Made by a program: the position numbers and the translations under genes. A stretch of 64,000 bases of DNA from Vanrija pseudolonga (Eukaryota > Basidiomycota > Tremellomycetes > Trichosporonales > Trichosporonaceae): the NCBI RefSeq assembly GCF_020906515.1, contig NC_085849.1, positions 4,464,001 to 4,528,000 on the forward strand, read 5' to 3'. The notes beneath the pieces were generated by a model that saw only the letters and a program-made list of their open reading frames with translations, was not told the origin of the DNA and searched no databases. Shown here one piece after another: positions 1 to 64,000 of this stretch. How positions within the stretch are numbered: position 1 is the first letter of the stretch; each line of letters begins with the position of its first letter.

Positions 1-68
1 GACTTGAGACTCAGTTTTTCTCTCATGTTCAGTCAGTGCCTCGAAGGCGGCAAGGAAGCCGGACGTAC

Positions 69-568
69 TGTTCACCAAGTAGCCCAGCCACATAAGATAT
101 GTTCCAGACAGATGTCCCGTAATCCAGATAGCAAGTGAAGCGGTAGTAGTACAAGACTATATCCTGACTGTTGCCGACAGAAATAATTGTGGCGGCTGTG
201 CTCTTGAGCGTAGTGTTGTACCAGACATCCCCAAAGGTACCCAGTGTCGTGCCAGGGCGGAATATTGATTGCAAGCAGGACACGTTTGTGTTTCCCGTCT
301 CTGACGAGACGTTGATCGCAATTGCATTGGTGAGCGCCGTGTACTGGAACCAAGCTGGGGTGGTACTGTTGATGGCTGTGATGGAGTCTCCCTCAATCAC
401 ACGCCACGACGAATCGGCGGGGCCAAGGTCCCAGCCTCCTCCCAACGGCGGGTGGACGACAACGGTGGTGTTGACATTGGCCACGAAGGGAGACTGGGCA
501 TCCGTGCGGTGTGGTAAAAGGACCAGGAGGAGGAGGATGAGGGCGAATGTTGTTCCCCGGTAAGCCAT
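69..568 (-). CDS. secreted/type I membrane glycoprotein, N-terminal exon (partial)
   Basis: I do not recognise a named family. The exon begins at an ATG at 568 and encodes a clear signal peptide (MAYRGTTFALILLLLVLL...). An upstream in-frame ATG near 655 would put a long polar stretch before the hydrophobic core, so 568 is preferred. The rest is a lumenal or extracellular segment of about 140 residues with six N-x-S/T sequons and a few cysteines. It resembles the N-terminus of the gene at 1246-3306: a Gly-Trp/Ser-Trp-Asp/Glu-Leu-Gly-Pro block is followed by Ser-Trp in both. The exon appears to end at a GTACGT donor at 68, at the position matching the first intron of that neighbour. The gene therefore continues off the left edge, probably with a second extracellular domain, a transmembrane helix and a cytoplasmic tail. 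Coding nature is fairly secure; function is unknown. Confidence 0.7.
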
Positions 569-1245
569 GCTGACCGGCGCTTGTGATGGACTCGAGGGCC
601 GAGGAAGGTGTTGGTCAAAGTGACAGGCAGCGGCGAAGGTCTGGCGTGTCATCATGTTGTTGTTCAATGGCCTTTTAAGCACGTAACCCAGCAGGAGAGT
701 CAGACGCTCGAGCTTGGGGCGAATTGAAGGGCCTGTGCCCCAATCTCCGCATGATACCCTGCGCCTTTGAGCTTCAAGTTTGGGCAGTTGCCGAGTGGAT
801 ACACGGTCAACGAGGTGTCAAGAGATTGTGTACAAGATAGCAGATGCGATAGTCACCGGCAGGAACCAAGCCTGAAACCCCAAGGCTGTGTAGTGTGCAT
901 TCTAGATGTATATGCTGTGCAGAATGAATAATGGTCGAACAATGACCTTGCTGCGTATGAAAGGAATCAAAGGACAGGTGGTGCACCGGCCTTCAAGAAG
1001 GCACAAGTGCCCGAAGGGAACAAGGCGTTGCGCCTCCGTCTGCGCTGCCTTTTCCCACATGCGAGGCTCGTCACCCGACATGCACTGGTCGAGGTCCGAG
1101 CTGGTGTGGCACGTGTTGTGGTCACAGAGGCAACCTCAGTTCACATCTACAGTACTCTGGAAAATGCCTAGATCCAACCGAGTCCATAACACCACTATAA
1201 TATGTACATATTATCTACTGGATCGCCACCGAGTGTTCGTCCTGA
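569..1245. other. intergenic region upstream of the partial glycoprotein gene
   Basis: This gap holds the promoter of the minus-strand gene starting at 568 and the 3' flank of the minus-strand gene ending at 1246. Short open frames occur, but none has a recognisable product. I see no RNA gene or clear repeat. Confidence 0.5.
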
Positions 1246-3306
1246 TCAGTGCCCATGTCCACCTGCCACGGATACGGGTGCCATGTCAGGGTCCTCCACA
1301 GTCGCAAGCTCTTCCATTGATGGGTCGGACCAAGATGGAATGCCAGTGTGGCCATGGGACGTGTACACAGGTGTCAGTAACTCGGTCGTTACAGTCGGTC
1401 CGGGCGACGCGGGGCTGGTGGTCGTGGGAGACGCAAGGTCCGTGGCGGTCGGCGAGGCGAGAGAGTGGGACGCGGTGAGACTCCCAGCTGTTGAGTGGTC
1501 ACTTCCCAGCGTGTTGGTCGTGGACAAGTTGCGCCATTCGTGGCGGTACATGGGCGGCAGAACGGTGGGGAACAGACCTCCATCAAGCTCGTGGACGACG
1601 GGAGAAACGGGCTCAAGGCTGCTGGGAATTCCTCTCCCGCCTTCGTCGCCCGCGACAGGTCCAACAAGGACAAGGCGCGAACCGGACTTTTCACGGTCCC
1701 GCGTCGCAAGAGGCATGTGCGAAGCGTTCATGTCGAGTGACCCTCCACTGGATATTAGCGCAAGCATGTGGCAGCGGGCATACCTCGATGCGGGGTGTGT
1801 GATTGGGGATGGGTGCAAGGACACTGCGGCAGGGGTCAGCGCGCTCCGGAGGATCGCTTCGCAGCCATGCACTGACGGTCGAATGGGCTCAGCTCTGGCG
1901 GGTTGTCGCCAATGTCGTGGTGGGCTGGGTCGTCAATGGCAAAAGATGTTGGCCGATTCCCCTTTAGCCGTTTGACGTGGTATCGCCAGAAGCCGATGAG
2001 GGCCAGTAAACCGAGTGCTGCGGCACCTCCTACCTGCGAAAGGACGCAATATTGTCAGATACGTATCCGTACTACGCCGTGGCAGCCTTGACTCACTCCA
2101 CCCCCTAGGGCAGCCACATTCACAGTCCCTTTATGGCTCGCTGTAGTGTCTGTCTGTAGCGAGCCAACCGATGACGATGTGGAAGATGCGGTGGGGGTCA
2201 CGGTTGTCCAAGCAGGCACAGTGCCCGTGAAAGTGCTGCCTGGCGGCCAGTTTGAGACATCCCTGAGGTGTCAGTGGATGCGATAAACCTCGCAAGGTTT
2301 CACTTACGCAAGGCCAGTTGACATCGTCACCGAATGCAGCTCGATTGTTTGACCGGCTGTGAATGGCTGGACTGTGACGTTGTAGGCGATGTTAGGGTCG
2401 AAGACTGCAGTGAACAGAACACTCCATTGATCGGTAACGTTCACCTGCGACCGGATGCGCACTTTGTCGGGGCAGTTGGGAGGGGGTGGCGATATGGTGA
2501 CCAGGCTGTCACTGGCATTAGCTCCGACGGTGCCGTCTATTCGAAGGAGACACGTCTGCGGAGGCGCCAGAAACCAGAATGTCCCATTCCCTCTCAGGGC
2601 CGTGTAATTGGCATCGCTGAATGGCCTGACAACAGACGGGGGTTGATGCTTGATTACTGGCTCCCAGTCGCCGCTGGGTCGCAGAAATGTCCCCGGAAAC
2701 AGAGATGATACAGGTAGCGTGGCTTCATCTGCAGGCGTGTTGATGCCACTAACGTGTCCGCCACTGCTCGCAAAGAGGCCGCTGATTGTGTAGAGCTTTA
2801 ATGGGTCGGTCCTGCGCTATTCAGCTTGCTGTTGATACCGACTACACTTACACCTGGGCTCGCACACCAACCTGCACACTCATCGCCAAAATGGTCACTC
2901 CAGCATCAACATAGCAAGTGTATGTGGTGAAGAATGGGACGGGTATGTCGGGACCCAAATGCAGCGAGGTCATGGTTGTTCTGGTGATCGTCGTGTTCAC
3001 CCAGTTTCCGCCCCCGGCTCCCACCACCACGCATGACACGTCTACTGGCACTGATGAGGCCGTCACGTTGAGGACAGCGTTCATGGCGTCCGCCTGGAAT
3101 GAGAACCACGAGTTTGCACCCGTCGATGTCATGGAAGTGTTCCAGGTGTCGCCGTTGTTGATCTGCCAAGATGTCGCATTGGGGCCGAGCTCCCAAGAAC
3201 CACTCGTCGGAGGTGACAAGGGTACAGTGTTGTTCAGGTTGGTGGTGAACGCTGCGTCTGCCGGCCCACCAAGGAGAATGACGGCGGCACACAAGTACAG
3301 CAGCAT
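1246..3306 (-). CDS. type I membrane glycoprotein, paralogue of the gene at 69-568
   Basis: Five exons (3306-2852, 2811-2308, 2262-2097, 2033-1877, 1823-1246) join in frame to 619 codons. The introns are 40-63 nt with GTAAGT/GTGAGT-type donors; the last is GTCAGT...CGCAG with a GCTGAC branch point. The product starts with a signal peptide (MLLYLCAAVILLGG). Two related extracellular segments follow, each opening with a Gly/Asp-Trp-Glu block and rich in N-glycosylation sites. After a Ser/Thr-rich stalk comes one transmembrane helix near residues 368-390 (Gly/Ala/Leu-rich, ending Phe-Trp-Arg-Tyr-His). A cytoplasmic tail of about 230 residues, rich in Pro, Ser and Thr, ends the protein. The architecture suggests a cell-surface sensor or adhesion protein, but I recognise no domain family. 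The neighbour at 69-568 is a paralogue on the same strand. The tail exon is the least certain part, because it depends on the last splice. Confidence 0.75.
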
Positions 3307-5089
3307 GGTGACACCGAGAGGCCGCTGGCACGTCGAGGAGTCGATATCGAATCACACCTGGAAGTTGTAGCGAATCCCCCTATCGGTTGAACCCAGGTGT
3401 CGACGGTGATGCCGTGTTGCCAAATGGAGTGGAGTGTGAAACGAGTGGGAGGAGAGAAACAGAGAGCCAGACGAAAAAACGCGACTGACGCCTTTGACAG
3501 CAGGCTGCACGACAGTGCGATGTGTGTGTGTGTGTCGACGCGTGCGCGTGTCGGCGCGCGAGAAGTGCACCCCCCTGCAGGTGGCGTGTGCACGGGTGCA
3601 CGTTGGGCCAACACCGTGTGCGGTGAGGTTGGTGCTGAACCTAAACAGTGGGTGAGCAGCATCAGCAGGTCGCGGCTGTCGCCAACGGAGCGGCCATCAG
3701 TACATGACGGCTAGGATGAGCATGCCCCTCTGGTGCCGCTGACTCTGAGCAATCCGCAGCACCGTGAGGTGACGGACACGCGTGGCTGTCGATGTGACGC
3801 CACACGGTCCCCGCCGCCGATGGCTTGTTCGGGCGGAATCGGCCCTCGCTGCGGATGGGTGGGCCCAGCTATTGCAGCCACAACAAGCACGAGCCGTGTG
3901 TTGGGTGCACACTCCCTGCCGCCGAGGCCCACTTGCTCGCTCTCGCCCTTTTCGGTACCAGTGGCCCCTCTGCTGTCGATCAGTCCACTGCCGATCAGAC
4001 TGCTCGGTAGGGAGAACGGCGATGATCAGCCACTGGCTCCGAGGCTGATGATTATGAGGAGGGAGCACAAGCAACTCACCAAACGATGCCCACTCAACCA
4101 CCACGTCATTCTCGACATCAACACAAGTCCTGGAAGTCATACCCATGCCAAAGACTCAGAAGCCCACTGTCACCCCCCGGCGCCGCCCAAGGCCAAGGAA
4201 TCGATGCAACCCGCTTCCCAAGCCGAACTTCTCGGTCGTCAGTCGGGGATGATCTCGGCACTGCCAACACCCTGGACCGCGAAGCGAAGGCCGAGCAACG
4301 CGTGATCTCTCGGGAGAGGACAGGGAGAAAGTCGACTCCGACGACCAGCATGCCGAGCTGGCGGCGGTGCGGAGACGGAGGGAAACACAATACGAGCTGC
4401 CCACTTCACGACGGGCGGTGCAAATGAGTTCTTATAAGACTAATCGCAATGTTCCAATCCCACTCTGGCACAAAGCCACAACACGCCCAGCGCCAGCGAT
4501 CTCATCCCAGAGCTACCAGCGCACAGCGGTGCTGCGGGCTCTATTGTTGCGGCTTTCTTCAAGGCAAGATGGGCCAACCATCGTTCAGCTGGTCGCACAT
4601 CTGGCTAGAGGGTCAGGCTAAGCCGATCTCGGCTCGATATCCGCGCACCGCTTACAGTAGGACCCGCGTCAAGTGATCTGGCGAGCGCTGGTTGCCTGTG
4701 CATGCATGTAACTGACCTACCTCTGGTGCACCCGTATTACGGAAGCCAGATACTGCCGCTGTCGGTGCCGACGCCACAGATCTTCGGATCGGGTCGAGTT
4801 GTGCTTGGCGCAAACGAGCGCGGGTACGAAATCAGCAGCTGACTGAATGGGGGCCAGCGACTGCCAAGAGATCCACACTGCAATGATAACGAGGCGGAGG
4901 CCTGGCCCTTTGATTCGCTTGCAAGCAAGCCGCTCTTCGTTCAACTGGTGGCACCCGCAAGATGCCTGATGCTCTACCCGCGTCACTTTGTGCAGCAGAT
5001 TGAGTGGGCTGCTGACCGAGCTTGGAGTGCTATGCTCCCATGCATACTTAAGACAGGAGAGGAGGGTCGAGTGCTGCGGCACAGCCGCC
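3307..5089. other. divergent intergenic region, 1.8 kb, no gene recognised
   Basis: This region lies between the minus-strand glycoprotein gene and the plus-strand cysteine-rich gene and must contain both promoters. Several open frames exceed 140 codons on both strands (3733-4305 plus and 3697-4146 minus overlap each other). Their products are Arg/Ser/Pro-rich with no recognisable fold, as expected for GC-rich noncoding DNA. A short TG/CG-alternating run lies near 3520-3545. Confidence 0.5.
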
Positions 5090-6713
5090 ATGGTCGCAAT
5101 CTCGTGGTTGGCATCACTCGGTGGGCTCGCCTTCGTGGCAGGTGAGTAGCCTCTCTCCAACGACATACCACTGACCCCACCCAGCCCTGCCCACCCGCAC
5201 AGAGTACAGTGCATATCCGTTCCCCGCACCCCCACAGCGTACCCTCCCACCCCTCGCCCGTCTATGGGGACGACAAATAACCACTTCAAACATTACGGGC
5301 GAAGACACTGTCCTGTCGGCCATCATCAGGTCCTCAACAACCTCATCGAGTCGCCTGCCCGGCAACAATGGCCCATGCCCATACAGTGACGGAATCCCGG
5401 CCATGTACAACCCCGACACGGGGATATGCGACCCGCAGGACGTTGACAACGGCCGTATCTGCACCTTCAACAACGGGACGACAGGTCACATGGTTGGGTA
5501 CCCTACTGGGGATCATACGACCTGGAGGTGTGAGAGGGACATAGAGACGACGGGCCCCGCCCCGAAGCCTGGGGGGGAGTGTAACCTCCATCCCGACAGG
5601 ACCGAGCCCTCCATCCAGATCGTCACGGGTGTCATCAACTCCGAGGGCAAGTGCGTCTGCCCCGACAACAAGGTGCTCAACGCCAACGGCGAGTGTGTGG
5701 ATCTCGACCCAAACAAGAACTGCACCATGTCCGATGGCTCACCCGGCACGCTCGGTGGAAGCGACGGTAAGACATGTACCGGCATAGCGTGCACGGCGTC
5801 GGACGGAACGAAGAGCACGCTCAAAGCCGACGGGTCGTGCCCTGGCAAAGACAAAGTCCAGTGCCCATCCGGGACCAAGCTCGGCGCCGACGGCAAGACG
5901 TGCGAGCCGGACTGCGTCAAGAACGGGGCGACCGGCAAGCTTGTCAACGGCGGCTGCGTCTACGCCGGCGACGAGTGCGACCTGCCTCCGCCCGACAGTG
6001 GCAAGGGCATCTGGAGCAAGGACTTCAAGTGCGAGAAGAAGCCCGAGAACGGCAAGGATTGCGAGGTCGTCAATGGCCAGAAGGGCGTGTACGAGAACGG
6101 CATGTGCCGGTGGCCGACGAAGATCGAGGTCGGCTCGGTGTGCACCGGCGCGAACGGCAAGCCGGGCAAGATGACCGCCGACGGCAAGTGCGACGACGGC
6201 AGCGGGAGCGTCACGCCGCCCAAGGAGCAGTCGACGTGCACTGCCGCCGGGTTGGTCGGGCTGAGCACCAAGGGCATCGGCGTGGTGATGAACGGCACGT
6301 GCACCGTGTACACTCGGCCCGATGGCCAGACGTACTTCCCGCCCGGGACGATCAACCCGCCGCAGGCGGCGGCGGAGGCTGCGAAGGCCGCCGCGAGCGG
6401 CATACCCAAGTGGGGCATTGCTGTCGCGGCAGCCGGCGGCGCGCTGGTGCTCGCGGCGGTCGCGGTCACGCTGTCCTGCCAGTGCGAGTGGGACCACGAC
6501 CGGCACAAGCTCCGCCGGAAGAAGAAGAAGCGCACGAAGCGCGACGAGGAGGAGGCGCGCCGCAGGGAGGAGGAGCGGATTCGCGAGGACGAGAGGAGAA
6601 GGATGAGCTTGCTGCAGATGCAGCAGCAGCAGAATCAAGGTTTGCTCGCCAGCCAAGGAGGAGGGTATGGTCACCAACAACAATATTATGATCCGTACAA
6701 GCCGCGTTATTAG
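5090..6713 (+). CDS. cysteine-rich repeat single-pass membrane protein
   Basis: Two exons (5090-5141 and 5185-6713) give 526 residues. The ATG at 5090 supplies a signal peptide (MVAISWLASLGGLAFVA). The 43-nt intron has GTGAGT, an ACTGAC branch and a CCCAG acceptor, and the frame then runs open into the main body. Residues about 80-400 contain many cysteines in short modules of the form Cys-x-x-Gly-x-x-Gly-x4-Asp/Asn-Gly-x-Cys, with Asp-Gly-Lys-x-Cys recurring. An Ala-rich stretch and a transmembrane helix (about 427-449, starting Trp-Gly-Ile-Ala-Val) follow. The cytoplasmic end is very basic, then acidic/basic mixed and Gln-rich, and looks like a coiled coil. It resembles a cell-wall-facing sensor or anchor in layout only; no named family is recognised. 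Confidence 0.8.
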
Positions 6714-6953
6714 AAGTAATAATGAGCCGAGACATCGGCGTGTTGGCCGTAGACTAGTCTCAATGGATGAGCGAGTTGGCTCCAACCGAGAGAAACCTTG
6801 TTCTCCAATCGACGGGACACTGTGCCCCGTGGGCTAACGGGACTGACTTGGTGGCATGTGGAGTGCTCGAGCACAAACTACTTATACACGATTGGGGTGA
6901 GCGATGTCGGGAGCCCCACGGCTCTGATCTGATCGTGTTGTGCACCACTCGCA

Positions 6954-8963
6954 ATGCTGGCCCCAACAACAGTCGCAGCCCTCGCCCTCCTCTCCCTCGT
7001 CGGGGCGGCACCCACCGCACACGTCGTCGAACCCCGCGCCACACGGCCCGACGGCGCGGCCGGACGCGCCCCGCACCAGCCCTACCAGCACGGCTACAAC
7101 GCGAGCGGCATCAAGGCGTGGTCGGCGGACGCGGACCCGCAGGCGCGGTACCTGCGCTCGCGGGTACCCTTGGCCGCTCGTATCTCGCCTCTAGCAGCCA
7201 CACAGGCGAACCCCAGCCTCTCGCCCGCGGTCAAGGTCGTCGACCTGGCGCTCGACTACGACGGCTCGTTCTTCACGTCGTTCAAGTACGCCGACGACTT
7301 CTCGCGCCGCGTGAGCACGGGCTGGAGCTATGTCGACCTCTATGGCTCGTGGCACGGCATGCCTGTCGCTGGCAGCTCTGAGTCCACGCCCGAGCACGGC
7401 GTCGTCAACCTCCCCAATCCTGGCTGGACGGACGCCGCGCACCGTAACGGTGCGAAGAGCCTCGGGTGCTGGTTCTGGCCGCGCAAGGGCGTGTTTGGCG
7501 ACTACCTCGAGCAGAAGGCCGACGGCAGCTTTCCTGTCGCGGACAACCTCGTGGCCATGATGAAGTATTTCGGCTTCGACGGCTACTTCTTCAACCAGGA
7601 GGCGAGTATCTCGTCGTCCGACGCGGCCAAGCTGCTGCTGTTTGTGCAGTACCTGCGCAAGATTGCGCCGGTTATCGAGCTGCAGTGGTACGACGCGGTG
7701 CTGCCGTCTGGCCAGCTGAGCTACCAGAACACGGTGAACAGCCGCAACGCGCCGTGGCTGCTCAGCGGCGGCAAGCGCGGCGTCTCGTCCATCTTTGTCA
7801 ACTACTGGCTCGGGAGCGCGGCGCAGATCGACACGAGCGTCGCCACGACCACGGGGCTCGGGCTCGACCCCCACGGCGTGGTGTTCCAGGGGACCGAGTG
7901 CGAGAAGTACGGCTTCAACCCGGCATACGACCCGCGCATCTTCCTGCCCGAGAGCGCGCCGCACCGGATCAGCTGGGGGCTGTTCGGGAGCCACTTCACG
8001 TGGCGCGGGTACGCGAACCCGGACAGCAGCGCGCTGGCCGACGTGCAGGCGGTCGCGAAGCGCGAGCGGCAGTACTGGTCCGGCCCGAACTCGGACCCCA
8101 GCAGGACCGGGCGCACGACGTACGTGCCGTATGTCGACACCGGGGTCGGCCAGTCGCAAGACGACGCGACGAAGTGGGACGGCGTGGCGCACTACATTGT
8201 CGAGAAGAGCGTTATTGGCGGCTGGCCGTTCGTGACCCGCTTCAATACGGGCAAGGGCCAGTCGTGGTTCCGCGCCGGCGTGGCCACCAAGGGCGAGTGG
8301 AACAACATCGGCGTGCAGGACCTCCTGCCGACCTGGCAGTTCTGGGGCAACGCGACCGCCGAGTACGACTACGAGGTCGCGTTCGACGGCGGGAGCAGCT
8401 TGAAGGTGACGAGCGGGGGCACGCTGAAGCTGTACAAGACCAACCTTGTCGTCGGGGGCGGGGAGAGCGTGCGCCTCGTGCTGGCTGGCAGCGCGGCCGT
8501 CGAGGTGGGCTTTGCGGACGCGAGTGGGACGTACACTTTCCTGCCTGCGGCGAGTACCTGGACGAGCACGGCCATCGGCAGCACTTGGAAGAGTTACACG
8601 ACGACCCTGTCGGCGCTGAAGGGCAAGACGATCTCCGCCATCGCCCTCCGCTTCGCCAGCGGCACGACCAACGTCGGCGAGCTTGCCCTCGTGTCTGGCC
8701 CGCCGGCGGCCCCGGCCACCCCGAGCGGCTTCAAGATCGACAACACGTACCCCGCCAGCAGCGGCACCAGCGCCGAGGTGTTCCTCTCTTGGGCGCTCGA
8801 CAGCGCAGTGTGGTACTACGACATCGTGGTGAACGGCGCTGTGGTGGGCAGGATGTATGATGAGGTGTATTACCTCAAGAACGTCCCCAAGGGCGCCGTG
8901 GTCACCCTCGAGGCGGTCGCGCGGGACGGGGCGCGCAGCGCCGCGGCGAGTGTCACGGTGTAG
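6954..8963 (+). CDS. secreted endo-beta-N-acetylglucosaminidase, GH85
   Basis: A single open frame of 669 residues with an N-terminal signal peptide (MLAPTTVAALALLSLVGA). GH85 enzymes cut the chitobiose core of N-glycans between the two GlcNAc residues, leaving one on the protein. The central segment carries the family hallmark Phe-Asp-Gly-Tyr-Phe-Phe-Asn-Gln-Glu. Asn214 and Glu216 match the Asn/Glu pair used for substrate-assisted catalysis in this family. Other family-like blocks include a Trp-Phe-Trp-Pro segment and an Asn-Tyr-Trp strand-end motif. The last 200 or so residues look like beta-rich accessory domains, the final one resembling a fibronectin-type fold. Signal peptide and no membrane anchor indicate secretion, so it probably trims host or environmental glycoproteins (inference). 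It is intronless among intron-bearing neighbours and converges tail to tail with the oxidoreductase gene. Confidence 0.88.
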   Translation: MLAPTTVAALALLSLVGAAPTAHVVEPRATRPDGAAGRAPHQPYQHGYNASGIKAWSADADPQARYLRSRVPLAARISPLAATQANPSLSPAVKVVDLALDYDGSFFTSFKYADDFSRRVSTGWSYVDLYGSWHGMPVAGSSESTPEHGVVNLPNPGWTDAAHRNGAKSLGCWFWPRKGVFGDYLEQKADGSFPVADNLVAMMKYFGFDGYFFNQEASISSSDAAKLLLFVQYLRKIAPVIELQWYDAVLPSGQLSYQNTVNSRNAPWLLSGGKRGVSSIFVNYWLGSAAQIDTSVATTTGLGLDPHGVVFQGTECEKYGFNPAYDPRIFLPESAPHRISWGLFGSHFTWRGYANPDSSALADVQAVAKRERQYWSGPNSDPSRTGRTTYVPYVDTGVGQSQDDATKWDGVAHYIVEKSVIGGWPFVTRFNTGKGQSWFRAGVATKGEWNNIGVQDLLPTWQFWGNATAEYDYEVAFDGGSSLKVTSGGTLKLYKTNLVVGGGESVRLVLAGSAAVEVGFADASGTYTFLPAASTWTSTAIGSTWKSYTTTLSALKGKTISAIALRFASGTTNVGELALVSGPPAAPATPSGFKIDNTYPASSGTSAEVFLSWALDSAVWYYDIVVNGAVVGRMYDEVYYLKNVPKGAVVTLEAVARDGARSAAASVTV

Positions 8964-9030
8964 TGGTAGTGGATCAGATCAGTGTATTCAGTAGTAGGCA
9001 AGAACGATCAACAGGGTCCATACAACACAT

Positions 9031-10291
9031 TTACTTGCCCGCGTTGCCAACGAGGTCCTTGAGCACACTGTCTCCGCCCTTGCGCACCGTATCAAACCAA
9101 CCCTGCACGACGCGACTCTCCGCGAGTGGCATCCTGGCCGACTCGGTCTTGCCGTCGCGAATACACTGCGCCACCTCGTCAGCCTCGTAGTGCATGCCGT
9201 TGCCAGCGGGGATGGGGTAGTGGTGCGCGGTCTCCTCTGTGATCTGGCCGGGGCGCGGCGGGGGTGGCGTGGACTCTGACGAGCCGGCGACCGTCGACGG
9301 GTGGGGCAGGATACGGTAGCGTTCGGGGCGGTAGAGCGGGTCTGGGGGCGCCGTCAGTTGTGTATCTCCTTCCTCCTCGCCACGCACGGTCAATCACGAG
9401 CTGCCCGTTCTCGCAGTCGATCACGGCGGCACAGTCGCGCGGGGTCCACGCCGTAAAGTCGCACAGGATACGGCTCTCGCCCAGCTCGTCCCATCGCACA
9501 GTCCAGCTACTCTGCTCGTCGACGCCGTTCCGCGCGTAAATCCGTTGGGCCGAGCCGAGTACCTTGGGCTCAGGGTCCTTGTTATCCGGGTGCTGGTGGA
9601 GCACGAGCATGCTCCAGACGGCGGGGTACGGCCCGAGGTCGAGCAGTGCGCCGCCCCCGAGCTTGGGGTCGATCATGCGGTCGTTGTCTGCGCGCTCGTC
9701 GAGGTGGGCGTAGCTACTCAGCTCGGCCGTCATGCGGCGCACTTTGCCCAGCTTGCCCGAGTGGATCTCCTTCTGGACTGCATACGCGATGGGGTGGAAG
9801 CGCGTCCACACTGCCTCCATGAGGAAGAGGTTCTTGCGCTTTGCGATCGCCACGAGCTCGTCCAGCTCGGCGAGGTCCATCACGAACGGCTTCTCGCACA
9901 GCACGTGCTTGCCCGCCAGCAGCGCGGCCTTGGCGTTCGGGTGGTGGAAGGGGTGCGGGGTGCCGATGTACACCACGTCGACGTCAGGGTCGGCAAACAC
10001 CTCGTCGTAGCTCCCGTACGGCGTGGCCTTGTCCAGCGCGCCGTGCTTGGCGCCGTGGGCCGACGCGCCGCCTGCACTGCGGAGCTTGGCGATGAACGCC
10101 TCCGCCGAAGGGACGGAGCGTGATCCCACTGCGGCGATAGCGTGCTGCACATCGCTTACCCCACGCGTTGAGGGGTCGACAAGCAGGTCCTGGCGTCAGC
10201 CGGGTGAGCAGAGGAGCCAACTTGCCTTGGCGAAGGTGGTCGCGATGCCGCCTGTCGAGATGATGCCCCAGCGTAGCGTGTACGGTGTCAT
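9031..10291 (-). CDS. GFO/IDH/MocA-family NADP-dependent oxidoreductase (dihydrodiol/xylose dehydrogenase type)
   Basis: Three exons (10291-10226, 10189-9388, 9341-9031) join to 392 residues. The N-terminus (Trp-Gly-Ile-Ile-Ser-Thr-Gly-Gly-Ile-Ala) is a Rossmann nucleotide-binding loop. The middle contains Gly-Thr-Pro-His-x-Phe-His and Gly-Lys-His-Val-Leu-Cys-Glu-Lys-Pro, the conserved EKP signature of the family. The C-terminal domain includes Gly-Gly-Gly-Ala-Leu-Leu-Asp-Leu-Gly-Pro-Tyr. The N-terminal wording fits fungal D-xylose 1-dehydrogenase/dimeric dihydrodiol dehydrogenase relatives, but substrate cannot be read from sequence. Intron 1 is only 36 nt and has a GC donor (AAG|GCAAGT...GCCAG). 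Intron 2 is 46 nt (GTGCGT...CCCAG); reading through it would garble the conserved C-terminal domain. No targeting signal is seen, so it is probably cytosolic. Confidence 0.88.
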
Positions 10292-10576
10292 TGTGAGTGA
10301 GCTTCGGGACAACCCCTCCCCAACAGCATGGCTCGTTATGTACTCTCGCCCACCCCCATGTTGTTGTAGTATGTCCGGGACGGAGATGATGAGTACGGGT
10401 CAATCTTTGGTCCGGAGGGGAGGGAGGGTCGGGTGAATGGCTAAACCCGTGCCGGCGGCAAGGTCGGCAACCAGCGGGCCGAGGAGGCACAGGTGAACTC
10501 TTGCTTCATCTCATACGTCTCTTCTCCTCCTCGTCGAGCGTTATCTCGCCCCACGTGAAAGCATCAACTGCTAAAC

Positions 10577-12079
10577 CTACGCCGTGTCCAGCCCCTCGAG
10601 CTCGGCAAGCACGCGCTCCATGACGTTAGCCTTGAGCGCGAGCCACACGCTCGCACCGGTCTTCCACCACTCGGCGCCGTGCCCGCCGCTGTTGCGGGGG
10701 AGGACGAGCACGAGGCCGTCGACGGCATGGAACGCGGGGTGGACGTGCACCGGGGCCGCGGAACCAAACTTGACGTCGTAGAGCGCGTACCCGAGCCAGC
10801 TGGTCGCGACCATCGCGCGCTCCCCGAAGAAGTAGTTGGCCTCGCGGACCGGGTCGGACGCGAACGCCATGTGGTGCAGCGCAACCCCGACATTCTCGGG
10901 CGTGAACGCGTCGAGCGACTTGCGGATGGCCGCAGCGGCACCGGTCTCGAGGTCGGCAACTGACGCCGCCGAGCTTGCCATGAGCACCGGCGCGCCGCTG
11001 TCCCAGTCCTTGAGGCCGAGGCGGCGGCGCACGCCGACAGTGCTGGAGAAGTGCACCTCCGTCTCGGGGGCGAGGTTGCGCGCGCGCACGTTTGCGCGCC
11101 AGATAAAGCCAAGAAGCGCGTCAAGGTGCGTCTTGCCGCCCTCGCCGCACAGCTCGTACGCCTTGCCGACAGCGGCGGGCGAGAGTGTGACGGTGCGCTC
11201 CACGCTGTCGTTGTTACGCCAGTCCCAAGTCTCCCACGGCATGCGGTGGGGGTTACCCTCGAGCGGCGGGGCGATGCCATCGACCGGCTCGACGACGAGG
11301 AAAGGAAGCGCGAGCTTAGGGTCAGAGGCGTACACGTCCAGGCGACGACCGGGGAGCTCAGCGGCGCGCGCCTTGATGCCGGCGTCCTCCGCGTCCGCGT
11401 CGATGTCGCCCGCGGCGTGCTTGTCCACCTCGGTGAAGGCGGCGGGCGTCGCGGCGATCTGGGGCGCAGCCTTGCCCTCCTTGAGGGCGGTGTACACCGC
11501 CGCCCAGTCGTGCACGAAGCGGAGCACGCTGTGCGTGTCGAAGAGGGCGTGCGTGCCCAGCACAGCGAGGGCGGCGCCGTCGTCAAACGACGTGAGCTGC
11601 GCGACGAGGGCGTGGCCGGGCACGTAGTGCGGGCGGAGGCGCACGACCTTGTGGGCGGTGCACAGAAGGTTGCTCGAGCACGGGCTCGCGTCGGCGGTGC
11701 TGTCACTCAGCTTGTGCGGGAGGGCGTCGGCGATCGGGCCGTCGCACGTCGCGGCGGTGAAGAGGATGCCGGGCGACTTGTCGTCGTGCACCGCCCAGAG
11801 GCGGCCATGGCGCTTGGTGTGCGCGGCGGCGGCGGCGGCGTCACCAGCACTGGGGGGGATCTTGTCGGTGATGGTGTAGCTCGTGTGCGGGTACGCATTC
11901 GCGACCGTGTCGAGCGCCTTGAGGAGCACGTCGGTGTCGACGGCGCCGTTGAGGAACCAGACCGGCGGCACGGGCGGACCCATCGCCAGGCTGTTGCCCG
12001 TGATGCTGATGGGGAAGGTGTGGTGGTCGTGGGCCTGCGGCTGCACGACGACCTGTGAGGTGATGATGACCTTGGACAT
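10577..12079 (-). CDS. BAHD-type acyltransferase (PF02458-like)
   Basis: A single exon from ATG at 12079, 500 residues. The family moves an acyl group from acyl-CoA to a hydroxyl or amine acceptor. The diagnostic His-x3-Asp motif is present as His177-Ala-Leu-Phe-Asp181. A degenerate form of the second motif (Asp-Phe-Gly-Trp-Gly) is present near residue 435 as Asp-Val-Lys-Phe-Gly. The length fits fungal members (450-520), and two CoA-acyltransferase-like halves are apparent. No signal peptide is visible, so it is likely cytosolic. A strong TATA sequence lies 60 nt upstream. It sits 142 bp from the 3' end of the thiolase gene on the same strand; a link to acyl-CoA metabolism is possible but unproven. 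Acceptor substrate unknown. Confidence 0.82.
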   Translation of the reverse strand: MSKVIITSQVVVQPQAHDHHTFPISITGNSLAMGPPVPPVWFLNGAVDTDVLLKALDTVANAYPHTSYTITDKIPPSAGDAAAAAAHTKRHGRLWAVHDDKSPGILFTAATCDGPIADALPHKLSDSTADASPCSSNLLCTAHKVVRLRPHYVPGHALVAQLTSFDDGAALAVLGTHALFDTHSVLRFVHDWAAVYTALKEGKAAPQIAATPAAFTEVDKHAAGDIDADAEDAGIKARAAELPGRRLDVYASDPKLALPFLVVEPVDGIAPPLEGNPHRMPWETWDWRNNDSVERTVTLSPAAVGKAYELCGEGGKTHLDALLGFIWRANVRARNLAPETEVHFSSTVGVRRRLGLKDWDSGAPVLMASSAASVADLETGAAAAIRKSLDAFTPENVGVALHHMAFASDPVREANYFFGERAMVATSWLGYALYDVKFGSAAPVHVHPAFHAVDGLVLVLPRNSGGHGAEWWKTGASVWLALKANVMERVLAELEGLDTA

Positions 12080-12137
12080 TGTGTGAGCGAGTAGGAGGAA
12101 AGAGTGATGTCGAGACGTTGACATGATCAGCGCCGCA

Positions 12138-12145
12138 TTTATATA
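12138..12145 (-). promoter_or_regulatory. TATA box of the BAHD acyltransferase gene
   Basis: TATATAAA on the minus strand, about 60 nt upstream of the ATG at 12079. Confidence 0.6.
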
Positions 12146-12221
12146 CCGACACCGCCCCCACAGCGAGCTCGACACGACACTGCATAGAATAATACATTAG
12201 ACATTGACACCCACCCACCAT

Positions 12222-13543
12222 CTACAGCTTGGCCCGGTTGGTCACCTCGTTGACAAACAGCCCCGCGACGCCGTAGCCCGTGCCGGCACACATGGACGTG
12301 ACGAGGAGCTGGTCGCCAGAGCGCTGGAGCTCCGCGAGGCCAGTCGCGACCTGGCGGGCGCCCGTCGCGCCGAGGGGGTGGCCGAGGGCGATGGCGCCGC
12401 CGTTGGGGTTGAGCTTCTTGTCGGGGATGTGCAGGTCGCGGGCGCAGTAGACTGCCTGGCCGGCAAACGCCTCGTTGATCTCGAACACATCGACGTCGGA
12501 CACGCCCAGCCCCTCCTTCTGCAGCAGCTTGGGGATGGCGACGGCGGGTCCGATGCCCATGATGCGGGGCGGCACGCCAGCAGCGACGACACGCACGACC
12601 TTGCCGATGATGGGCAGGCCGAGGCGCTCGGCGACCGAGCGGCGCGCGAGAACGCACGCTGCCGCGCCGTCCGTCACCTGCGACGCGTTGCCCGCGTGCG
12701 TCGTCCCGTCCGCCTTGAACGCCGGCTTGACCTTGGACAGCGACTCGGCAGTCACACCGTACCGGATCCCGTCGTCCTTGGTGACCGTCTTGCCGTTGAC
12801 GGTGACGGGGACGATCTCGCCGTCAAACTTGCCAGACTTTTGCGCCGCCTCGGCCTTGTTGTACGACGAGGCCGCGAACGCGTCCTGGTCTGCACGGCTG
12901 ATGTGGTTCTCCTCGACGACGTTCTCGTTGGTGATGCCCATGGGGATGAGACAGTCGGCGGCGACTGGCGGGGTGGTTAGCCACAGTCTCTCGGTATCTG
13001 GTCGAGGTCGTGCTCGCTAACGCGAGCACCCGCCTCTCCCACTCACGCTGGTTCTTGACCACCTCCTCCGAATGAGGGTGGTCGAGCGGCTTGGGCACGA
13101 AGTGGTGCGTCATGCTCTCGGCGCCGCCCGCAATGCCAATGTCAATGTCGCCCGCGTGGATCTCGTTGGCGATCGTCCAGATGGCCTGCAAAGACGACGA
13201 GCACTGGCGGTTGACGGTGCTCAGCGTCGCCGAGATGGGGATGCCGGCGTGCAGCGCCGCCATGCGCGAGATGCTGGCCCCTCCGCGCGGGGTGCGCACC
13301 GTGCCGATCTGGATATCGTCGATGAGCTTGGGGTCGATGCGCGCGGCGTCAATGGCGCCCTTGAGCACCGCGGACAGCAGGTCCTCGTACCGCGCCTCGG
13401 CGAGCGCGCCCTTCTTGGCCTTCGTGAGCGGCGTGCGCTTGGCCGAGACTAGTGGGGGTGTCAGCGGGCGGCGACCGGCAAGGAGGGTACGTACGGATCA
13501 CGACGTCGTCGGGGTTCTTTTGCAGGATGGAAGCCTTGGTCAT
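12222..13543 (-). CDS. POT1: acetyl-CoA C-acyltransferase (3-ketoacyl-CoA thiolase), peroxisomal type
   Basis: Three exons (13543-13495, 13448-13047, 12964-12222) give 397 residues, the usual thiolase length. The enzyme catalyses the last step of fatty-acid beta-oxidation, splitting 3-ketoacyl-CoA with CoA. The acyl-enzyme cysteine lies in Asn-Arg-Gln-Cys-Ser-Ser-Ser. The C-terminal half carries the His motif (Gly-Gly-Ala-Ile-Ala-Leu-Gly-His-Pro-Leu-Gly) and the second active cysteine (Cys-Ala-Gly-Thr-Gly-Tyr-Gly). The chain ends Asn-Arg-Ala-Lys-Leu, and Ala-Lys-Leu is a functional-looking PTS1 tripeptide. No PTS2 nonapeptide is visible at the N-terminus, although many fungal peroxisomal thiolases use PTS2. 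The symbol is given by family; a cytosolic acetoacetyl-CoA thiolase is less likely given the C-terminus and overall sequence. Both introns are short with canonical ends. Confidence 0.92.
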
Positions 13544-14891
13544 GGTGACAAGTGATGGGTGTTTAGGACGATGAGAGAGCACTGTCGAGACTGTTATAAG
13601 TCATGGGGAGGGCCGAGGAGGTCGAGAGCGAGGTCCAGAGCCCGCATAGGAGGCCTCATGTGATGGGATCCCGGCTATCGTCGTCATCGGAAAAGACCGA
13701 ACACCGACAATGGGGGAGGGAGGGTACCTCGACAGGTGGGTGCAGCCCACAACCATGCTCCTCGCGTCGCTCACTGACGCTCTATACATCAAAGAAAGTG
13801 TCAAGAGCATGCAAAAGAGTCTCACTTACACATTCACATGCATTGAGGTGCTCACAACGCCTGTGGTGCTGCTATGAGACAGTGAAAACAACAGCTTCTT
13901 CGGCGATGGGAAGGCAAACTGCTGACATCATCCCGCTGACACGGATCCCTATCAACCCCAGAGTCAACCCCTCGGCCGTAAGGATAACACACTTCTCGTG
14001 CGAGCTTTCACCGTTGTCGACCGTCGTGGACCGCAGCTCGTCAACTGGGCCCCCGTGGTACGCGTGTCGCGTCGCGTCGTGCCCTGTGGTCGTTCGGGAT
14101 GGGCAAGGGGAGGAGTCGGGGTGGGGCACCGGTGCAGCCCGACCTGAAGGGTGAGTCGGCTCATTAAAGCTGCCTTCACGCGGCTGACCTATCTGTTCCA
14201 GACATCCTCGTTACTCTGATCGCCTGAGGACCACGGTGCTGGTTACGCCACTGACATTGCTCTAACGATCCTTCCCGCAGTCCACAGTGCCCCTACTCGA
14301 CCAACTGACGCCGAGCAGGCGAACCAAACCGTGTTCCTGCACACCCTCAGCAGTGCCGGAACGGACGACCGTTACGCATCTTTCCGAGCCTGCTCCGGGC
14401 TTCCGGGCAGGCTGCCACTCACCCAGGAGGCCGGGGGACGCATTTGAAGCCCCCATCACTGCAGATGTACGGAGAGCGAGCGCACTCCGGCCCTCTCCCA
14501 GCCACACCTGGAGCAAGAGCGGGAACAGGGGGGTTTGGTCTCCCAGCCATGGTGTTCTGCGGCACACAGGTCGATTTATGGCGACACATTAGCGGGAGGG
14601 ATCACCTGGAGAGCCACCACGTCGGGCTTTGCCAGGGGGGAAGACCGCGGTGACAGGGGAGCGTCTCTGGTGAAGTCGAATGGTGCGAGCTGGCGGGAGC
14701 GGGGGGCTGTGTCTCCCGGACACTGGGAAGGGACGGGGGGTAGTCGATGTCATGCGAAGGGCTGAGATCGCGGCTGAGGTCATCGGAGATGAGGTATAAG
14801 CTGATCCCCAGAGTTGCGGAGCTGTCGTGCTCCCCCTCCTCAGATTACCTGGAAGCAGGGGTGCAAGCTCACTGAATGCATCAAACTAAAC
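13544..14891. other. intergenic region, 1.35 kb, no gene recognised
   Basis: Upstream of the thiolase gene and downstream of the first orphan-family gene. Open frames up to 183 codons exist (13603-14154 plus), but the products look random. No RNA gene or repeat was seen. Confidence 0.5.
13593..13598 (-). promoter_or_regulatory. TATA-like element of the thiolase gene
   Basis: TATAAC on the minus strand, 50 nt upstream of the ATG at 13543. Confidence 0.45.
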
Positions 14892-16171
14892 CTACTCCCT
14901 CTCCTCCCCGCGACACATCTCCTCGAGCTCCTCGACCTGCGCCACGATCCGCTCGGCACCCATAGCCTCAACAAGTGCGGGGTCGAACCCGGTCTGGTCA
15001 TGTTCGCGCGCGCCAGGAAGCGTAGCGGCAAAGAGCGAGCCGAGGCCGAGCGACTGGTCGAGGGGCGGCAGGCCGAGTGCCTCCATGACCATCGCAGCGA
15101 CGAGCAGCGGGGAAACCACCACGCCGGCCCACTCACCCTTGAGCTCTTTCTTCACTTGCTGACGCATGGTGGTCAGTTCTTGTCCGCGGTCTGCCGTCGC
15201 GTCCTCGTCGCTCGGCTGGCCGGTGTGCCAGTCGTACAATCGGAGCAACGCAGCCCACAGGTCGGACGGCGTGCCAGGCGTTCCGGCCGCCTCCTCCGCC
15301 TCGACTGCCCACCCTGCGCGTCAGCGTCACACCTGGGAGAGAGCACTTGCTGTTCACGACCGCGACGTCGACATACGGCGCCTTGTCTGCTGTCAGCAAT
15401 GCCCTGTCCACCTCGAGCTCACCGAAAACGCTCCCCGCCTCGGCGCTTGCCAACTCCTTGATGATGTTGGCCGCTACGTATGCGAACAGAGCGGCGACAA
15501 TGTCGCGCGGGAAGCGTTCCCGCACGTCCTCCTCGATCGCAGTCATGGCCTGCACCGCGCCGTCCGGGTCCCCGAACATGGTACGCACTGCGTTCCTCGC
15601 CGAACCGTTGAGCCACTTGTGCAGGCGCAGCAACGCCCTGTCCCTGATGTCCTGGAGAACGCCGGGGTGCGTGGAGCCAGCTGGACAGCGAAGCCGCGCC
15701 GCACGCGGAACAGGCAGCGCGAGCACGGCAAAACCGGGGACGGCGAGCGCGTCCTGGCCCGCGAGGAGGCCGCGCTCCTGCATTGCCTGGAGGGCAGAGA
15801 GCACCGTCTCGACGCTCGCAGCCACGCTCCACTCTCCGCTGGGGCCGTGCAGCGCGCGCCGGGCCGATGACCTGAGCTGTGTGGCGAGCTTGAAGACGTA
15901 CGCCGGGTCCGAGTCCACGCGGATTATGATTCCCGCCAGCCGCCGCGCGACGACGAGCTGCAGGACCTTGTTTCCTCCGTCCTGGTTCGAGAGCACAAAA
16001 TGTGCCAGCACCGCGGCGGTGCGCGCCGCTGCCTGGAGCCGCGGGCCGTCGGCCACCTCGTTCGGTCGACGTCTGTCACGGTGATTTCGGGCCTTGGAGG
16101 CTTGCGCCGGGTGAGGGAGGGCGGACGGAGGCAACGGGGGGTGAGGCGGGCGACTGGTTGTGCGGGAGCAT
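14892..16171 (-). CDS. orphan helical protein, tandem family member 1
   Basis: The family is not recognised. The secure part is two exons, about 16032-15351 and 15313-14892, joined across a 37-nt intron with a GC donor (GCAAGT...CGCAG). The most plausible start is the ATG at 16171, a 66-nt exon, then an intron ending CTCCAG before 16032; this gives 389 residues. An acceptor 24 nt earlier is an alternative, so the 5' end is uncertain. The protein is Ala/Leu-rich and probably all helical, with no signal peptide. Three blocks recur in the two neighbouring genes: Leu-Gln-Ala-Met-Gln-Glu, then an Ala-Ile-Glu-Glu helix, then Trp-Ala-Ala-Leu-Leu-x4-Asp-Trp-His-Thr-Gly. It is the first of three same-strand genes of this family. 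Function unknown. Confidence 0.65.
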
Positions 16172-16611
16172 GGCGCGTTGAGGGGTTGCACAGGGAATAG
16201 TTGGTGCGGTCTTTGGTATTGGACACTCGGTGTCGCCTGGGAGAGGCGAGTGGCTGGGTTAGGTGAGGCGGGGCTGGAGTCAGTTGGGTGTGGGTAACGT
16301 GCGCTGGAATCACAGTGAGTGCGGTGGAAAGTTGAAGGAACGTGTGCAAATGACCATGGATGTATGCAGCAGAACCAGGCGGCGACGCGCCCAAACTCGC
16401 AGTAGAAGATTGATCGTGTGTGTGGCCTCGTTGACACCGCGCGCGGTGATGGCGTCACGCTCACCTCCTCGCAAGGCCGATTCTTCTCACTCCAAAAACT
16501 CGAAACACCAGCAATCCATGCCCACTATAATATACAAGTAAATGGGAACACAAGGAGATGCATGCGCCCCAGCCCGACAATTATCGGAATTTACAGTGGC
16601 GCGTGGCGCCA
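16172..16611. other. spacer between orphan-family members 1 and 2
   Basis: 440 bp holding the promoter and 5' leader of member 1. A frame open on the minus strand across most of it has no ATG, so extra upstream coding sequence for member 1 cannot be excluded. Confidence 0.45.
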
Positions 16612-18071
16612 TCACGCTCGACACATCTTCTCGAGAGCAAGCAGCGTCATGACGCGGAACTTGACGCCTTTGCCCTCCAAAAGCGCGAGACCGGTGTAGT
16701 TGTTCCACTTTGCGCTGGCCAGCGTGGCGGGGTATAGCGTGTCGATGCGATATCGGCGGTCCAATGGGGCGCCACATATGGTCTTGTGCAGCTGGGCCGC
16801 GATGTCCGCGTTGCTTCCGCCTCCGCCACCGGTCGACGCGATCTCTGCACACTGCCTCTTGAGGCGCGACGCGAGACCCGAGCTCCCGGCTCCCAGACTG
16901 CCGGTGTACCACCTCATGAAGGTCATCATCGAGCTCCAGAGGGGCGGCGTGCCGCTGTTGATGGACTTCACCTGCCTTCCCCATTCTGCAGTCAGCTCAG
17001 TTTGTGGACGGCTCACTCACCCATCACCACTCCTCCTGGGACCTCAGCTGAAATGTCTGGTGTCAGTGACGTCGAGGAGTGGCGCATACCTTGGTCGCTG
17101 AGGCGCCTGTTTCGTGCCATGGCACCCATGAGTTCCGCCGCGAACGAGGCGTAGATTGCCTCGCAGAGGACCTTCGCCACGGCCGTCGACATGCTCGACT
17201 TGATGCGCTCTTGGATCGCTGCAATTTGCCCCACGGCCTGAGGACAGTCGGACATGAGGGTTGCGTAAAGGATTACCCCCTGTGCCGTGACGTAGTCGGA
17301 GAGGTGGGCCGCCGCGATAGTTTTGAGTTCGGCGACGAGGCGGGCGAAACGCGTCAGGTTATCGCCTGTATGAGGGTCGGCGGTGTCCGAGGCACCCTCA
17401 TCCTCTTGTTCCAGCACCAGGTGAGCCTCCATGGCAGGCGCCCACCGTACACCGAGGTGGGGAGATGTTGGGCTGACGGCGGCGAGCAAAACACGCTCCT
17501 CCATGGCCTGTATGACGACAAATGCGGCCCGCGCAGCCCGGAGGAAGTCCGACCCGCTGGTCGCTGCCTTGTCAAGGTACTCGCGCAGGACGCAAGCGAC
17601 AAACCCAGGGAAGAGGGGAAGCAGGTATGTCGAGCTGGAGGAAGGTGAGAGTAGCAGATCCGAAAGGCGCCGGGCAAACACCAGCCGGGGGAGCCCCGCG
17701 TTCCTCGTGTCGAGCGCGAAGGTGAACAGCATTCGCACGAGTACGGCTGCGCGGGTCCGGCGCTCCTCCTCTCCTCGCCACTGGGGTTCGGTCCAGTCCT
17801 GCACCGTGATAGAGGGGGCCGGCGGGGTGACGACGAGGAGTGGGATATTTGGGTTGTGCGGTGTGACGTTCGGCGTGTAGGGTGGTGTCGGCGGTCCGAG
17901 TGAGGGAGGGGAAGAGCTGTCCGAGTCCGCGGCGTACCCCTCGTCGTCGGTGGCGGGGCTGGAGCCGGAGTCGGATGAGGGGGCTGGACTGCTGGTGTAG
18001 GACGGGGGGTTGTGTAGCCGGGGAGTGACGTGCCACAGAGTCCGGACGTTGGGCTGGTCTGCGTTTGGCAT
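16612..18071 (-). CDS. orphan helical protein, tandem family member 2
   Basis: Three exons (18071-17090, 17047-17021, 16985-16612) join in frame to 460 residues; the middle exon is only 27 nt. The first 110 residues are Pro/Ser/Thr-rich and look disordered. The remainder is predicted helical, with Val-Phe-Ala-Arg-Arg-Leu-Ser-Asp and Ile-Gln-Ala-Met-Glu-Glu-Arg-Val-Leu-Leu matching member 1 closely. An Ala-Ile-Gln-Glu-Arg-Ile helix follows. The C-terminal block Leu-Trp-Ser-Ser-Met-Met-x3-Arg-Trp-Tyr-Thr-Gly is the clearest shared motif. No signal peptide or membrane segment is visible. A TATA-like sequence lies 67 nt upstream of the ATG. I recognise no named family, and no catalytic motif is seen. 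The tandem position and shared block order show descent from a common ancestor with the flanking genes. Confidence 0.75.
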
Positions 18072-18472
18072 GGCTGGTACGGTCGAGCTGGGTTGGTGTT
18101 GGTGGCAATGAGTCGGTGAGTGGGTGAGTAGAGAGCGAATATATGATGTGCAGTTCCGCGTGGGGCCGAGTCGCTCCATGCCTTCACCAGCGTAATGGGA
18201 ACGGCGTGTAACAGTCGGGAGATGTGTACAAACAACAGGAGCGCCGCGGAGTGATAGGATGAGTGTTGATGGCGAGGGGATTGGAACGGTACGGTCGGGT
18301 GGCAGGTGCCATCACTGCCTCGGTCGGTTGTTCTCCCCCGTACTGTTGAGTCCATCAGGGTATACGATGCCGCATTGTCTAAAGAGAGAGAACACAGACT
18401 ATGCAAGATGTCATTCTACGCAGATCTACGACACCTACACCCCCTCGACACAAATCCCCCTCGCGCGCCCCA
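18072..18472. other. spacer between orphan-family members 2 and 3
   Basis: 401 bp with the promoter of member 2, including an ATATATT element on the minus strand at 18138-18144. Nothing else recognised. Confidence 0.5.
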
Positions 18473-20161
18473 TCAATCCCGCCACACGACGCCACTCTCG
18501 CACGCGTACTCGAAGGTCCCCCACCGGTTCTTAATCTCGGTTGGGACGCCGTTCCGGTGGAGACGGAGTCCGGGAATCTGCCAGTCGGCCTTGACTTCCC
18601 CCATGTCCTCGGGGAAGAGGGAGCGCAGGCCGAACATGCCATCGAAGGGCGGGTATCGCATGGCAGAGAGCAACTCGCGCGCTACGTTCGCGCTCGGCTG
18701 CCCGCGCTTCGTGGTGGCACGCGCGCCGATACCCAACAGCTTGGCCTCCGTGTTGCGCTTGCGCCGGTCGTCGGTCCCGCTGCACCACTTGAGCAGGCGC
18801 GCCGCGGCGTGCCAGATCCCTGCTTCGGACTTGTTGGAGAGCAGGCGTGCCCCGGTGTGGCGGAACGCTGGAGGGTCAGCTTCGTGAGCTGTGGGTTCGA
18901 GCGCCAAAGCTCACTTTCTAGTACTGCCGAGTCGATGAGGGGCTCCCAATCTACATGGTTAGTCTGTGGAAGGAAGGGGACACTCACTGTCTTCTCCCTT
19001 GGCGAGGTGGGCGATCAACTCCACTCCCGGGCTGGCGTAGATCGCCTTCAAGACCATGCCCGCCCACACGTCGTCCATGCCGTCCTTGACCACCTTCTCA
19101 ATGCCGGCCATCTCGACCTGCACCTTGGCGTCCGCCTCGGGGCTGCCGAGCTTGGTGACCATGGACACCGCCCCGATACCCAAAACCTCCAGCAAGAGAT
19201 CCACCGCGTCAGCGCCGATCTCCAGCAGGGGGACGAGGAACTCGTGCCGCCCGTCCTGGATGCCGGGGTTGTTCACCGGGTTCTTGGGGTAGAGCGGCAA
19301 GCAACGGAACGCAATCTCGTACACCTCCCGCATCCCTTGGACGACGGTGATGATGGCTAGTGTGCGAGCTATGGGGGCCTTGCTGGTGCTGTCCCGGGAG
19401 GTCTTGACGAGGCGGACCTGGCGGTCAATGGCGCGCTTGAGGGCGCGCACGAGCTCCTTGGGGGGCAGGCGGGCAGGAGGGCCGTCGGGCAAGGCGACGC
19501 GGAGGACCACCTCGGCGATCAGGCGGCCGAAGAGCAGTGTGATGCGCGGTGGAGCGGTGCAGAGGTAGTCGAACAGATGTGGGATGAACGTGTTGATCCG
19601 TTCGACAATACGCGCGTCGTTTTCCTCCTGTGGCGTCATGGGAGCCGGGGGTGGGGGAGTCGGGAGGTGGCCGAAGGTGATCTTTCGCTGGGGAGGGTAG
19701 GCGCCAGGAACGGTCGGGGGTTGGGCTGCGCGCAGCTCCAGCATGTCCTCGAGCTCGGGCTCCACCCAGCGGTGGTAATACTGCGCCAGGAGGAGAGCGA
19801 AGACGGCGTCCAGGGTGGCCCCAGGGACGAAGTGAGCGACCGCCGCCACCGTGACGATTCGGACGAGGACGTGCAGGCCGAGGGCGAGGAGGGAGGTGCC
19901 GGGAATGAAGGATAGGATGTCCTCGAGGAGGATGACGAGGACCCCGAGGGCCAGGTAGAAGCCTCCCGAGCGGAGGGCGTACCGGAGGGTGTCGAGCACC
20001 GTCGCCGCGGACGGGAGAGAGACGTGGCGGAGAGCGGTGAGGTCGGGAATCATGCCGACGAGTGTGACTTGAACCATCCTGGTTCCTAGGAGGATGTACA
20101 GGAAGGCCTTGCAGAGCTGGTATGCGCTGCGGGCGGTGAACTCGACCAGGAGCTGGAGCAT
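18473..20161 (-). CDS. orphan membrane-anchored helical protein, tandem family member 3
   Basis: Three exons (20161-18988, 18950-18915, 18867-18473) give 534 residues; the middle exon is 36 nt. Unlike members 1 and 2, it starts with a hydrophobic region of about 125 residues containing three or four membrane segments (about residues 22-40, 69-89, 93-116). The shared family region follows. Val-Val-Gln-Gly-Met-Arg-Glu-Val corresponds to the Gln-Ala-Met-x-Glu block, and Glu-Met-Ala-Gly-Ile-Glu-Lys to the second helix. Ile-Trp-His-Ala-Ala-Ala-Arg-Leu-Leu-Lys-Trp-Cys-Ser-Gly corresponds to the Trp...Trp-x-Thr/Ser-Gly block. A Pro-rich loop (about 170-185) links membrane and soluble parts. The C-terminal 100 residues are longer than in member 1 and end Val-Val-Trp-Arg-Asp. 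No named family is recognised. Membrane attachment is an inference from hydrophobicity. Confidence 0.75.
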
Positions 20162-20878
20162 GTCTGTTGGGTGGTGTGGGTAAGGTGTTGGGGGTCAAAG
20201 TGGACGGAGTTTGGGAAGAGAAAGAGTTGCATGCACCCCCAAGGTATACCAGCGCTGCCCCCAGCTCGAGGGAGTGTTGGGGGCAGCTTGGACCAGGCAG
20301 GGCAGCATGTGTGTGTGTGTGTGGGCTTGCACACAACTGTCCGCGACGGCGAGGACGGCGCGAGGAGGTGGTGTGTGTGGTCGGCGTGGCCGCCACCCTG
20401 GCCATTGTGCGCGCCATTGTAATCCCAGCACTCGACGGCGCGTGGGTGCCCCAGGACGCTTGTGTGCACGCTGAATGCTGCTGATTGCAAGATGCGTGGC
20501 GCGGGCGTGTTGCAGCCACCACTCGCGTCTCATCCGCCTCGTGGCGTGGACGCCAGCCTCGCGCGTTCAGACCATGCATCCGTTGCATCCGGGCAATCTG
20601 CGACGTCAGCCCTCGCTGCCCTCGGTCACCCGAGACGCGTTTCAGCATGCCCGCCCTGGTCCTGCTGCGTCGGATCCAAACGGTTCCCCTCGGCGGCAAG
20701 CGCCGCCACTCACCAGTGTCAGTGAGACTCGCTGGAATGTCTTGGCACGCAAGCTTGGGTGACGACGAGCGCGGGGGGGGGGGGGTACTGAAGCACTTAG
20801 GGCTGCTTGCTCGCGGGCCCTACAACATCCATCCAGCTCGTCGACGTCTCATCCGCCCATCTTATCGCTAGCCTAGCC
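20162..20878. other. divergent intergenic region with a 13-G tract
   Basis: Shared upstream region of orphan member 3 (minus) and the glycosylated protein gene (plus). It contains a TG run near 20310-20322 and a run of 13 G at 20773-20785. I looked for an upstream signal-peptide exon for the plus-strand gene and did not find a convincing one. Confidence 0.5.
20773..20785 (+). repeat. G13 homopolymer
   Basis: Thirteen consecutive G residues about 95 nt upstream of the ATG at 20879. Confidence 0.9.
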
Positions 20879-21511
20879 ATGAGCAGCAATAGCAACATCA
20901 GCAGCAGCAGCACGCCGTACGTCCCCCTGGTCGGCGGGAGCATCTACGTGCCCACCATCGACGTCAAGATCACCGGCTCGAGCAGCTGCTTCGACGCCGT
21001 GTGCGGCAAGTACGTCGTCGGGCGGAACAGCAACAGCTCGAGCTGCTTCGGCATGCCCGTGTACTTCAACCACACGATCCCCGCTGCGCTAGCAAGCAAG
21101 AAATGCGCGAGCGAGGCCGACATCCACGTGTCGTGGGCGACCAACAACAAGACGGGCGCGCTGATTCCGTACATCACGAGCACGGACACGCACTATCCCT
21201 ACAAGTGTATCTTCTCCAACGGCGCGTGTGCCGGCGAGATCTGCAACCTCCAGCGCCAACCCGCCAACGCCACAAGCGACGGCAGGACAGAGTGCTACAG
21301 CGATCCGCTCGTCGCGATGCCTGCCCCGTGGCTGCCGAAACTCGCCAACGTGTCCGACCAGTGTGCGGGCCAGCCGGTGACCTGTGTCGTCGTCGATGGG
21401 CGCAGCACGCAGGAGTACTCGGGTGCGCTGGCGACGGCCGCGCCAAAGTCGCTGGTGCTGCTTGGCGCCGCGTCGGCAGCGCTGGGGCTCTTGGGCGTCG
21501 TTGGGCTGTAG
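20879..21511 (+). CDS. cysteine-rich, N-glycosylation-site-rich protein with hydrophobic C-terminus
   Basis: An open frame of 210 residues from the only suitable ATG (20879). It has at least five N-x-S/T sequons and about a dozen cysteines, the composition of a secreted or surface protein. The C-terminus is a hydrophobic stretch after Ser-Gly-Ala-Leu (Ala/Leu/Gly-rich, ending Gly-Val-Val-Gly-Leu), like a GPI-attachment signal or tail anchor. However, no signal peptide is visible: the N-terminus is Met-Ser-Ser-Asn-Ser-Asn followed by Ser and Pro. Either a 5' exon is missing from my model, or the protein is tail-anchored. No family is recognised. Confidence 0.6.
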   Translation: MSSNSNISSSSTPYVPLVGGSIYVPTIDVKITGSSSCFDAVCGKYVVGRNSNSSSCFGMPVYFNHTIPAALASKKCASEADIHVSWATNNKTGALIPYITSTDTHYPYKCIFSNGACAGEICNLQRQPANATSDGRTECYSDPLVAMPAPWLPKLANVSDQCAGQPVTCVVVDGRSTQEYSGALATAAPKSLVLLGAASAALGLLGVVGL

Positions 21512-21873
21512 GACGGCCTGTGGACGAGATCACACACTGTATGCCTATCCCAATTGTACCCCTATGCACATTGTACTTGTGATGATGGTGAGGCAGCGTT
21601 GGACCCCGCCACCATGCGTCTGCCGCGGGCATCCACGGCCGAACAATGGGGCGTGCCGCTTGGCACAAAGTCAACGATGGCACCCGGCTTGAGCAGAGAC
21701 AGTCGGCAATGCGGAGGGAGGAGAAGGACAGCGGCGGGGAGGAGCATGGGGCCACCCGCGTCCTCGTCCGGTCCGCAGCTGTGGAGCGGGGGTGCGCGGC
21801 GGGTACTTAGGTGCACCGTCTTTCGGGTCTGTATCTCTTCCCCCATCCCGATACCGCGACCGCGACAACAACC
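21512..21873. other. intergenic region upstream of the GIT1-like transporter
   Basis: 362 bp serving as 3' flank of the glycosylated protein gene and promoter/leader of the MFS gene starting at 21874. No feature recognised. Confidence 0.5.
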
Positions 21874-23746
21874 ATGGGCCTGTTCTCCAAGAAGGAAGCC
21901 GCGCACGACAATGGCGAGAGCCAGGCGCCTCCCAAGGGCCGCAAGCTCGGTGCCGTTGGAACGTGAGTCGTGGCGTCTCGACGAGGCGAGAGTGATGACG
22001 GCAAGCTAACGGCCCCCGCAGCATCTTCGCCTCGGTGAGCGGATAGATAGCGACGGTGGCAAGGAACCGCAACTCACACCACCGCAGGGCTCGGCCATGT
22101 TCGCCGATGGCTACGCCAACGCCGCCATGGGCCCCGTTCTCACCATCCTCTCCCGCCCCGACATGTACAAGGACTGGCTGAAGAGCGGCGAGCGCAACAA
22201 GTCGCTCCTGACCGCCATGGTGTTTGCCGGTGCGTAGTGTGGCGAGGGAGAGATCGAGGAAGCCCCACTAACATCCCGCAGGCATGGTCATGGGCCAGCT
22301 GTGTAAGTAGCAGCGGTATCGCGTTGCCGCGAAGCTCCTCGCCCTCCAGCCACTAACACCACCCGCAGCGTTCGGCTGGATCTCGGACAAGATTGGCCGC
22401 AAGTTCGCCATGTTCCTCTGCACGGCCATCATCTTCGTCTTCTCCATCCTGGCCGCATGCAGTGCCGGCCCTACGCCGCAGGTGCTCATCAACTGCCTGA
22501 TCGCGTTCCGTTTCTTCCTCGGTATCGGCCTGGGTGGCGAGTACCCCTCTGGCTCTGTCGCGGCGGCCGAGGCGACCGAGAACGAGGGCATCCACAAGAA
22601 GAAGCAGCAGCGCCTGTTCATCTGGGCGACCAACTCGCAGCTCGACCTCGCGTTCACGATCGCGTGGCTCGTCGCCCTGGTCTTGTACAAGATCTTTGGC
22701 GACAACCACCTGCGCGCCGTGTGGCGCGGCACGCTCCTGCTTGGCGCCATCCCCCCGCTCATTCTTCTCATCGCGCGCATGTTCATGGAGGAGCCCCAGG
22801 CGTACAAGAAGAACTCGATGCGCCACGTCCGTATCCCCTACTGGCTCATCATCAAGCGCTATTGGCTCAAGCTCGCCGCCGTCTCCATCGTGTGGTTCAT
22901 CTACAACTGGGTCACGTTCCCCTTCGGCATCTACGCCGGCATCATCACCGACAAGGCCGTGGGCCCCGACGCCACCCTCTACCAGACTCTGGCGTGGGGT
23001 GCGCTCATGAACGCCTTCTACGTGCCCGGCACCATTGTTGGATCGTTCATCTCCGACTTTATCGGCCCCAAGTACACCATGATGTTTGGACGTGAGTGGA
23101 GCGAGCGGCCCGTGGAGCAGGCCTGCCCATTGCCGCGGCTAACCACCCACAGTCATCATGCAGGCCATCTTCGGCTTCGCCATGAGCGGTGCCTACAACA
23201 AGCTTGTGCCTGCGTCGGGCGGCTCGATCGCTGGCTTTGCCGTCATGTACGGCCTCTTCCTGGCCTTTGGTGAGGTCGGCCCCGGCAACAACCTTGGTCT
23301 CCTGGCCTCCAAGTCGGTCGGCCCCACCGCTGCCCGTGGTCAGCTGTACGGCATCGCCGCTGCTGTTGGCAAGACTGGCGCCTTTATCGGCACCTACACC
23401 TTCCCCTACATCCAGAAGAGCTTTGACAACAAGAGCGGATACCTCTCCAACACTGGTGAGTTGCGGAGTCTGCCCTCAACGCAGCAAACTGACATATCCA
23501 GGCCTCTTCTGGGTCGGTTCCGCCCTCGCCGTCTTCTCGGCCTGTGTCACCTTCTTGGGCGTGCACAACATCAAGCCCGACCACATGCAGGAGGAGGACG
23601 CCGCGTTCCGCGAGTACCTCGCCGCGCACGGCTTCGACGTGTCGCAGATCGGCGAGCCCGGCCACCGCGAGGGCGACATTAACCCCGCGATCGGCGGCGC
23701 CGTGCCCCGCGACGCTGACGTGTACGAGCAGGATGTCAAGAACTAG
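21874..23746 (+). CDS. MFS transporter, GIT1/phosphate-type (glycerophosphodiester permease-like)
   Basis: Seven exons (21874-21962, 22022-22034, 22088-22229, 22282-22302, 22369-23091, 23153-23455, 23502-23746) give 511 residues and about 12 membrane segments. The loop 2-3 signature is present as [10 protein letters not shown]. The N-terminal helix holds Phe-Ala-Asp-Gly-Tyr-Ala-Asn, and the loop after helix 4 has [10 protein letters not shown]. Both fit the phosphate/glycerophosphoinositol (Git1) branch of the MFS. The transporter is expected in the plasma membrane as an H+ symporter; the exact substrate (phosphate, glycerophosphodiester or a carboxylate) cannot be fixed. Exons 2 and 4 are tiny (13 and 21 nt), and the 5' third is cut by four introns in about 400 bp. 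Confidence 0.85.
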
Positions 23747-24365
23747 GGTGTGCAAGGTGGAGGCAGTGGTGGTAGTGCGGCCTGACGTGCTATTCAACTG
23801 GTGCGGGCGCGCGCTGTCGCTCGACGTGGTTGTGGTATAATAGTCAGTCTGGGATGTTAATGCTTGTCGTTCAGTTCATTGTCGTCGGCTGGGGTCCGCC
23901 TCAGTGCGGCCACGGTGCGACGGGAGTGTTGCGGCCCACTGCTCTTTGTCGGTCGCCGGCCGACCTACTCGACATCCAAGGTCGCGATAACAGAATGCCC
24001 GAGGCCGTGTGGAGGATGCAGAGCAAAGGTGCGAATCTGATATGCATTGATCTTGATTGGAATTTATCCGCCGTGTAGCCGACGCAAGAGTCGAGGAGGG
24101 GGCCGCGGGGGAGAGCCGCTTGGCCACTTCCCTGCCACCTCCTCGCCACCTCCCTTGCGAGCTACGCGGGGTCAGCCAGTCACATCGAGTCGGTTACGGT
24201 CCGACGGGCAACTCGGACTCGGAGTCTCCACATCTCTCGCATCTCGCACAATATCGTATCGACTCGTCGTCTAGCACACACCACACTCGCACGCACAAAA
24301 CGCGGTATATATAGCATCGCATCCGACTCTCATCTCTGCACCCATCCACCGATCCCAACGACACG
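23747..24365. other. intergenic region between transporter and M24 gene
   Basis: 619 bp. It holds the transporter 3' flank and the promoter of the M24 gene, with a TATATATA element at 24306-24313. No other gene seen. Confidence 0.5.
24306..24313 (+). promoter_or_regulatory. TATA box of the M24 gene
   Basis: TATATATA, 60 nt upstream of the ATG at 24366. Confidence 0.6.
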
Positions 24366-25076
24366 ATGACCGACCCCATCCCTGTCCGCACCGAGGCCGA
24401 GCAGACGGCCTACGCCGCCGGGCTGCGCGAGGCCGAGCGCAAGGCCATGGGCATGTTCGACGAGATCGAGGGGCTGATCAAGCCCGGCGTGAGCGAGAAG
24501 GCGCTGTCGGACGCGATCCACCAGCTCGGCCTGGAGCGGCACGGGCTCCGCACGCACTGGCACAAGCGTGTCGTGCGGAGCGGCGAGAACACGCTCGCGC
24601 CGTTCGAGGAGAACCCGCCCGACCGCGTCATCCAGGCGGACGACATCCTGATCGTCGACCTCGGGCCGGTCTTCGAGGCGTGGGAGGCCGACTTTGGGCG
24701 CACGTACGTCGTCGGCAACGACCCCGAGAAGATTGCGCTGCGCGACGCGCTCGAGCCCATCTGGGTCGACGTCAAGGCACAGTACGACAAGCAGCCAGGC
24801 ATGAGCGGCGAGCAGCTGTACGCCATTGCCGTCAAGGCGGCGCAGGAGAAGGGCTACGACTTTGGTGCCCCGCTCGCTGGACACATCGTCGGCTCGTTCC
24901 CCCACGAGCGTATCCCCAAGGACAAGATCACGCTCTACATCTCCGAGGGCAACAGCGGCTCCATGATCTCGGTCGGAAAGGGCGGCTACAACCGTCACTG
25001 GATCCTTGAGATCCACCTCCGCGACAAGAAGGGCCGGTACCAGGGCTTCTACGAGCAGCTGCTTTCGGTCAACTAG
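24366..25076 (+). CDS. M24 metallopeptidase-like protein (creatinase/aminopeptidase fold)
   Basis: A single-exon gene of 236 residues containing essentially one 'pita-bread' domain, without the N-terminal domain of full-length Xaa-Pro peptidases. Candidate metal ligands are in the expected order: Asp98 in Val-Asp-Leu-Gly-Pro, an Asp in Ala-Asp-Phe-Gly-Arg-Thr shortly after, His near 173 in Ala-Gly-His-Ile-Val-Gly, and a Glu in Leu-Glu-Ile-His-Leu near the end. His and Glu spacing is somewhat unlike methionine aminopeptidase, so it may be a single-domain Xaa-Pro peptidase relative or a non-peptidase homologue. No targeting signal, so cytosolic. It converges with the DUF1399 gene downstream. 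Confidence 0.85.
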   Translation: MTDPIPVRTEAEQTAYAAGLREAERKAMGMFDEIEGLIKPGVSEKALSDAIHQLGLERHGLRTHWHKRVVRSGENTLAPFEENPPDRVIQADDILIVDLGPVFEAWEADFGRTYVVGNDPEKIALRDALEPIWVDVKAQYDKQPGMSGEQLYAIAVKAAQEKGYDFGAPLAGHIVGSFPHERIPKDKITLYISEGNSGSMISVGKGGYNRHWILEIHLRDKKGRYQGFYEQLLSVN

Positions 25077-25512
25077 GGGTGAGTGGGGGGCGCGGCGGCG
25101 AGCGAGCTAGGCTGACCAGGCTAGGAAAGAGCAGCGAGAACGCGGGAGAGCGGTTTGTGCAGTACAGTTGTTAGATATATGGCACGAGTGAGCGACACGG
25201 CCTGGGCTGCTGGCCTCGGGCCAACTGCGGCGGCCCTCCGCCGTGGGCGAGGCTGAGATGACTGATGACCGCCAACATCCGCCGACCACGGCCCCACTGC
25301 CATCACTGAGCATCATCATCAGGGCAGAAATACAACGATTAACACATTGACTAAGGGTGCCACCACTAAGGTAGGATCGACACCACCACTAAGGGTGACT
25401 GTGATCAACGGTCCCTCTCCCATCTCACCGACCTCCTCCAACTCCTTTCTCGCCTTTCCTGCACTCTCTGACAGCCTTCCAAGCAGTTCCCGATGCCTGG
25501 GGCCCCGTCTTC
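25077..25512. other. convergent 3' intergenic region
   Basis: 436 bp between two gene ends. A short CACCACTAAGG repeat occurs twice near 25360-25396. No gene seen. Confidence 0.5.
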
Positions 25513-28144
25513 TTATGAACCACCACAGCCTCCGCCGCCGCCCCCGCAACCGCCGCCGCACCCTCCTCCTCCACCACCACATCCAGCGCCTCCGTTGCCG
25601 CACGCGCTGACGCCAGCGCCACACATGGCACCGGCAGAGCCCCCGTCACCGCTGAAGCCGCCGCAAGCGGCACCAGAGCCTCCGCCGCCAGACGAGCACC
25701 GCGACTGGGCCTCGCCATCGTTGATGCCGTTGACGCAAGCCGCTGATCTCGTCAGCACCAGCCAATCTCTTGCAGATCACTCACCAGCAACCATGCCGAC
25801 GCCTGCGCCGATCGCCATGCCGCCCGCGATGCCGACGCCTGCCGCCAGAGCCCATGGCGCACCGAGGCCCCACACACCACCGTACATGTACGGCGTGACG
25901 CCCCAGTATGGGTCGTACACTGTCGGGCCGGCGGCCTCGGCCTTGCGCTTGCGCGAGTTGGGGTCGTGGACCTGGGGCACGAACACGTAGTTCTGGGTGA
26001 AGGGGTCCTCGTGCCCGATGTGGCCCGACTGACGATGGCGCCTGGCCATCTGGTTCTCGTGCATGGCCTCGAGCTTGCGCACGCCTGTGACGTGCACGCG
26101 GTTGTGGGTCGACGGGCACTCGGCGGCACGGTCCTCGAACGTTGCGCTCTGCGCGCTCATGGCCGCCACGTCCGGCCGTGTGCCCGCCACCGTCTTGGAG
26201 CTCGACCTCCGGCGCCAGAAGGCAAACGACGGGCCATCGTTGGACTCGCGGCGCCGCGCCTTGTCGACCACCTTCTGCGCCTTGTTGGGCACGGGGCACC
26301 CGCAGCCAGAGTACGTCGTGTGGAAGCGCTCGGCCCAGAGGGTCGCCGTCTCGTCGTAAGCGTTGCGCAGGGCAACATCGGCCACCGCGTCGTCGTGGTT
26401 GACTAGGTGGCCGACATGGTTGATCGTGTCACGAACGTAGCCGGCGGCGTGGAGCTGGTGTGTGTGCCATGCCAGGTCAATGTCCAGAGTCGGGGAGATG
26501 AACTTCCTTGGGTAAGCGTTCATCAGGTCGAGGAATGCGTCTGGATCCAGTCAGTATTGGCTGCACATCCTTCCACTCACGATACCGAGCTGCCGACTTC
26601 TGGATAAAGTAGAACCGGCTCGGATCCTGCGGATTGGTCCAGCGATGGATGCCGAGCCAGCCAATCTTCTGCATGTTGGTGACGAAGGATGCCTGGCGCA
26701 TGATGGCCGGTGCGAGCTCGATGCTGGTGTCCAGGCCGGTGCCGACGCTGTAGACGCGGTTCAGGCGCATAATGGCGCCGGACATGGTTTGGCGGCTGAC
26801 GTTGATCTGGACGCGGCGCGTCGTCCTGCCGGTCTTGCCTTCCAGGCTGCTCTCGACGATGGGGATGAAGCCGCCGTCCTTGACCGTCTGCTCGAAGATC
26901 TTCTCCCGAACCTTGTCCTGCGACCACTCCAGCTTGTTGCCCAAGTCGCCGACGCTGACCGCCGACTCAATGTACCCGCCGCCGAAGACCTTGGTGATGG
27001 CCGTGGCGGCGAGTGCCTGGGACATGGGTATACCGTACGCGCTCTTGATGTTCGAGTGCGCGTTGTCGCCCAGGCCGGCAAAGTGGGGCATGGTGCCTAC
27101 GCGCACGCGTAGCAAGTCCCGCAGGAACCGGCCGACGCGGAGCACCTGGTGCGTGATGAGCAGCTGACAGGTCGAGCACCTGAACGACATGACGGGCAGC
27201 GCGAGGCCGCCGCCGGCACCAGGCAGCCCGATCACGGGCAGATCGATCGCAGTGTAGCACTGGGGGCAGTTGACCGCGACGCACGACTGCGTGCGGCTGA
27301 GCGCGACGAGCGTGCGGGCGTGCGCGTCGAGTGCGGGCGGGGGCGCCGAGGAGTCGGGTGCCGAAGAGACGGATGTGCGCTCGAACGGCTGGAACACGTA
27401 CGTGTTGGGGTCGATCCGCTCACACTGGTGGTGTCTGTCAGTAGTGCCCGGTGGTTACCCACTCACGATGATGTCGAGCGGGAACGCGCCGAGGTACTTG
27501 AGCCCGCCGAACGGGCCCCAGGTGCTGCGGTAGTAGCTGCCCTGGAGCTCCATGTCGTCGTGGTAGTTGCGCGGGTTGAGGAGGTACGTGTGCCATGCCA
27601 TCAAGATGTCAATGTCGGCCTCGGCGAGCACGGCGATCATGTCCTCGCGTGACGGTGCGCTGCGCCCCGGCAGTGCGGCCTGCTTGTCGCGCACGCGTGA
27701 CACGGCGTCGCTCTCTGCCCAAGCCTGGAAGCGGTGCGCGGCGCGCAGGCAGAACGCAGACCACTTGACCTCGTCTGGGACTTGCGCGTCGGCGGGCCCT
27801 TCGCGCGAGAAGTCCTGGTCCCATGGCGTGGGGCACTCGCGCACGTCCTCCTGCAGCCGGTGCAGGCATGCGAGGAACTTGAGGTGGTTGACGAGCTCTG
27901 GGACCGTGACGAGCGGCTTGATGTATGACCTGCCTACGCGGAACGTCGGGGGCAGGAGCGTGGTCGGGTCGACGGGCGGCGCGGCGGGCTGCTGTTTCTG
28001 GCTCGAGCCGCCGCTCTTCTTGTCAATCGGCGGGACGTTGTACCCCTGCGCAAGGTAGACTGGCGGGGGCGCCTCGCTCGACGACGGCGTGTTGGTGAGC
28101 TGCGCGTCGTCGTACCCCTTGAACGTCTTCTTGTCGTCTCCCAT
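25513..28144 (-). CDS. DUF1399 / glycine-rich domain-containing (GRDP-like) protein
   Basis: Four exons (28144-27467, 27424-26581, 26540-25785, 25742-25513) join to 835 residues. The family is known in fungi and plants (GRDP) and marked by repeated Asp-hydrophobic-x-Trp-His blocks. Two are visible here: Asp-Ile-Asp-Ile-Leu-Met-Ala-Trp-His-Thr-Tyr in exon 1, and Leu-Asp-Ile-Asp-Leu-Ala-Trp-His-Thr-His-Gln in exon 3. Exon 2 carries two Cys pairs (Cys-Pro-Gln-Cys and Cys-Ser-Thr-Cys) that could bind zinc. The C-terminal 60 residues are almost only Gly and Cys (Gly-Gly-Cys-Gly-Gly-Gly type), which is typical of the family and supports the last splice. Biochemical function is unsettled. No signal peptide is seen. 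All introns are 40-45 nt with GTGAGT donors. Confidence 0.85.
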
Positions 28145-31100
28145 GATGGTGGTGGTGGCGAAGTTGTGGATGGGGGAACGAGGAAGAGGGGGGAGGCTGG
28201 GCTGGCTATTATAAGACGTGCTCGCGGGGGTGGTGGTGCCTTGGCGGCGAGGAGAGGGGAGGCGGGGTTTGCCGTGACTCAGCTGCTGACTTGTGCTCCT
28301 CCTTGCCTGGTAACAGCGTATTGCACAAGCTATATGCTGTGCATTCTAGAGCTGCTAATCTTCGCAAATAGTTAGCCTATGCATCTTGCTCCTCCTTGCT
28401 CGACACGTTCGAGCGGGAAGACGAGGTGTCACAACAAACGCGTCCTACTGTCCTCCCCTCCGGTCCGCGGCCCACCCCCAGCCCAGGCACCAGCCCTTTG
28501 CTCTTGCGTCTTCATCGCCTCACCACACGTGCGCCAAGACAAACTGTCTGTTCAAGCAAATCACGTCCAAACCCGACCCAGTCGGCAGCTTATCTTCACA
28601 GGAGACGACGACGTCGTCGTCAGCCGAGGCGTGCATCGAGTCTCCACTCTCAATGCAACGCAGGTGCCGACCGAGAGACGTCAGGTCCAGCTGACCGACT
28701 CGAGACGGGGCCTCGCGCTGCCAGTCGCCTTGGACCCGAGCGTGCCGACTAACCGGCACCGCCATCTCTGGCTCCAATAACCCGTCGTCTACCCATCCAG
28801 CACAGCCTCGACCACGGGCCACGGGGCAGATGCGCAGAACCACAACGCACGCTCCTCCGCACAACCGGACATGCAAGAGAAGCAGGCCGGATACTGCCCG
28901 GACCAGAGGGCCCTATCCTATCGCCTCCGCCCTCCGCACGGTGCCCCGCTGCAAAGGTACTCACGCCCTCTGACGTCGTGTGGACGGAGCAGAGAGATGT
29001 CATTGGACTCTGGCTCGCAGAACCGGCAACACGGCCCGAAGCGACGCAGCAAGGCTGATCAAGAGCTGTCGGCCACGGCGCCGCTCCGTGTCATCATACG
29101 CGTGCTGCCCGACTGTGCTGCTGAGCAGACAGCGGCGACTGCTACCCCGAGGTGGTGGTCCCCGAGGTGGTTGCTGTTACTGACCCTGGGCGGCATGCCG
29201 CGCGATGTAGGCTCCATTTCGCGCGACTGGTGCATGTCGCCGTAAGGAGGCCAGTGCGGCGGGATTTACAGCAGCCGCGGGGTATACCTGCTCCAAGCAC
29301 CACCTCAAGGAGTAGGAGCACCTGCGGATAAGCGGATAGCAAGGCGGTGCTGGCAGGAATGTGCCTCTCGACAACGGATGTGGCGTTCCACAACGACATC
29401 GTCACAACACCCACCTCTAACCGCTCCAAGTTAAGCATCCTAGTCGACATGTGACTGTCGATAGCAGGACCTGCCTCCCAGAGGCTGTGTCTCTCTCCGA
29501 GGGCACATGCCCTACGCAGACGCTTACGCGTCCTGGGATCGTGTGTCCAAAGGAGGGGGAGGGGGTGATCACCAGGTCTGACGAGACCCCCTCGTGAAAG
29601 CATCCGAGATCATGCCCAAAGGCATGTCTACGCCCCGATGCCCCCTGTGACGTACACCTGTGGCAGCCGAGCCGAGGCCGGAGGCACGAGAGCAAGTAGC
29701 AATAATGATGCTGTGGCGGCGGCGACCTCATGGGCTTTGTCATGCAGCACATATCATACCTGGGCACGGAGCCCCGGCGCATGGCGGCGTGGCGAGTGTG
29801 GGACGGCTCGCACCCGCGCGCCGTCATAGACAACCCAGCTCGCCGTCCAACACCACCCGCCAGCCAAGGCGGGTGCTGCAGCGGCCTGTTGCCTCCTCAC
29901 CGAAGCACAGGTCCACGGTTCGAGTCCGTGCAGAATCCGGTCCCAAGGGGTTGGGCGACGGGTTCGGGGAGTAGAGTTGTGTGTTTGTGTGTTTGCGTGT
30001 TTGCGTGTGTGGGGGTGTGTGTGGCGTGTGTGGCTTTGTCGTGAGGTGTGAGGTAGGGCGATGGCTCCGGTCATCCTGCACTCACCACTGGCACCCCGCA
30101 CAACCGCGATGATCAACGATACATGCGTTTCGTCCCCCTCATCGATATACCACCTACACTCGCCCACAAGCCCCCCATGCCCAGTGACATGGCGCACGAC
30201 ATGCAAGGGAGCAGTGTGCGCCATTAGGTTTTCGTCTGCGTGCCAGGGTGAGGAGGAGAGAGTCAGTAAATCAACTCGCTTGAGGGCATGAGCCGTGACC
30301 GCTCTTGTCCACTTGGTTTTGGTGCTCCTCCTCCGCTCCTCCTCCGCTCTCCCTCGTCTCTCCGACTGAGCGGGCCAAACATAGCAGTAAGTTGAGCAGT
30401 GTGAGCTCGCGTGAGCCTCGCCCCATTCTGGGTCCATGCATTGAGTCGCGGTCGCATCCATCAGTGAGGCTGGACGCGGCGGGTCGCCTCATACCAAAAT
30501 CAATTTGGTCGGTTACGCTGTTTCAAACGCGGACGCGTGGGTCGGTCGTGTTTGTGAAACTCTGTGCTGTTTTGGGGCAGGAGCTCACGAGGCTCAGAGC
30601 CTCACTTCAGCGACCGGTGATGCTGGGGGCACGCTGTGGACGAACGACGTCGGCAGCGTCGGCGAGCTCGCTGCCGTCCTCGCCGATTCAGACGCAGCGA
30701 GCGACAGTGCACCGATTCTGCACATGTAGCAGAGCAGCCACAACAGGAACCCCCACCCACCCACCCATACCTACGCATCCATGCATCCGTGCCTTTTCTG
30801 TGCACATCCAAATCCAACGCCGCCCGAGGCTAGCCGTAACCGGCATCTCCCCCGGCTGCAGTAATCCGGGCACACGAGATAAGGGCCCTTGGCCGCATAC
30901 CGCGCGCTAGCAAGACCCAAGGTTTGGACTGCACTGGGAATGTGGTCACAGAACAGGTGGTGGTGTCACTGGAACGAACGAGGCTCTCATCGCCGGGCTT
31001 TGGCCGACCACTGCTGCTGGGCTCTCGCTTGGCTGCAAGCCACAACAGCGCCTCGCCGTCATTGCCCTGGGCCGAGTTGTACAGCTGGGAGGTGGACCTG

Positions 31101-32192
31101 CTGCCTGTATGCATGCATGCAGACACGCACGCAAGGCAAGTGAGCACACGGGCAGTTCTTGATGCAGGGTTGCATGCGTCGAACGCTGCGACAAGGACAA
31201 CACCGCAGCAGTCATGGAACCCAAGAAGCCGGTGGTTTCGCGCCAGACAATCCATTAGGCTGCTCGAACCGGACTAAGTGCTCGGCAATAAGTAACCCTC
31301 CCTGGAGGCTCCTGGCCGCGGTGCGGGGGCTCAACACTTCCCCACATGCGATCGCATTCCGACAGTAATTATACGTCCACGTCAGTGAACCCATTGATAG
31401 TCACTGTCCATGGGCGAGCACAAGCACCCACGATGCTGTACAGTGCACTCGTGCTGAAGGGGTGACAGCCGTGCGGCGAAGAAGAACAAGGCCAGTGAGT
31501 ACCTCTTTACGTGCGTGTTTGGTGAACGCCGCGTGCGGCAAAGCTGAGACCGCATGCAACATCCAGCACGAACGTAAACACCTAGTGTGCCGTGGTGTGG
31601 CTGAAGTACGCTCTCGGCGGTCCTGCCGGACCATTGAATTGATAACCATCGCAGCCACACGCCGCCGCCGCGTCCCAACATGCGTCCAAAAGCGGCTCGT
31701 CGTCGTGGGCCACGCTATAACGCGGATCTCCACAAGGCGCCGGTGCTTGAGACTTGCTTAGACCGCAGCACCCACCGCGCCTGCGTCCGCCGCCGCCGTG
31801 GGCCGAGAACGCCACCGCCAAGTCTGATCAAGACTAAACTGTCCTTCTCAATAGCGCGGCGCCTACACCGCTGCTCGCGGGCATGACGAGGTAGGCAGGC
31901 AGCAGGGTAGTCGCCGCCGTGTCGTCTCGAGCGTCGAGCCGCACGAAGGCTTCGAGACGCCGTGTCTGGAAGTGCCACCGCTGCGACTAGCCCACCAGGG
32001 GACCATGCCAACGACGGCTCGAGGCGCATCGAGACTCCAAAAGCGAACACAACATCGCGAGGAGAAACGTACATAAAGCGACGGGGCGGGGGTGTACCCA
32101 CGTTATCCTAACCTCCTCCTCCCCTCCTCCCCCCCTCGACCCTCGACCAGGGACCTCTACTACTCCCCATCCCAGGCCCAGTGATCTCCTCA
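28145..32192. other. gene-poor region, 4.0 kb
   Basis: This is the longest stretch without a recognised gene. A TTATAATA element near 28207-28214 serves the minus-strand DUF1399 gene. A TG-rich simple repeat lies at about 29976-30030. Open frames up to 235 codons occur on both strands (29754-30461 minus, 30305-30910 plus), but their products are Arg/Ser/His-rich and low in hydrophobic residues. A tRNA-like B-box sequence at 29928-29938 lacks the rest of a tRNA. Unannotated noncoding RNAs or a small intron-rich gene cannot be excluded. Confidence 0.5.
29976..30030 (+). repeat. TG-rich simple repeat
   Basis: Imperfect TGTGTTTG/TGCG tandem units within the gene-poor region. Confidence 0.8.
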
Positions 32193-33351
32193 ATGAAGCT
32201 CCTCACCGTCTTTGCCGTGGCGCTTGTGGCCCTCGGCGTCAACGCCCAGACGACTCACCCCGTCGAGTGAGTGCCACATCTGTCCAAACAGGGACGCTAG
32301 TGACGACTGGTTGCTAACTGCCCCGCAGCCCGGGAACAGTCGCTCCCTGTCTCCTCACATGCTACATCAGCTCTGCCCAGGCTGCTCCTTGTGCTTCGCC
32401 TCTCGACTTTAACTGTGTCTGCAATGGTGCCACAGGTAATAACTTCTTCAATAAGGCGGCGACCTGTATCAGCAACTCGTAAGTTCACTTGAGCTTCACC
32501 CGTTCACCACACCTAACGCTCCTTCAGGCCAGGCTGCAGCCTCACTGACGGCGTCAACCTTCGCACCAACCTCTGTGCTACCCCACCCAATGGTGGCATG
32601 TTGAGTATGTCGCCATCACTCAGGCGCCTTACACCCACTGACATGCCCCAGTCAACACCCCACCTGCCCAGCCAGTCGAGTGAGTTGGCTGCGACTACAC
32701 GTGATGAGGAAGATTGGCTTACCGGTCGCAGTGTCACGGCCTTCGAGAGCGCTCAACCCTGCCTTTACAACTGCCTCGTCAGCGCTGGAAAGTCGATTGG
32801 GTGCACCAGTCTGTCTGACCCCAGCTGCATTTGCAGCACTGCGAACACTGGCCCCTTCCTTTATGCCATCTTCCCCTGTATCCAGCAGTGAGTATTCATC
32901 ATCGTCGACAGGGGGGGGGCATGGCTGACTGAGCTTTAGGAACAACTGTAACATCGACCTCGGCCTCACGAGCTACAACCAGGTGTGCCAGTATGGCGTC
33001 ACCAACGTTCCGCCGACCCCGTCGTCCGGTGCGCGCCGCAAGCGTCTCGAGCGCGGCACCATCGCCCCCCGCTGCCCGCACCTCCGCAAGGCATGCAAGG
33101 TCGCCAGGCGCACTCACACCAACGTGCTGTTCGGTGTGCAGAGCCGCGAGGAGCTCAACGGCGAGGAGCCCACCACGTGGGAGTGCATCAACGTGCTCTC
33201 GGACCTCGAGTCGTGCGGCGGCTGTATCGGCGAGGACGGCGTCGACTGCACCGCCATCGAGGGCGTCGACGACGTTTCCTGCCGCCGCGGCAAGTGCATC
33301 GTCCACTCGTGCGCCCCGGGTCTCTCGCTTGTCGACGGCGAGTGTGTTTAG
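32193..33351 (+). CDS. secreted double-CFEM protein with priA-type cysteine-rich C-terminus
   Basis: Six exons (32193-32266, 32329-32478, 32528-32604, 32652-32679, 32732-32887, 32940-33351) give 298 residues. A signal peptide (MKLLTVFAVALVALGVNA) is followed by two CFEM-like modules. The first has Pro-Cys-x3-Cys ... Asp-Phe-Asn-Cys-Val-Cys, and the second Pro-Cys-x3-Cys ... Asp-Pro-Ser-Cys-Ile-Cys. CFEM domains with the Asp before Cys-x-Cys can bind heme iron. After an Ala-Arg-Arg-Lys-Arg cluster comes a different cysteine-rich domain with Leu-Glu-Ser-Cys-Gly-Gly-Cys and Val-Asp-Cys-Thr-Ala-Ile, the pattern of basidiomycete priA-like proteins. No GPI signal is visible, so it is probably released or wall-associated. 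The exon pattern fits a tandem duplication of the CFEM unit: each module is introduced by a short exon ending Pro-Val-Asp. Confidence 0.85.
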
Positions 33352-34975
33352 AGGACAATGTTACTTCGCTTTTTTTCCGCCGGTGAACAATGTCGCCGGG
33401 AACCAGCCTTTCTCAGTTCGCACGAATGGACAGTACATGTACCTAGAAGAATGTCACTGGCTGCCTTTGACCGTTGATATCTCGTCACAGATTACTCCAA
33501 CGTGGCTCGCTGCCTCTCAGGGGTATCGCAGGTGATCGTTGCATAGGCAATGTGTGTAGCCTGACCTGATCGTAGACGCTGTTGCCGACCAGGCCGACGG
33601 AAATGTCCCAGTGTCTGTTCCCCATAACAAACTGACTTCACCTCGTACCGAGCATGACGGCGAGTAAGTCATCCGACTTGTTGACTCCTGTGCTCCTCGA
33701 CTCCTCTGAAGCCACCCACGTGGTACCCAGGTCATGAGCGCATGAACACACGATACGGGCGGCCCACAGATGGTGATGAGACTCAGCTTGGCCGGTTCGG
33801 CATCAGGCATCATACCGTAGTCGGGGCCGACAACCCCTCTCCGGAGAGGCCATCAGTCACAGACAAACCTTCCCACTGACTAGGCGACCTCATGTGGCCG
33901 ACACGGAGGCCAATGAACCGTGAACCCATTACCATTCGTATACGATGCTTCCATGCTCGGATACCGCGATGCGATGCGCATACTCGGTCCCTTGGTATTC
34001 CTAGTTAGTTACCTTTCGTCGTCGTCGTCGTTGTGTCGTTGTGACACCAGTATCTGGGGTAGCCGGCAACGGCGAGCTCGCACTGAGCCGAGGCAGACTG
34101 AGCTAATGCCCCTCTCGGCAACATGGTTGAGGGCACCGACTAGACGTTTCGGCTGCGTGTGCATGGCGAGAGACTAGGCTGATTCATAGTCGCCATGGAA
34201 CTCGTAGTGCAGGACCAGATCGAGTTGCAAGTAGACTTGGCCTCGTTTAGTTGCCGGATTGAGCACCGAAGCTGCTGTTGTCCTGACGTCTGGGGTAGTA
34301 GTAAGACTTGCTCTGGCATTGGCACCTCGATGCACGGCGTCACACACCAGACGCGGGGTTGGGACCAGCCAGGGCGGGGGAGGTGTCGCTCGCCGACCAA
34401 GTCCCGCGCGCAGTTGGTTGTTTACCACTCAGTGTATGAGACTGAGTGAGCGGGAAGTATGAGCATGAAACAAGCCAGTGTGCGATCACTGCACACATCC
34501 CCGTGCTTGGTGGGTGGGTGGATGGATGCCTGCATCGTGAGTGAGCGAGCGAGCGGTATGCATCTGTATGCCGACCTCCCTCAATGCGCACTCCAACAGG
34601 GAGCACATGCGTCGACATGAGGACGCCGGATTCAGTGCACTGGCTCTCCACTCGTTGGGCTCATTGACGAGGCATGCACATCTCAGTTGGTCAGGGACGC
34701 GCCGCAATGGAAGCGACGACTCCTCTGCACACCTCGGGGAGGCGTGCGCTGGTGAGCGCGACCGATGAGCGACGACGCGGACGCGCTGGGACCACGAACT
34801 TCGACTTGATGCGGCGGGCGGGGCGGCGAGCAAGCAAGAGACAGGAACAGGGAACTAATCGGCGACCGGCAATATGCCGTCAGACCTGGGTCGGTCGTGT
34901 TCTGGGGAAGTGCTAGTCGGCCGGCCAACTGTAAAACACTCTATCCCTGTCGTGGTCATGTGGGCGGCCGAGGAA

Positions 34976-35000
34976 TCAGGATCAGGATCAGGATCAGGGA
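34976..35000 (+). repeat. ATCAGG microsatellite
   Basis: About four tandem copies of ATCAGG. Confidence 0.85.
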
Positions 35001-35933
35001 GTGAGCTGCTACGACCATGGATGGAAGCCGGGCATGCGATGCGGGGATGCAAGCGTCCGTCACGCAGCCTTCTTCGAGAGTACTTGCGTGCCTGCTGGCC
35101 TTGCCTTGCCTCATATTGTCTCGCCGATGCGGTCGCTGCCTGGTTAGAGTTACTCGGCCAGCTCGGTGCCGTCCAGCCTGGCTGGGAACGCATTCGGGAC
35201 GGACGGACGTCATGTCGCCCGGACTCGTGGGATGGAACGTTCATGAGCTCCATGACACGAGAGCGGGGAAAGGAGGGGCGGGGTCGGGTTGGGTGTGCCC
35301 TCGTCGTCACTAGCCAGCTAGCTGCAAGGTGGGGGGCTGCACTCGATCTCATCGTCACTAGCCTTGGCATTGTGTCCCTTGCGCTCGCTGGCTGCCCTCG
35401 CCGGCCACGGCTGAGTGTGTCGATGCGGCTGCGCCTGCGCCTGCGCCTGGGGGCAGCAGTGTCTCACAGCTGCTCACACACCCTCGCACGCTGCTCCATA
35501 TGGCTGTATCAGGGCCCCCTGCGCCACTGCTTGTGATCGCGGGGATAGCGTGCAGCCTGCGTGTGGGGACTCCGTCGAGGAGCGCCGTGGCCGAGTGGGA
35601 CCCCCCGGCTTAGCATCCACTGGCGACCGTCTAGTGTCAGGAACTTTGATGTAGCTAGCAAGCGGCGTGGCCGTCGCCCGAGTGAGACGAATGCGGGGTA
35701 TCAGTAACTATTCAGGATCAGCAAAGGGCTGCAAGCGGGTCAGCTCAGCCATGTTTCGGCTTGCTGGATTCATGAGGTTGCTTGGGCTCTGGTGCCTTGC
35801 CTTGACTTGACTTGACGCCCTGGCCGCGTCGAGCTCTGCGCGGCCTCCGTATATGGAATAATAGTGTTGCCCGGTCCCCGCTCGCAAGCGCGCGACCAGC
35901 GTGACCTGCCACCCCCCTGCCCTCCCTCCCTTG

Positions 35934-35950
35934 CCCCCCCCCCCCCCCCC
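35934..35950 (+). repeat. C17 homopolymer
   Basis: Seventeen consecutive C residues in noncoding sequence. Confidence 0.9.
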
Positions 35951-36328
35951 ACAATGGCTCACCAGTCATCGGCCATTGAACCCATGTTTTAGCGTCGTTT
36001 TTATGGCTATTCGGCCTCTCTGGCATCGCTAGCACATGTTGGTTCATGCGTCGTTTCCTCGCTCACGGGCACATTGTCGCAGATGCTTGCGTTGCTGCAA
36101 CGCCCGTGTTCTTGCTTGCTGCTGCTGCTGCTGCAGCTGCTTCTCTTGCTGCAGGCCGCCTGCCCACTTCGGGTTGTTGCACCCAGTTCAAGTTATTCGG
36201 TGTCTCTACGCACTCGCTACGATACGCTACTACTCGCCCCTGCATCCGTCCTCACTACCACCCTACGGCCATGTAGGTGCCCAGCTAGCATGGTGTCGAT
36301 CCCGAACAACGTACGGGACGCCAGCGTG

Positions 36329-36335
36329 TATATAA
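36329..36335 (+). promoter_or_regulatory. TATA box of the second CFEM gene
   Basis: TATATAA, 117 nt upstream of the ATG at 36446. Confidence 0.5.
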
Positions 36336-36445
36336 CTCGCCCCGACTGGCCTTGATCTGTTCCCCATCAAGTCGCCTGTTCTCTCTCCTTCTCCGACTCC
36401 GCTCTCTACTCCCAAACACCACCGATCTCACTCCGATCAACAACA

Positions 36446-37308
36446 ATGAAGTACTTCGGTGCCACCCTCGCTGCCCTCGCCCTCTTCGCCGTCGGCGCCA
36501 ACGCCCAGGCTGTCGAGTAAGTCTCTCTCTCTCTCGTGGGCCACTCGCCAACTCGGGCCACCGCCATACACGTACATAGCTGACCCTCTTCTCCAGCCCC
36601 GACAGCGTTAGCAAGGACATCCTCAAGTGCCTGATCTCCTCGGAGAAGACTGCCGGCTGCCCCAACCCTGTCGACTTCTCGTGCATCTGCACTGGCTCGC
36701 AGGCCGGTGCCTTCCTTACTGCGGCTTCCCAGTGCCCGGCCATTGCCGCCGACCTCTCGAACTCGCTCCACCTCAAGGACCAGCTTTGTGCTTCCGGTCT
36801 TGTCGCTCTCCCGACTACCGGTGGTCCCGTCGACGCCACTGCCACCGCCGCCCAGTACCCCGACGCCTACAAGTGTGTGATTGACGCCGCCAACGCCGTC
36901 GGCTGCCCCGACCTCAACACTGCCCAGAGCTGTGTCTGCACCGACAAGCAGGGCGAGTTCCTCTACAACGTCGCCCCCTGCTTCCTCGGCACCTCGGTCA
37001 AGGTCTCGGTCGGTCTCGGCCTCGCCCAAGACCTCTGCAAGTACGGTGTCAAGAACCTCCCCGGTGGCGGTGGCGCCTCCTCTTCGGCCCCCCCTGCCAG
37101 CTCGGCCCCCCCTGCTAGCTCCGGCGGCCCCGCCCCCACCACTGGTGGCCCTGCTCCCACCACCGGCGGCCCTGCCCCCACCACTGGCGGCCCCGCCCCC
37201 ACCACTGGCGGCCCTGCCCCCACCACCGGTGCCCCCGCCTCGAGCGGCGGCGCCAACCCCACCTGCAAGCCCAAGCCCAAGCGCCGCCGCCTTGCTGGTG
37301 CCCTCTAA
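36446..37308 (+). CDS. secreted double-CFEM-like protein with Pro/Thr/Gly repeat
   Basis: Two exons (36446-36516, 36597-37308) give 260 residues. The signal peptide (MKYFGATLAALALFAVGANA) and the split Pro-Val-Asp junction of exon 1 match the CFEM gene at 32193, so they are paralogues. Two CFEM-like modules follow, with Asp-Phe-Ser-Cys-Ile-Cys and Gln-Ser-Cys-Val-Cys. The first lacks the usual leading Cys-x3-Cys pair, and the second lacks the Asp linked to heme binding. From about residue 205, five copies of Gly-Gly-Pro-Ala-Pro-Thr-Thr form a probable O-mannosylated stalk. The chain ends Lys-Pro-Lys-Arg-Arg-Arg-Leu-Ala-Gly-Ala-Leu, a basic cluster plus short hydrophobic end, not a standard GPI signal. 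Likely wall-associated; heme binding is doubtful. Confidence 0.82.
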
Positions 37309-38537
37309 GTCGCTCCTTCGTCGCAATACGTGGCCACAGGACAACGACGACGCCCAAACGAGTAGAGAACTGGTTTCTCTGCCACCGACGTTCGTTTCTG
37401 TACAACCCCCCACACTCTACCAAATTGCAGAAATCAATCGCCTCGCCGCCTCGGCAGCTCCTCCTTGGACGATGGCTCTTCTTCTTTTACAGTAAATGAA
37501 CGTGTATGCAAACATGTCGCATCATTCTTTCGCACCACCGCAGCAGCAGATCAGATATCTCGGCGCAGCCGAGTCGCTCTTCCGATCTCGCTGCTTGTTT
37601 CTAACGTGATCGTCCCTTCGCAGTCTCGACACAGTTGCGATGAGCAGCAAAAGCGGAGGGGAGGGGAAGGGGGGAACATGGAAACAGAGGGGGTACCGGG
37701 GGCGCCGGGGATGGGACGGACCAGTGTTTGCAGCCCACCTTGGCTCGAAAAGTGGCAGTGCGCACTCTTGCCTCAGTGAGCTTGGTGCCACGCTATCAAG
37801 GATGGGGGCGACGGATTTCTCGATCAATCAGGCAGTCCGTTGTCTGCTGAAACCGGGCGTACCTACAATACCCACTTCCCCCTTCATTCAAGCTCCTGAA
37901 CCCAAGGGGCATGTGTCTCTGTCTCTTGGACCCACCAACGCCGCCGCCGCCGCATGCATCGGCGTCACGGCGAAACGGCCTGCGACAGACTCAACACCAG
38001 GCACATGGTGGTTATCCGGGGGTGAACTTCCATTGACACTGCCCGAGGTCTTAGTCCGACTAGTGGCCTCGGACGTCATAGACCACGCTCGCATGGCTCG
38101 CAATACCCAGCGTCAATGTCGTGGGACACCGAGGGCTCGCTTCGGCTCCTATCCCCTCACACACTGCATCTCCGTCGGACCGACCGCCTCTGCCTGCTGG
38201 CTGGTTCTCGGACACTCGCACTCCGCAGGTGCTCGGACACCGTCGCCGTAGTGGTGGAAACACGGTGTAGTGGCTCTTAGTTCTCACACAAGAGGCACTG
38301 GTCCGACCCATACCGCACATTTGGGCCGCTGCTCACACCCACTGACGCCGACGACGTGTTATTATTGCCCACTTACTCGGCATCTTAGATGTCGCCTTGT
38401 GCTGCGTATCTGATGCAAGGCATGCAGGTGGCCGAGTGCGAGTGCGCAAGGGAATGGTATAAAGGAGCGTGAGGCTCGCCCCCTAACAATGCTCATCGGA
38501 CAACGCACAAGTCTTCGCCACTCGAGTCCTCCTCAAA
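37309..38537. other. intergenic region, 1.2 kb
   Basis: 3' flank of the CFEM gene and promoter of the Ser/Gly/Ala-rich gene, with TATAAA at 38458-38463. An open frame at 37640-38251 has no recognisable product. Confidence 0.5.
38458..38463 (+). promoter_or_regulatory. TATA box of the Ser/Gly/Ala-rich protein gene
   Basis: TATAAA, 80 nt upstream of the ATG at 38538. Confidence 0.6.
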
Positions 38538-39827
38538 ATGAAGTTCAACGCAGTTGCCTTTACCCTCCTCGCTGTCCTTGCTGCCGGTGCCAATGCCCAA
38601 GAGGCAGCGGCTGGTAGTGGCAGTGGCGCCGCCGCCACTCCCTCGGCTGGCGGTTCGACCGGTGCCCCCTCGGCCGGTGCCAGCGGCAGTGTGGCTCCCT
38701 CCGGCGACGCGTCAAGTGGCGCGCCGTCCGCCTCAGCCCCCGCAACTGGTGCACCCTCGGCATCTGGCACCGCCGCGTCAGGCTCTGGTGCTGCGACTGG
38801 GGCTCCCTCGGGCTCGGGTAGCGCCGCTCCTTCTGGGGGAGCTTCCGGCAGCGCCGCGCCGTCTGGGGGAGCTTCCGGCAGCGCCTCTGCCTCGGGCTCG
38901 GCTGTCGCCTCGGGTTCTGGCGTCCCATCTGGCGCGGGTTCATCGGGCTCAGGAGCTCCGTCTGCCTCAGGCGGTGCCAGCGGCGGCGTCACGACTGGCG
39001 GCGTAGCCCCCACCGGCGGTAGCGGTGGCGCAACGACTGGCGACGTCGCGCCCACGGGCGGCAGTGGTGGCCGCTCTGCGGCACCCTCGGGCTCGGGCGG
39101 TGGCCACCACACCCACGCGACCCACACGCACAAGAGCAAGACCAAGCACCCCAAGACTACCAAGACGTGCAAGAAGCCCAAGAAGACCAAGTCGAAGACT
39201 TCGCACGCGCCCAAGCCGACCGGCGGCTCGGGCGGCGGCGGCTCGGGTGGTGGTGGCTCGGGTGGTGGTGGCTCTGGCGGCGGCGGATCTGGCGGCGGTG
39301 GATCCGGTGGTGGTGGATCTGGCAGTGGTGGTGGAGCCGGGGGCATCACGTACCCCGTCCCCTCCGGCGCTGCCACTGGCGCACCTGCCCCCTCTGGCGC
39401 TGCCTCTGGCGCATCTGCTCCCTCCGGCGCTGCCTCGGGCACGTCTGCCCCCTCCGGCGCTGCCTCGGGCACGTCTGCCCCCTCCGGTGCAACCTCGGGC
39501 ACAGCAGTGCCCACAGGCTCGTCCGGAGGCGCGGCGTCAGGCTCCGCAGCCCCGACGGGCGCTGCGAGCGGGGCGAGCGGGGCTCCCGCGGGCTCGGGCG
39601 CGAGCGCCTCTGGCGGTGCCGCGACTGGTAGTGGCTCGGCTGCCTCCGCCCCGTCGGGGTCGGGTGCGGGCACCGGTTCGTCCGGCGCTGCGCCTACTGG
39701 TGCATCGGCCGCTCCCACCGGTGCCTCCGCCGCGCCTTCTGGCGCCTCAGCTTCCGGGTCTGCGGCGCCGGCGGGCAGCGCTGCTCCCCCAGTGCGCAGG
39801 AAGCGTCTCCTTCCCATCGCGCTCTGA
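38538..39827 (+). CDS. secreted Ser/Gly/Ala-rich low-complexity protein
   Basis: An intronless frame of 429 residues with a signal peptide (MKFNAVAFTLLAVLAAGANA). Nearly all the rest is built of Ala, Gly, Ser and Pro, in units such as Pro-Ser-Gly-Ala-Ala-Ser-Gly. A central His/Lys/Thr-rich patch holds the only two or so cysteines. Six perfect Gly-Gly-Gly-Gly-Ser units follow (39231-39320). The chain ends Val-Arg-Arg-Lys-Arg-Leu-Leu-Pro-Ile-Ala-Leu, similar to the end of the CFEM gene product at 37308. The composition suggests a heavily O-glycosylated wall or capsule-associated protein. The overlapping minus-strand frame 38483-39865 is open only because of the repetitive codons. No family is recognised. 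Confidence 0.8.
   Translation: MKFNAVAFTLLAVLAAGANAQEAAAGSGSGAAATPSAGGSTGAPSAGASGSVAPSGDASSGAPSASAPATGAPSASGTAASGSGAATGAPSGSGSAAPSGGASGSAAPSGGASGSASASGSAVASGSGVPSGAGSSGSGAPSASGGASGGVTTGGVAPTGGSGGATTGDVAPTGGSGGRSAAPSGSGGGHHTHATHTHKSKTKHPKTTKTCKKPKKTKSKTSHAPKPTGGSGGGGSGGGGSGGGGSGGGGSGGGGSGGGGSGSGGGAGGITYPVPSGAATGAPAPSGAASGASAPSGAASGTSAPSGAASGTSAPSGATSGTAVPTGSSGGAASGSAAPTGAASGASGAPAGSGASASGGAATGSGSAASAPSGSGAGTGSSGAAPTGASAAPTGASAAPSGASASGSAAPAGSAAPPVRRKRLLPIAL
39231..39320 (+). repeat. coding repeat encoding six GGGGS units
   Basis: Six 15-bp units, codon-varied, in frame in the low-complexity secreted protein gene. Confidence 0.95.
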
Positions 39828-41019
39828 GCAGCCCGATCCCATCGGCGTTCCGGTCCGCCAGCCATGATATGATAATCTCATGTGGATAGTCGGCTCTGGT
39901 GCCGGGTCTGACACCGGACAGGACATTGTCACTCTTCCTATTGTATGTAGTGTCTGAATGAAAGAAGTATACCATAGAGCGGGATTGGCCCGGCACGCCG
40001 AGCGGGGCGACGAGTCACCGGCGTACGTGCCGGTATCGAAGGCACCGCACACGGTCCGACGGCGTTCCGGGAGGAGAGCCGAGGTTGTGGTCAGCAAGTG
40101 CAATGGTCTTGATGGTGTCGGGGGGTCTGCCGTGCCCACCGGGTTACGCACCGAGCAATCGTGGCGCGAGTCACTCACCGGGTGCTCACCGACAACAATG
40201 GTCGCCACGCCCGTCCGTCCGAACGCACGGACCGAGCACCGGGTGACTCGTGCCAGGTCAAGTGAACATGTGCTGCGTCTCGAGCGGCGAGAGGGGCGTT
40301 CGGTCCGGCATCCATGGGTGGTGCCAGCTGACGGATGCACGGCCGAGGCGAGCCAACCTGCGCCAGGTGCCATGTGAGGCGACGAGGCGCCGCGGCGCCG
40401 ATTCGCCGCGCGCCGTCCCTGGCTGGAATACGACCGAAGAGAGCCGTGGACAGCTGACGCGAGCAACGACGGTCATTCGCCAAGCCCAGATTCTCTAGCC
40501 GCCCCTCACGTGCGCCAAGCTGCGGTGTCTGGTGCGGAGGCGATCAGCTGTCCCGGCAGCTGCTGGGTCGGGCATGTACCGAGGGGCAAGGCAAGGCCAC
40601 GGTGTGGATGGAGGCAAGTGGCATTTCGGCGCCGAACCTCAGGGGCCGAACCTCCGAGGCGAGTCAGTCGGCAGGTTGGCTTACCTGCCGGCGTTCGCTC
40701 TGCTTTCGCTTGTGCTTGCTCTTCACGCCACCTCTCTGGCAGAACACGGAACATACGGCCCCCGGACCGACGCCAAGCCAGCGATACGAGATCTGTAGTG
40801 GACGTAGAGGGGCGCGCGAGGATGCGGGGGACCAAGAGGCAGTCGCCTGGCCCCGGATCAGCCAGCCGGCCGACGAGCGCGAGCCCAGCGGGCCGCGGCG
40901 TCGCGGCGCCGTGGGGCATAATTTTATGCGATGCGGGCAGCGGTGTTGACAAGTATTAAATGTTGTGTCGCGGAGCGGGTCTTGGACACTATCACAGCCC
41001 AAACTTGAAGTACTGGACA
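39828..41019. other. intergenic region, 1.2 kb
   Basis: Promoter region of the Dal5-like transporter gene and 3' flank of the low-complexity gene. No feature recognised. Confidence 0.5.
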
Positions 41020-42918
41020 ATGTCGCACCACCCACCCTCCGACGACAAGCTCCCCGTCGAGCAGATCGACGACCTGGAGAGCGCCAAGGGACCCCGGTAC
41101 AAGGCCAACACACAGCTCGATGACGCGGCCAAGATCCTCGCTGAGGCTGGCAACTTTGAGGCCTCGCTCGAGGACCGGAAGCGCGTCCTGCGCCGCATCG
41201 ACATCTACGTGTGTGAGTTGAGCGGTTGACTGGAACGGAAGGTGAAAGCTGAAGGACGACCTTAGGCATCCCCATGTGCCTCGTCTACTTCCTCCAGCAG
41301 CTCGACAAATCGTCCCTCTCCTACGCGGCAGTGTTCGACCTCCAGAAGGAGACAGGCCTCCACGGCACCCAGTTCTCGTGGCTCACGTCCATCGTCTACA
41401 TCCTCCAGCTGGTCACGCAGCCGCTGTCGTCCTACTCGCTCATCGCCTTCCCCGTCAAGTACTGGGTCGTGTTCAACATGGTCTCGTGGTCGATCGTCAC
41501 GGCCGCGACGAGCGCCGCGAAGAACTTTACGGGCCTGATCATCTGCCGTGCGCTGCTTGGTTTCTTCGAGGCGACCATCCTGCCGTCGTGTGTCCTGATC
41601 AGTGCGTCGAGCCGACCTTCCACGGTCCTGTCGTAGGTAGCTAACCCTGCCCCAGCCCAGATGTGGTGGACTCGCCGCGAGCAGTCGTACCGCACCATCG
41701 CGTACCAGATCGCCAACTCGATGGCGGCCATCTGGGGCCCGCTCCTGTCCTACGGCATCGGCCACGTCAACTCGGGCATCAGGCCGTACCAGGGCATCTT
41801 CCTCTTCATGGGCTGCCTGTCGCTCGCGCTCGCCCCCGTCGTCTGGTGGCTCCTGCCCAACTCGCCCACGACGGCCCGCTTCCTCCGCCACGGTAACGAC
41901 CGCCTGATTGCCCTCGAGCGCCTCCGTGAGAACAACACGGGCACCAAGTCGTCCAAGATCAAGTGGTCCCAGGTTTGGGAGACCTACCGCGACCCCAAGA
42001 CCTGGATGTGGGCCGGCATGTTCATCTGTTGCTCGACGCCGTCTGGTGGCTTTGGCACTTTCGGTGGTGTGCGTGGCATCCTTTGGCCTTCAGCGGCTCG
42101 TTGTGCTGACCCTCGCAGCTCATCACCAAGGGCTTCGGTTTCAACAGCTTCCACGTGAGTTACCTCAGCCACGTTCAGATGGATATCTCCGGCCGAAGCT
42201 GACGACCCCTGCAGTCCGTCCTGATGCAGATGCCTACCGGTGTCATTGGCATCATCGTGCTCCTCATCTCGATTTATGTCACCAACCGCTACAAGCTCCG
42301 TTTCCCCGTCGTCGCTGTCCTGTGTATCTTCCCGATCGCCGGCGCGACGGCTCTTACGCAGGTGAACAGGAAGAACACCAACGGCCTGCTCGCCAGCTAC
42401 TATGTCGCGCAAATGTTCACTGGCCTCCAGCCCCTCCTCTTCTCGTGGGCCAACCTTAACGCTGCCGGCACTACCAAGCGTGTCGTGACCACAGCCACCA
42501 TGTGTAAGCAAATTAACCAAGAATCAGGAGCGTCAGTCGCTGACACCCCTCTCCAGTCGTATTCCAGTGCGCCGGCAATGTCATCGGCCCTCAGGTGTAC
42601 CTGTCCCACGAGGCGCCCGTGTACCTCACCGGCCTGTATGTCGACATTGCGTGCTGGTGCATGCTCCTGATCCTGGCGCTCTCCATGGGCGTTTACCTCA
42701 ACTACCTGAACAAGCGCAAGGAGGCGCAGCGTGTCGCCATGGGCCTGCCCGCCAACCTCAAGGACATGTCCATCATGACCACCGAGGAGGCAGACGCGTA
42801 CCGCAAGGAGCTGAGCGAGCGCCTCGCCGCCGAGGGCTTCGACGAGTCGCGCCTCTGGGGCCAGGCATTCGACGACATGACCGACTTTGAGAACCCCATG
42901 TTCGCGTACGTCCTCTAG
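41020..42918 (+). CDS. MFS transporter, Dal5/allantoate permease (anion:cation symporter) type
   Basis: Six exons (41020-41212, 41266-41601, 41656-42068, 42119-42154, 42215-42503, 42557-42918) join to 542 residues with about 12 membrane segments. Family traits include a cytoplasmic N-terminus of about 65 residues, then Leu-Gln-Gln-Leu-Asp-Lys-Ser-Ser-Leu-Ser-Tyr-Ala in helix 1. Arg-Ala-Leu-Leu-Gly-Phe-Phe-Glu-Ala lies in helix 4, and Met-Trp-Trp-Thr-Arg-Arg-Glu-Gln opens the loop before helix 5. Related transporters carry allantoate, nicotinate, pantothenate or other organic anions into the cell. The substrate here cannot be assigned. Exon 4 is only 36 nt. The C-terminal cytoplasmic tail ends Phe-Ala-Tyr-Val-Leu. 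Confidence 0.88.
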
Positions 42919-43833
42919 GGTGGTGGAGGTGGTGGGCATTGGCAGCCAGTGGACGGAGAGCGGTGAGCGGTGGACGGAGAGAGAGAGAAAGAAGCCGAGG
43001 TCGGGTTAAGCGGAGCCGAAGCGAGCGAGCGAGGGTCATTAGTCTGCAGAGACGAGGTGTATGCAAGAGTAAACAAGGTCCTGAGGTGCTTGCATCTGAG
43101 TTTTGTGGGCGGATACCGCGCGGGCTGTGCCAAGGCGGCCGGTAAGTGGGCCCGCATCGGCGCAGGGAACCGACCGCCGACCGAGACATCCCTGGCAGAT
43201 TCAACCACCTCAACGCCGGTCCAGGCGGACGAGGGCAGGACACCAGAGGTGGAGATAGGCAACTTCGAGGCGGCGGCGACTCAGGAACGATGCGCGCAGC
43301 ACTCTGCAGTCTCGACGCCTGGAGCCGGGTTCATCCAACTCTCATCCGCTCTCGAGCTGGACAGTTCAAGTACAACCAGCGTCGTCCTCCTTCTCTGCGC
43401 ACAGCCCTTTCCCCGTTCGCTTGGCCCTCGAACGCCGTCGTGCGAGTGAGGCCCAGCGGAGGCAAGGCCGCCTGCTGCTGATGCTGATGGCGACAGATCC
43501 CTTGCTCAGGAGATGCCGGCGCTTCCATTCATGGATCACCCGACGCAACTGACCTGTCTGTTCAAGAGGTCACCGAGTCGTTCGTGCGCGCGCATAGCGA
43601 GGCGAGGTTTCCGAAGAGGTTGTGCTGCTTGCTGTCTGTCTGTTTTGCATCCACTCTCTCTCATCATCTGCAGCGAGGATAGCGAGTCTGCTCGACAACA
43701 CCCAGCTTCATCTATTACATAACTGCTCCGACGCTCCACAGCTTGTGCCGCAGGTTGGAGCACAGTGCCGACAAGCAACAGCTGCGAGCGTCTCTTGGTG
43801 TTGCAATATCGCCAAGACAGCCAGAGGACGATC
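42919..43833. other. intergenic region upstream of the first Zn2Cys6 regulator
   Basis: 915 bp. 3' flank of the transporter gene and promoter/leader of the regulator starting at 43834. Contains GAGA and GCGA runs near 42955-43035; no gene seen. Confidence 0.5.
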
Positions 43834-46606
43834 ATGCCGAAGATTGAGAAACCTGATGTTCGGGCCGCGTCGTTTGGCGCAAGTCGTGAGTTGCTGGAAC
43901 GATGAGTGGCCTTCGCTGACCCCCCAGGCGCCTGCGTGAGCATCTTGTAGCTCCCCGCCCACCCACTGACTCCCCAGGACACCTGCCATCGGATGAAGAT
44001 CCGGTGTATCGACCGCGCGAACCCGCCATGCCGGCGCTGCGCAACCATGGACATCCCATGCACCTTCACGCTCGAGTCGACGCCGTCGTCGTACAGGATC
44101 AAGAGCAACCAGGAGTGCGTCGCCCTTTGCTGAGCCAGCTGACGCCCCCCAGCCGCGTGGCCCACCTCGAGAACCAGATGGATGTCGTGCAGTCGAGCAT
44201 GAAGAATGTCGAAGCGATGTTACGGACGCTGGTCGAGGCTAAAACGGGGTCGGGGTCCGCGTCGGCGGCATCCAAGCAGTCGCCGCGATCCGGCTCCTCG
44301 TACCGCTCCGGCTCTGCGGCCCCGACGGCGACCTCGACGCCGATACCGCCCGATCTCCCGCCTCCAGGGTGGGCACAGCTGACGGCATCTTCGGCGAGCC
44401 CGCACGCAGGCTCGAACAGCACGCCGGGGAGCGCGATGCCAGCATCAGCGGTGCGGCGCGGCTCGGCTCCGCAGCAGGCGGAGCGGGCGGGTGCCCCCGA
44501 GGAATCGGAGGATGAGGACGACGACGAGGCGCTCAAGGCCTCGCCGATGCGCCACATCATCTACCATGAAGAGGAGGAGCGGCGGCGCACACAGGAGGTC
44601 TCGGGCACGCGCTCAACGCTGGACGACGACGACGGCAAGCCACCAGCGTACCCGCTCAACTCGTTGCTCTTCCAGCGCGACGACCTCCAGCCGCACGAGT
44701 ATCCCGACCCCGTGCAGCGCGGGTTCTGTACCGAGCAGGAGGGGCGGCACTTGTTTGAAATGTACGTTGCGGGTGGTGGGAAGGGGCTGATGGCAGGTAC
44801 TTTCAAGGCGCGCACGCCTTCTTGCCGGTCTTTGATCCGCTGTACGACACTTGGGACAGGTAGGTGGCGCGCGGTGGCCGGTGACACTAACGGCAGCCTT
44901 CGCGCCAGGTCGCCCTTCTGCATTACTGTCATCATGATTGCTGGACAGCTCGCCATGTCCGGAAATGGTGAGGTTGTGGGTGGTGGAGTGAAGCTCATGG
45001 CGCAGGTTATCCGTCCTCTGGGAGCACGCTGCGGAACAAGCTGGTTCGGTATGCCGAGAAGATTGCGGCTGCGACCCTGTTCACGCCAGTCGCGACCCTT
45101 GAGACCGTCCAGGCCATGTGTAGGTGCCATGCAGCGGCCGCCCCAGCTGACATACAGTGGTGCTGACCAACTGGGGTGACCGAGACTGGCGCGCAGGGAG
45201 TGAGTGGCGCCGCGAGCTTATGAGCGACAGCTAACAACATCGCAGATCACACCCTCAGCTTGGCGTGAGCGTCTCTCCTTGTCGATGGCCTGTCAACTAA
45301 CACGGCCCACAGCTACGAGCTCGACCTCCACCTCTGCCTCCCGCACCTAGCGCGCTCCGGCATGGGCGTGGGCAAGTCGCCGGAAGAGCTCGAGAAGGAG
45401 CGGCCGCTAGTCAACGGCGCACGCGTGTGGCTCGCGACGCTCAAGACGCACAACGAGATGTGCGGGACGCACGGCCGACCAGTCCAGTGCGACCGCGACG
45501 AGTCGATCAAGCTCGGCCGCCTGTTCCTCGAGCACCCACTCGCGACAAAAGACGACAGCCGCTGCATTGTCCTCAACGAGGTCATGTCCTTCCGCGCGCC
45601 GGTGCAGCTCGCGCGGCGGCAGGGCGTGACGGGCCGCACGATGGACGGGATGATCGACGAGGTCATCCAGAACCTCGAGGTGTGGGAGAGCTTCTGGCTT
45701 GAGTATTACGGCAAGATTGGCCTGTCGGACGACGACTTCCTCGTGCAAGAGCTGAGCACGATCAAGAACTACGCCACGTAGGTGACTGCTTCTGAGCGCA
45801 CTGACACGCCAAGACTGCAGAACAACAATGCGCGCATGCCGGGCGCCATCACGAAACGCGACATCCAGCGCATGCCGAGCGACAGGCGCGACGGCCTCAT
45901 CTCCGCCACGCGCGCCGCCGCACGCCTCGTCGCCCGCGCCGCTAGGGGCAGCGAGACCGCCAAGATCCGGTACGGTAACCGTAACGTGCGCCTCGGGTTG
46001 GCCCACGCGGCGCGGTACCTCATCCGCATGGCGAGCCTGTTTCCCGAGGCGATTGATCGGCGGCAGGCGGCCAAGGACGTCGAGCTGCTCGCCGACGAGC
46101 TGTCACGATGTAAGCCCCCTTGTATGTGACGCCCCTGACTTGCCCCAGTCCCCGACTTCCACTTCTCCCACTTCCTCCGGCGCGTGGTCGCCAAAGCACG
46201 GAGCAACCGCGTCATTCCCGCCGCTGGCTCGTCCCCGCCCCCCCAGCAGCAGCAGGTCCAGCCGCCCGACCACGTCCCGCAGCCCATCGTGCCGGACACG
46301 ACGCCGCCGCTAGACTTCGACTTTGCGATCGCGGACAACATCTTCGCGACCGAGGACTGGATGAGCATCATCGGTGGGGTGGGGAGCGTGCCTCAGCCTC
46401 CGCAGGCGGCGCCCATGCCCTCCGGCTTCCCGTTCATGCCTATGCCGCCTGCCGCGCAGCAGTTCCAGCACCAGCACCAGCACCAGCACCAGCAGCACCA
46501 GGTCGCGCCGGCGCCGTTCTTCGCCGGCACGTTCGACACGTCCATGAGCCAGGGCCCGGACGGCACACCGTATTGGGACCAGAGCAAGCAGTTCTGGCCC
46601 CATTAG
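43834..46606 (+). CDS. Zn(II)2Cys6 transcription factor 1
   Basis: Twelve exons join in frame to 777 residues: 43834-43885, 43928-43935, 43978-44114, 44153-44761, 44797-44859, 44897-44967, 45006-45119, 45158-45199, 45246-45264, 45313-45777, 45814-46109, 46149-46606. The binuclear zinc cluster is Cys-Asp-Thr-Cys, six residues, Cys, seven residues, Cys-Arg-Arg-Cys, six residues, Cys. Its first cysteine is encoded by the 8-nt second exon. A short coiled coil (Val-Ala-His-Leu-Glu-Asn-Gln-Met) follows. The fungal-specific factor domain begins at Glu-Gly-Arg-His-Leu-Phe-Glu-Met-Tyr-Phe-Gln-Gly-Ala-His. The C-terminus is Pro/Gln/His-rich, including a (Gln-His)n patch, and looks like an activation region. 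It is a paralogue of the regulator at 57036, which confirms most splice choices. Nuclear DNA-binding regulator; target unknown. Confidence 0.88.
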
Positions 46607-47312
46607 ATGCATATTGGGTTGGGTTGCTAGGGCAAGGGCATGGCGAGAGGGCCGTAGGGTGGACGCTGGGCCTGCGGAAGCACCAAAAATGTGGCGGTAG
46701 CCGACGACGACCTGGGCCAACTCATTGGCCTCACCCGCGCATGGGGCGACTTATGCATGTGCATGCAATGTCGAGATACTAACTGATGTGGATGCTGCAC
46801 CCAGTGGGTGGGAGCCCAGTCATGTCGCTGCACGTGTGGTGAGACAGTCGCGTGGCTTCGGTGTTGGCCGACGCGCCTGTCTTTGCAATGAAGTGCCCAT
46901 AGATGGCGAGCCGTGTTCCGATGGTGAGGAGTAGCAGCAGCAGCAGCAGCAGCAGTAGTGGTAACTATTACAATAGCAGGATCAGTGTAGAGTGAAAGCA
47001 TAGGAGCACGCGTCACTATTCCCATCCATTGGGGCAGAAGGTGGGTCTCGCGACACTCGTCTGCCTGGAAGGCAGAGGTGGCTTTCTCTCATTGTTTGCC
47101 TCGAGAGCCCACGGCGGTCCGGCGAGCGAGCAACTGCAAGCAAACCAGTCCGGGTCACCACCCCACCGGATCACAACCTCAACGTCAATACGACAACCCC
47201 AACCGCTCGCATTGAAGCATGAGATTTTTGACATGTAGGTCTATCGAACGAAAGAGGCCACCCGGGACCAGCGCGGGGGCGTGAAGAATGAATGATTGAG
47301 AGCACACTGTAA
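46607..47312. other. convergent intergenic region with AGC microsatellite
   Basis: 706 bp between the ends of the regulator and first CAP gene; contains an AGC repeat at about 46932-46958. No gene seen. Confidence 0.5.
46932..46958 (+). repeat. AGC trinucleotide microsatellite
   Basis: About eight or nine tandem AGC units in noncoding sequence. Confidence 0.9.
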
Positions 47313-48597
47313 TCACTTGCGCTGCCAGAAGGAGACCGAGTAGTCGTCCCACGGCACCTCGATGCGGGGGTACACGTGCTCCTTGTACTCTGGGAGCTTC
47401 TCCTCCCACTCCTTGGGGAAGTCGCGGGTGAAGTCGCCTGGAGCCTGTCAGCAGCGGGGTGGGATGACCTGACAGATACTCACAGTAGATGTAGCCGCAC
47501 TTGCCCCAGCCGCAGCCGACCTGGGTGTAGCGGGGGTCGGAGATCTGGTGGTCAGCGACATGCTGGCAGCGGAGGGCAGGGTAATGCTTACGATCGTGAA
47601 GTGGCCCACGTCCTTGCCATTGTTCGCACCGTTCGTGTTGTAGTTGTACTCCTCTGCGCCGTGTCAGCGTCGACCATCGTCGGACTTCCGCCTCGCCCGC
47701 GACACCCCGACTCACTGCCTTCGACCATCCAGCGGTCGATGGTGTGCTTGGCCTGCCAGGCAAAGTCGGTGGCCTTGACCTCGCCGCCCATCGTGTCCCT
47801 TTTGTCGTCAGCCATGCCTGACACCCTTGTGCAGGCCGGGGGACTTACATTACCTGGCCGTGGATGCCGGGGGGCATGAAGTGCTGATACACACACTTCT
47901 TGGCGTGGTCGATGGCCCCCTCCGAGAGGGTCTGGTTCCACTGGACCGGCGGCGCGCCCCACACCGAGCGCCACTCGTTGAAGCGGCTCACGAAGAGCTG
48001 CGCGATCGGGTCGCTGGCGGGCACGGTGTCGGGGCCGATACCGACCGAGCCAGGCGGGAAGACGACGCTGTCCACCGTGGGCTGCTTGCCGATCGGCGCA
48101 GGCAGCGTGGGCTTGACGTTAGGGTCGAGGAAGCGGTCCTCGTCGGCCGTCTTGGGCGGTGTGTAGTTCGGGTTCGTGGCGGCAGCGTTGCTGTTGCCCG
48201 AAGGGATCGGTGCGGGCGCCGCCGAGGCCGAGGGCGACGGGGCCAGCGAGGGGGCGGCAGTGGGCGCTTCGGAGGGCGAGGTGGTCGCGTCCGAGGACGA
48301 GGACGGGGGAGCCGAGCTGGCGCTCTCCGACAATGACGCGGCGGACGAGCTGGCCGACGACGACGACTCCGAGGGGACCGGCGACGGAGCCGACGAGTTA
48401 CCAGCACTCGTCGAGGGGGCTGCGGTGGGCGAGACCGCCACCGGAACGCCGACAGTGGGGGCCTGGCTCGAGTTCGAGCTCGAGCTCACCACAGGCGAGC
48501 TGGAGCTGGAACCGCCGGGGCTCTTGGGCCGGCACTTGGGCCGCGCGGCTGCGGCGGTCGAGACGAGGGCGGCGAGGATGAGCGGCGAGAACTTCAT
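47313..48597 (-). CDS. secreted CAP (PR-1/SCP) domain protein 1
   Basis: Five exons (48597-47849, 47798-47716, 47653-47592, 47544-47484, 47437-47313) give 359 residues. A signal peptide (MKFSPLILAALVSTAAA) is followed by about 140 Ser/Pro/Ala-rich residues, then a CAP domain over roughly the last 155 residues. Family features are Phe-Asn-Glu-Trp-Arg near its start, Cys-Val-Tyr-Gln-His-Phe, Val-Gly-His-Phe-Thr-Ile (CAP1-like) and Val-Gly-Cys-Gly-Trp-Gly-Lys-Cys-Gly-Tyr-Ile-Tyr-Cys (CAP2-like). Fungal members bind sterols or lipids outside the cell. The Ser-rich stretch is probably O-mannosylated. A tandem paralogue lies 0.7 kb away on the same strand. The exon 1/2 acceptor (AAAAG) is weak but keeps frame and homology. 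Confidence 0.87.
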
Positions 48598-49282
48598 GGC
48601 GGGAACGGAGCGTGAGTGAGCGGGCACCGGGTCAGCTGGGAGAAGGGGAGCACCAGGCTCTTGGGGGTTAAGTATGTAGGAGACAGACAGCAGCAGGAAA
48701 GCAGGAAAAGCCTGCAAGCAAACAACACCGACGACAGGCGACGACGCGGTGTAGTCTTGGCAACGACGAGGAGGAGTGGGCATGGATGTCGTACGCCGCC
48801 GGCGTGTTGCCCACGAGACCACAAGAGGTTGGCTCAGCGACGAGGAGGTTGAGGGCATGACGTTTCAGCAGCACGGTGAGTGACCTGAGCACTGGTGCAC
48901 AAGGAGAACAGAAGCAAAAGGCGGCTGTAGCCTGGACCTGGGACTTGATCCGGGGTAGTAGTGACAGCCTGGCCGCTCCTCAGGGCCAAACGCGAGGACA
49001 CGGGGTACGCTGGGTCGGGCTTGACGACACGACGCGTCGGATGTGCCGCGCCGGGGGAATGGAGTCGTGCGCGCTTACGGCGTCTCCAGGACCAGCATGG
49101 GGTCGTAGTCGCGTGTGCAGGGGGCGCTGGAGCCGCCTGGAGACTCGAGGTAGCTTGTCCCCTGGCTTCCTCTCGCCTTTCCAGTGGTCCCAACGTGTGT
49201 TGCATAGGAGGAAACGAGGTACGAATGGCAAAGTCAACCTACGACCGGCGCAGGGCTACAATCAATATCAACACCGCTCGAC
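48598..49282. other. spacer between the two CAP genes
   Basis: 685 bp with the promoter of CAP gene 1. No separate gene seen. Confidence 0.5.
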
Positions 49283-50386
49283 CTAGAACGCGTTGCGGTA
49301 CTCGTCCCAGGGAATCTCGACCTGGGGCCACACGTGCTCCTTGTAGTCGGGGACGTGCTCCGAGAAGATCTTGGTGTAGTTCTTGGAGATGTCGCCTGGG
49401 GGTTCAGTCAGTCGTCGGCCGGCTTGACGGTGGCATCGACACATCACTCACAGTAGATCTTTCCACAGCCGGACCAGCCGCAGCCGACCTGGTTGGTCAT
49501 GGCGTCGGTGAGCTGGGAGAGGTCAGCACTGGGTCATCGACACCACTCACAATCTGCCAGTGACCGACGTCCTTGCCGGACATGCCCTCCTGCTTCTCAA
49601 AGTCCCAGAAGCCTGCTTGTCAGCGACAGTCTTCGCCGGGAAGTACTCACGGCCCTCGACGAACCAGGCGTCGACCCAGCGCTTGACCATGTAATCCATG
49701 TCGGCGTTCGTGATGTCGCCTCCAAACACAGCGACCTCGCCAAACTCGCCGTGGTTCATAAAGTGGCGGCCCTGGCACTCCTTCGCATAGCCGACCGCGA
49801 AGCCGGAGATGGTCGAGTTCCAGAAGAGCGGCTCGGCCTGGTACACCGAGCGCCACTGGTTGATGCGCTCGAGCATTGTCTTGGCGAGCGGGTCGTCGGC
49901 GGGGATGTCGCCGGGCGGGTTGAGGCCCACCGAGCCGGGCGGGCTGATGATGCCGCTCACCTGCGGGTCGGGGCCGAGCGGCGTCGGCAGCGAGGGCGTG
50001 ATGCTCGGGTCGGAGAAGACGGTCTGGTTGGCGACCTTCGGCGGGTTGTAGTTGCCGCTCGGGGCCTTGATCAGCGCGTTGCCCGTCGGCGCGGCCGAGG
50101 CCGAGGCGGAGGCCGACTCGGTGGACGACGAAGCCGACTCGCTCGAGGCCGGCGCGCTCGACGCAGGGGCGCTCGAAGACGCCGCGTTGGCCGTGGGCGC
50201 GGCGCTCGCCTCAATCGGGGTGCCCAGAGCCGAGGGCGCCGGCACCGCCGAACCAGTCGGCGTGGCCGAGCCGCTCGCGCTCACGCCCTTCGACTTGGCG
50301 CGGCACTTGCCCGTGCCGTCGCGGCGCGTCGGGGCGGCCGAGGCAGCCGATACGAGGGCGAGGAGGATGAGGGGCGAGAACTTCAT
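49283..50386 (-). CDS. secreted CAP (PR-1/SCP) domain protein 2
   Basis: Four exons (50386-49651, 49612-49551, 49512-49452, 49395-49283) give 323 residues. The signal peptide (MKFSPLILLALVSAASA) nearly matches that of CAP protein 1. A Ser/Ala-rich linker of about 90 residues precedes the CAP domain, which has Ile-Asn-Gln-Trp-Arg-Ser-Val, Val-Gly-His-Trp-Gln-Ile and Val-Gly-Cys-Gly-Trp-Ser-Gly-Cys-Gly-Lys-Ile-Tyr-Cys. The last three introns sit at the same positions as in CAP gene 1. CAP gene 1 has one extra intron, after His-Gly-Gln-Val-Met, where this gene reads through a longer Gly-Glu-Phe-Gly-Glu-Val segment. Likely extracellular lipid or sterol binding by family analogy. Confidence 0.88.
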
Positions 50387-52021
50387 TGTGTGAACGAATG
50401 TGGTGGTGACGCCGGGTCGAGCGAGTGTGGGGTCAGAACGCCAGGTTCTGCAGACAAACACGAGAGAAGGGGGATGAAGAAACAGGTCAGAGGTGGGTGC
50501 TCGTCTTTTCCTTTTGTTTACGAGCGCGACGAGGGGGTCAGCTGCACGTCGAGGAGTGCATCCCGTAATGCGTTTCACGCGACAGAGAAAGCGCGAGAGA
50601 CGGTGAGTGCGGGGAACATAAGGTTGCCATCTGTCCCGGGACACTGCGATTCCGTGCCGGTGATGCAAGAGGAGAAGCATTCGAAGGATGGAGGCACGAT
50701 CCCCCGGTGGAGTTAGCAGCAGCCTGCCGAGTCTCAGAGGAGGTCAGGGAAGATCTGCGACGCGCGCGAACATGGTTGACGACGGGGTCGCGTCGGATGA
50801 GATACGTCGGGCCGCGTTGTGCACGGGACCAGTTGTCTGCTGTTCGAGGAGGATCTGGCCTGCAAGGGGGGCACAAGGGGGGGACAGCATGAGCATTTCG
50901 CCAGCATCCTACCTAGGCGCGTTTCATGCACCACTCTGACTTTGTGGGCAAAGTGCGGGCCCTCGTTTCTATGTGAAGGGTTGCCGAACGACGCACCTGG
51001 CATTCTGACACTGTTGTCAACAAAAACATTCGCGTGGGCTCAGGTTAGTCGGGCTAGTTGTGGCAGCTACGCCCACCTAAGTCCCGCTCGTTGACTTGGA
51101 TCAGTGGAGGCTAAAGAACTTGACGATGCAAATTACAACGCCAATTAGAACTCATTTGTTTTTGTTTTTTGGGCCAATTCATTTGTCTTGTTTTGTGGGC
51201 TGTTTTAGAAACGTTATCCACCTCCATATCTCTTCTCGACGACGAGCCATGCATGAGGTATCAGGCCGCCTTGAACCACGCGTAGACCGTCAGCCATCGC
51301 TCCCACTGAGCTTTGTTTGTTTGGTTCATCAAGAGGCCGAGGAATGGCAGCATGGGGTTGGGCTTGGGTGGTGGGGCCCGATCACGTGTTTACCACACAA
51401 CGAGACATCCATCCACCCATCCAGGCGCCCAGATAGCATGCTGACGATGTTTACACCCCGCGGCGCCCGTCTTCAGCATACCCCGCCTTGTCCGTGCCCT
51501 CTCCACGGGTTACATAACTCGGTCGTGTGCTCTGTTGCGTCTGGGCGGTGGGTGGGGTGGTGGGTGGGGGTGGGGTCAGCGGGGTATGCCAGTCTGGGCG
51601 GCGCGTGGGCGACTAACTACTAGCCGGCATTGACTTTCCAGCCACTGACGCTTACGCGCCAGTGAGTGATTACCCAGTAAATGGCGGTTATCTATCCCTT
51701 GGCACTAGGCTTACTCCAAGGTAAGCAGTTGTGCAGTGCACTGTGTGGGGTCCGCATGGAAGTAAGGATCCAGCATACTCCAGCATGCACCCTGGCACAC
51801 CGCGTTCCACCCACGCCGGCGCAAACACCTTCCACCCACCCATGCAGCCACCCACACGCGCACGCCTCGACGTGGCGGACTCGACGCCGACTCGACGCCG
51901 AGCAGCATCCGCGCCGCCACTGATGGGACTTGCATGGGTGTGGCGGCGAGAAATGGTATAAAGACAGGACGTGCGTTGACAACGAGAAGAACTCACAAAC
52001 TTCCTGACACACACCGCAATA
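50387..52021. other. divergent intergenic region, 1.6 kb
   Basis: Promoters of CAP gene 2 and the desaturase gene, with TATAAA at 51957-51962 for the latter. A stretch at about 51110-51220 is unusually AT-rich for this window. No gene recognised. Confidence 0.5.
51957..51962 (+). promoter_or_regulatory. TATA box of the desaturase gene
   Basis: TATAAA, 65 nt upstream of the ATG at 52022. Confidence 0.65.
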
Positions 52022-53626
52022 ATGACTGGCACAGCTACCACGTCCAAGGCGGCGGCGGCCTCGCCACCTGTTGCCGCTGACCTCGCCCACCTCCCCGTCC
52101 CCACCAACTATGTCGACCGGACCATGGCGCGCATGAAGCTCCTCCCGCCCATAACCGTGTCCAACTTTGCCTCCAACGTCAACTGGGGCAACACCTTCTT
52201 CCTGGTGGCGCCACCCGCGCTCGCCATCTGGGGCTTCTGCACCATCCCGCTCCTGCGCCAAACCGCCATCTTCAGCGTCCTGTACTACTTCTTCACGGGG
52301 CTCGGCATCACCGCAGGCTACCACCGCCTCTGGTCGCACAGGTCGTACAACGCCTCCAAGTTCGTCGAGGTGCTGCTCGCCCTCGCTGGGGCCGGCTCCG
52401 TCCAGGGCTCGATCAAGTGGTGGTGCCGCGGCCACCGCGCACACCACCGCTACACCGACACCAAGCTCGACCCGTACTCTGCCAACGAAGGCTTCTTCTC
52501 CTCCCACATCGGCTGGATCATCTTCAAGCCCCGCGGCCAGATTGGCGCGTCTGACGTGTCCGACCTGACGCGCAACTGGATCGTCAAGTACCAGCACAAG
52601 TACTACGGCCCCATTGCCCTCTTCATGGCCTTTGTCGTGCCCACCCTGATCACCGGCCTCGGCTGGGGAGACTACCTCGGCGGCTTCCTCTTCGCTGGCT
52701 GCGCGCGCCTCGTGTTCGTCCACCACTCGACCTTTGCCGTCAACTCCTTTGCGCACATGTTCGGCGAGCACACGTACGACAACAAGCACTCGCCGCGCGA
52801 CAACTTCCTCACGTCGCTCGTGACCTTTGGCGAGGGCTACCACAACTTCCACCACCAATTCCCCATGGACTTTCGCAACGCCATCAGGTGGTACCAGTAT
52901 GACCCTACCAAGTGGCTTATCTCGGCTTTCAGCACTCTCGGCCTCGCGTCCCACCTCAAGCGCTTCCCCGACAACGAGATCCAGAAGGGCAAGTACACCA
53001 TGCAGCTCGAGAAGCTCCAGACCGACAACGGCAACATCAAGTGGCCCAAGCGCGACCTGCCTGTGGTGTCGTGGGAGAACTTCCAGCCCGATGCCAAGGA
53101 GCGTTCCCTCATCGCGATCCACGGCTTTATCCACGACTGCTCCTCGTTCATTGAGGACCACCCCGGCGGAGCCCACCTCATCAAGAAGGCCATCGGTACC
53201 GATGCGACGGCTGCGTTCTTCGGTGGCGTCTACGACCACTCGAACGCCGCACACAACATCCTCGGCATGATGCGTGTCGGCATCCTCGACGGCGGCATGG
53301 AGGTCGAGTCGCTCAAGTTCAAGAAGCGTCGCGACTCGGTCGCATACCAGTCTGACTCGGAGGCCTCGACTTGCTCGGACGACGACTCCCTCGTCTCCGA
53401 GTCTGACATCCAGGCCATTGTCGAGGACATCCAGGCCACTGTCCGCGAGTACGAGAACAAGCACCCGATCCACCAGCCTTCGGCTTACGTTCCTATCCCC
53501 TACGTCCTGCCTCTCCCCGCTTCGGAGCGCATTGCCATTATCAAGGCCAAGCCCGAGCTCCTTCCCAGTGTTGCCTCCCGCGTGTCGTCTCCCGTGCCGA
53601 CTCGCCCCGCCTCTCCTGTCCTCTAG
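52022..53626 (+). CDS. OLE1: stearoyl-CoA (delta-9) desaturase with C-terminal cytochrome b5 domain
   Basis: An intronless gene of 534 residues. The enzyme introduces the delta-9 double bond into palmitoyl- and stearoyl-CoA in the ER membrane. All three histidine boxes are present: His101-Arg-Leu-Trp-Ser-His, His138-Arg-Ala-His-His and His274-Asn-Phe-His-His. Two pairs of membrane helices flank them. A cytochrome b5 domain follows with the heme-ligand motif His380-Pro-Gly-Gly, the usual Ole1 fusion that supplies electrons. After it lies an extension of about 90 residues with an acidic Ser-rich patch (Ser-Asp-Ser-Glu-Ala-Ser-Thr-Cys-Ser-Asp-Asp-Asp). A TATA box lies 65 nt upstream. Confidence 0.96.
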   Translation: MTGTATTSKAAAASPPVAADLAHLPVPTNYVDRTMARMKLLPPITVSNFASNVNWGNTFFLVAPPALAIWGFCTIPLLRQTAIFSVLYYFFTGLGITAGYHRLWSHRSYNASKFVEVLLALAGAGSVQGSIKWWCRGHRAHHRYTDTKLDPYSANEGFFSSHIGWIIFKPRGQIGASDVSDLTRNWIVKYQHKYYGPIALFMAFVVPTLITGLGWGDYLGGFLFAGCARLVFVHHSTFAVNSFAHMFGEHTYDNKHSPRDNFLTSLVTFGEGYHNFHHQFPMDFRNAIRWYQYDPTKWLISAFSTLGLASHLKRFPDNEIQKGKYTMQLEKLQTDNGNIKWPKRDLPVVSWENFQPDAKERSLIAIHGFIHDCSSFIEDHPGGAHLIKKAIGTDATAAFFGGVYDHSNAAHNILGMMRVGILDGGMEVESLKFKKRRDSVAYQSDSEASTCSDDDSLVSESDIQAIVEDIQATVREYENKHPIHQPSAYVPIPYVLPLPASERIAIIKAKPELLPSVASRVSSPVPTRPASPVL

Positions 53627-54008
53627 ACTGCAGACGCGGTTCAAAAACACCCATTCTTCTGCCGCTGACGAACTTGGCCACACTAGGTGACCCCAAGCGA
53701 CTCGTCTTGAATGACGAGCAGCGCCGATGCGGGAGCGACCTCCAACCTCCAAGAGACCCTCATTCCGCTCCGACTCAACAGCATCACGGCCTGCTTGCAT
53801 CGAACAACCTCATAGACGCCCCTTTAAAATTACAGTAGACCTCAATGAATCATCCGTGAATGTAACGCGTGTCCTGCAGCAGCATCGAGAACCCAATCCA
53901 TTTCATTCCTACTGCTGAACTACTCACTTCCCATATACACCTGCGAGCCCATCAGAACCCTTGTCCGACCTTTGCCACTCCCGCTCCCACCACCTAACCT
54001 ACTACCAC
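53627..54008. other. convergent 3' intergenic region
   Basis: 382 bp between the ends of the desaturase and the first sugar transporter gene. No feature recognised. Confidence 0.5.
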
Positions 54009-55757
54009 CTACGCGCTGTCCGAGCCTGCGTCGCGAGTGGTTTCCTCAATGACATCGACCTTGGTCGACTTGAACTTCCAAGCTGGGGTGCGGCGCTCGA
54101 ACAGAATGTCCAGCTCGGCGTAGGTGAGTCCCTTCGTTTCGGGGAGGCGGAAGATGCACCAGATGAGGGTGAGGACGCAGAAGCCGAACCAGACAAAGCC
54201 AGTGCGGCCCTTCAGGTTGAGAGCGGTCGCGTTGATGAGGTAGGGCTGGAAGGACACCCCGATAATGCAGCAGATGGTGTACCACAGACGCGCGAGGGCG
54301 ATGGTGGGGGCACGCAGCTTGGTGGCAGACACCTCGGCGGCCAGACCGAAGGACTGAGGTCCGAGGGTCGCCGAGTAGGTGCCCAGCCAGAGGACGGTGA
54401 GAGCAGCCTGGGTCCAGACGACGCTTTGAGCCGAGTTGAAGTAGTGCAAGATGCCGATGATGAGGAGCTCGAGACCCATGAGGACAAACCCAGCAATGAT
54501 GAGGGTGCGGCGACCAAACCAGATTGCAAGGATCCACGAGAAGACGGTTCCGACGAACGCCACGGCGGTGGAGCCAAAGTTGAGCTTGTAGGTGTTGTCC
54601 GCACTGAGACCACTGTAATGTGTCAGTGAGGGCGAACAAACCTCGGTGGGCGACTTACGCCTGGCGGAAGAAGTAGGTCGAGCCGTAAGCGAAGAGTTCA
54701 CCAGAGAGGGGCTGAGCAGCAAGGACCATGCAGGCAATCTCGGTACGGCGGCGGTCGACGCCCTTGAAGCAGTCGAGAACGGTCGTGCCGACGCGGTCAG
54801 CCATCTCCATGGCCGTAGTGTGCTGGTACATGGCGAGCAGCTCGCGGGTCTCGGAGTGGGTCGACTTGGGCGAGAGCTTCTTGACCGAGCGCTCAGCGCC
54901 GGCCATGTTGCCCTTGCGGACGCACCACCACGGGGAGTCGGGGGCCCAGAGGGTGAGGAAGAAGACGGGGACACACCACACCCATTGGAGGCCGAACGGG
55001 ATGCGGAACGACCACTCGCTGGGGATGTTGACCAATCCCGCGAGGAGGCCTCCGGCCACGAACTGTCCAATAACCCAGCAGATATTGACGAACGAGGTCA
55101 GGAAGCCGCGGAGGGCGAGCGGGGCGACTTCAGAAGCGTATGCCGAGCCGAGGATGCCGAACAGGCCTTGGGGGATACCCGAGAGGCAGACACCGGCCGT
55201 CAGCCACTTGATGTTTGGCGCGCTGTGGCGGTCAGCACGGTGAAGCCGATAGCAACTCACAAGAAGGTGAGGAAGTTGGTGGCGACAAGCATGGCGAGAC
55301 CCATCATGATGACCTTGCGGTGGCCGAAGCGCTCGGTGACCAGACTCATGCCGAAGAGGCCGATACAGCTGCCAAACATGTTGAGGTTGGCGAGCATGAC
55401 CATGGTGTTGGCAGGCACGTTGTAGTCGTTCTGGGCTGGGTTGAACTCGCCATACTTCTTCGCAAAGGACGGGTACGCGTAGAACTGGGAGAGGAGGTAC
55501 GTGTCGTACCCGTCCATGATGATGGTGAAGCTGATGGCGATGGACCAGAAGAAGGCCCAGGGGTACGCGCGCGCGGCCTCGCGGAAGCTGAGGGCGTGCT
55601 CGCGCTCGGTCGCCTTGCGCACCGCATGGGTGTAGTCTGACGCGTCGGCCAGGTGGTCGAGGTCGATCGTGTCGACTGTCGGGCCGGAGCCGGGGGACTT
55701 GGTCACCTCGACATGGTCGAAGTGGGTCTTCTCGTCGGAGGGCGTGTAGGATGCCAT
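54009..55757 (-). CDS. MFS sugar transporter 1 (alpha-glucoside/maltose permease type)
   Basis: Three exons (to 55261, 55222-54659, 54612-54009) give 554 residues from the ATG at 55757. A further in-frame ATG at 55781 lies only 22 nt from the TATA-like element, so 55757 is preferred. Sugar-porter signatures are Glu-Arg-Phe-Gly-His-Arg-Lys in loop 2-3, Phe-Gly-Arg-Arg in loop 8-9 and Leu-Pro-Glu-Thr-Lys-Gly-Leu-Thr-Tyr-Ala-Glu-Leu-Asp after helix 12. The N-terminal segment and Met-Asp-Gly-Tyr-Asp-Thr-Tyr-Leu-Leu in helix 1 fit the Mal/Agt1 branch of fungal H+ symporters. The substrate is probably a disaccharide or glycoside (inference). It is divergent from the second zinc-cluster regulator and resembles the transporter at 60116. 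Confidence 0.88.
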
Positions 55758-55802
55758 ATTGTCGGGGCCGGTGGAGAGCATTACTCAGCACCTCGACAGG
55801 CG

Positions 55803-55808
55803 CTTATA
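55803..55808 (-). promoter_or_regulatory. TATA-like element of sugar transporter 1
   Basis: TATAAG on the minus strand, 46 nt upstream of the ATG at 55757; it helps decide the start. Confidence 0.5.
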
Positions 55809-56027
55809 TGTCGAGTCGACGTCGAGGAGCAGAGGTTGCTCGCGGGGCAGGAAGATAGAGAAGAGCGAGTCGTGCCGATGTGCCGATGCCGACTCGCCGT
55901 GCGGGGTGCGCGCAGCAAAAGTCGCCGGGGGACCGCAGTAGGATCTATGCCCATGGAGCACCGGGAATCGCAGTGCCTGCGACGGTCAATCATCTTTGCA
56001 CGCCAAGAAGGTGAGTTGAGTGGAACA

Positions 56028-56043
56028 CGGTCGGTGGTGAGCG
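56028..56043 (+). repeat. CGGTCGGTGGTGAGCG direct repeat, copy 1
   Basis: Sixteen bases identical to 56501-56516. A CGG-x-CGG core is of the kind bound by zinc-cluster regulators. Confidence 0.75.
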
Positions 56044-56500
56044 AGGTGGCCTCCGACCGATGTTTTGAAATGGTTGCCGATGCGGGGGGCTTCATTATCC
56101 CCTTAGCTGCGGCCCTGGCCTGGGCTGGGGCTCATGCCCGGTTCATGGGCGGTAAGCGCTCGTGTGGGCAGCCATGCAGGACGTGCGTGCGGTTCCCTGT
56201 GGGTCGAGCTGGACGAGATCCATCGAGGGTGAGTGGGCAGTTGCAAGTCGCACTCTGGCTATCAGGTGCCGATGACCACCGACCGAACATTTCAAATGAT
56301 CTCGGCGGGAGGTGAGTGTGGCCGCCATGTCGTGTGTCGTGGGCGCCGTTCCACAGATCATGTCGAGTATAGCGGCGGTGAGCATGCATGCACAACGACG
56401 AGCAACAGTGCTCTGTAACGCCAAAAAGTCGCCGTCACGGCGACCGCTGGGCTGTGCGGAGCAGTCCGGGCATGGTGGACACGGTCAGGTGTCCTAATCT

Positions 56501-56516
56501 CGGTCGGTGGTGAGCG
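56501..56516 (+). repeat. CGGTCGGTGGTGAGCG direct repeat, copy 2
   Basis: Identical to 56028-56043, 0.5 kb upstream of the regulator ATG. Confidence 0.75.
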
Positions 56517-57035
56517 GTCGCCACAACAACATGACCCCTCCGTTGACATGAGACGAGGATTGCGGGGCTCAGGGGATGATGCTGCGCTGGTAGATCCGCC
56601 GAGGAGTGCATACCAATGTGCTATGCGCGATTCGCTGGGCTAGCTGAGCTGCGTGTGTGGAGCGTGGTGCTGCGTCCGTGGTAGACCCCGGCCGTAAACC
56701 TCGCCGACCTCCGATGCCGATCGTCATCTCGAGCGACTCCTACCAACGGTTTGACGTTCTTCGTCGAGTTTTGGCCGGCACTCCAAGAGTCCCGGAGCTC
56801 CATGGAGGAGCCGGAGATGCATACATGAGACTAGGAGAAGAGTACAAGTATGCAGCCATGTCACGCGCGCGTTGGGGCGATGAAAGTGGTGTTAGTTGCG
56901 TGTTGTGAGTTGCCGACGGTAAATGAAGCGTCCACCCAAGATCTCTCTATGCCCTGACTATGCCCGAACCCGAGGCATCGCGACCCATGTCGAAGAGGTT
57001 ACCATCTCACCATCTCTCTCTAACGACCACTAACC

Positions 57036-59778
57036 ATGCCCAAGGACGCCCGGGCAAGCTATGGCGCGAGCCGCGCCTGTGTGAGTCGGCCGACCTCTCC
57101 TTCCCGCCGTGGAGCCACTAACCATCAGGACGCCTGCCATCGGATGAAGATCCGCTGTGTCGACCGCGCGAACCCGCCCTGCCGGCGGTGCAAGACCATG
57201 GACCTAGAGTGCACGTTCACGCTCGAGGCCACGACGAGCTCGTATAGGATCAAGAGCAACCAGGAGTGAGGGGTGCAGGGCGCCGCAGGTCGAGCTGACG
57301 CCAGCCGTGTCGCCCACCTCGAGCACCAGATGGACCAGGTGCAGACGAGCATGCGGAACATGGAGGACATGATCCGCGTGCTCGTGGACAGCAGCGCAAA
57401 GGTATCCACCGCGGCGTCCAGCGTCGCGAGTCTCACGAACACAACGCTGCCGACGACGCTCGACGAGTGGGTGAGCAGCACGTCCAACGCCGTCGTCCCT
57501 GTGCCCGACGCCGCTGCCCCGCCGCCGCGCGCCGACTCGTCCGAAGAAGACGACGACTACCTCGTCGACGCGGCGAACGGCGCGTCAATGAAGCAGATCA
57601 TATACCACGACGAGGAGGAACGCCTGCGGCGCCAAGAATCCCTCTCGAGCCCCGGCACCGGGACGGGGCCGAGCCCGAACGAGCGGCGCGAGTCGGACAC
57701 TATGCGCGCAATGAGGCTCGCCCGCAGGGAGAAGAATAACCCCATCCCTACGCAGCGTGGCGACCTCCTCCAGGACTTTGCGGATCCTGTGCTGCTGGGA
57801 TACTTGACCGAGCAGGAGGGCCGGCACTTGTTCGACCTGTGGGTCGTGGCGCCTGAGGCATGCTGAGAGACAAAAGATACTTCCAGGGCGCGCATGCCTT
57901 CTTGCCCGTGTTTGACGCCGAGAAGGATACCTGGGACAGGTGGGTTGAATGGGTGAGCTACTGACCGACACCAGCCTCCGCGCCCGCTCGTCCTTCTGCC
58001 TCACGGCCATCCTGCTTGCCGGGCTGATCGCGTCGGCCGGCGACAACGGTATCTCCGAGTCGGGGAGCGCGCTGCGCGAGAAGCTGCTTGCGCATGCCGA
58101 GAAGATTGGTGCGTTGCAGCACTGGCGGAGCTGATATTAGCCCTCGCAACCGTCTTCTCTCCTGTCGCAAGCATCGAGGCCATCCAAGCTATGGGTATGT
58201 GAGGAGCCCGCTGTGCACGCTGACAGCAGTCATCCTCACCAACTGGGGCGACACGTCGTGGAGGCCTGGGAGTGAGTGTCGCCAGCCCGCGGGGCCCTGC
58301 TGATCCCCCAGACCACCTCCTCAGCCTCGCGTGAGTCAACTCAACTATGCCATCTGACCCCAGCCTCGACATGGACCTGCACATGTGCCTCCCCCACCTG
58401 GCGAAGAACGGCATGGGCCGAAGCAAGACCGGGCAGGAGCTAGAGCGCGAGCGGGCCTTGGTGGCCGGCACGCGGATCTGGCTTGCGGTGGGTTGCCAAG
58501 CTTCTCGTGACTGCTGACCCGGCAGACGAGCAAGACGCACACTGAGTGAGCAGGCCGATTCGCATTCCCGGCTGACGACTCCAGGATGTGCTTCAACTAC
58601 GGCCGGCCTGTCCTGTGCCCAGCCGACCAGCTAGCCAAGCACGGCCGCGCGTTCCTCGAGCATCCCTTATCGACGCGCGAGGACAGCCGCAACGTCGTCA
58701 TCTGTGAGGCGCATGCGATGCGCGAGCCGGTCCACGCGGCACAGTGGCAGGGCGTGCATGGCGAGCCGCTCAACCTGCTCATCGACGCGGCGATGGTCAA
58801 GCTCGCCTTGTGGGAGCAGTACTGGTTCGACTACTATGGTGGGTGTGGGCCTGTGCCGAGCTGACCTCAGCACGGCAAGGGTTCTCGGACGACAACTTCT
58901 TCGTGACGGAGCGTGAGTGTCGAGGTAGGCGTAACTGACCCCAGTCATCACGGTCAAGCACTACACCATGTAAGTGTCGCCATGGGATGCGGCTGACCAC
59001 CCCAGCTTGCAGCTCAACGTCGCCCTCCTGCAGGGCATCAAGACGCAGCGCGACGTGCGCGACATGCCCGCCGAGCGGCGACATGGCCTAGCCGAGGCGG
59101 TGCGCGCCGCGGCCGCACTGGTGGCAAGAGCAGTCCGCGGCCCCGAGCGCGCCAAGCTCCGACACGGCAACCGCAACTCCCGTACGCACAGTGTCCCTTC
59201 TGCCCAGCTGACACCAGGCCTCGGCCTCGCGCACGCCGCGCGCTCACTCATCCGCATGGCGAGCCTGCTCCCCGAGGCGATCAACCTGCGCGAGGCGGCG
59301 AAGGACGTCGAGCTGCTCGCTGACCAACTGGCCAGATGTACGCCCTCACCCCTGCTCCTCACTGACCCCGGCCCAGTCCCGGACTTCCACTTTGCCCAGT
59401 TCCTGCACCACGTTGTCGTGGAAGCGCGGCGCAAGAAACAGCTGCCCCCCGGGTCCGTCGCGACGTCCCCCCGTGCCGGAGCACCGGCGCTCCCGGACGC
59501 CACGTTCGACTTCACCGTCGCCGACGACATGTTCGCCAGCGAGGACTGGATGACGATCCTGGCCGGTGGAGTCACCGTGGACCAGCTGCAGCCGGTTGAG
59601 GCTGTGCCTGCTTTCCAGTTCTTCGCGCTCGGTGGGTTGGGGCGAGGGGCGAGTTGCTGAACTTCCAGAACAGCCTCGGTTCGGACAGGTGTCTGGCCCG
59701 TCGCCGACCTCGGAGGACTACGACGGCGGTCTGTTCGGATTGGGAAGCGGAAGGACGGCGTGGCTTCCTTCGCAGTGA
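57036..59778 (+). CDS. Zn(II)2Cys6 transcription factor 2
   Basis: Seventeen exons by my reading give 717 residues: 57036-57080, 57129-57265, 57305-57838, 57877-57939, 57975-58108, 58141-58194, 58230-58271, 58312-58330, 58364-58487, 58526-58545, 58585-58838, 58871-58912, 58945-58969, 59006-59181, 59218-59337, 59377-59631, 59669-59778. The zinc cluster Cys-Asp-Ala-Cys ... Cys-Arg-Arg-Cys ... Cys, a coiled coil (Val-Ala-His-Leu-Glu-His-Gln-Met) and the fungal factor domain parallel regulator 1 throughout. The 137-nt, 63-nt and 19-nt exons are the same size in both genes. The N-terminal exon is continuous here, unlike in regulator 1. The last intron is inferred; without it the protein ends at 59660. 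Flanked by two sugar transporters on the opposite strand, it may control them (inference). Confidence 0.87.
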
Positions 59779-60115
59779 TTCTGGACTTCATGCTTGATAT
59801 ACTCGTCCATCAGCGATCTGCTGCATCGGGCGCTGGCAAGTGACGTGTATGCATGCGCCGTGTGATGCTTACAACGCACATGAACTGCCACTTCGTACAT
59901 GTGTGTGTGTTGTGTGTGTGGCGTGGCCTGTGGCCCGAGTACATCCAAAACCATTCATCGCGGTCCCTATCTCCTCGAGCTACTCATTTCCTGTTGCTAC
60001 TTCAACCCCTGCATTGACTGTTACCTTTGCCCTCTCCTCACTTGAGCCTGAAGTTCACTCGCTCCTTGACGCGCCTCACGTTGATTTCACCGACGAACCT
60101 CTCGCCGAGGGCCCC
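59779..60115. other. convergent 3' intergenic region
   Basis: 337 bp between gene ends with a short TG repeat near 59900-59920. No gene seen. Confidence 0.5.
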
Positions 60116-61814
60116 TCACCCCTGGATCTCCTCGGCGACGTCCACCTTGGTAGTCTTGAACTTGCGAGCCGGGACGCGGTGCTCAAAGAGCAGGTCGAGC
60201 TCGGTGTACGAGATGTCCTTGGTCTCGGGCATGCGGAAGTAGCACCAGATGAGGCCGAGACACGACGTGCCAAACCAGACAAAGCCCGTCTTTCCGCGGA
60301 GGTCGAGGGCGGTGGGGTTGATGAAGACGGGCCCGACCGACGCAGCACCGAACAGAACCCCCTGGTAGAAGAAGCGCGCCACCGAGATTGTCTGTGCGCG
60401 GACACGACTGGCGGGGACCTCGGCGACGAGGCCGAACGACTGGGTGCCAATGGTGCAGCAGTAGATGGCGTCCCAGAGCAGCGCGAGCGCAGCCTGGCCC
60501 CACAGCGGGGCCATGTAGCCCGGGCGGCGGAAGTAGTCGGCCACGCCGATGAACAGCAGAGTCGGGATGCACATGAACCAGCCGGAGAGGATGAGGGCGC
60601 GGCGACCAAACCGTCCATTGAGGAGCCACGAGACGATGGTGAAGACGAACGAGACGCCAGTGGCTCCAAGACCAATCTTGTACGCGACCGAGGGGGGCAT
60701 GCCGCCCATGATGAGGAAGAACCCGCCGCCACCGGCCGTGAAGGTCTCGCCGGAGAGCACCTGTGTCGTGAGGGTCATGCAAGCGATCTCGGTGCGGCGG
60801 AGGTTGGTGCCCTTGAAGCAGTCCCACACGGTCGTGTTGGTGTGCATCGACTTTTCGAGCTTGTCGTTGTGGATGATGCTCGCGAGGCGCTGGCGGACCT
60901 GCTCCGGCGTAAACTTGGGCGAGAGGCGCTTGAGGGACTTTTCCGCCTTGTCAAACTTGCGCTTGCGGATGAGCCACGCCGGCGCGTCGGGGGCCAGGAA
61001 GGCGATGATGAAGATGGGGATCGGCCACGCCCAGGTGATGGCCATGGGGATGCGGTACGACCATTCGGAAGTGTAATCGACCATCTGGAGCGTCAGGTGG
61101 GGTACTCTGAAGGTCACCTACCTTGGCAAGGACGCCAGCGCCGAACATGCCGCCAATGACCCAGCACATCTGGATAAAGCTGGTCAGGAAGCCGCGCAGC
61201 GGCAGAGGCGCGACCTCGGCAGCGTACACCGAGCCCATGGTGCCGAACATGCCGGTCGGGATGCCCTGGATCGCTTGGGCGATAGCGAGCATCTTGATGC
61301 TGGTGGCGAAGAAGAACATGAAGTTGATGCCGATGAGCATGACGAGACCGATCTGCACGACAAGACGGTGGCCCAGACGCTCGGTGACAAAGCCCATTAT
61401 GAGGGTGCCGAAGAGGTTGCCACCAAAGCCGACTTGGTTGATGAGAATCTGCCACTTGGCTTCAATCGAGTAGAGCTTGACGGACGGCGCCCAGACGCCG
61501 TACTTCTTCGTGAAGGACGGGTAGCCGTAGAACCCGCGCATGAGGGACGAGACGTACCCGTCCATCACGATAGTGAAGGACATGGCGAGGCTCCAGAACA
61601 GCGCGCCGCGGTGCACCTTGCACGCCTCCCAGAAGTCCATCTTGTGGTCGCGCTCGTTGGCGATGTACGATGCCTCGGCGAGGTCGACGGCATCTTCGAT
61701 CCGGTCGATCTCGATGTTGTTGACCGAGTCGGGCGAGTCGGACAGGTCGATGTGCTCGATGGGCTCCTTCTCCTCGAAACCGAGGTTGTGCTCCGCGTCC
61801 GTGGTGATAGTCAT
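60116..61814 (-). CDS. MFS sugar transporter 2 (alpha-glucoside permease type)
   Basis: Two exons (61814-61122, 61084-60116) give 553 residues. Signatures are Met-Asp-Gly-Tyr in helix 1, Glu-Arg-Leu-Gly-His-Arg in loop 2-3, Phe-Gly-Arg-Arg in loop 8-9 and Met-Pro-Glu-Thr-Lys-Asp-Ile-Ser-Tyr-Thr-Glu-Leu-Asp after helix 12. Overall similarity to the transporter at 54009 is clear, including a shared Asp-Cys-Phe-Lys-Gly cytoplasmic loop and Arg-Arg-Thr-Glu-Ile-Ala-Cys-Met before helix 7. The conserved Pro-Glu-Thr-Lys-Gly has Asp for Gly. Sugar specificity is unknown. The gene is divergent from the ADP-ribosylglycohydrolase gene. Confidence 0.87.
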
Positions 61815-62256
61815 GCTGCGAAGAAGGTCTGCTGCGGATGAGGCCGGGAGAGCGTAGTTCCTGGATCTGCTGTTGATTTCGTTTGCGCTCGTGAGGAGCT
61901 CGGTTGCGCTCGTTCGAGGTGCGGAGAGCTCGCTTGGCGACTGACTGCCCTGCTCCTCGTCGTCGCGATGCCCGTTTTAAACCTCTACTCGTGGTGGCCC
62001 GTGGGGAGCATCGCAGTCACTCCGCAGAGTCGATCTGGGGTGTGTAGAGTGAACAGCAGAGCCATGCTCGCTACCGTCGTCCTTGTCGGCGCCGACAGAC
62101 TTGTCCAAGATCAGGCACGGCCTCGAGGGTCGAAGACTCGGACATCGGGAGGCGGCTTTCTTCTTCGTGAATGGGGGCCACGCGGGGGGGCTGCTGAGGG
62201 GCCAGAAGCAAAGGTCAGCATATACGAGGATTGATGGAAGAGTGGACAATATTCAC

Positions 62257-62278
62257 GGTCGGTAGTCGGGATGCCAAG
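62257..62278 (+). repeat. GTCGGnAGTCGG...GCCAAG element, copy 1
   Basis: About 20 of 22 positions match copy 2, with one single-base length difference. Confidence 0.7.
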
Positions 62279-62402
62279 GGTTCGCCAGTCGGAGACCCAC
62301 GGCGCCGAGTGCCTGACCTCGACAAGGCCAAGCTGCCCACCTCGGGCCGGCAACGATCCGACTTGTCCAGCTGTCAGCTGCCATCTGCCTATTGCCACTG
62401 TC

Positions 62403-62425
62403 GGTCGGCAGTCGGTATTGCCAAG
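62403..62425 (+). repeat. GTCGGnAGTCGG...GCCAAG element, copy 2
   Basis: Direct repeat of the element at 62257-62278, 125 bp downstream in the same orientation. Confidence 0.7.
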
Positions 62426-62622
62426 CACGGACGGCGACGTACCGAGTTCGCATCCATCGCGCGCCGCTATCGAATGCTTCGGCCCGTCCACTCTGGTGAT
62501 GGCGATAGCGCGTGCCTCGTGCATGGTCGCAGACACATATAGCAGCGATGTCGGCCTCGACGACGACGACACTCCCACCACCATCAACTCGACATTGTGA
62601 AGACGACCAAGACCTCGACACA

Positions 62623-64000
62623 ATGACGACCGCCACCACCCCCACCATCTCGGACGCAGAGTACCTCTCGCGCACGTACGCCGGCGTGCTGGGCAAGCTC
62701 ATCGGCGTGTACCTCGGCCGGCCGTTCGAGGGCTGGTCGCACCAGCGCATCGTCGAGGAGCTGGGCCACATCAAGTGGTACGTGCACGAGAAGAAGGGCG
62801 TGCCGCTCCTCGTCACCGACGACGACGTCTCGGGCACCTTCGCCTTCATCCGCGCGCTCGAGGAGCACCCGCTCGACAAGACGGGCCTGCTGCCTGCCTC
62901 GGCGATCGGCAAGACGTGGCTCAACCAGGTCGTCGAGCGCAAGAGCGTCTTCTGGTGGGGCGGTAACGGCATCAGCACCGAGCACACGGCCTACAACAAC
63001 CTCAAGAAGGGCATCCCCGCCCCCGCGTCCGGCAGCATCGCGGTCAACGGCACGACTGTCGCCGAGCAGATCGGCGCCCAGATCTTCATCGACGGCTGGG
63101 CCCTCGTCAACCCCGGTAACCCGGCCGAGGCGGCGCGCTTCGCCGAGCAGGCCGGCAAGGTCTCGCACGACGGCGAGAGCGTGTACGCTGCGCAGCTGTG
63201 GGCTGCGATGGAGGCCGAGGCGTACGTCTCCTCCGACATCGACCACCTCCTCGACACTGGTCTGTCCTTCATCCCCGCCAAGTCCAAGATTGCGCGCTCG
63301 ATCGCCGAGGTCCGCGCCTGGGTCAAGGAGGACAACGACTGGCTCGTGACGCGCCAGCGCGTCGAGGACAAGTACGGCTACGACAAGTTCCCGGGCTTCT
63401 GCCACGTCGTGCCCAACCACCTCATCATGATCATGTCGGTGCTCTACGCGCCGCACGACTTCAGCCTCGCGATGGAGATTGTCAACACGTGCGGCTGGGA
63501 CACGGACTGCAACTCGGGCAACGTCGGCTGTTTCGTCGCCATCATGCTTGGCCTCGACAAGGCGTTCACCAAGGCCTCGCCCGACTGGCGCGAGCCCCTC
63601 GCCGACCGCGCGATCATCTCGAGCGCCGACGGAGGCTACTCGATCAACAACGCCGCACGCATCACGTACGACATTGTCAACATGGGCCGCGCGCTCCACG
63701 GCAAGGCTCCTCTCCCGCAGCCAAAGGACGGCGCCCAGTTCCACTTCACCCTCCCCGGCTCGGTGCAGGGCTTCCAGGTCACCTCGGGCGACGCCAAGGC
63801 GTACCAGGCTGACGACGCGCTCGTCATCGACCTGAACGCCGCCGCCGGCCCCGTCGAGGTGTCCACCGGCATCTCGGCGCCAAAGGACACGGAGAACATG
63901 CCCGGCGTGTACCTCCTCTCGTCATCGCCCCTTATCTACCCCGGCCAGAAGCTCAAGGCTGTCCTGCGTGCCGGTGATGACCTTTCCGCGCCTGTCACCG
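62623..64000 (+). CDS. ADP-ribosylglycohydrolase-family protein (3' end beyond window)
   Basis: The frame is open from ATG 62623 to the right edge (459 codons visible). The family (PF03747) removes ADP-ribose or hydrolyses related N-glycosidic bonds using two Mg ions. The N-terminal metal site appears as Val-Thr-Asp-Asp-Asp-Val-Ser-Gly-Thr. The C-terminal site appears as Gly-Trp-Asp-Thr-Asp-Cys-Asn-Ser-Gly-Asn-Val-Gly, the strongest family signature. After this catalytic core, the visible part continues about 110 residues (Pro-Gly-Ser-Val-Gln-Gly-Phe onward) as a probable extra beta-rich domain, which is longer than minimal family members. No signal peptide is visible. The exact substrate (ADP-ribose or other glycoside) is unknown. 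No intron is seen in the visible part. Confidence 0.85.
   Translation, partial: MTTATTPTISDAEYLSRTYAGVLGKLIGVYLGRPFEGWSHQRIVEELGHIKWYVHEKKGVPLLVTDDDVSGTFAFIRALEEHPLDKTGLLPASAIGKTWLNQVVERKSVFWWGGNGISTEHTAYNNLKKGIPAPASGSIAVNGTTVAEQIGAQIFIDGWALVNPGNPAEAARFAEQAGKVSHDGESVYAAQLWAAMEAEAYVSSDIDHLLDTGLSFIPAKSKIARSIAEVRAWVKEDNDWLVTRQRVEDKYGYDKFPGFCHVVPNHLIMIMSVLYAPHDFSLAMEIVNTCGWDTDCNSGNVGCFVAIMLGLDKAFTKASPDWREPLADRAIISSADGGYSINNAARITYDIVNMGRALHGKAPLPQPKDGAQFHFTLPGSVQGFQVTSGDAKAYQADDALVIDLNAAAGPVEVSTGISAPKDTENMPGVYLLSSSPLIYPGQKLKAVLRAGDDLSAPVT

Follow-up and report, generated by a model that had tools for sequence, protein, structure and literature searches.

Three adjacent genes on the minus strand raise the question whether they form a protein family of their own, and what such a family may do. 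They are located in the window analyzed here, a stretch of 64,000 nucleotides (G000:C1:4464001-4528000) from a 24.87-Mb genome in nine contigs. The genes, termed M3, M2 and M1, are arranged head-to-tail and together cover positions 14892-20161, as correctly given in a preliminary description of this DNA. Neighboring genes are separated by about 400 and 440 bases, and the distance from the triplet to the end of contig C1 (4,733,269 bases) is about 250 kb.

One orthologue was found for each gene (P0001 for M3, P0002 for M2, P0003 for M1), and these orthologues settle the minus-strand orientation. M3 (20161-18473) encodes 534 amino acids if translation starts at 20161 and 498 if it starts at Met37 (20053). 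Since the ORF of P0001 begins at the latter position, residues 1-36 are possibly not part of the protein. The exons of M3 (20161-18988, 18950-18915 and 18867-18473) are separated by introns of 37 nt (18987-18951) and 47 nt (18914-18868). M2 (18071-16612, 460 amino acids) consists of the exons 18071-17090, 17047-17021 and 16985-16612, with introns of 42 nt (17089-17048) and 35 nt (17020-16986). For M1 (16171-14892, up to 373 amino acids) the body comprises the exons 16032-15423, 15381-15358 and 15313-14892, and introns of 41 nt (15422-15382) and 44 nt (15357-15314) are proposed. In all three models a micro-exon of 36 nt (M3), 27 nt (M2) or 24 nt (M1) is enclosed by two phase-1 introns of 35-47 nt, and could be skipped without loss of the reading frame. 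The common exon layout is firm for M2 and M3. The introns of M1 are the least certain of the three; its splice sites were picked to preserve the frame, and therefore the shared intron layout weighs less for this gene. GC contents at third codon positions of 0.86 (M3), 0.77 (M2) and 0.81 (M1 body), together with 0.44, 0.53 and 0.49 at second positions, fit coding sequence.

The three genes had been described as sharing three blocks in the same order, and this was borne out for M1, M2 and M3. The first block reads QGMRE in M3, QAMEE in M2 and QAMQE in M1, and the third WHAAA..WCSG, WSSMM..WYTG and WAALL..WHTG, respectively, in agreement with the motifs originally proposed. The wording for the second block, Ala-Ile or Gly-Ile, was slightly off: the sequences AGIEK (M3), AAIQE (M2) and TAIEE (M1) are better represented by the pattern [AT]-[GA]-I-[EQ]. 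Smith-Waterman scores were 183 for M1-M2, 100 for M2-M3 and 75 for M1-M3, compared to shuffled means of about 39 (SD 4.8-5.7), and none of 500 shuffles reached the score of any of the three pairs. As judged from the alignments, the similarity extends beyond the three blocks and includes the last exon. BLASTP aligns the last-exon ORFs of M1 and M2 even without the rest of the genes (64 residues, E 5e-7), and in the three-row alignment of the last exons the W...W..G and P.D columns are invariant. By these comparisons M1, M2 and M3 are paralogues of common ancestry, with identities of 20-28% that vary with the alignment. Searches of the genome itself with the M1, M2, M3 and P0001 proteins revealed no fourth copy among the best candidates; very distant copies could escape such a search because only these candidates are scored.

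Protein searches, in which 7,998 (M3), 7,995 (M2) and 7,995 (M1) candidates sharing 5-residue words were scored, identified exactly one relative of each member. P0001, P0002 and P0003 come from the same source, and for each of them the encoding contig measures 43,851 bases; a contig shared by all three is therefore very probable. Identities in exon 1 were 69% for M3 and P0001 (241/350, M3 residues 37-391; 67-69% across alignments) and 61% for M2 and P0002 (198/326; 60-61% across alignments), and M1 and P0003 shared 142 of 200 residues (71%) in a comparison of the M1 body alone. Since the orthologues are 61-71% identical versus 20-28% among the paralogues, the duplications that gave rise to the triplet predate the split from this relative. 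On these identities, the triplet is an old set in which each copy was kept one-to-one and not an array in rapid turnover; the rapid divergence of a local array suggested previously thus finds no confirmation, as each member has its own orthologue. Chromosome synteny is strongly rearranged between Cutaneotrichosporon species of the Trichosporonales, going by the account in PMC10568926, which makes the retention of the triplet worth noting. Tight linkage by itself can suffice to explain it. In IMG/VR contigs 37 stretches fitted a search pattern, as did 69 in the bacterial and archaeal genomes of GTDB; none of either set was confirmed by tblastn. A lineage restriction of the family is compatible with our searches, which cannot see distant fungal homologues.

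A helical family without known relatives had been proposed for these genes. Profile searches gave no match to a described family, and this proposal still holds. For M1-M3 and P0001-P0003, no Pfam match below E 0.09 was obtained, and for M1-M3, P0001 and P0002 no NCBIfam match below E 0.07. Phmmer searches of PDB sequences with M2 and M3 gave no match up to E 1. Profiles built from exon 1 of all three members (best E 1.8) and from the last exons (best E 0.45) resulted in no credible match. No MUN, DIL, exocyst or COG family was found by hmmscan, with E limits of 1 for M1-M3 and of 10 for both the M3 N-terminus and P0001-P0003. The PF06292 (MUN) search of the genome itself matched nowhere, but its controls were equally silent and the result is uninformative. 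Within Pfam, NCBIfam and PDB-sequence searches, the classification of M1-M3 as a family without a described match stands.

The members differ at their N-termini, which precede a common layout of helical core, micro-exon and a last exon encoding about 123-140 residues. In M3, a hydrophobic region around residues 61-127 (19781..19981, minus strand) is conserved in P0001, with 19-residue hydropathy means of up to 2.26 in M3 and 2.08 in P0001. The membrane segments ascribed to this member previously are thus supported, and the region probably forms 2-3 membrane-embedded helices. It is followed by a conserved QYYHRWVEP sequence and a Pro-rich linker. At first sight, the N-terminus of M3 looks like the hydrophobic hairpins of TB2/DP1/HVA22 proteins, which end in a Y...P motif. 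Membership in this membrane-shaping group (REEP/Yop1) was rejected: M3 lacks a PF03134 match, and its alignments to the two members encoded by the genome itself (scores of 23-33 versus shuffled means of 26-28) did not exceed chance, as these scores were reached by between 105 and 861 of 1000 shuffles. M2 carries a Ser/Pro-rich N-terminal tail (17796..18071, minus strand) that is predicted to be disordered (block-mean pLDDT of 28-42 for residues 1-100). This tail begins with the conserved MPNADQxNVRTLWHVTPR, contains a likewise conserved DEGYAADSD motif, and shares identities of 0.9 (residues 1-20) and 0.8 (residues 41-60) with P0002. M1 has a short N-terminal tail only.

AlphaFold models were computed for exon 1 of M3 and M2 using a six-row alignment. 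The M3 core (about residues 175-391; 18989..19639, minus strand) and the M2 core (residues 94-327; 17091..17792, minus strand) are each predicted to contain seven helices. These span residues 177-202, 205-222, 234-254, 261-286, 299-338, 341-361 and 364-387 in M3, and 94-119, 127-141, 155-172, 176-199, 233-274, 276-293 and 296-326 in M2. In the sequence alignment, M2 residues 94, 155, 276 and 296 align with M3 residues 175, 234, 343 and 364, so that the helices of the two members match. Both cores are modeled as all-helical with the same order of seven helices, in models of low confidence (mean pLDDT 47.7 and pTM 0.35 for M3; 55.5 and 0.44 for M2 exon 1, in which residues 241-320 reach block means of 72-90). 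The matching helices represent consistency and not an independent test, because the models use the same alignment.

At a cut-off of E 0.001, Foldseek found no match for the M2 and M3 models, nor for the M2 model among viral structures. Its own candidates, 951 chains for M2 and 980 for M3, were aligned and re-ranked by VIA. For M2 the list was headed by the Myo2 tail with 11.1 (rmsd 4.0, 197 residues), Munc13-1 with 9.0-9.3 (rmsd 4.8-8.1), Munc13-4 with 8.2 and Sec10 with 8.1; lower rows included Sec8, Sec6, COG, an exocyst chain and M-Sec, and 12 of the 50 rows listed belonged to this tether class. For M3, Munc13-1 (11.8 and 10.8), the Myo2 tail (10.1-10.5 in five entries), the Myo4 tail (three entries) and M-Sec (9.3) were found, and the tether class accounted for 11 of the 50 rows listed. 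Munc13-1 was matched from residue 1165 by M2 (residue 100) and from 1163 by M3 (residue 175); on Myo2 the corresponding starts were 1166 and 1159. As M2 residue 100 corresponds to M3 residue 181 in the sequence alignment, the offset amounts to about 4 residues on Munc13-1 and about 1 on Myo2, if the ranges are gap-free. According to the Sec10 paper (PMC5241887), M-Sec, the myosin-V tail and the MUN domain have the CATCHR topology in common, and in its treatment of the class the CAPS/Munc13 review (PMC3849599) widens it to Myo2 and CAPS.

From these results we propose, with a probability of about 0.28, that the old tandem duplicates M1-M3 go back to one helical-rod protein and jointly form a membrane tether or an adaptor for cargo. 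The core of each member would be a CATCHR-like rod, as in exocyst and COG subunits, the Munc13 MUN domain and the myosin-V globular tail. M3 would be anchored in an internal or the plasma membrane via its N-terminal hydrophobic hairpins with the rod facing the cytosol, and M1 and M2 would be soluble rods packing side by side with it. The conserved disordered tail of M2 may provide a docking or phosphorylated arm, and the three proteins together would constitute the tether or adaptor. The stronger version, a small and self-contained new fungal tethering complex in which all three tandem paralogues are CATCHR-type rods and one is embedded in the membrane, and which arose by local duplication and not from the ancient exocyst/COG set, appears rather improbable.

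The competing explanation, to which we give close to an even chance, is a family of helical scaffold proteins in fungi with no relation to CATCHR, in which M3 would be membrane-bound with M1 and M2 as soluble partners; the likeness, seen in poor models, would reflect nothing more than the widespread antiparallel packing of helices. It agrees with the low pLDDT of both models, with Foldseek yielding nothing at E 0.001 or better, and with sequence profiles giving no link. Furthermore, unrelated CorA, CRM1 and CNOT1 structures likewise rank high in the VIA lists, and CorA rows outnumber tether-class rows in that of M3. It accounts less well for the first 7 rows, partly ties, being all one structural class for both members, and for range starts of M2 and M3 that nearly coincide on Munc13-1 and Myo2. 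Compared with either of these, the role in recognition or stress that the preliminary description attached to a fast-evolving array, or one in incompatibility, is very improbable. Paralogues as divergent as 20-28% with different termini, and further duplicated gene pairs in the window, would suit it; one-to-one orthologues of 61-71% identity over aligned exon 1, no extra copies in the searches of the genome itself, and no Pfam match of M1-M3 or P0001-P0003 to a recognition or death domain speak against it.

A question separate from that of function is whether M1 is intact. At its 5' end (16033..16171, minus strand), the single-frame start of the orthologue is split over three frames. P0003 begins with MLPDTRSPSPP, followed by EITVTDVD up to PRLQEAA, all in one frame; the M1 counterparts MLPHNQSPASPP, EITVTDVD and PRLQAAA occur in three frames from 16171 to about 16033, and the tblastn match runs in one frame only. 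Frameshift decay, an assembly error or small introns may be responsible. That M1 is a recent pseudogene, leaving M2 and M3 as the working system here, is possible and on balance unlikely: beyond its 5' end, M1 retains an open frame with the composition of coding sequence (GC3 0.81) and shares 71% identity with P0003 over its body, and an assembly error is another possible cause of the frame breaks. Alternatively, the pieces could be joined by two GT-AG introns, one of 35 and one of 38 nt, but the stretch removed by the second resembles the orthologue's frame (VADGPRLQ vs ASDRPRLQ).

Pfam matches were obtained for 6 of the 10 nearby ORFs scanned. GH85, GFO/IDH/MocA oxidoreductase, PF02458 transferase and thiolase genes are located on one side of the triplet; the other side carries genes for an MFS transporter and an M24 peptidase. 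These neighbors give no pointer to a common pathway. The glycosyl hydrolase family 85 domain maps to 6933-8960 on the plus strand (E 6e-56). An ORF at 20801-21511 (plus strand) without Pfam match, possibly a cell-surface protein, contains many Cys residues, N-glycosylation-like sites and a hydrophobic C-terminus. ORFs at 43539-46392 and 57128-59809 (both minus strand) show pairwise similarity in conserved order (72% over 47, 52% over 62 and 47% over 217 residues) and resemble a duplicated gene block, of which 58964-59809 and 45772-46392 lack Pfam matches. Adjoining this block are ORFs of two sugar transporters (PF00083; 54012-55803 and 60119-61976, minus strand) that are 41-53% identical in matched stretches. 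Two adjacent CAP-domain ORFs (PF00188; 47848-48864 and 49550-50743, minus strand) contain Ser/Ala-rich stretches and are 45% identical over 117 residues. An ADP-ribosylglycohydrolase domain (PF03747, E 5e-53) was found at 62509-63999 on the plus strand in an ORF that extends to the window end.

Helical-rod tethers are generally regarded as ancient and as widespread among eukaryotes. If the CATCHR fold is true, M1-M3 would add to them a branch that may be restricted to a lineage, and the locus would be a small and tractable one for studying the origin of a multi-subunit tether by tandem duplication. If the fold reading is wrong, the locus still offers a clear example of a yeast gene family without a name that was retained as a triplet across a species split.

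Compared with known systems, M1-M3 differ from the myosin-V globular tails of Myo2 and Myo4 in having neither a motor nor a DIL profile match. The DIL-domain matches of the genome are separate from M1-M3, on C3 and C1, and its DIL-domain protein matched 18 PDB sequences, all myosins by name. At G000:C3:2485000-2488500 a DIL-domain ORF is located beside an ORF that by eye is ankyrin-repeat-like; this may be a DIL protein without a myosin motor. With the Munc13 MUN domain and the CATCHR subunits of exocyst (Sec6, Sec8, Sec10), COG and M-Sec, M1-M3 have no Pfam profile in common. They also differ from these tethers in being short, with no more than about 350-370 residues when counted from the beginning of the core through to the C-terminus, and in being encoded by three tandem genes, one of which has membrane segments of its own.
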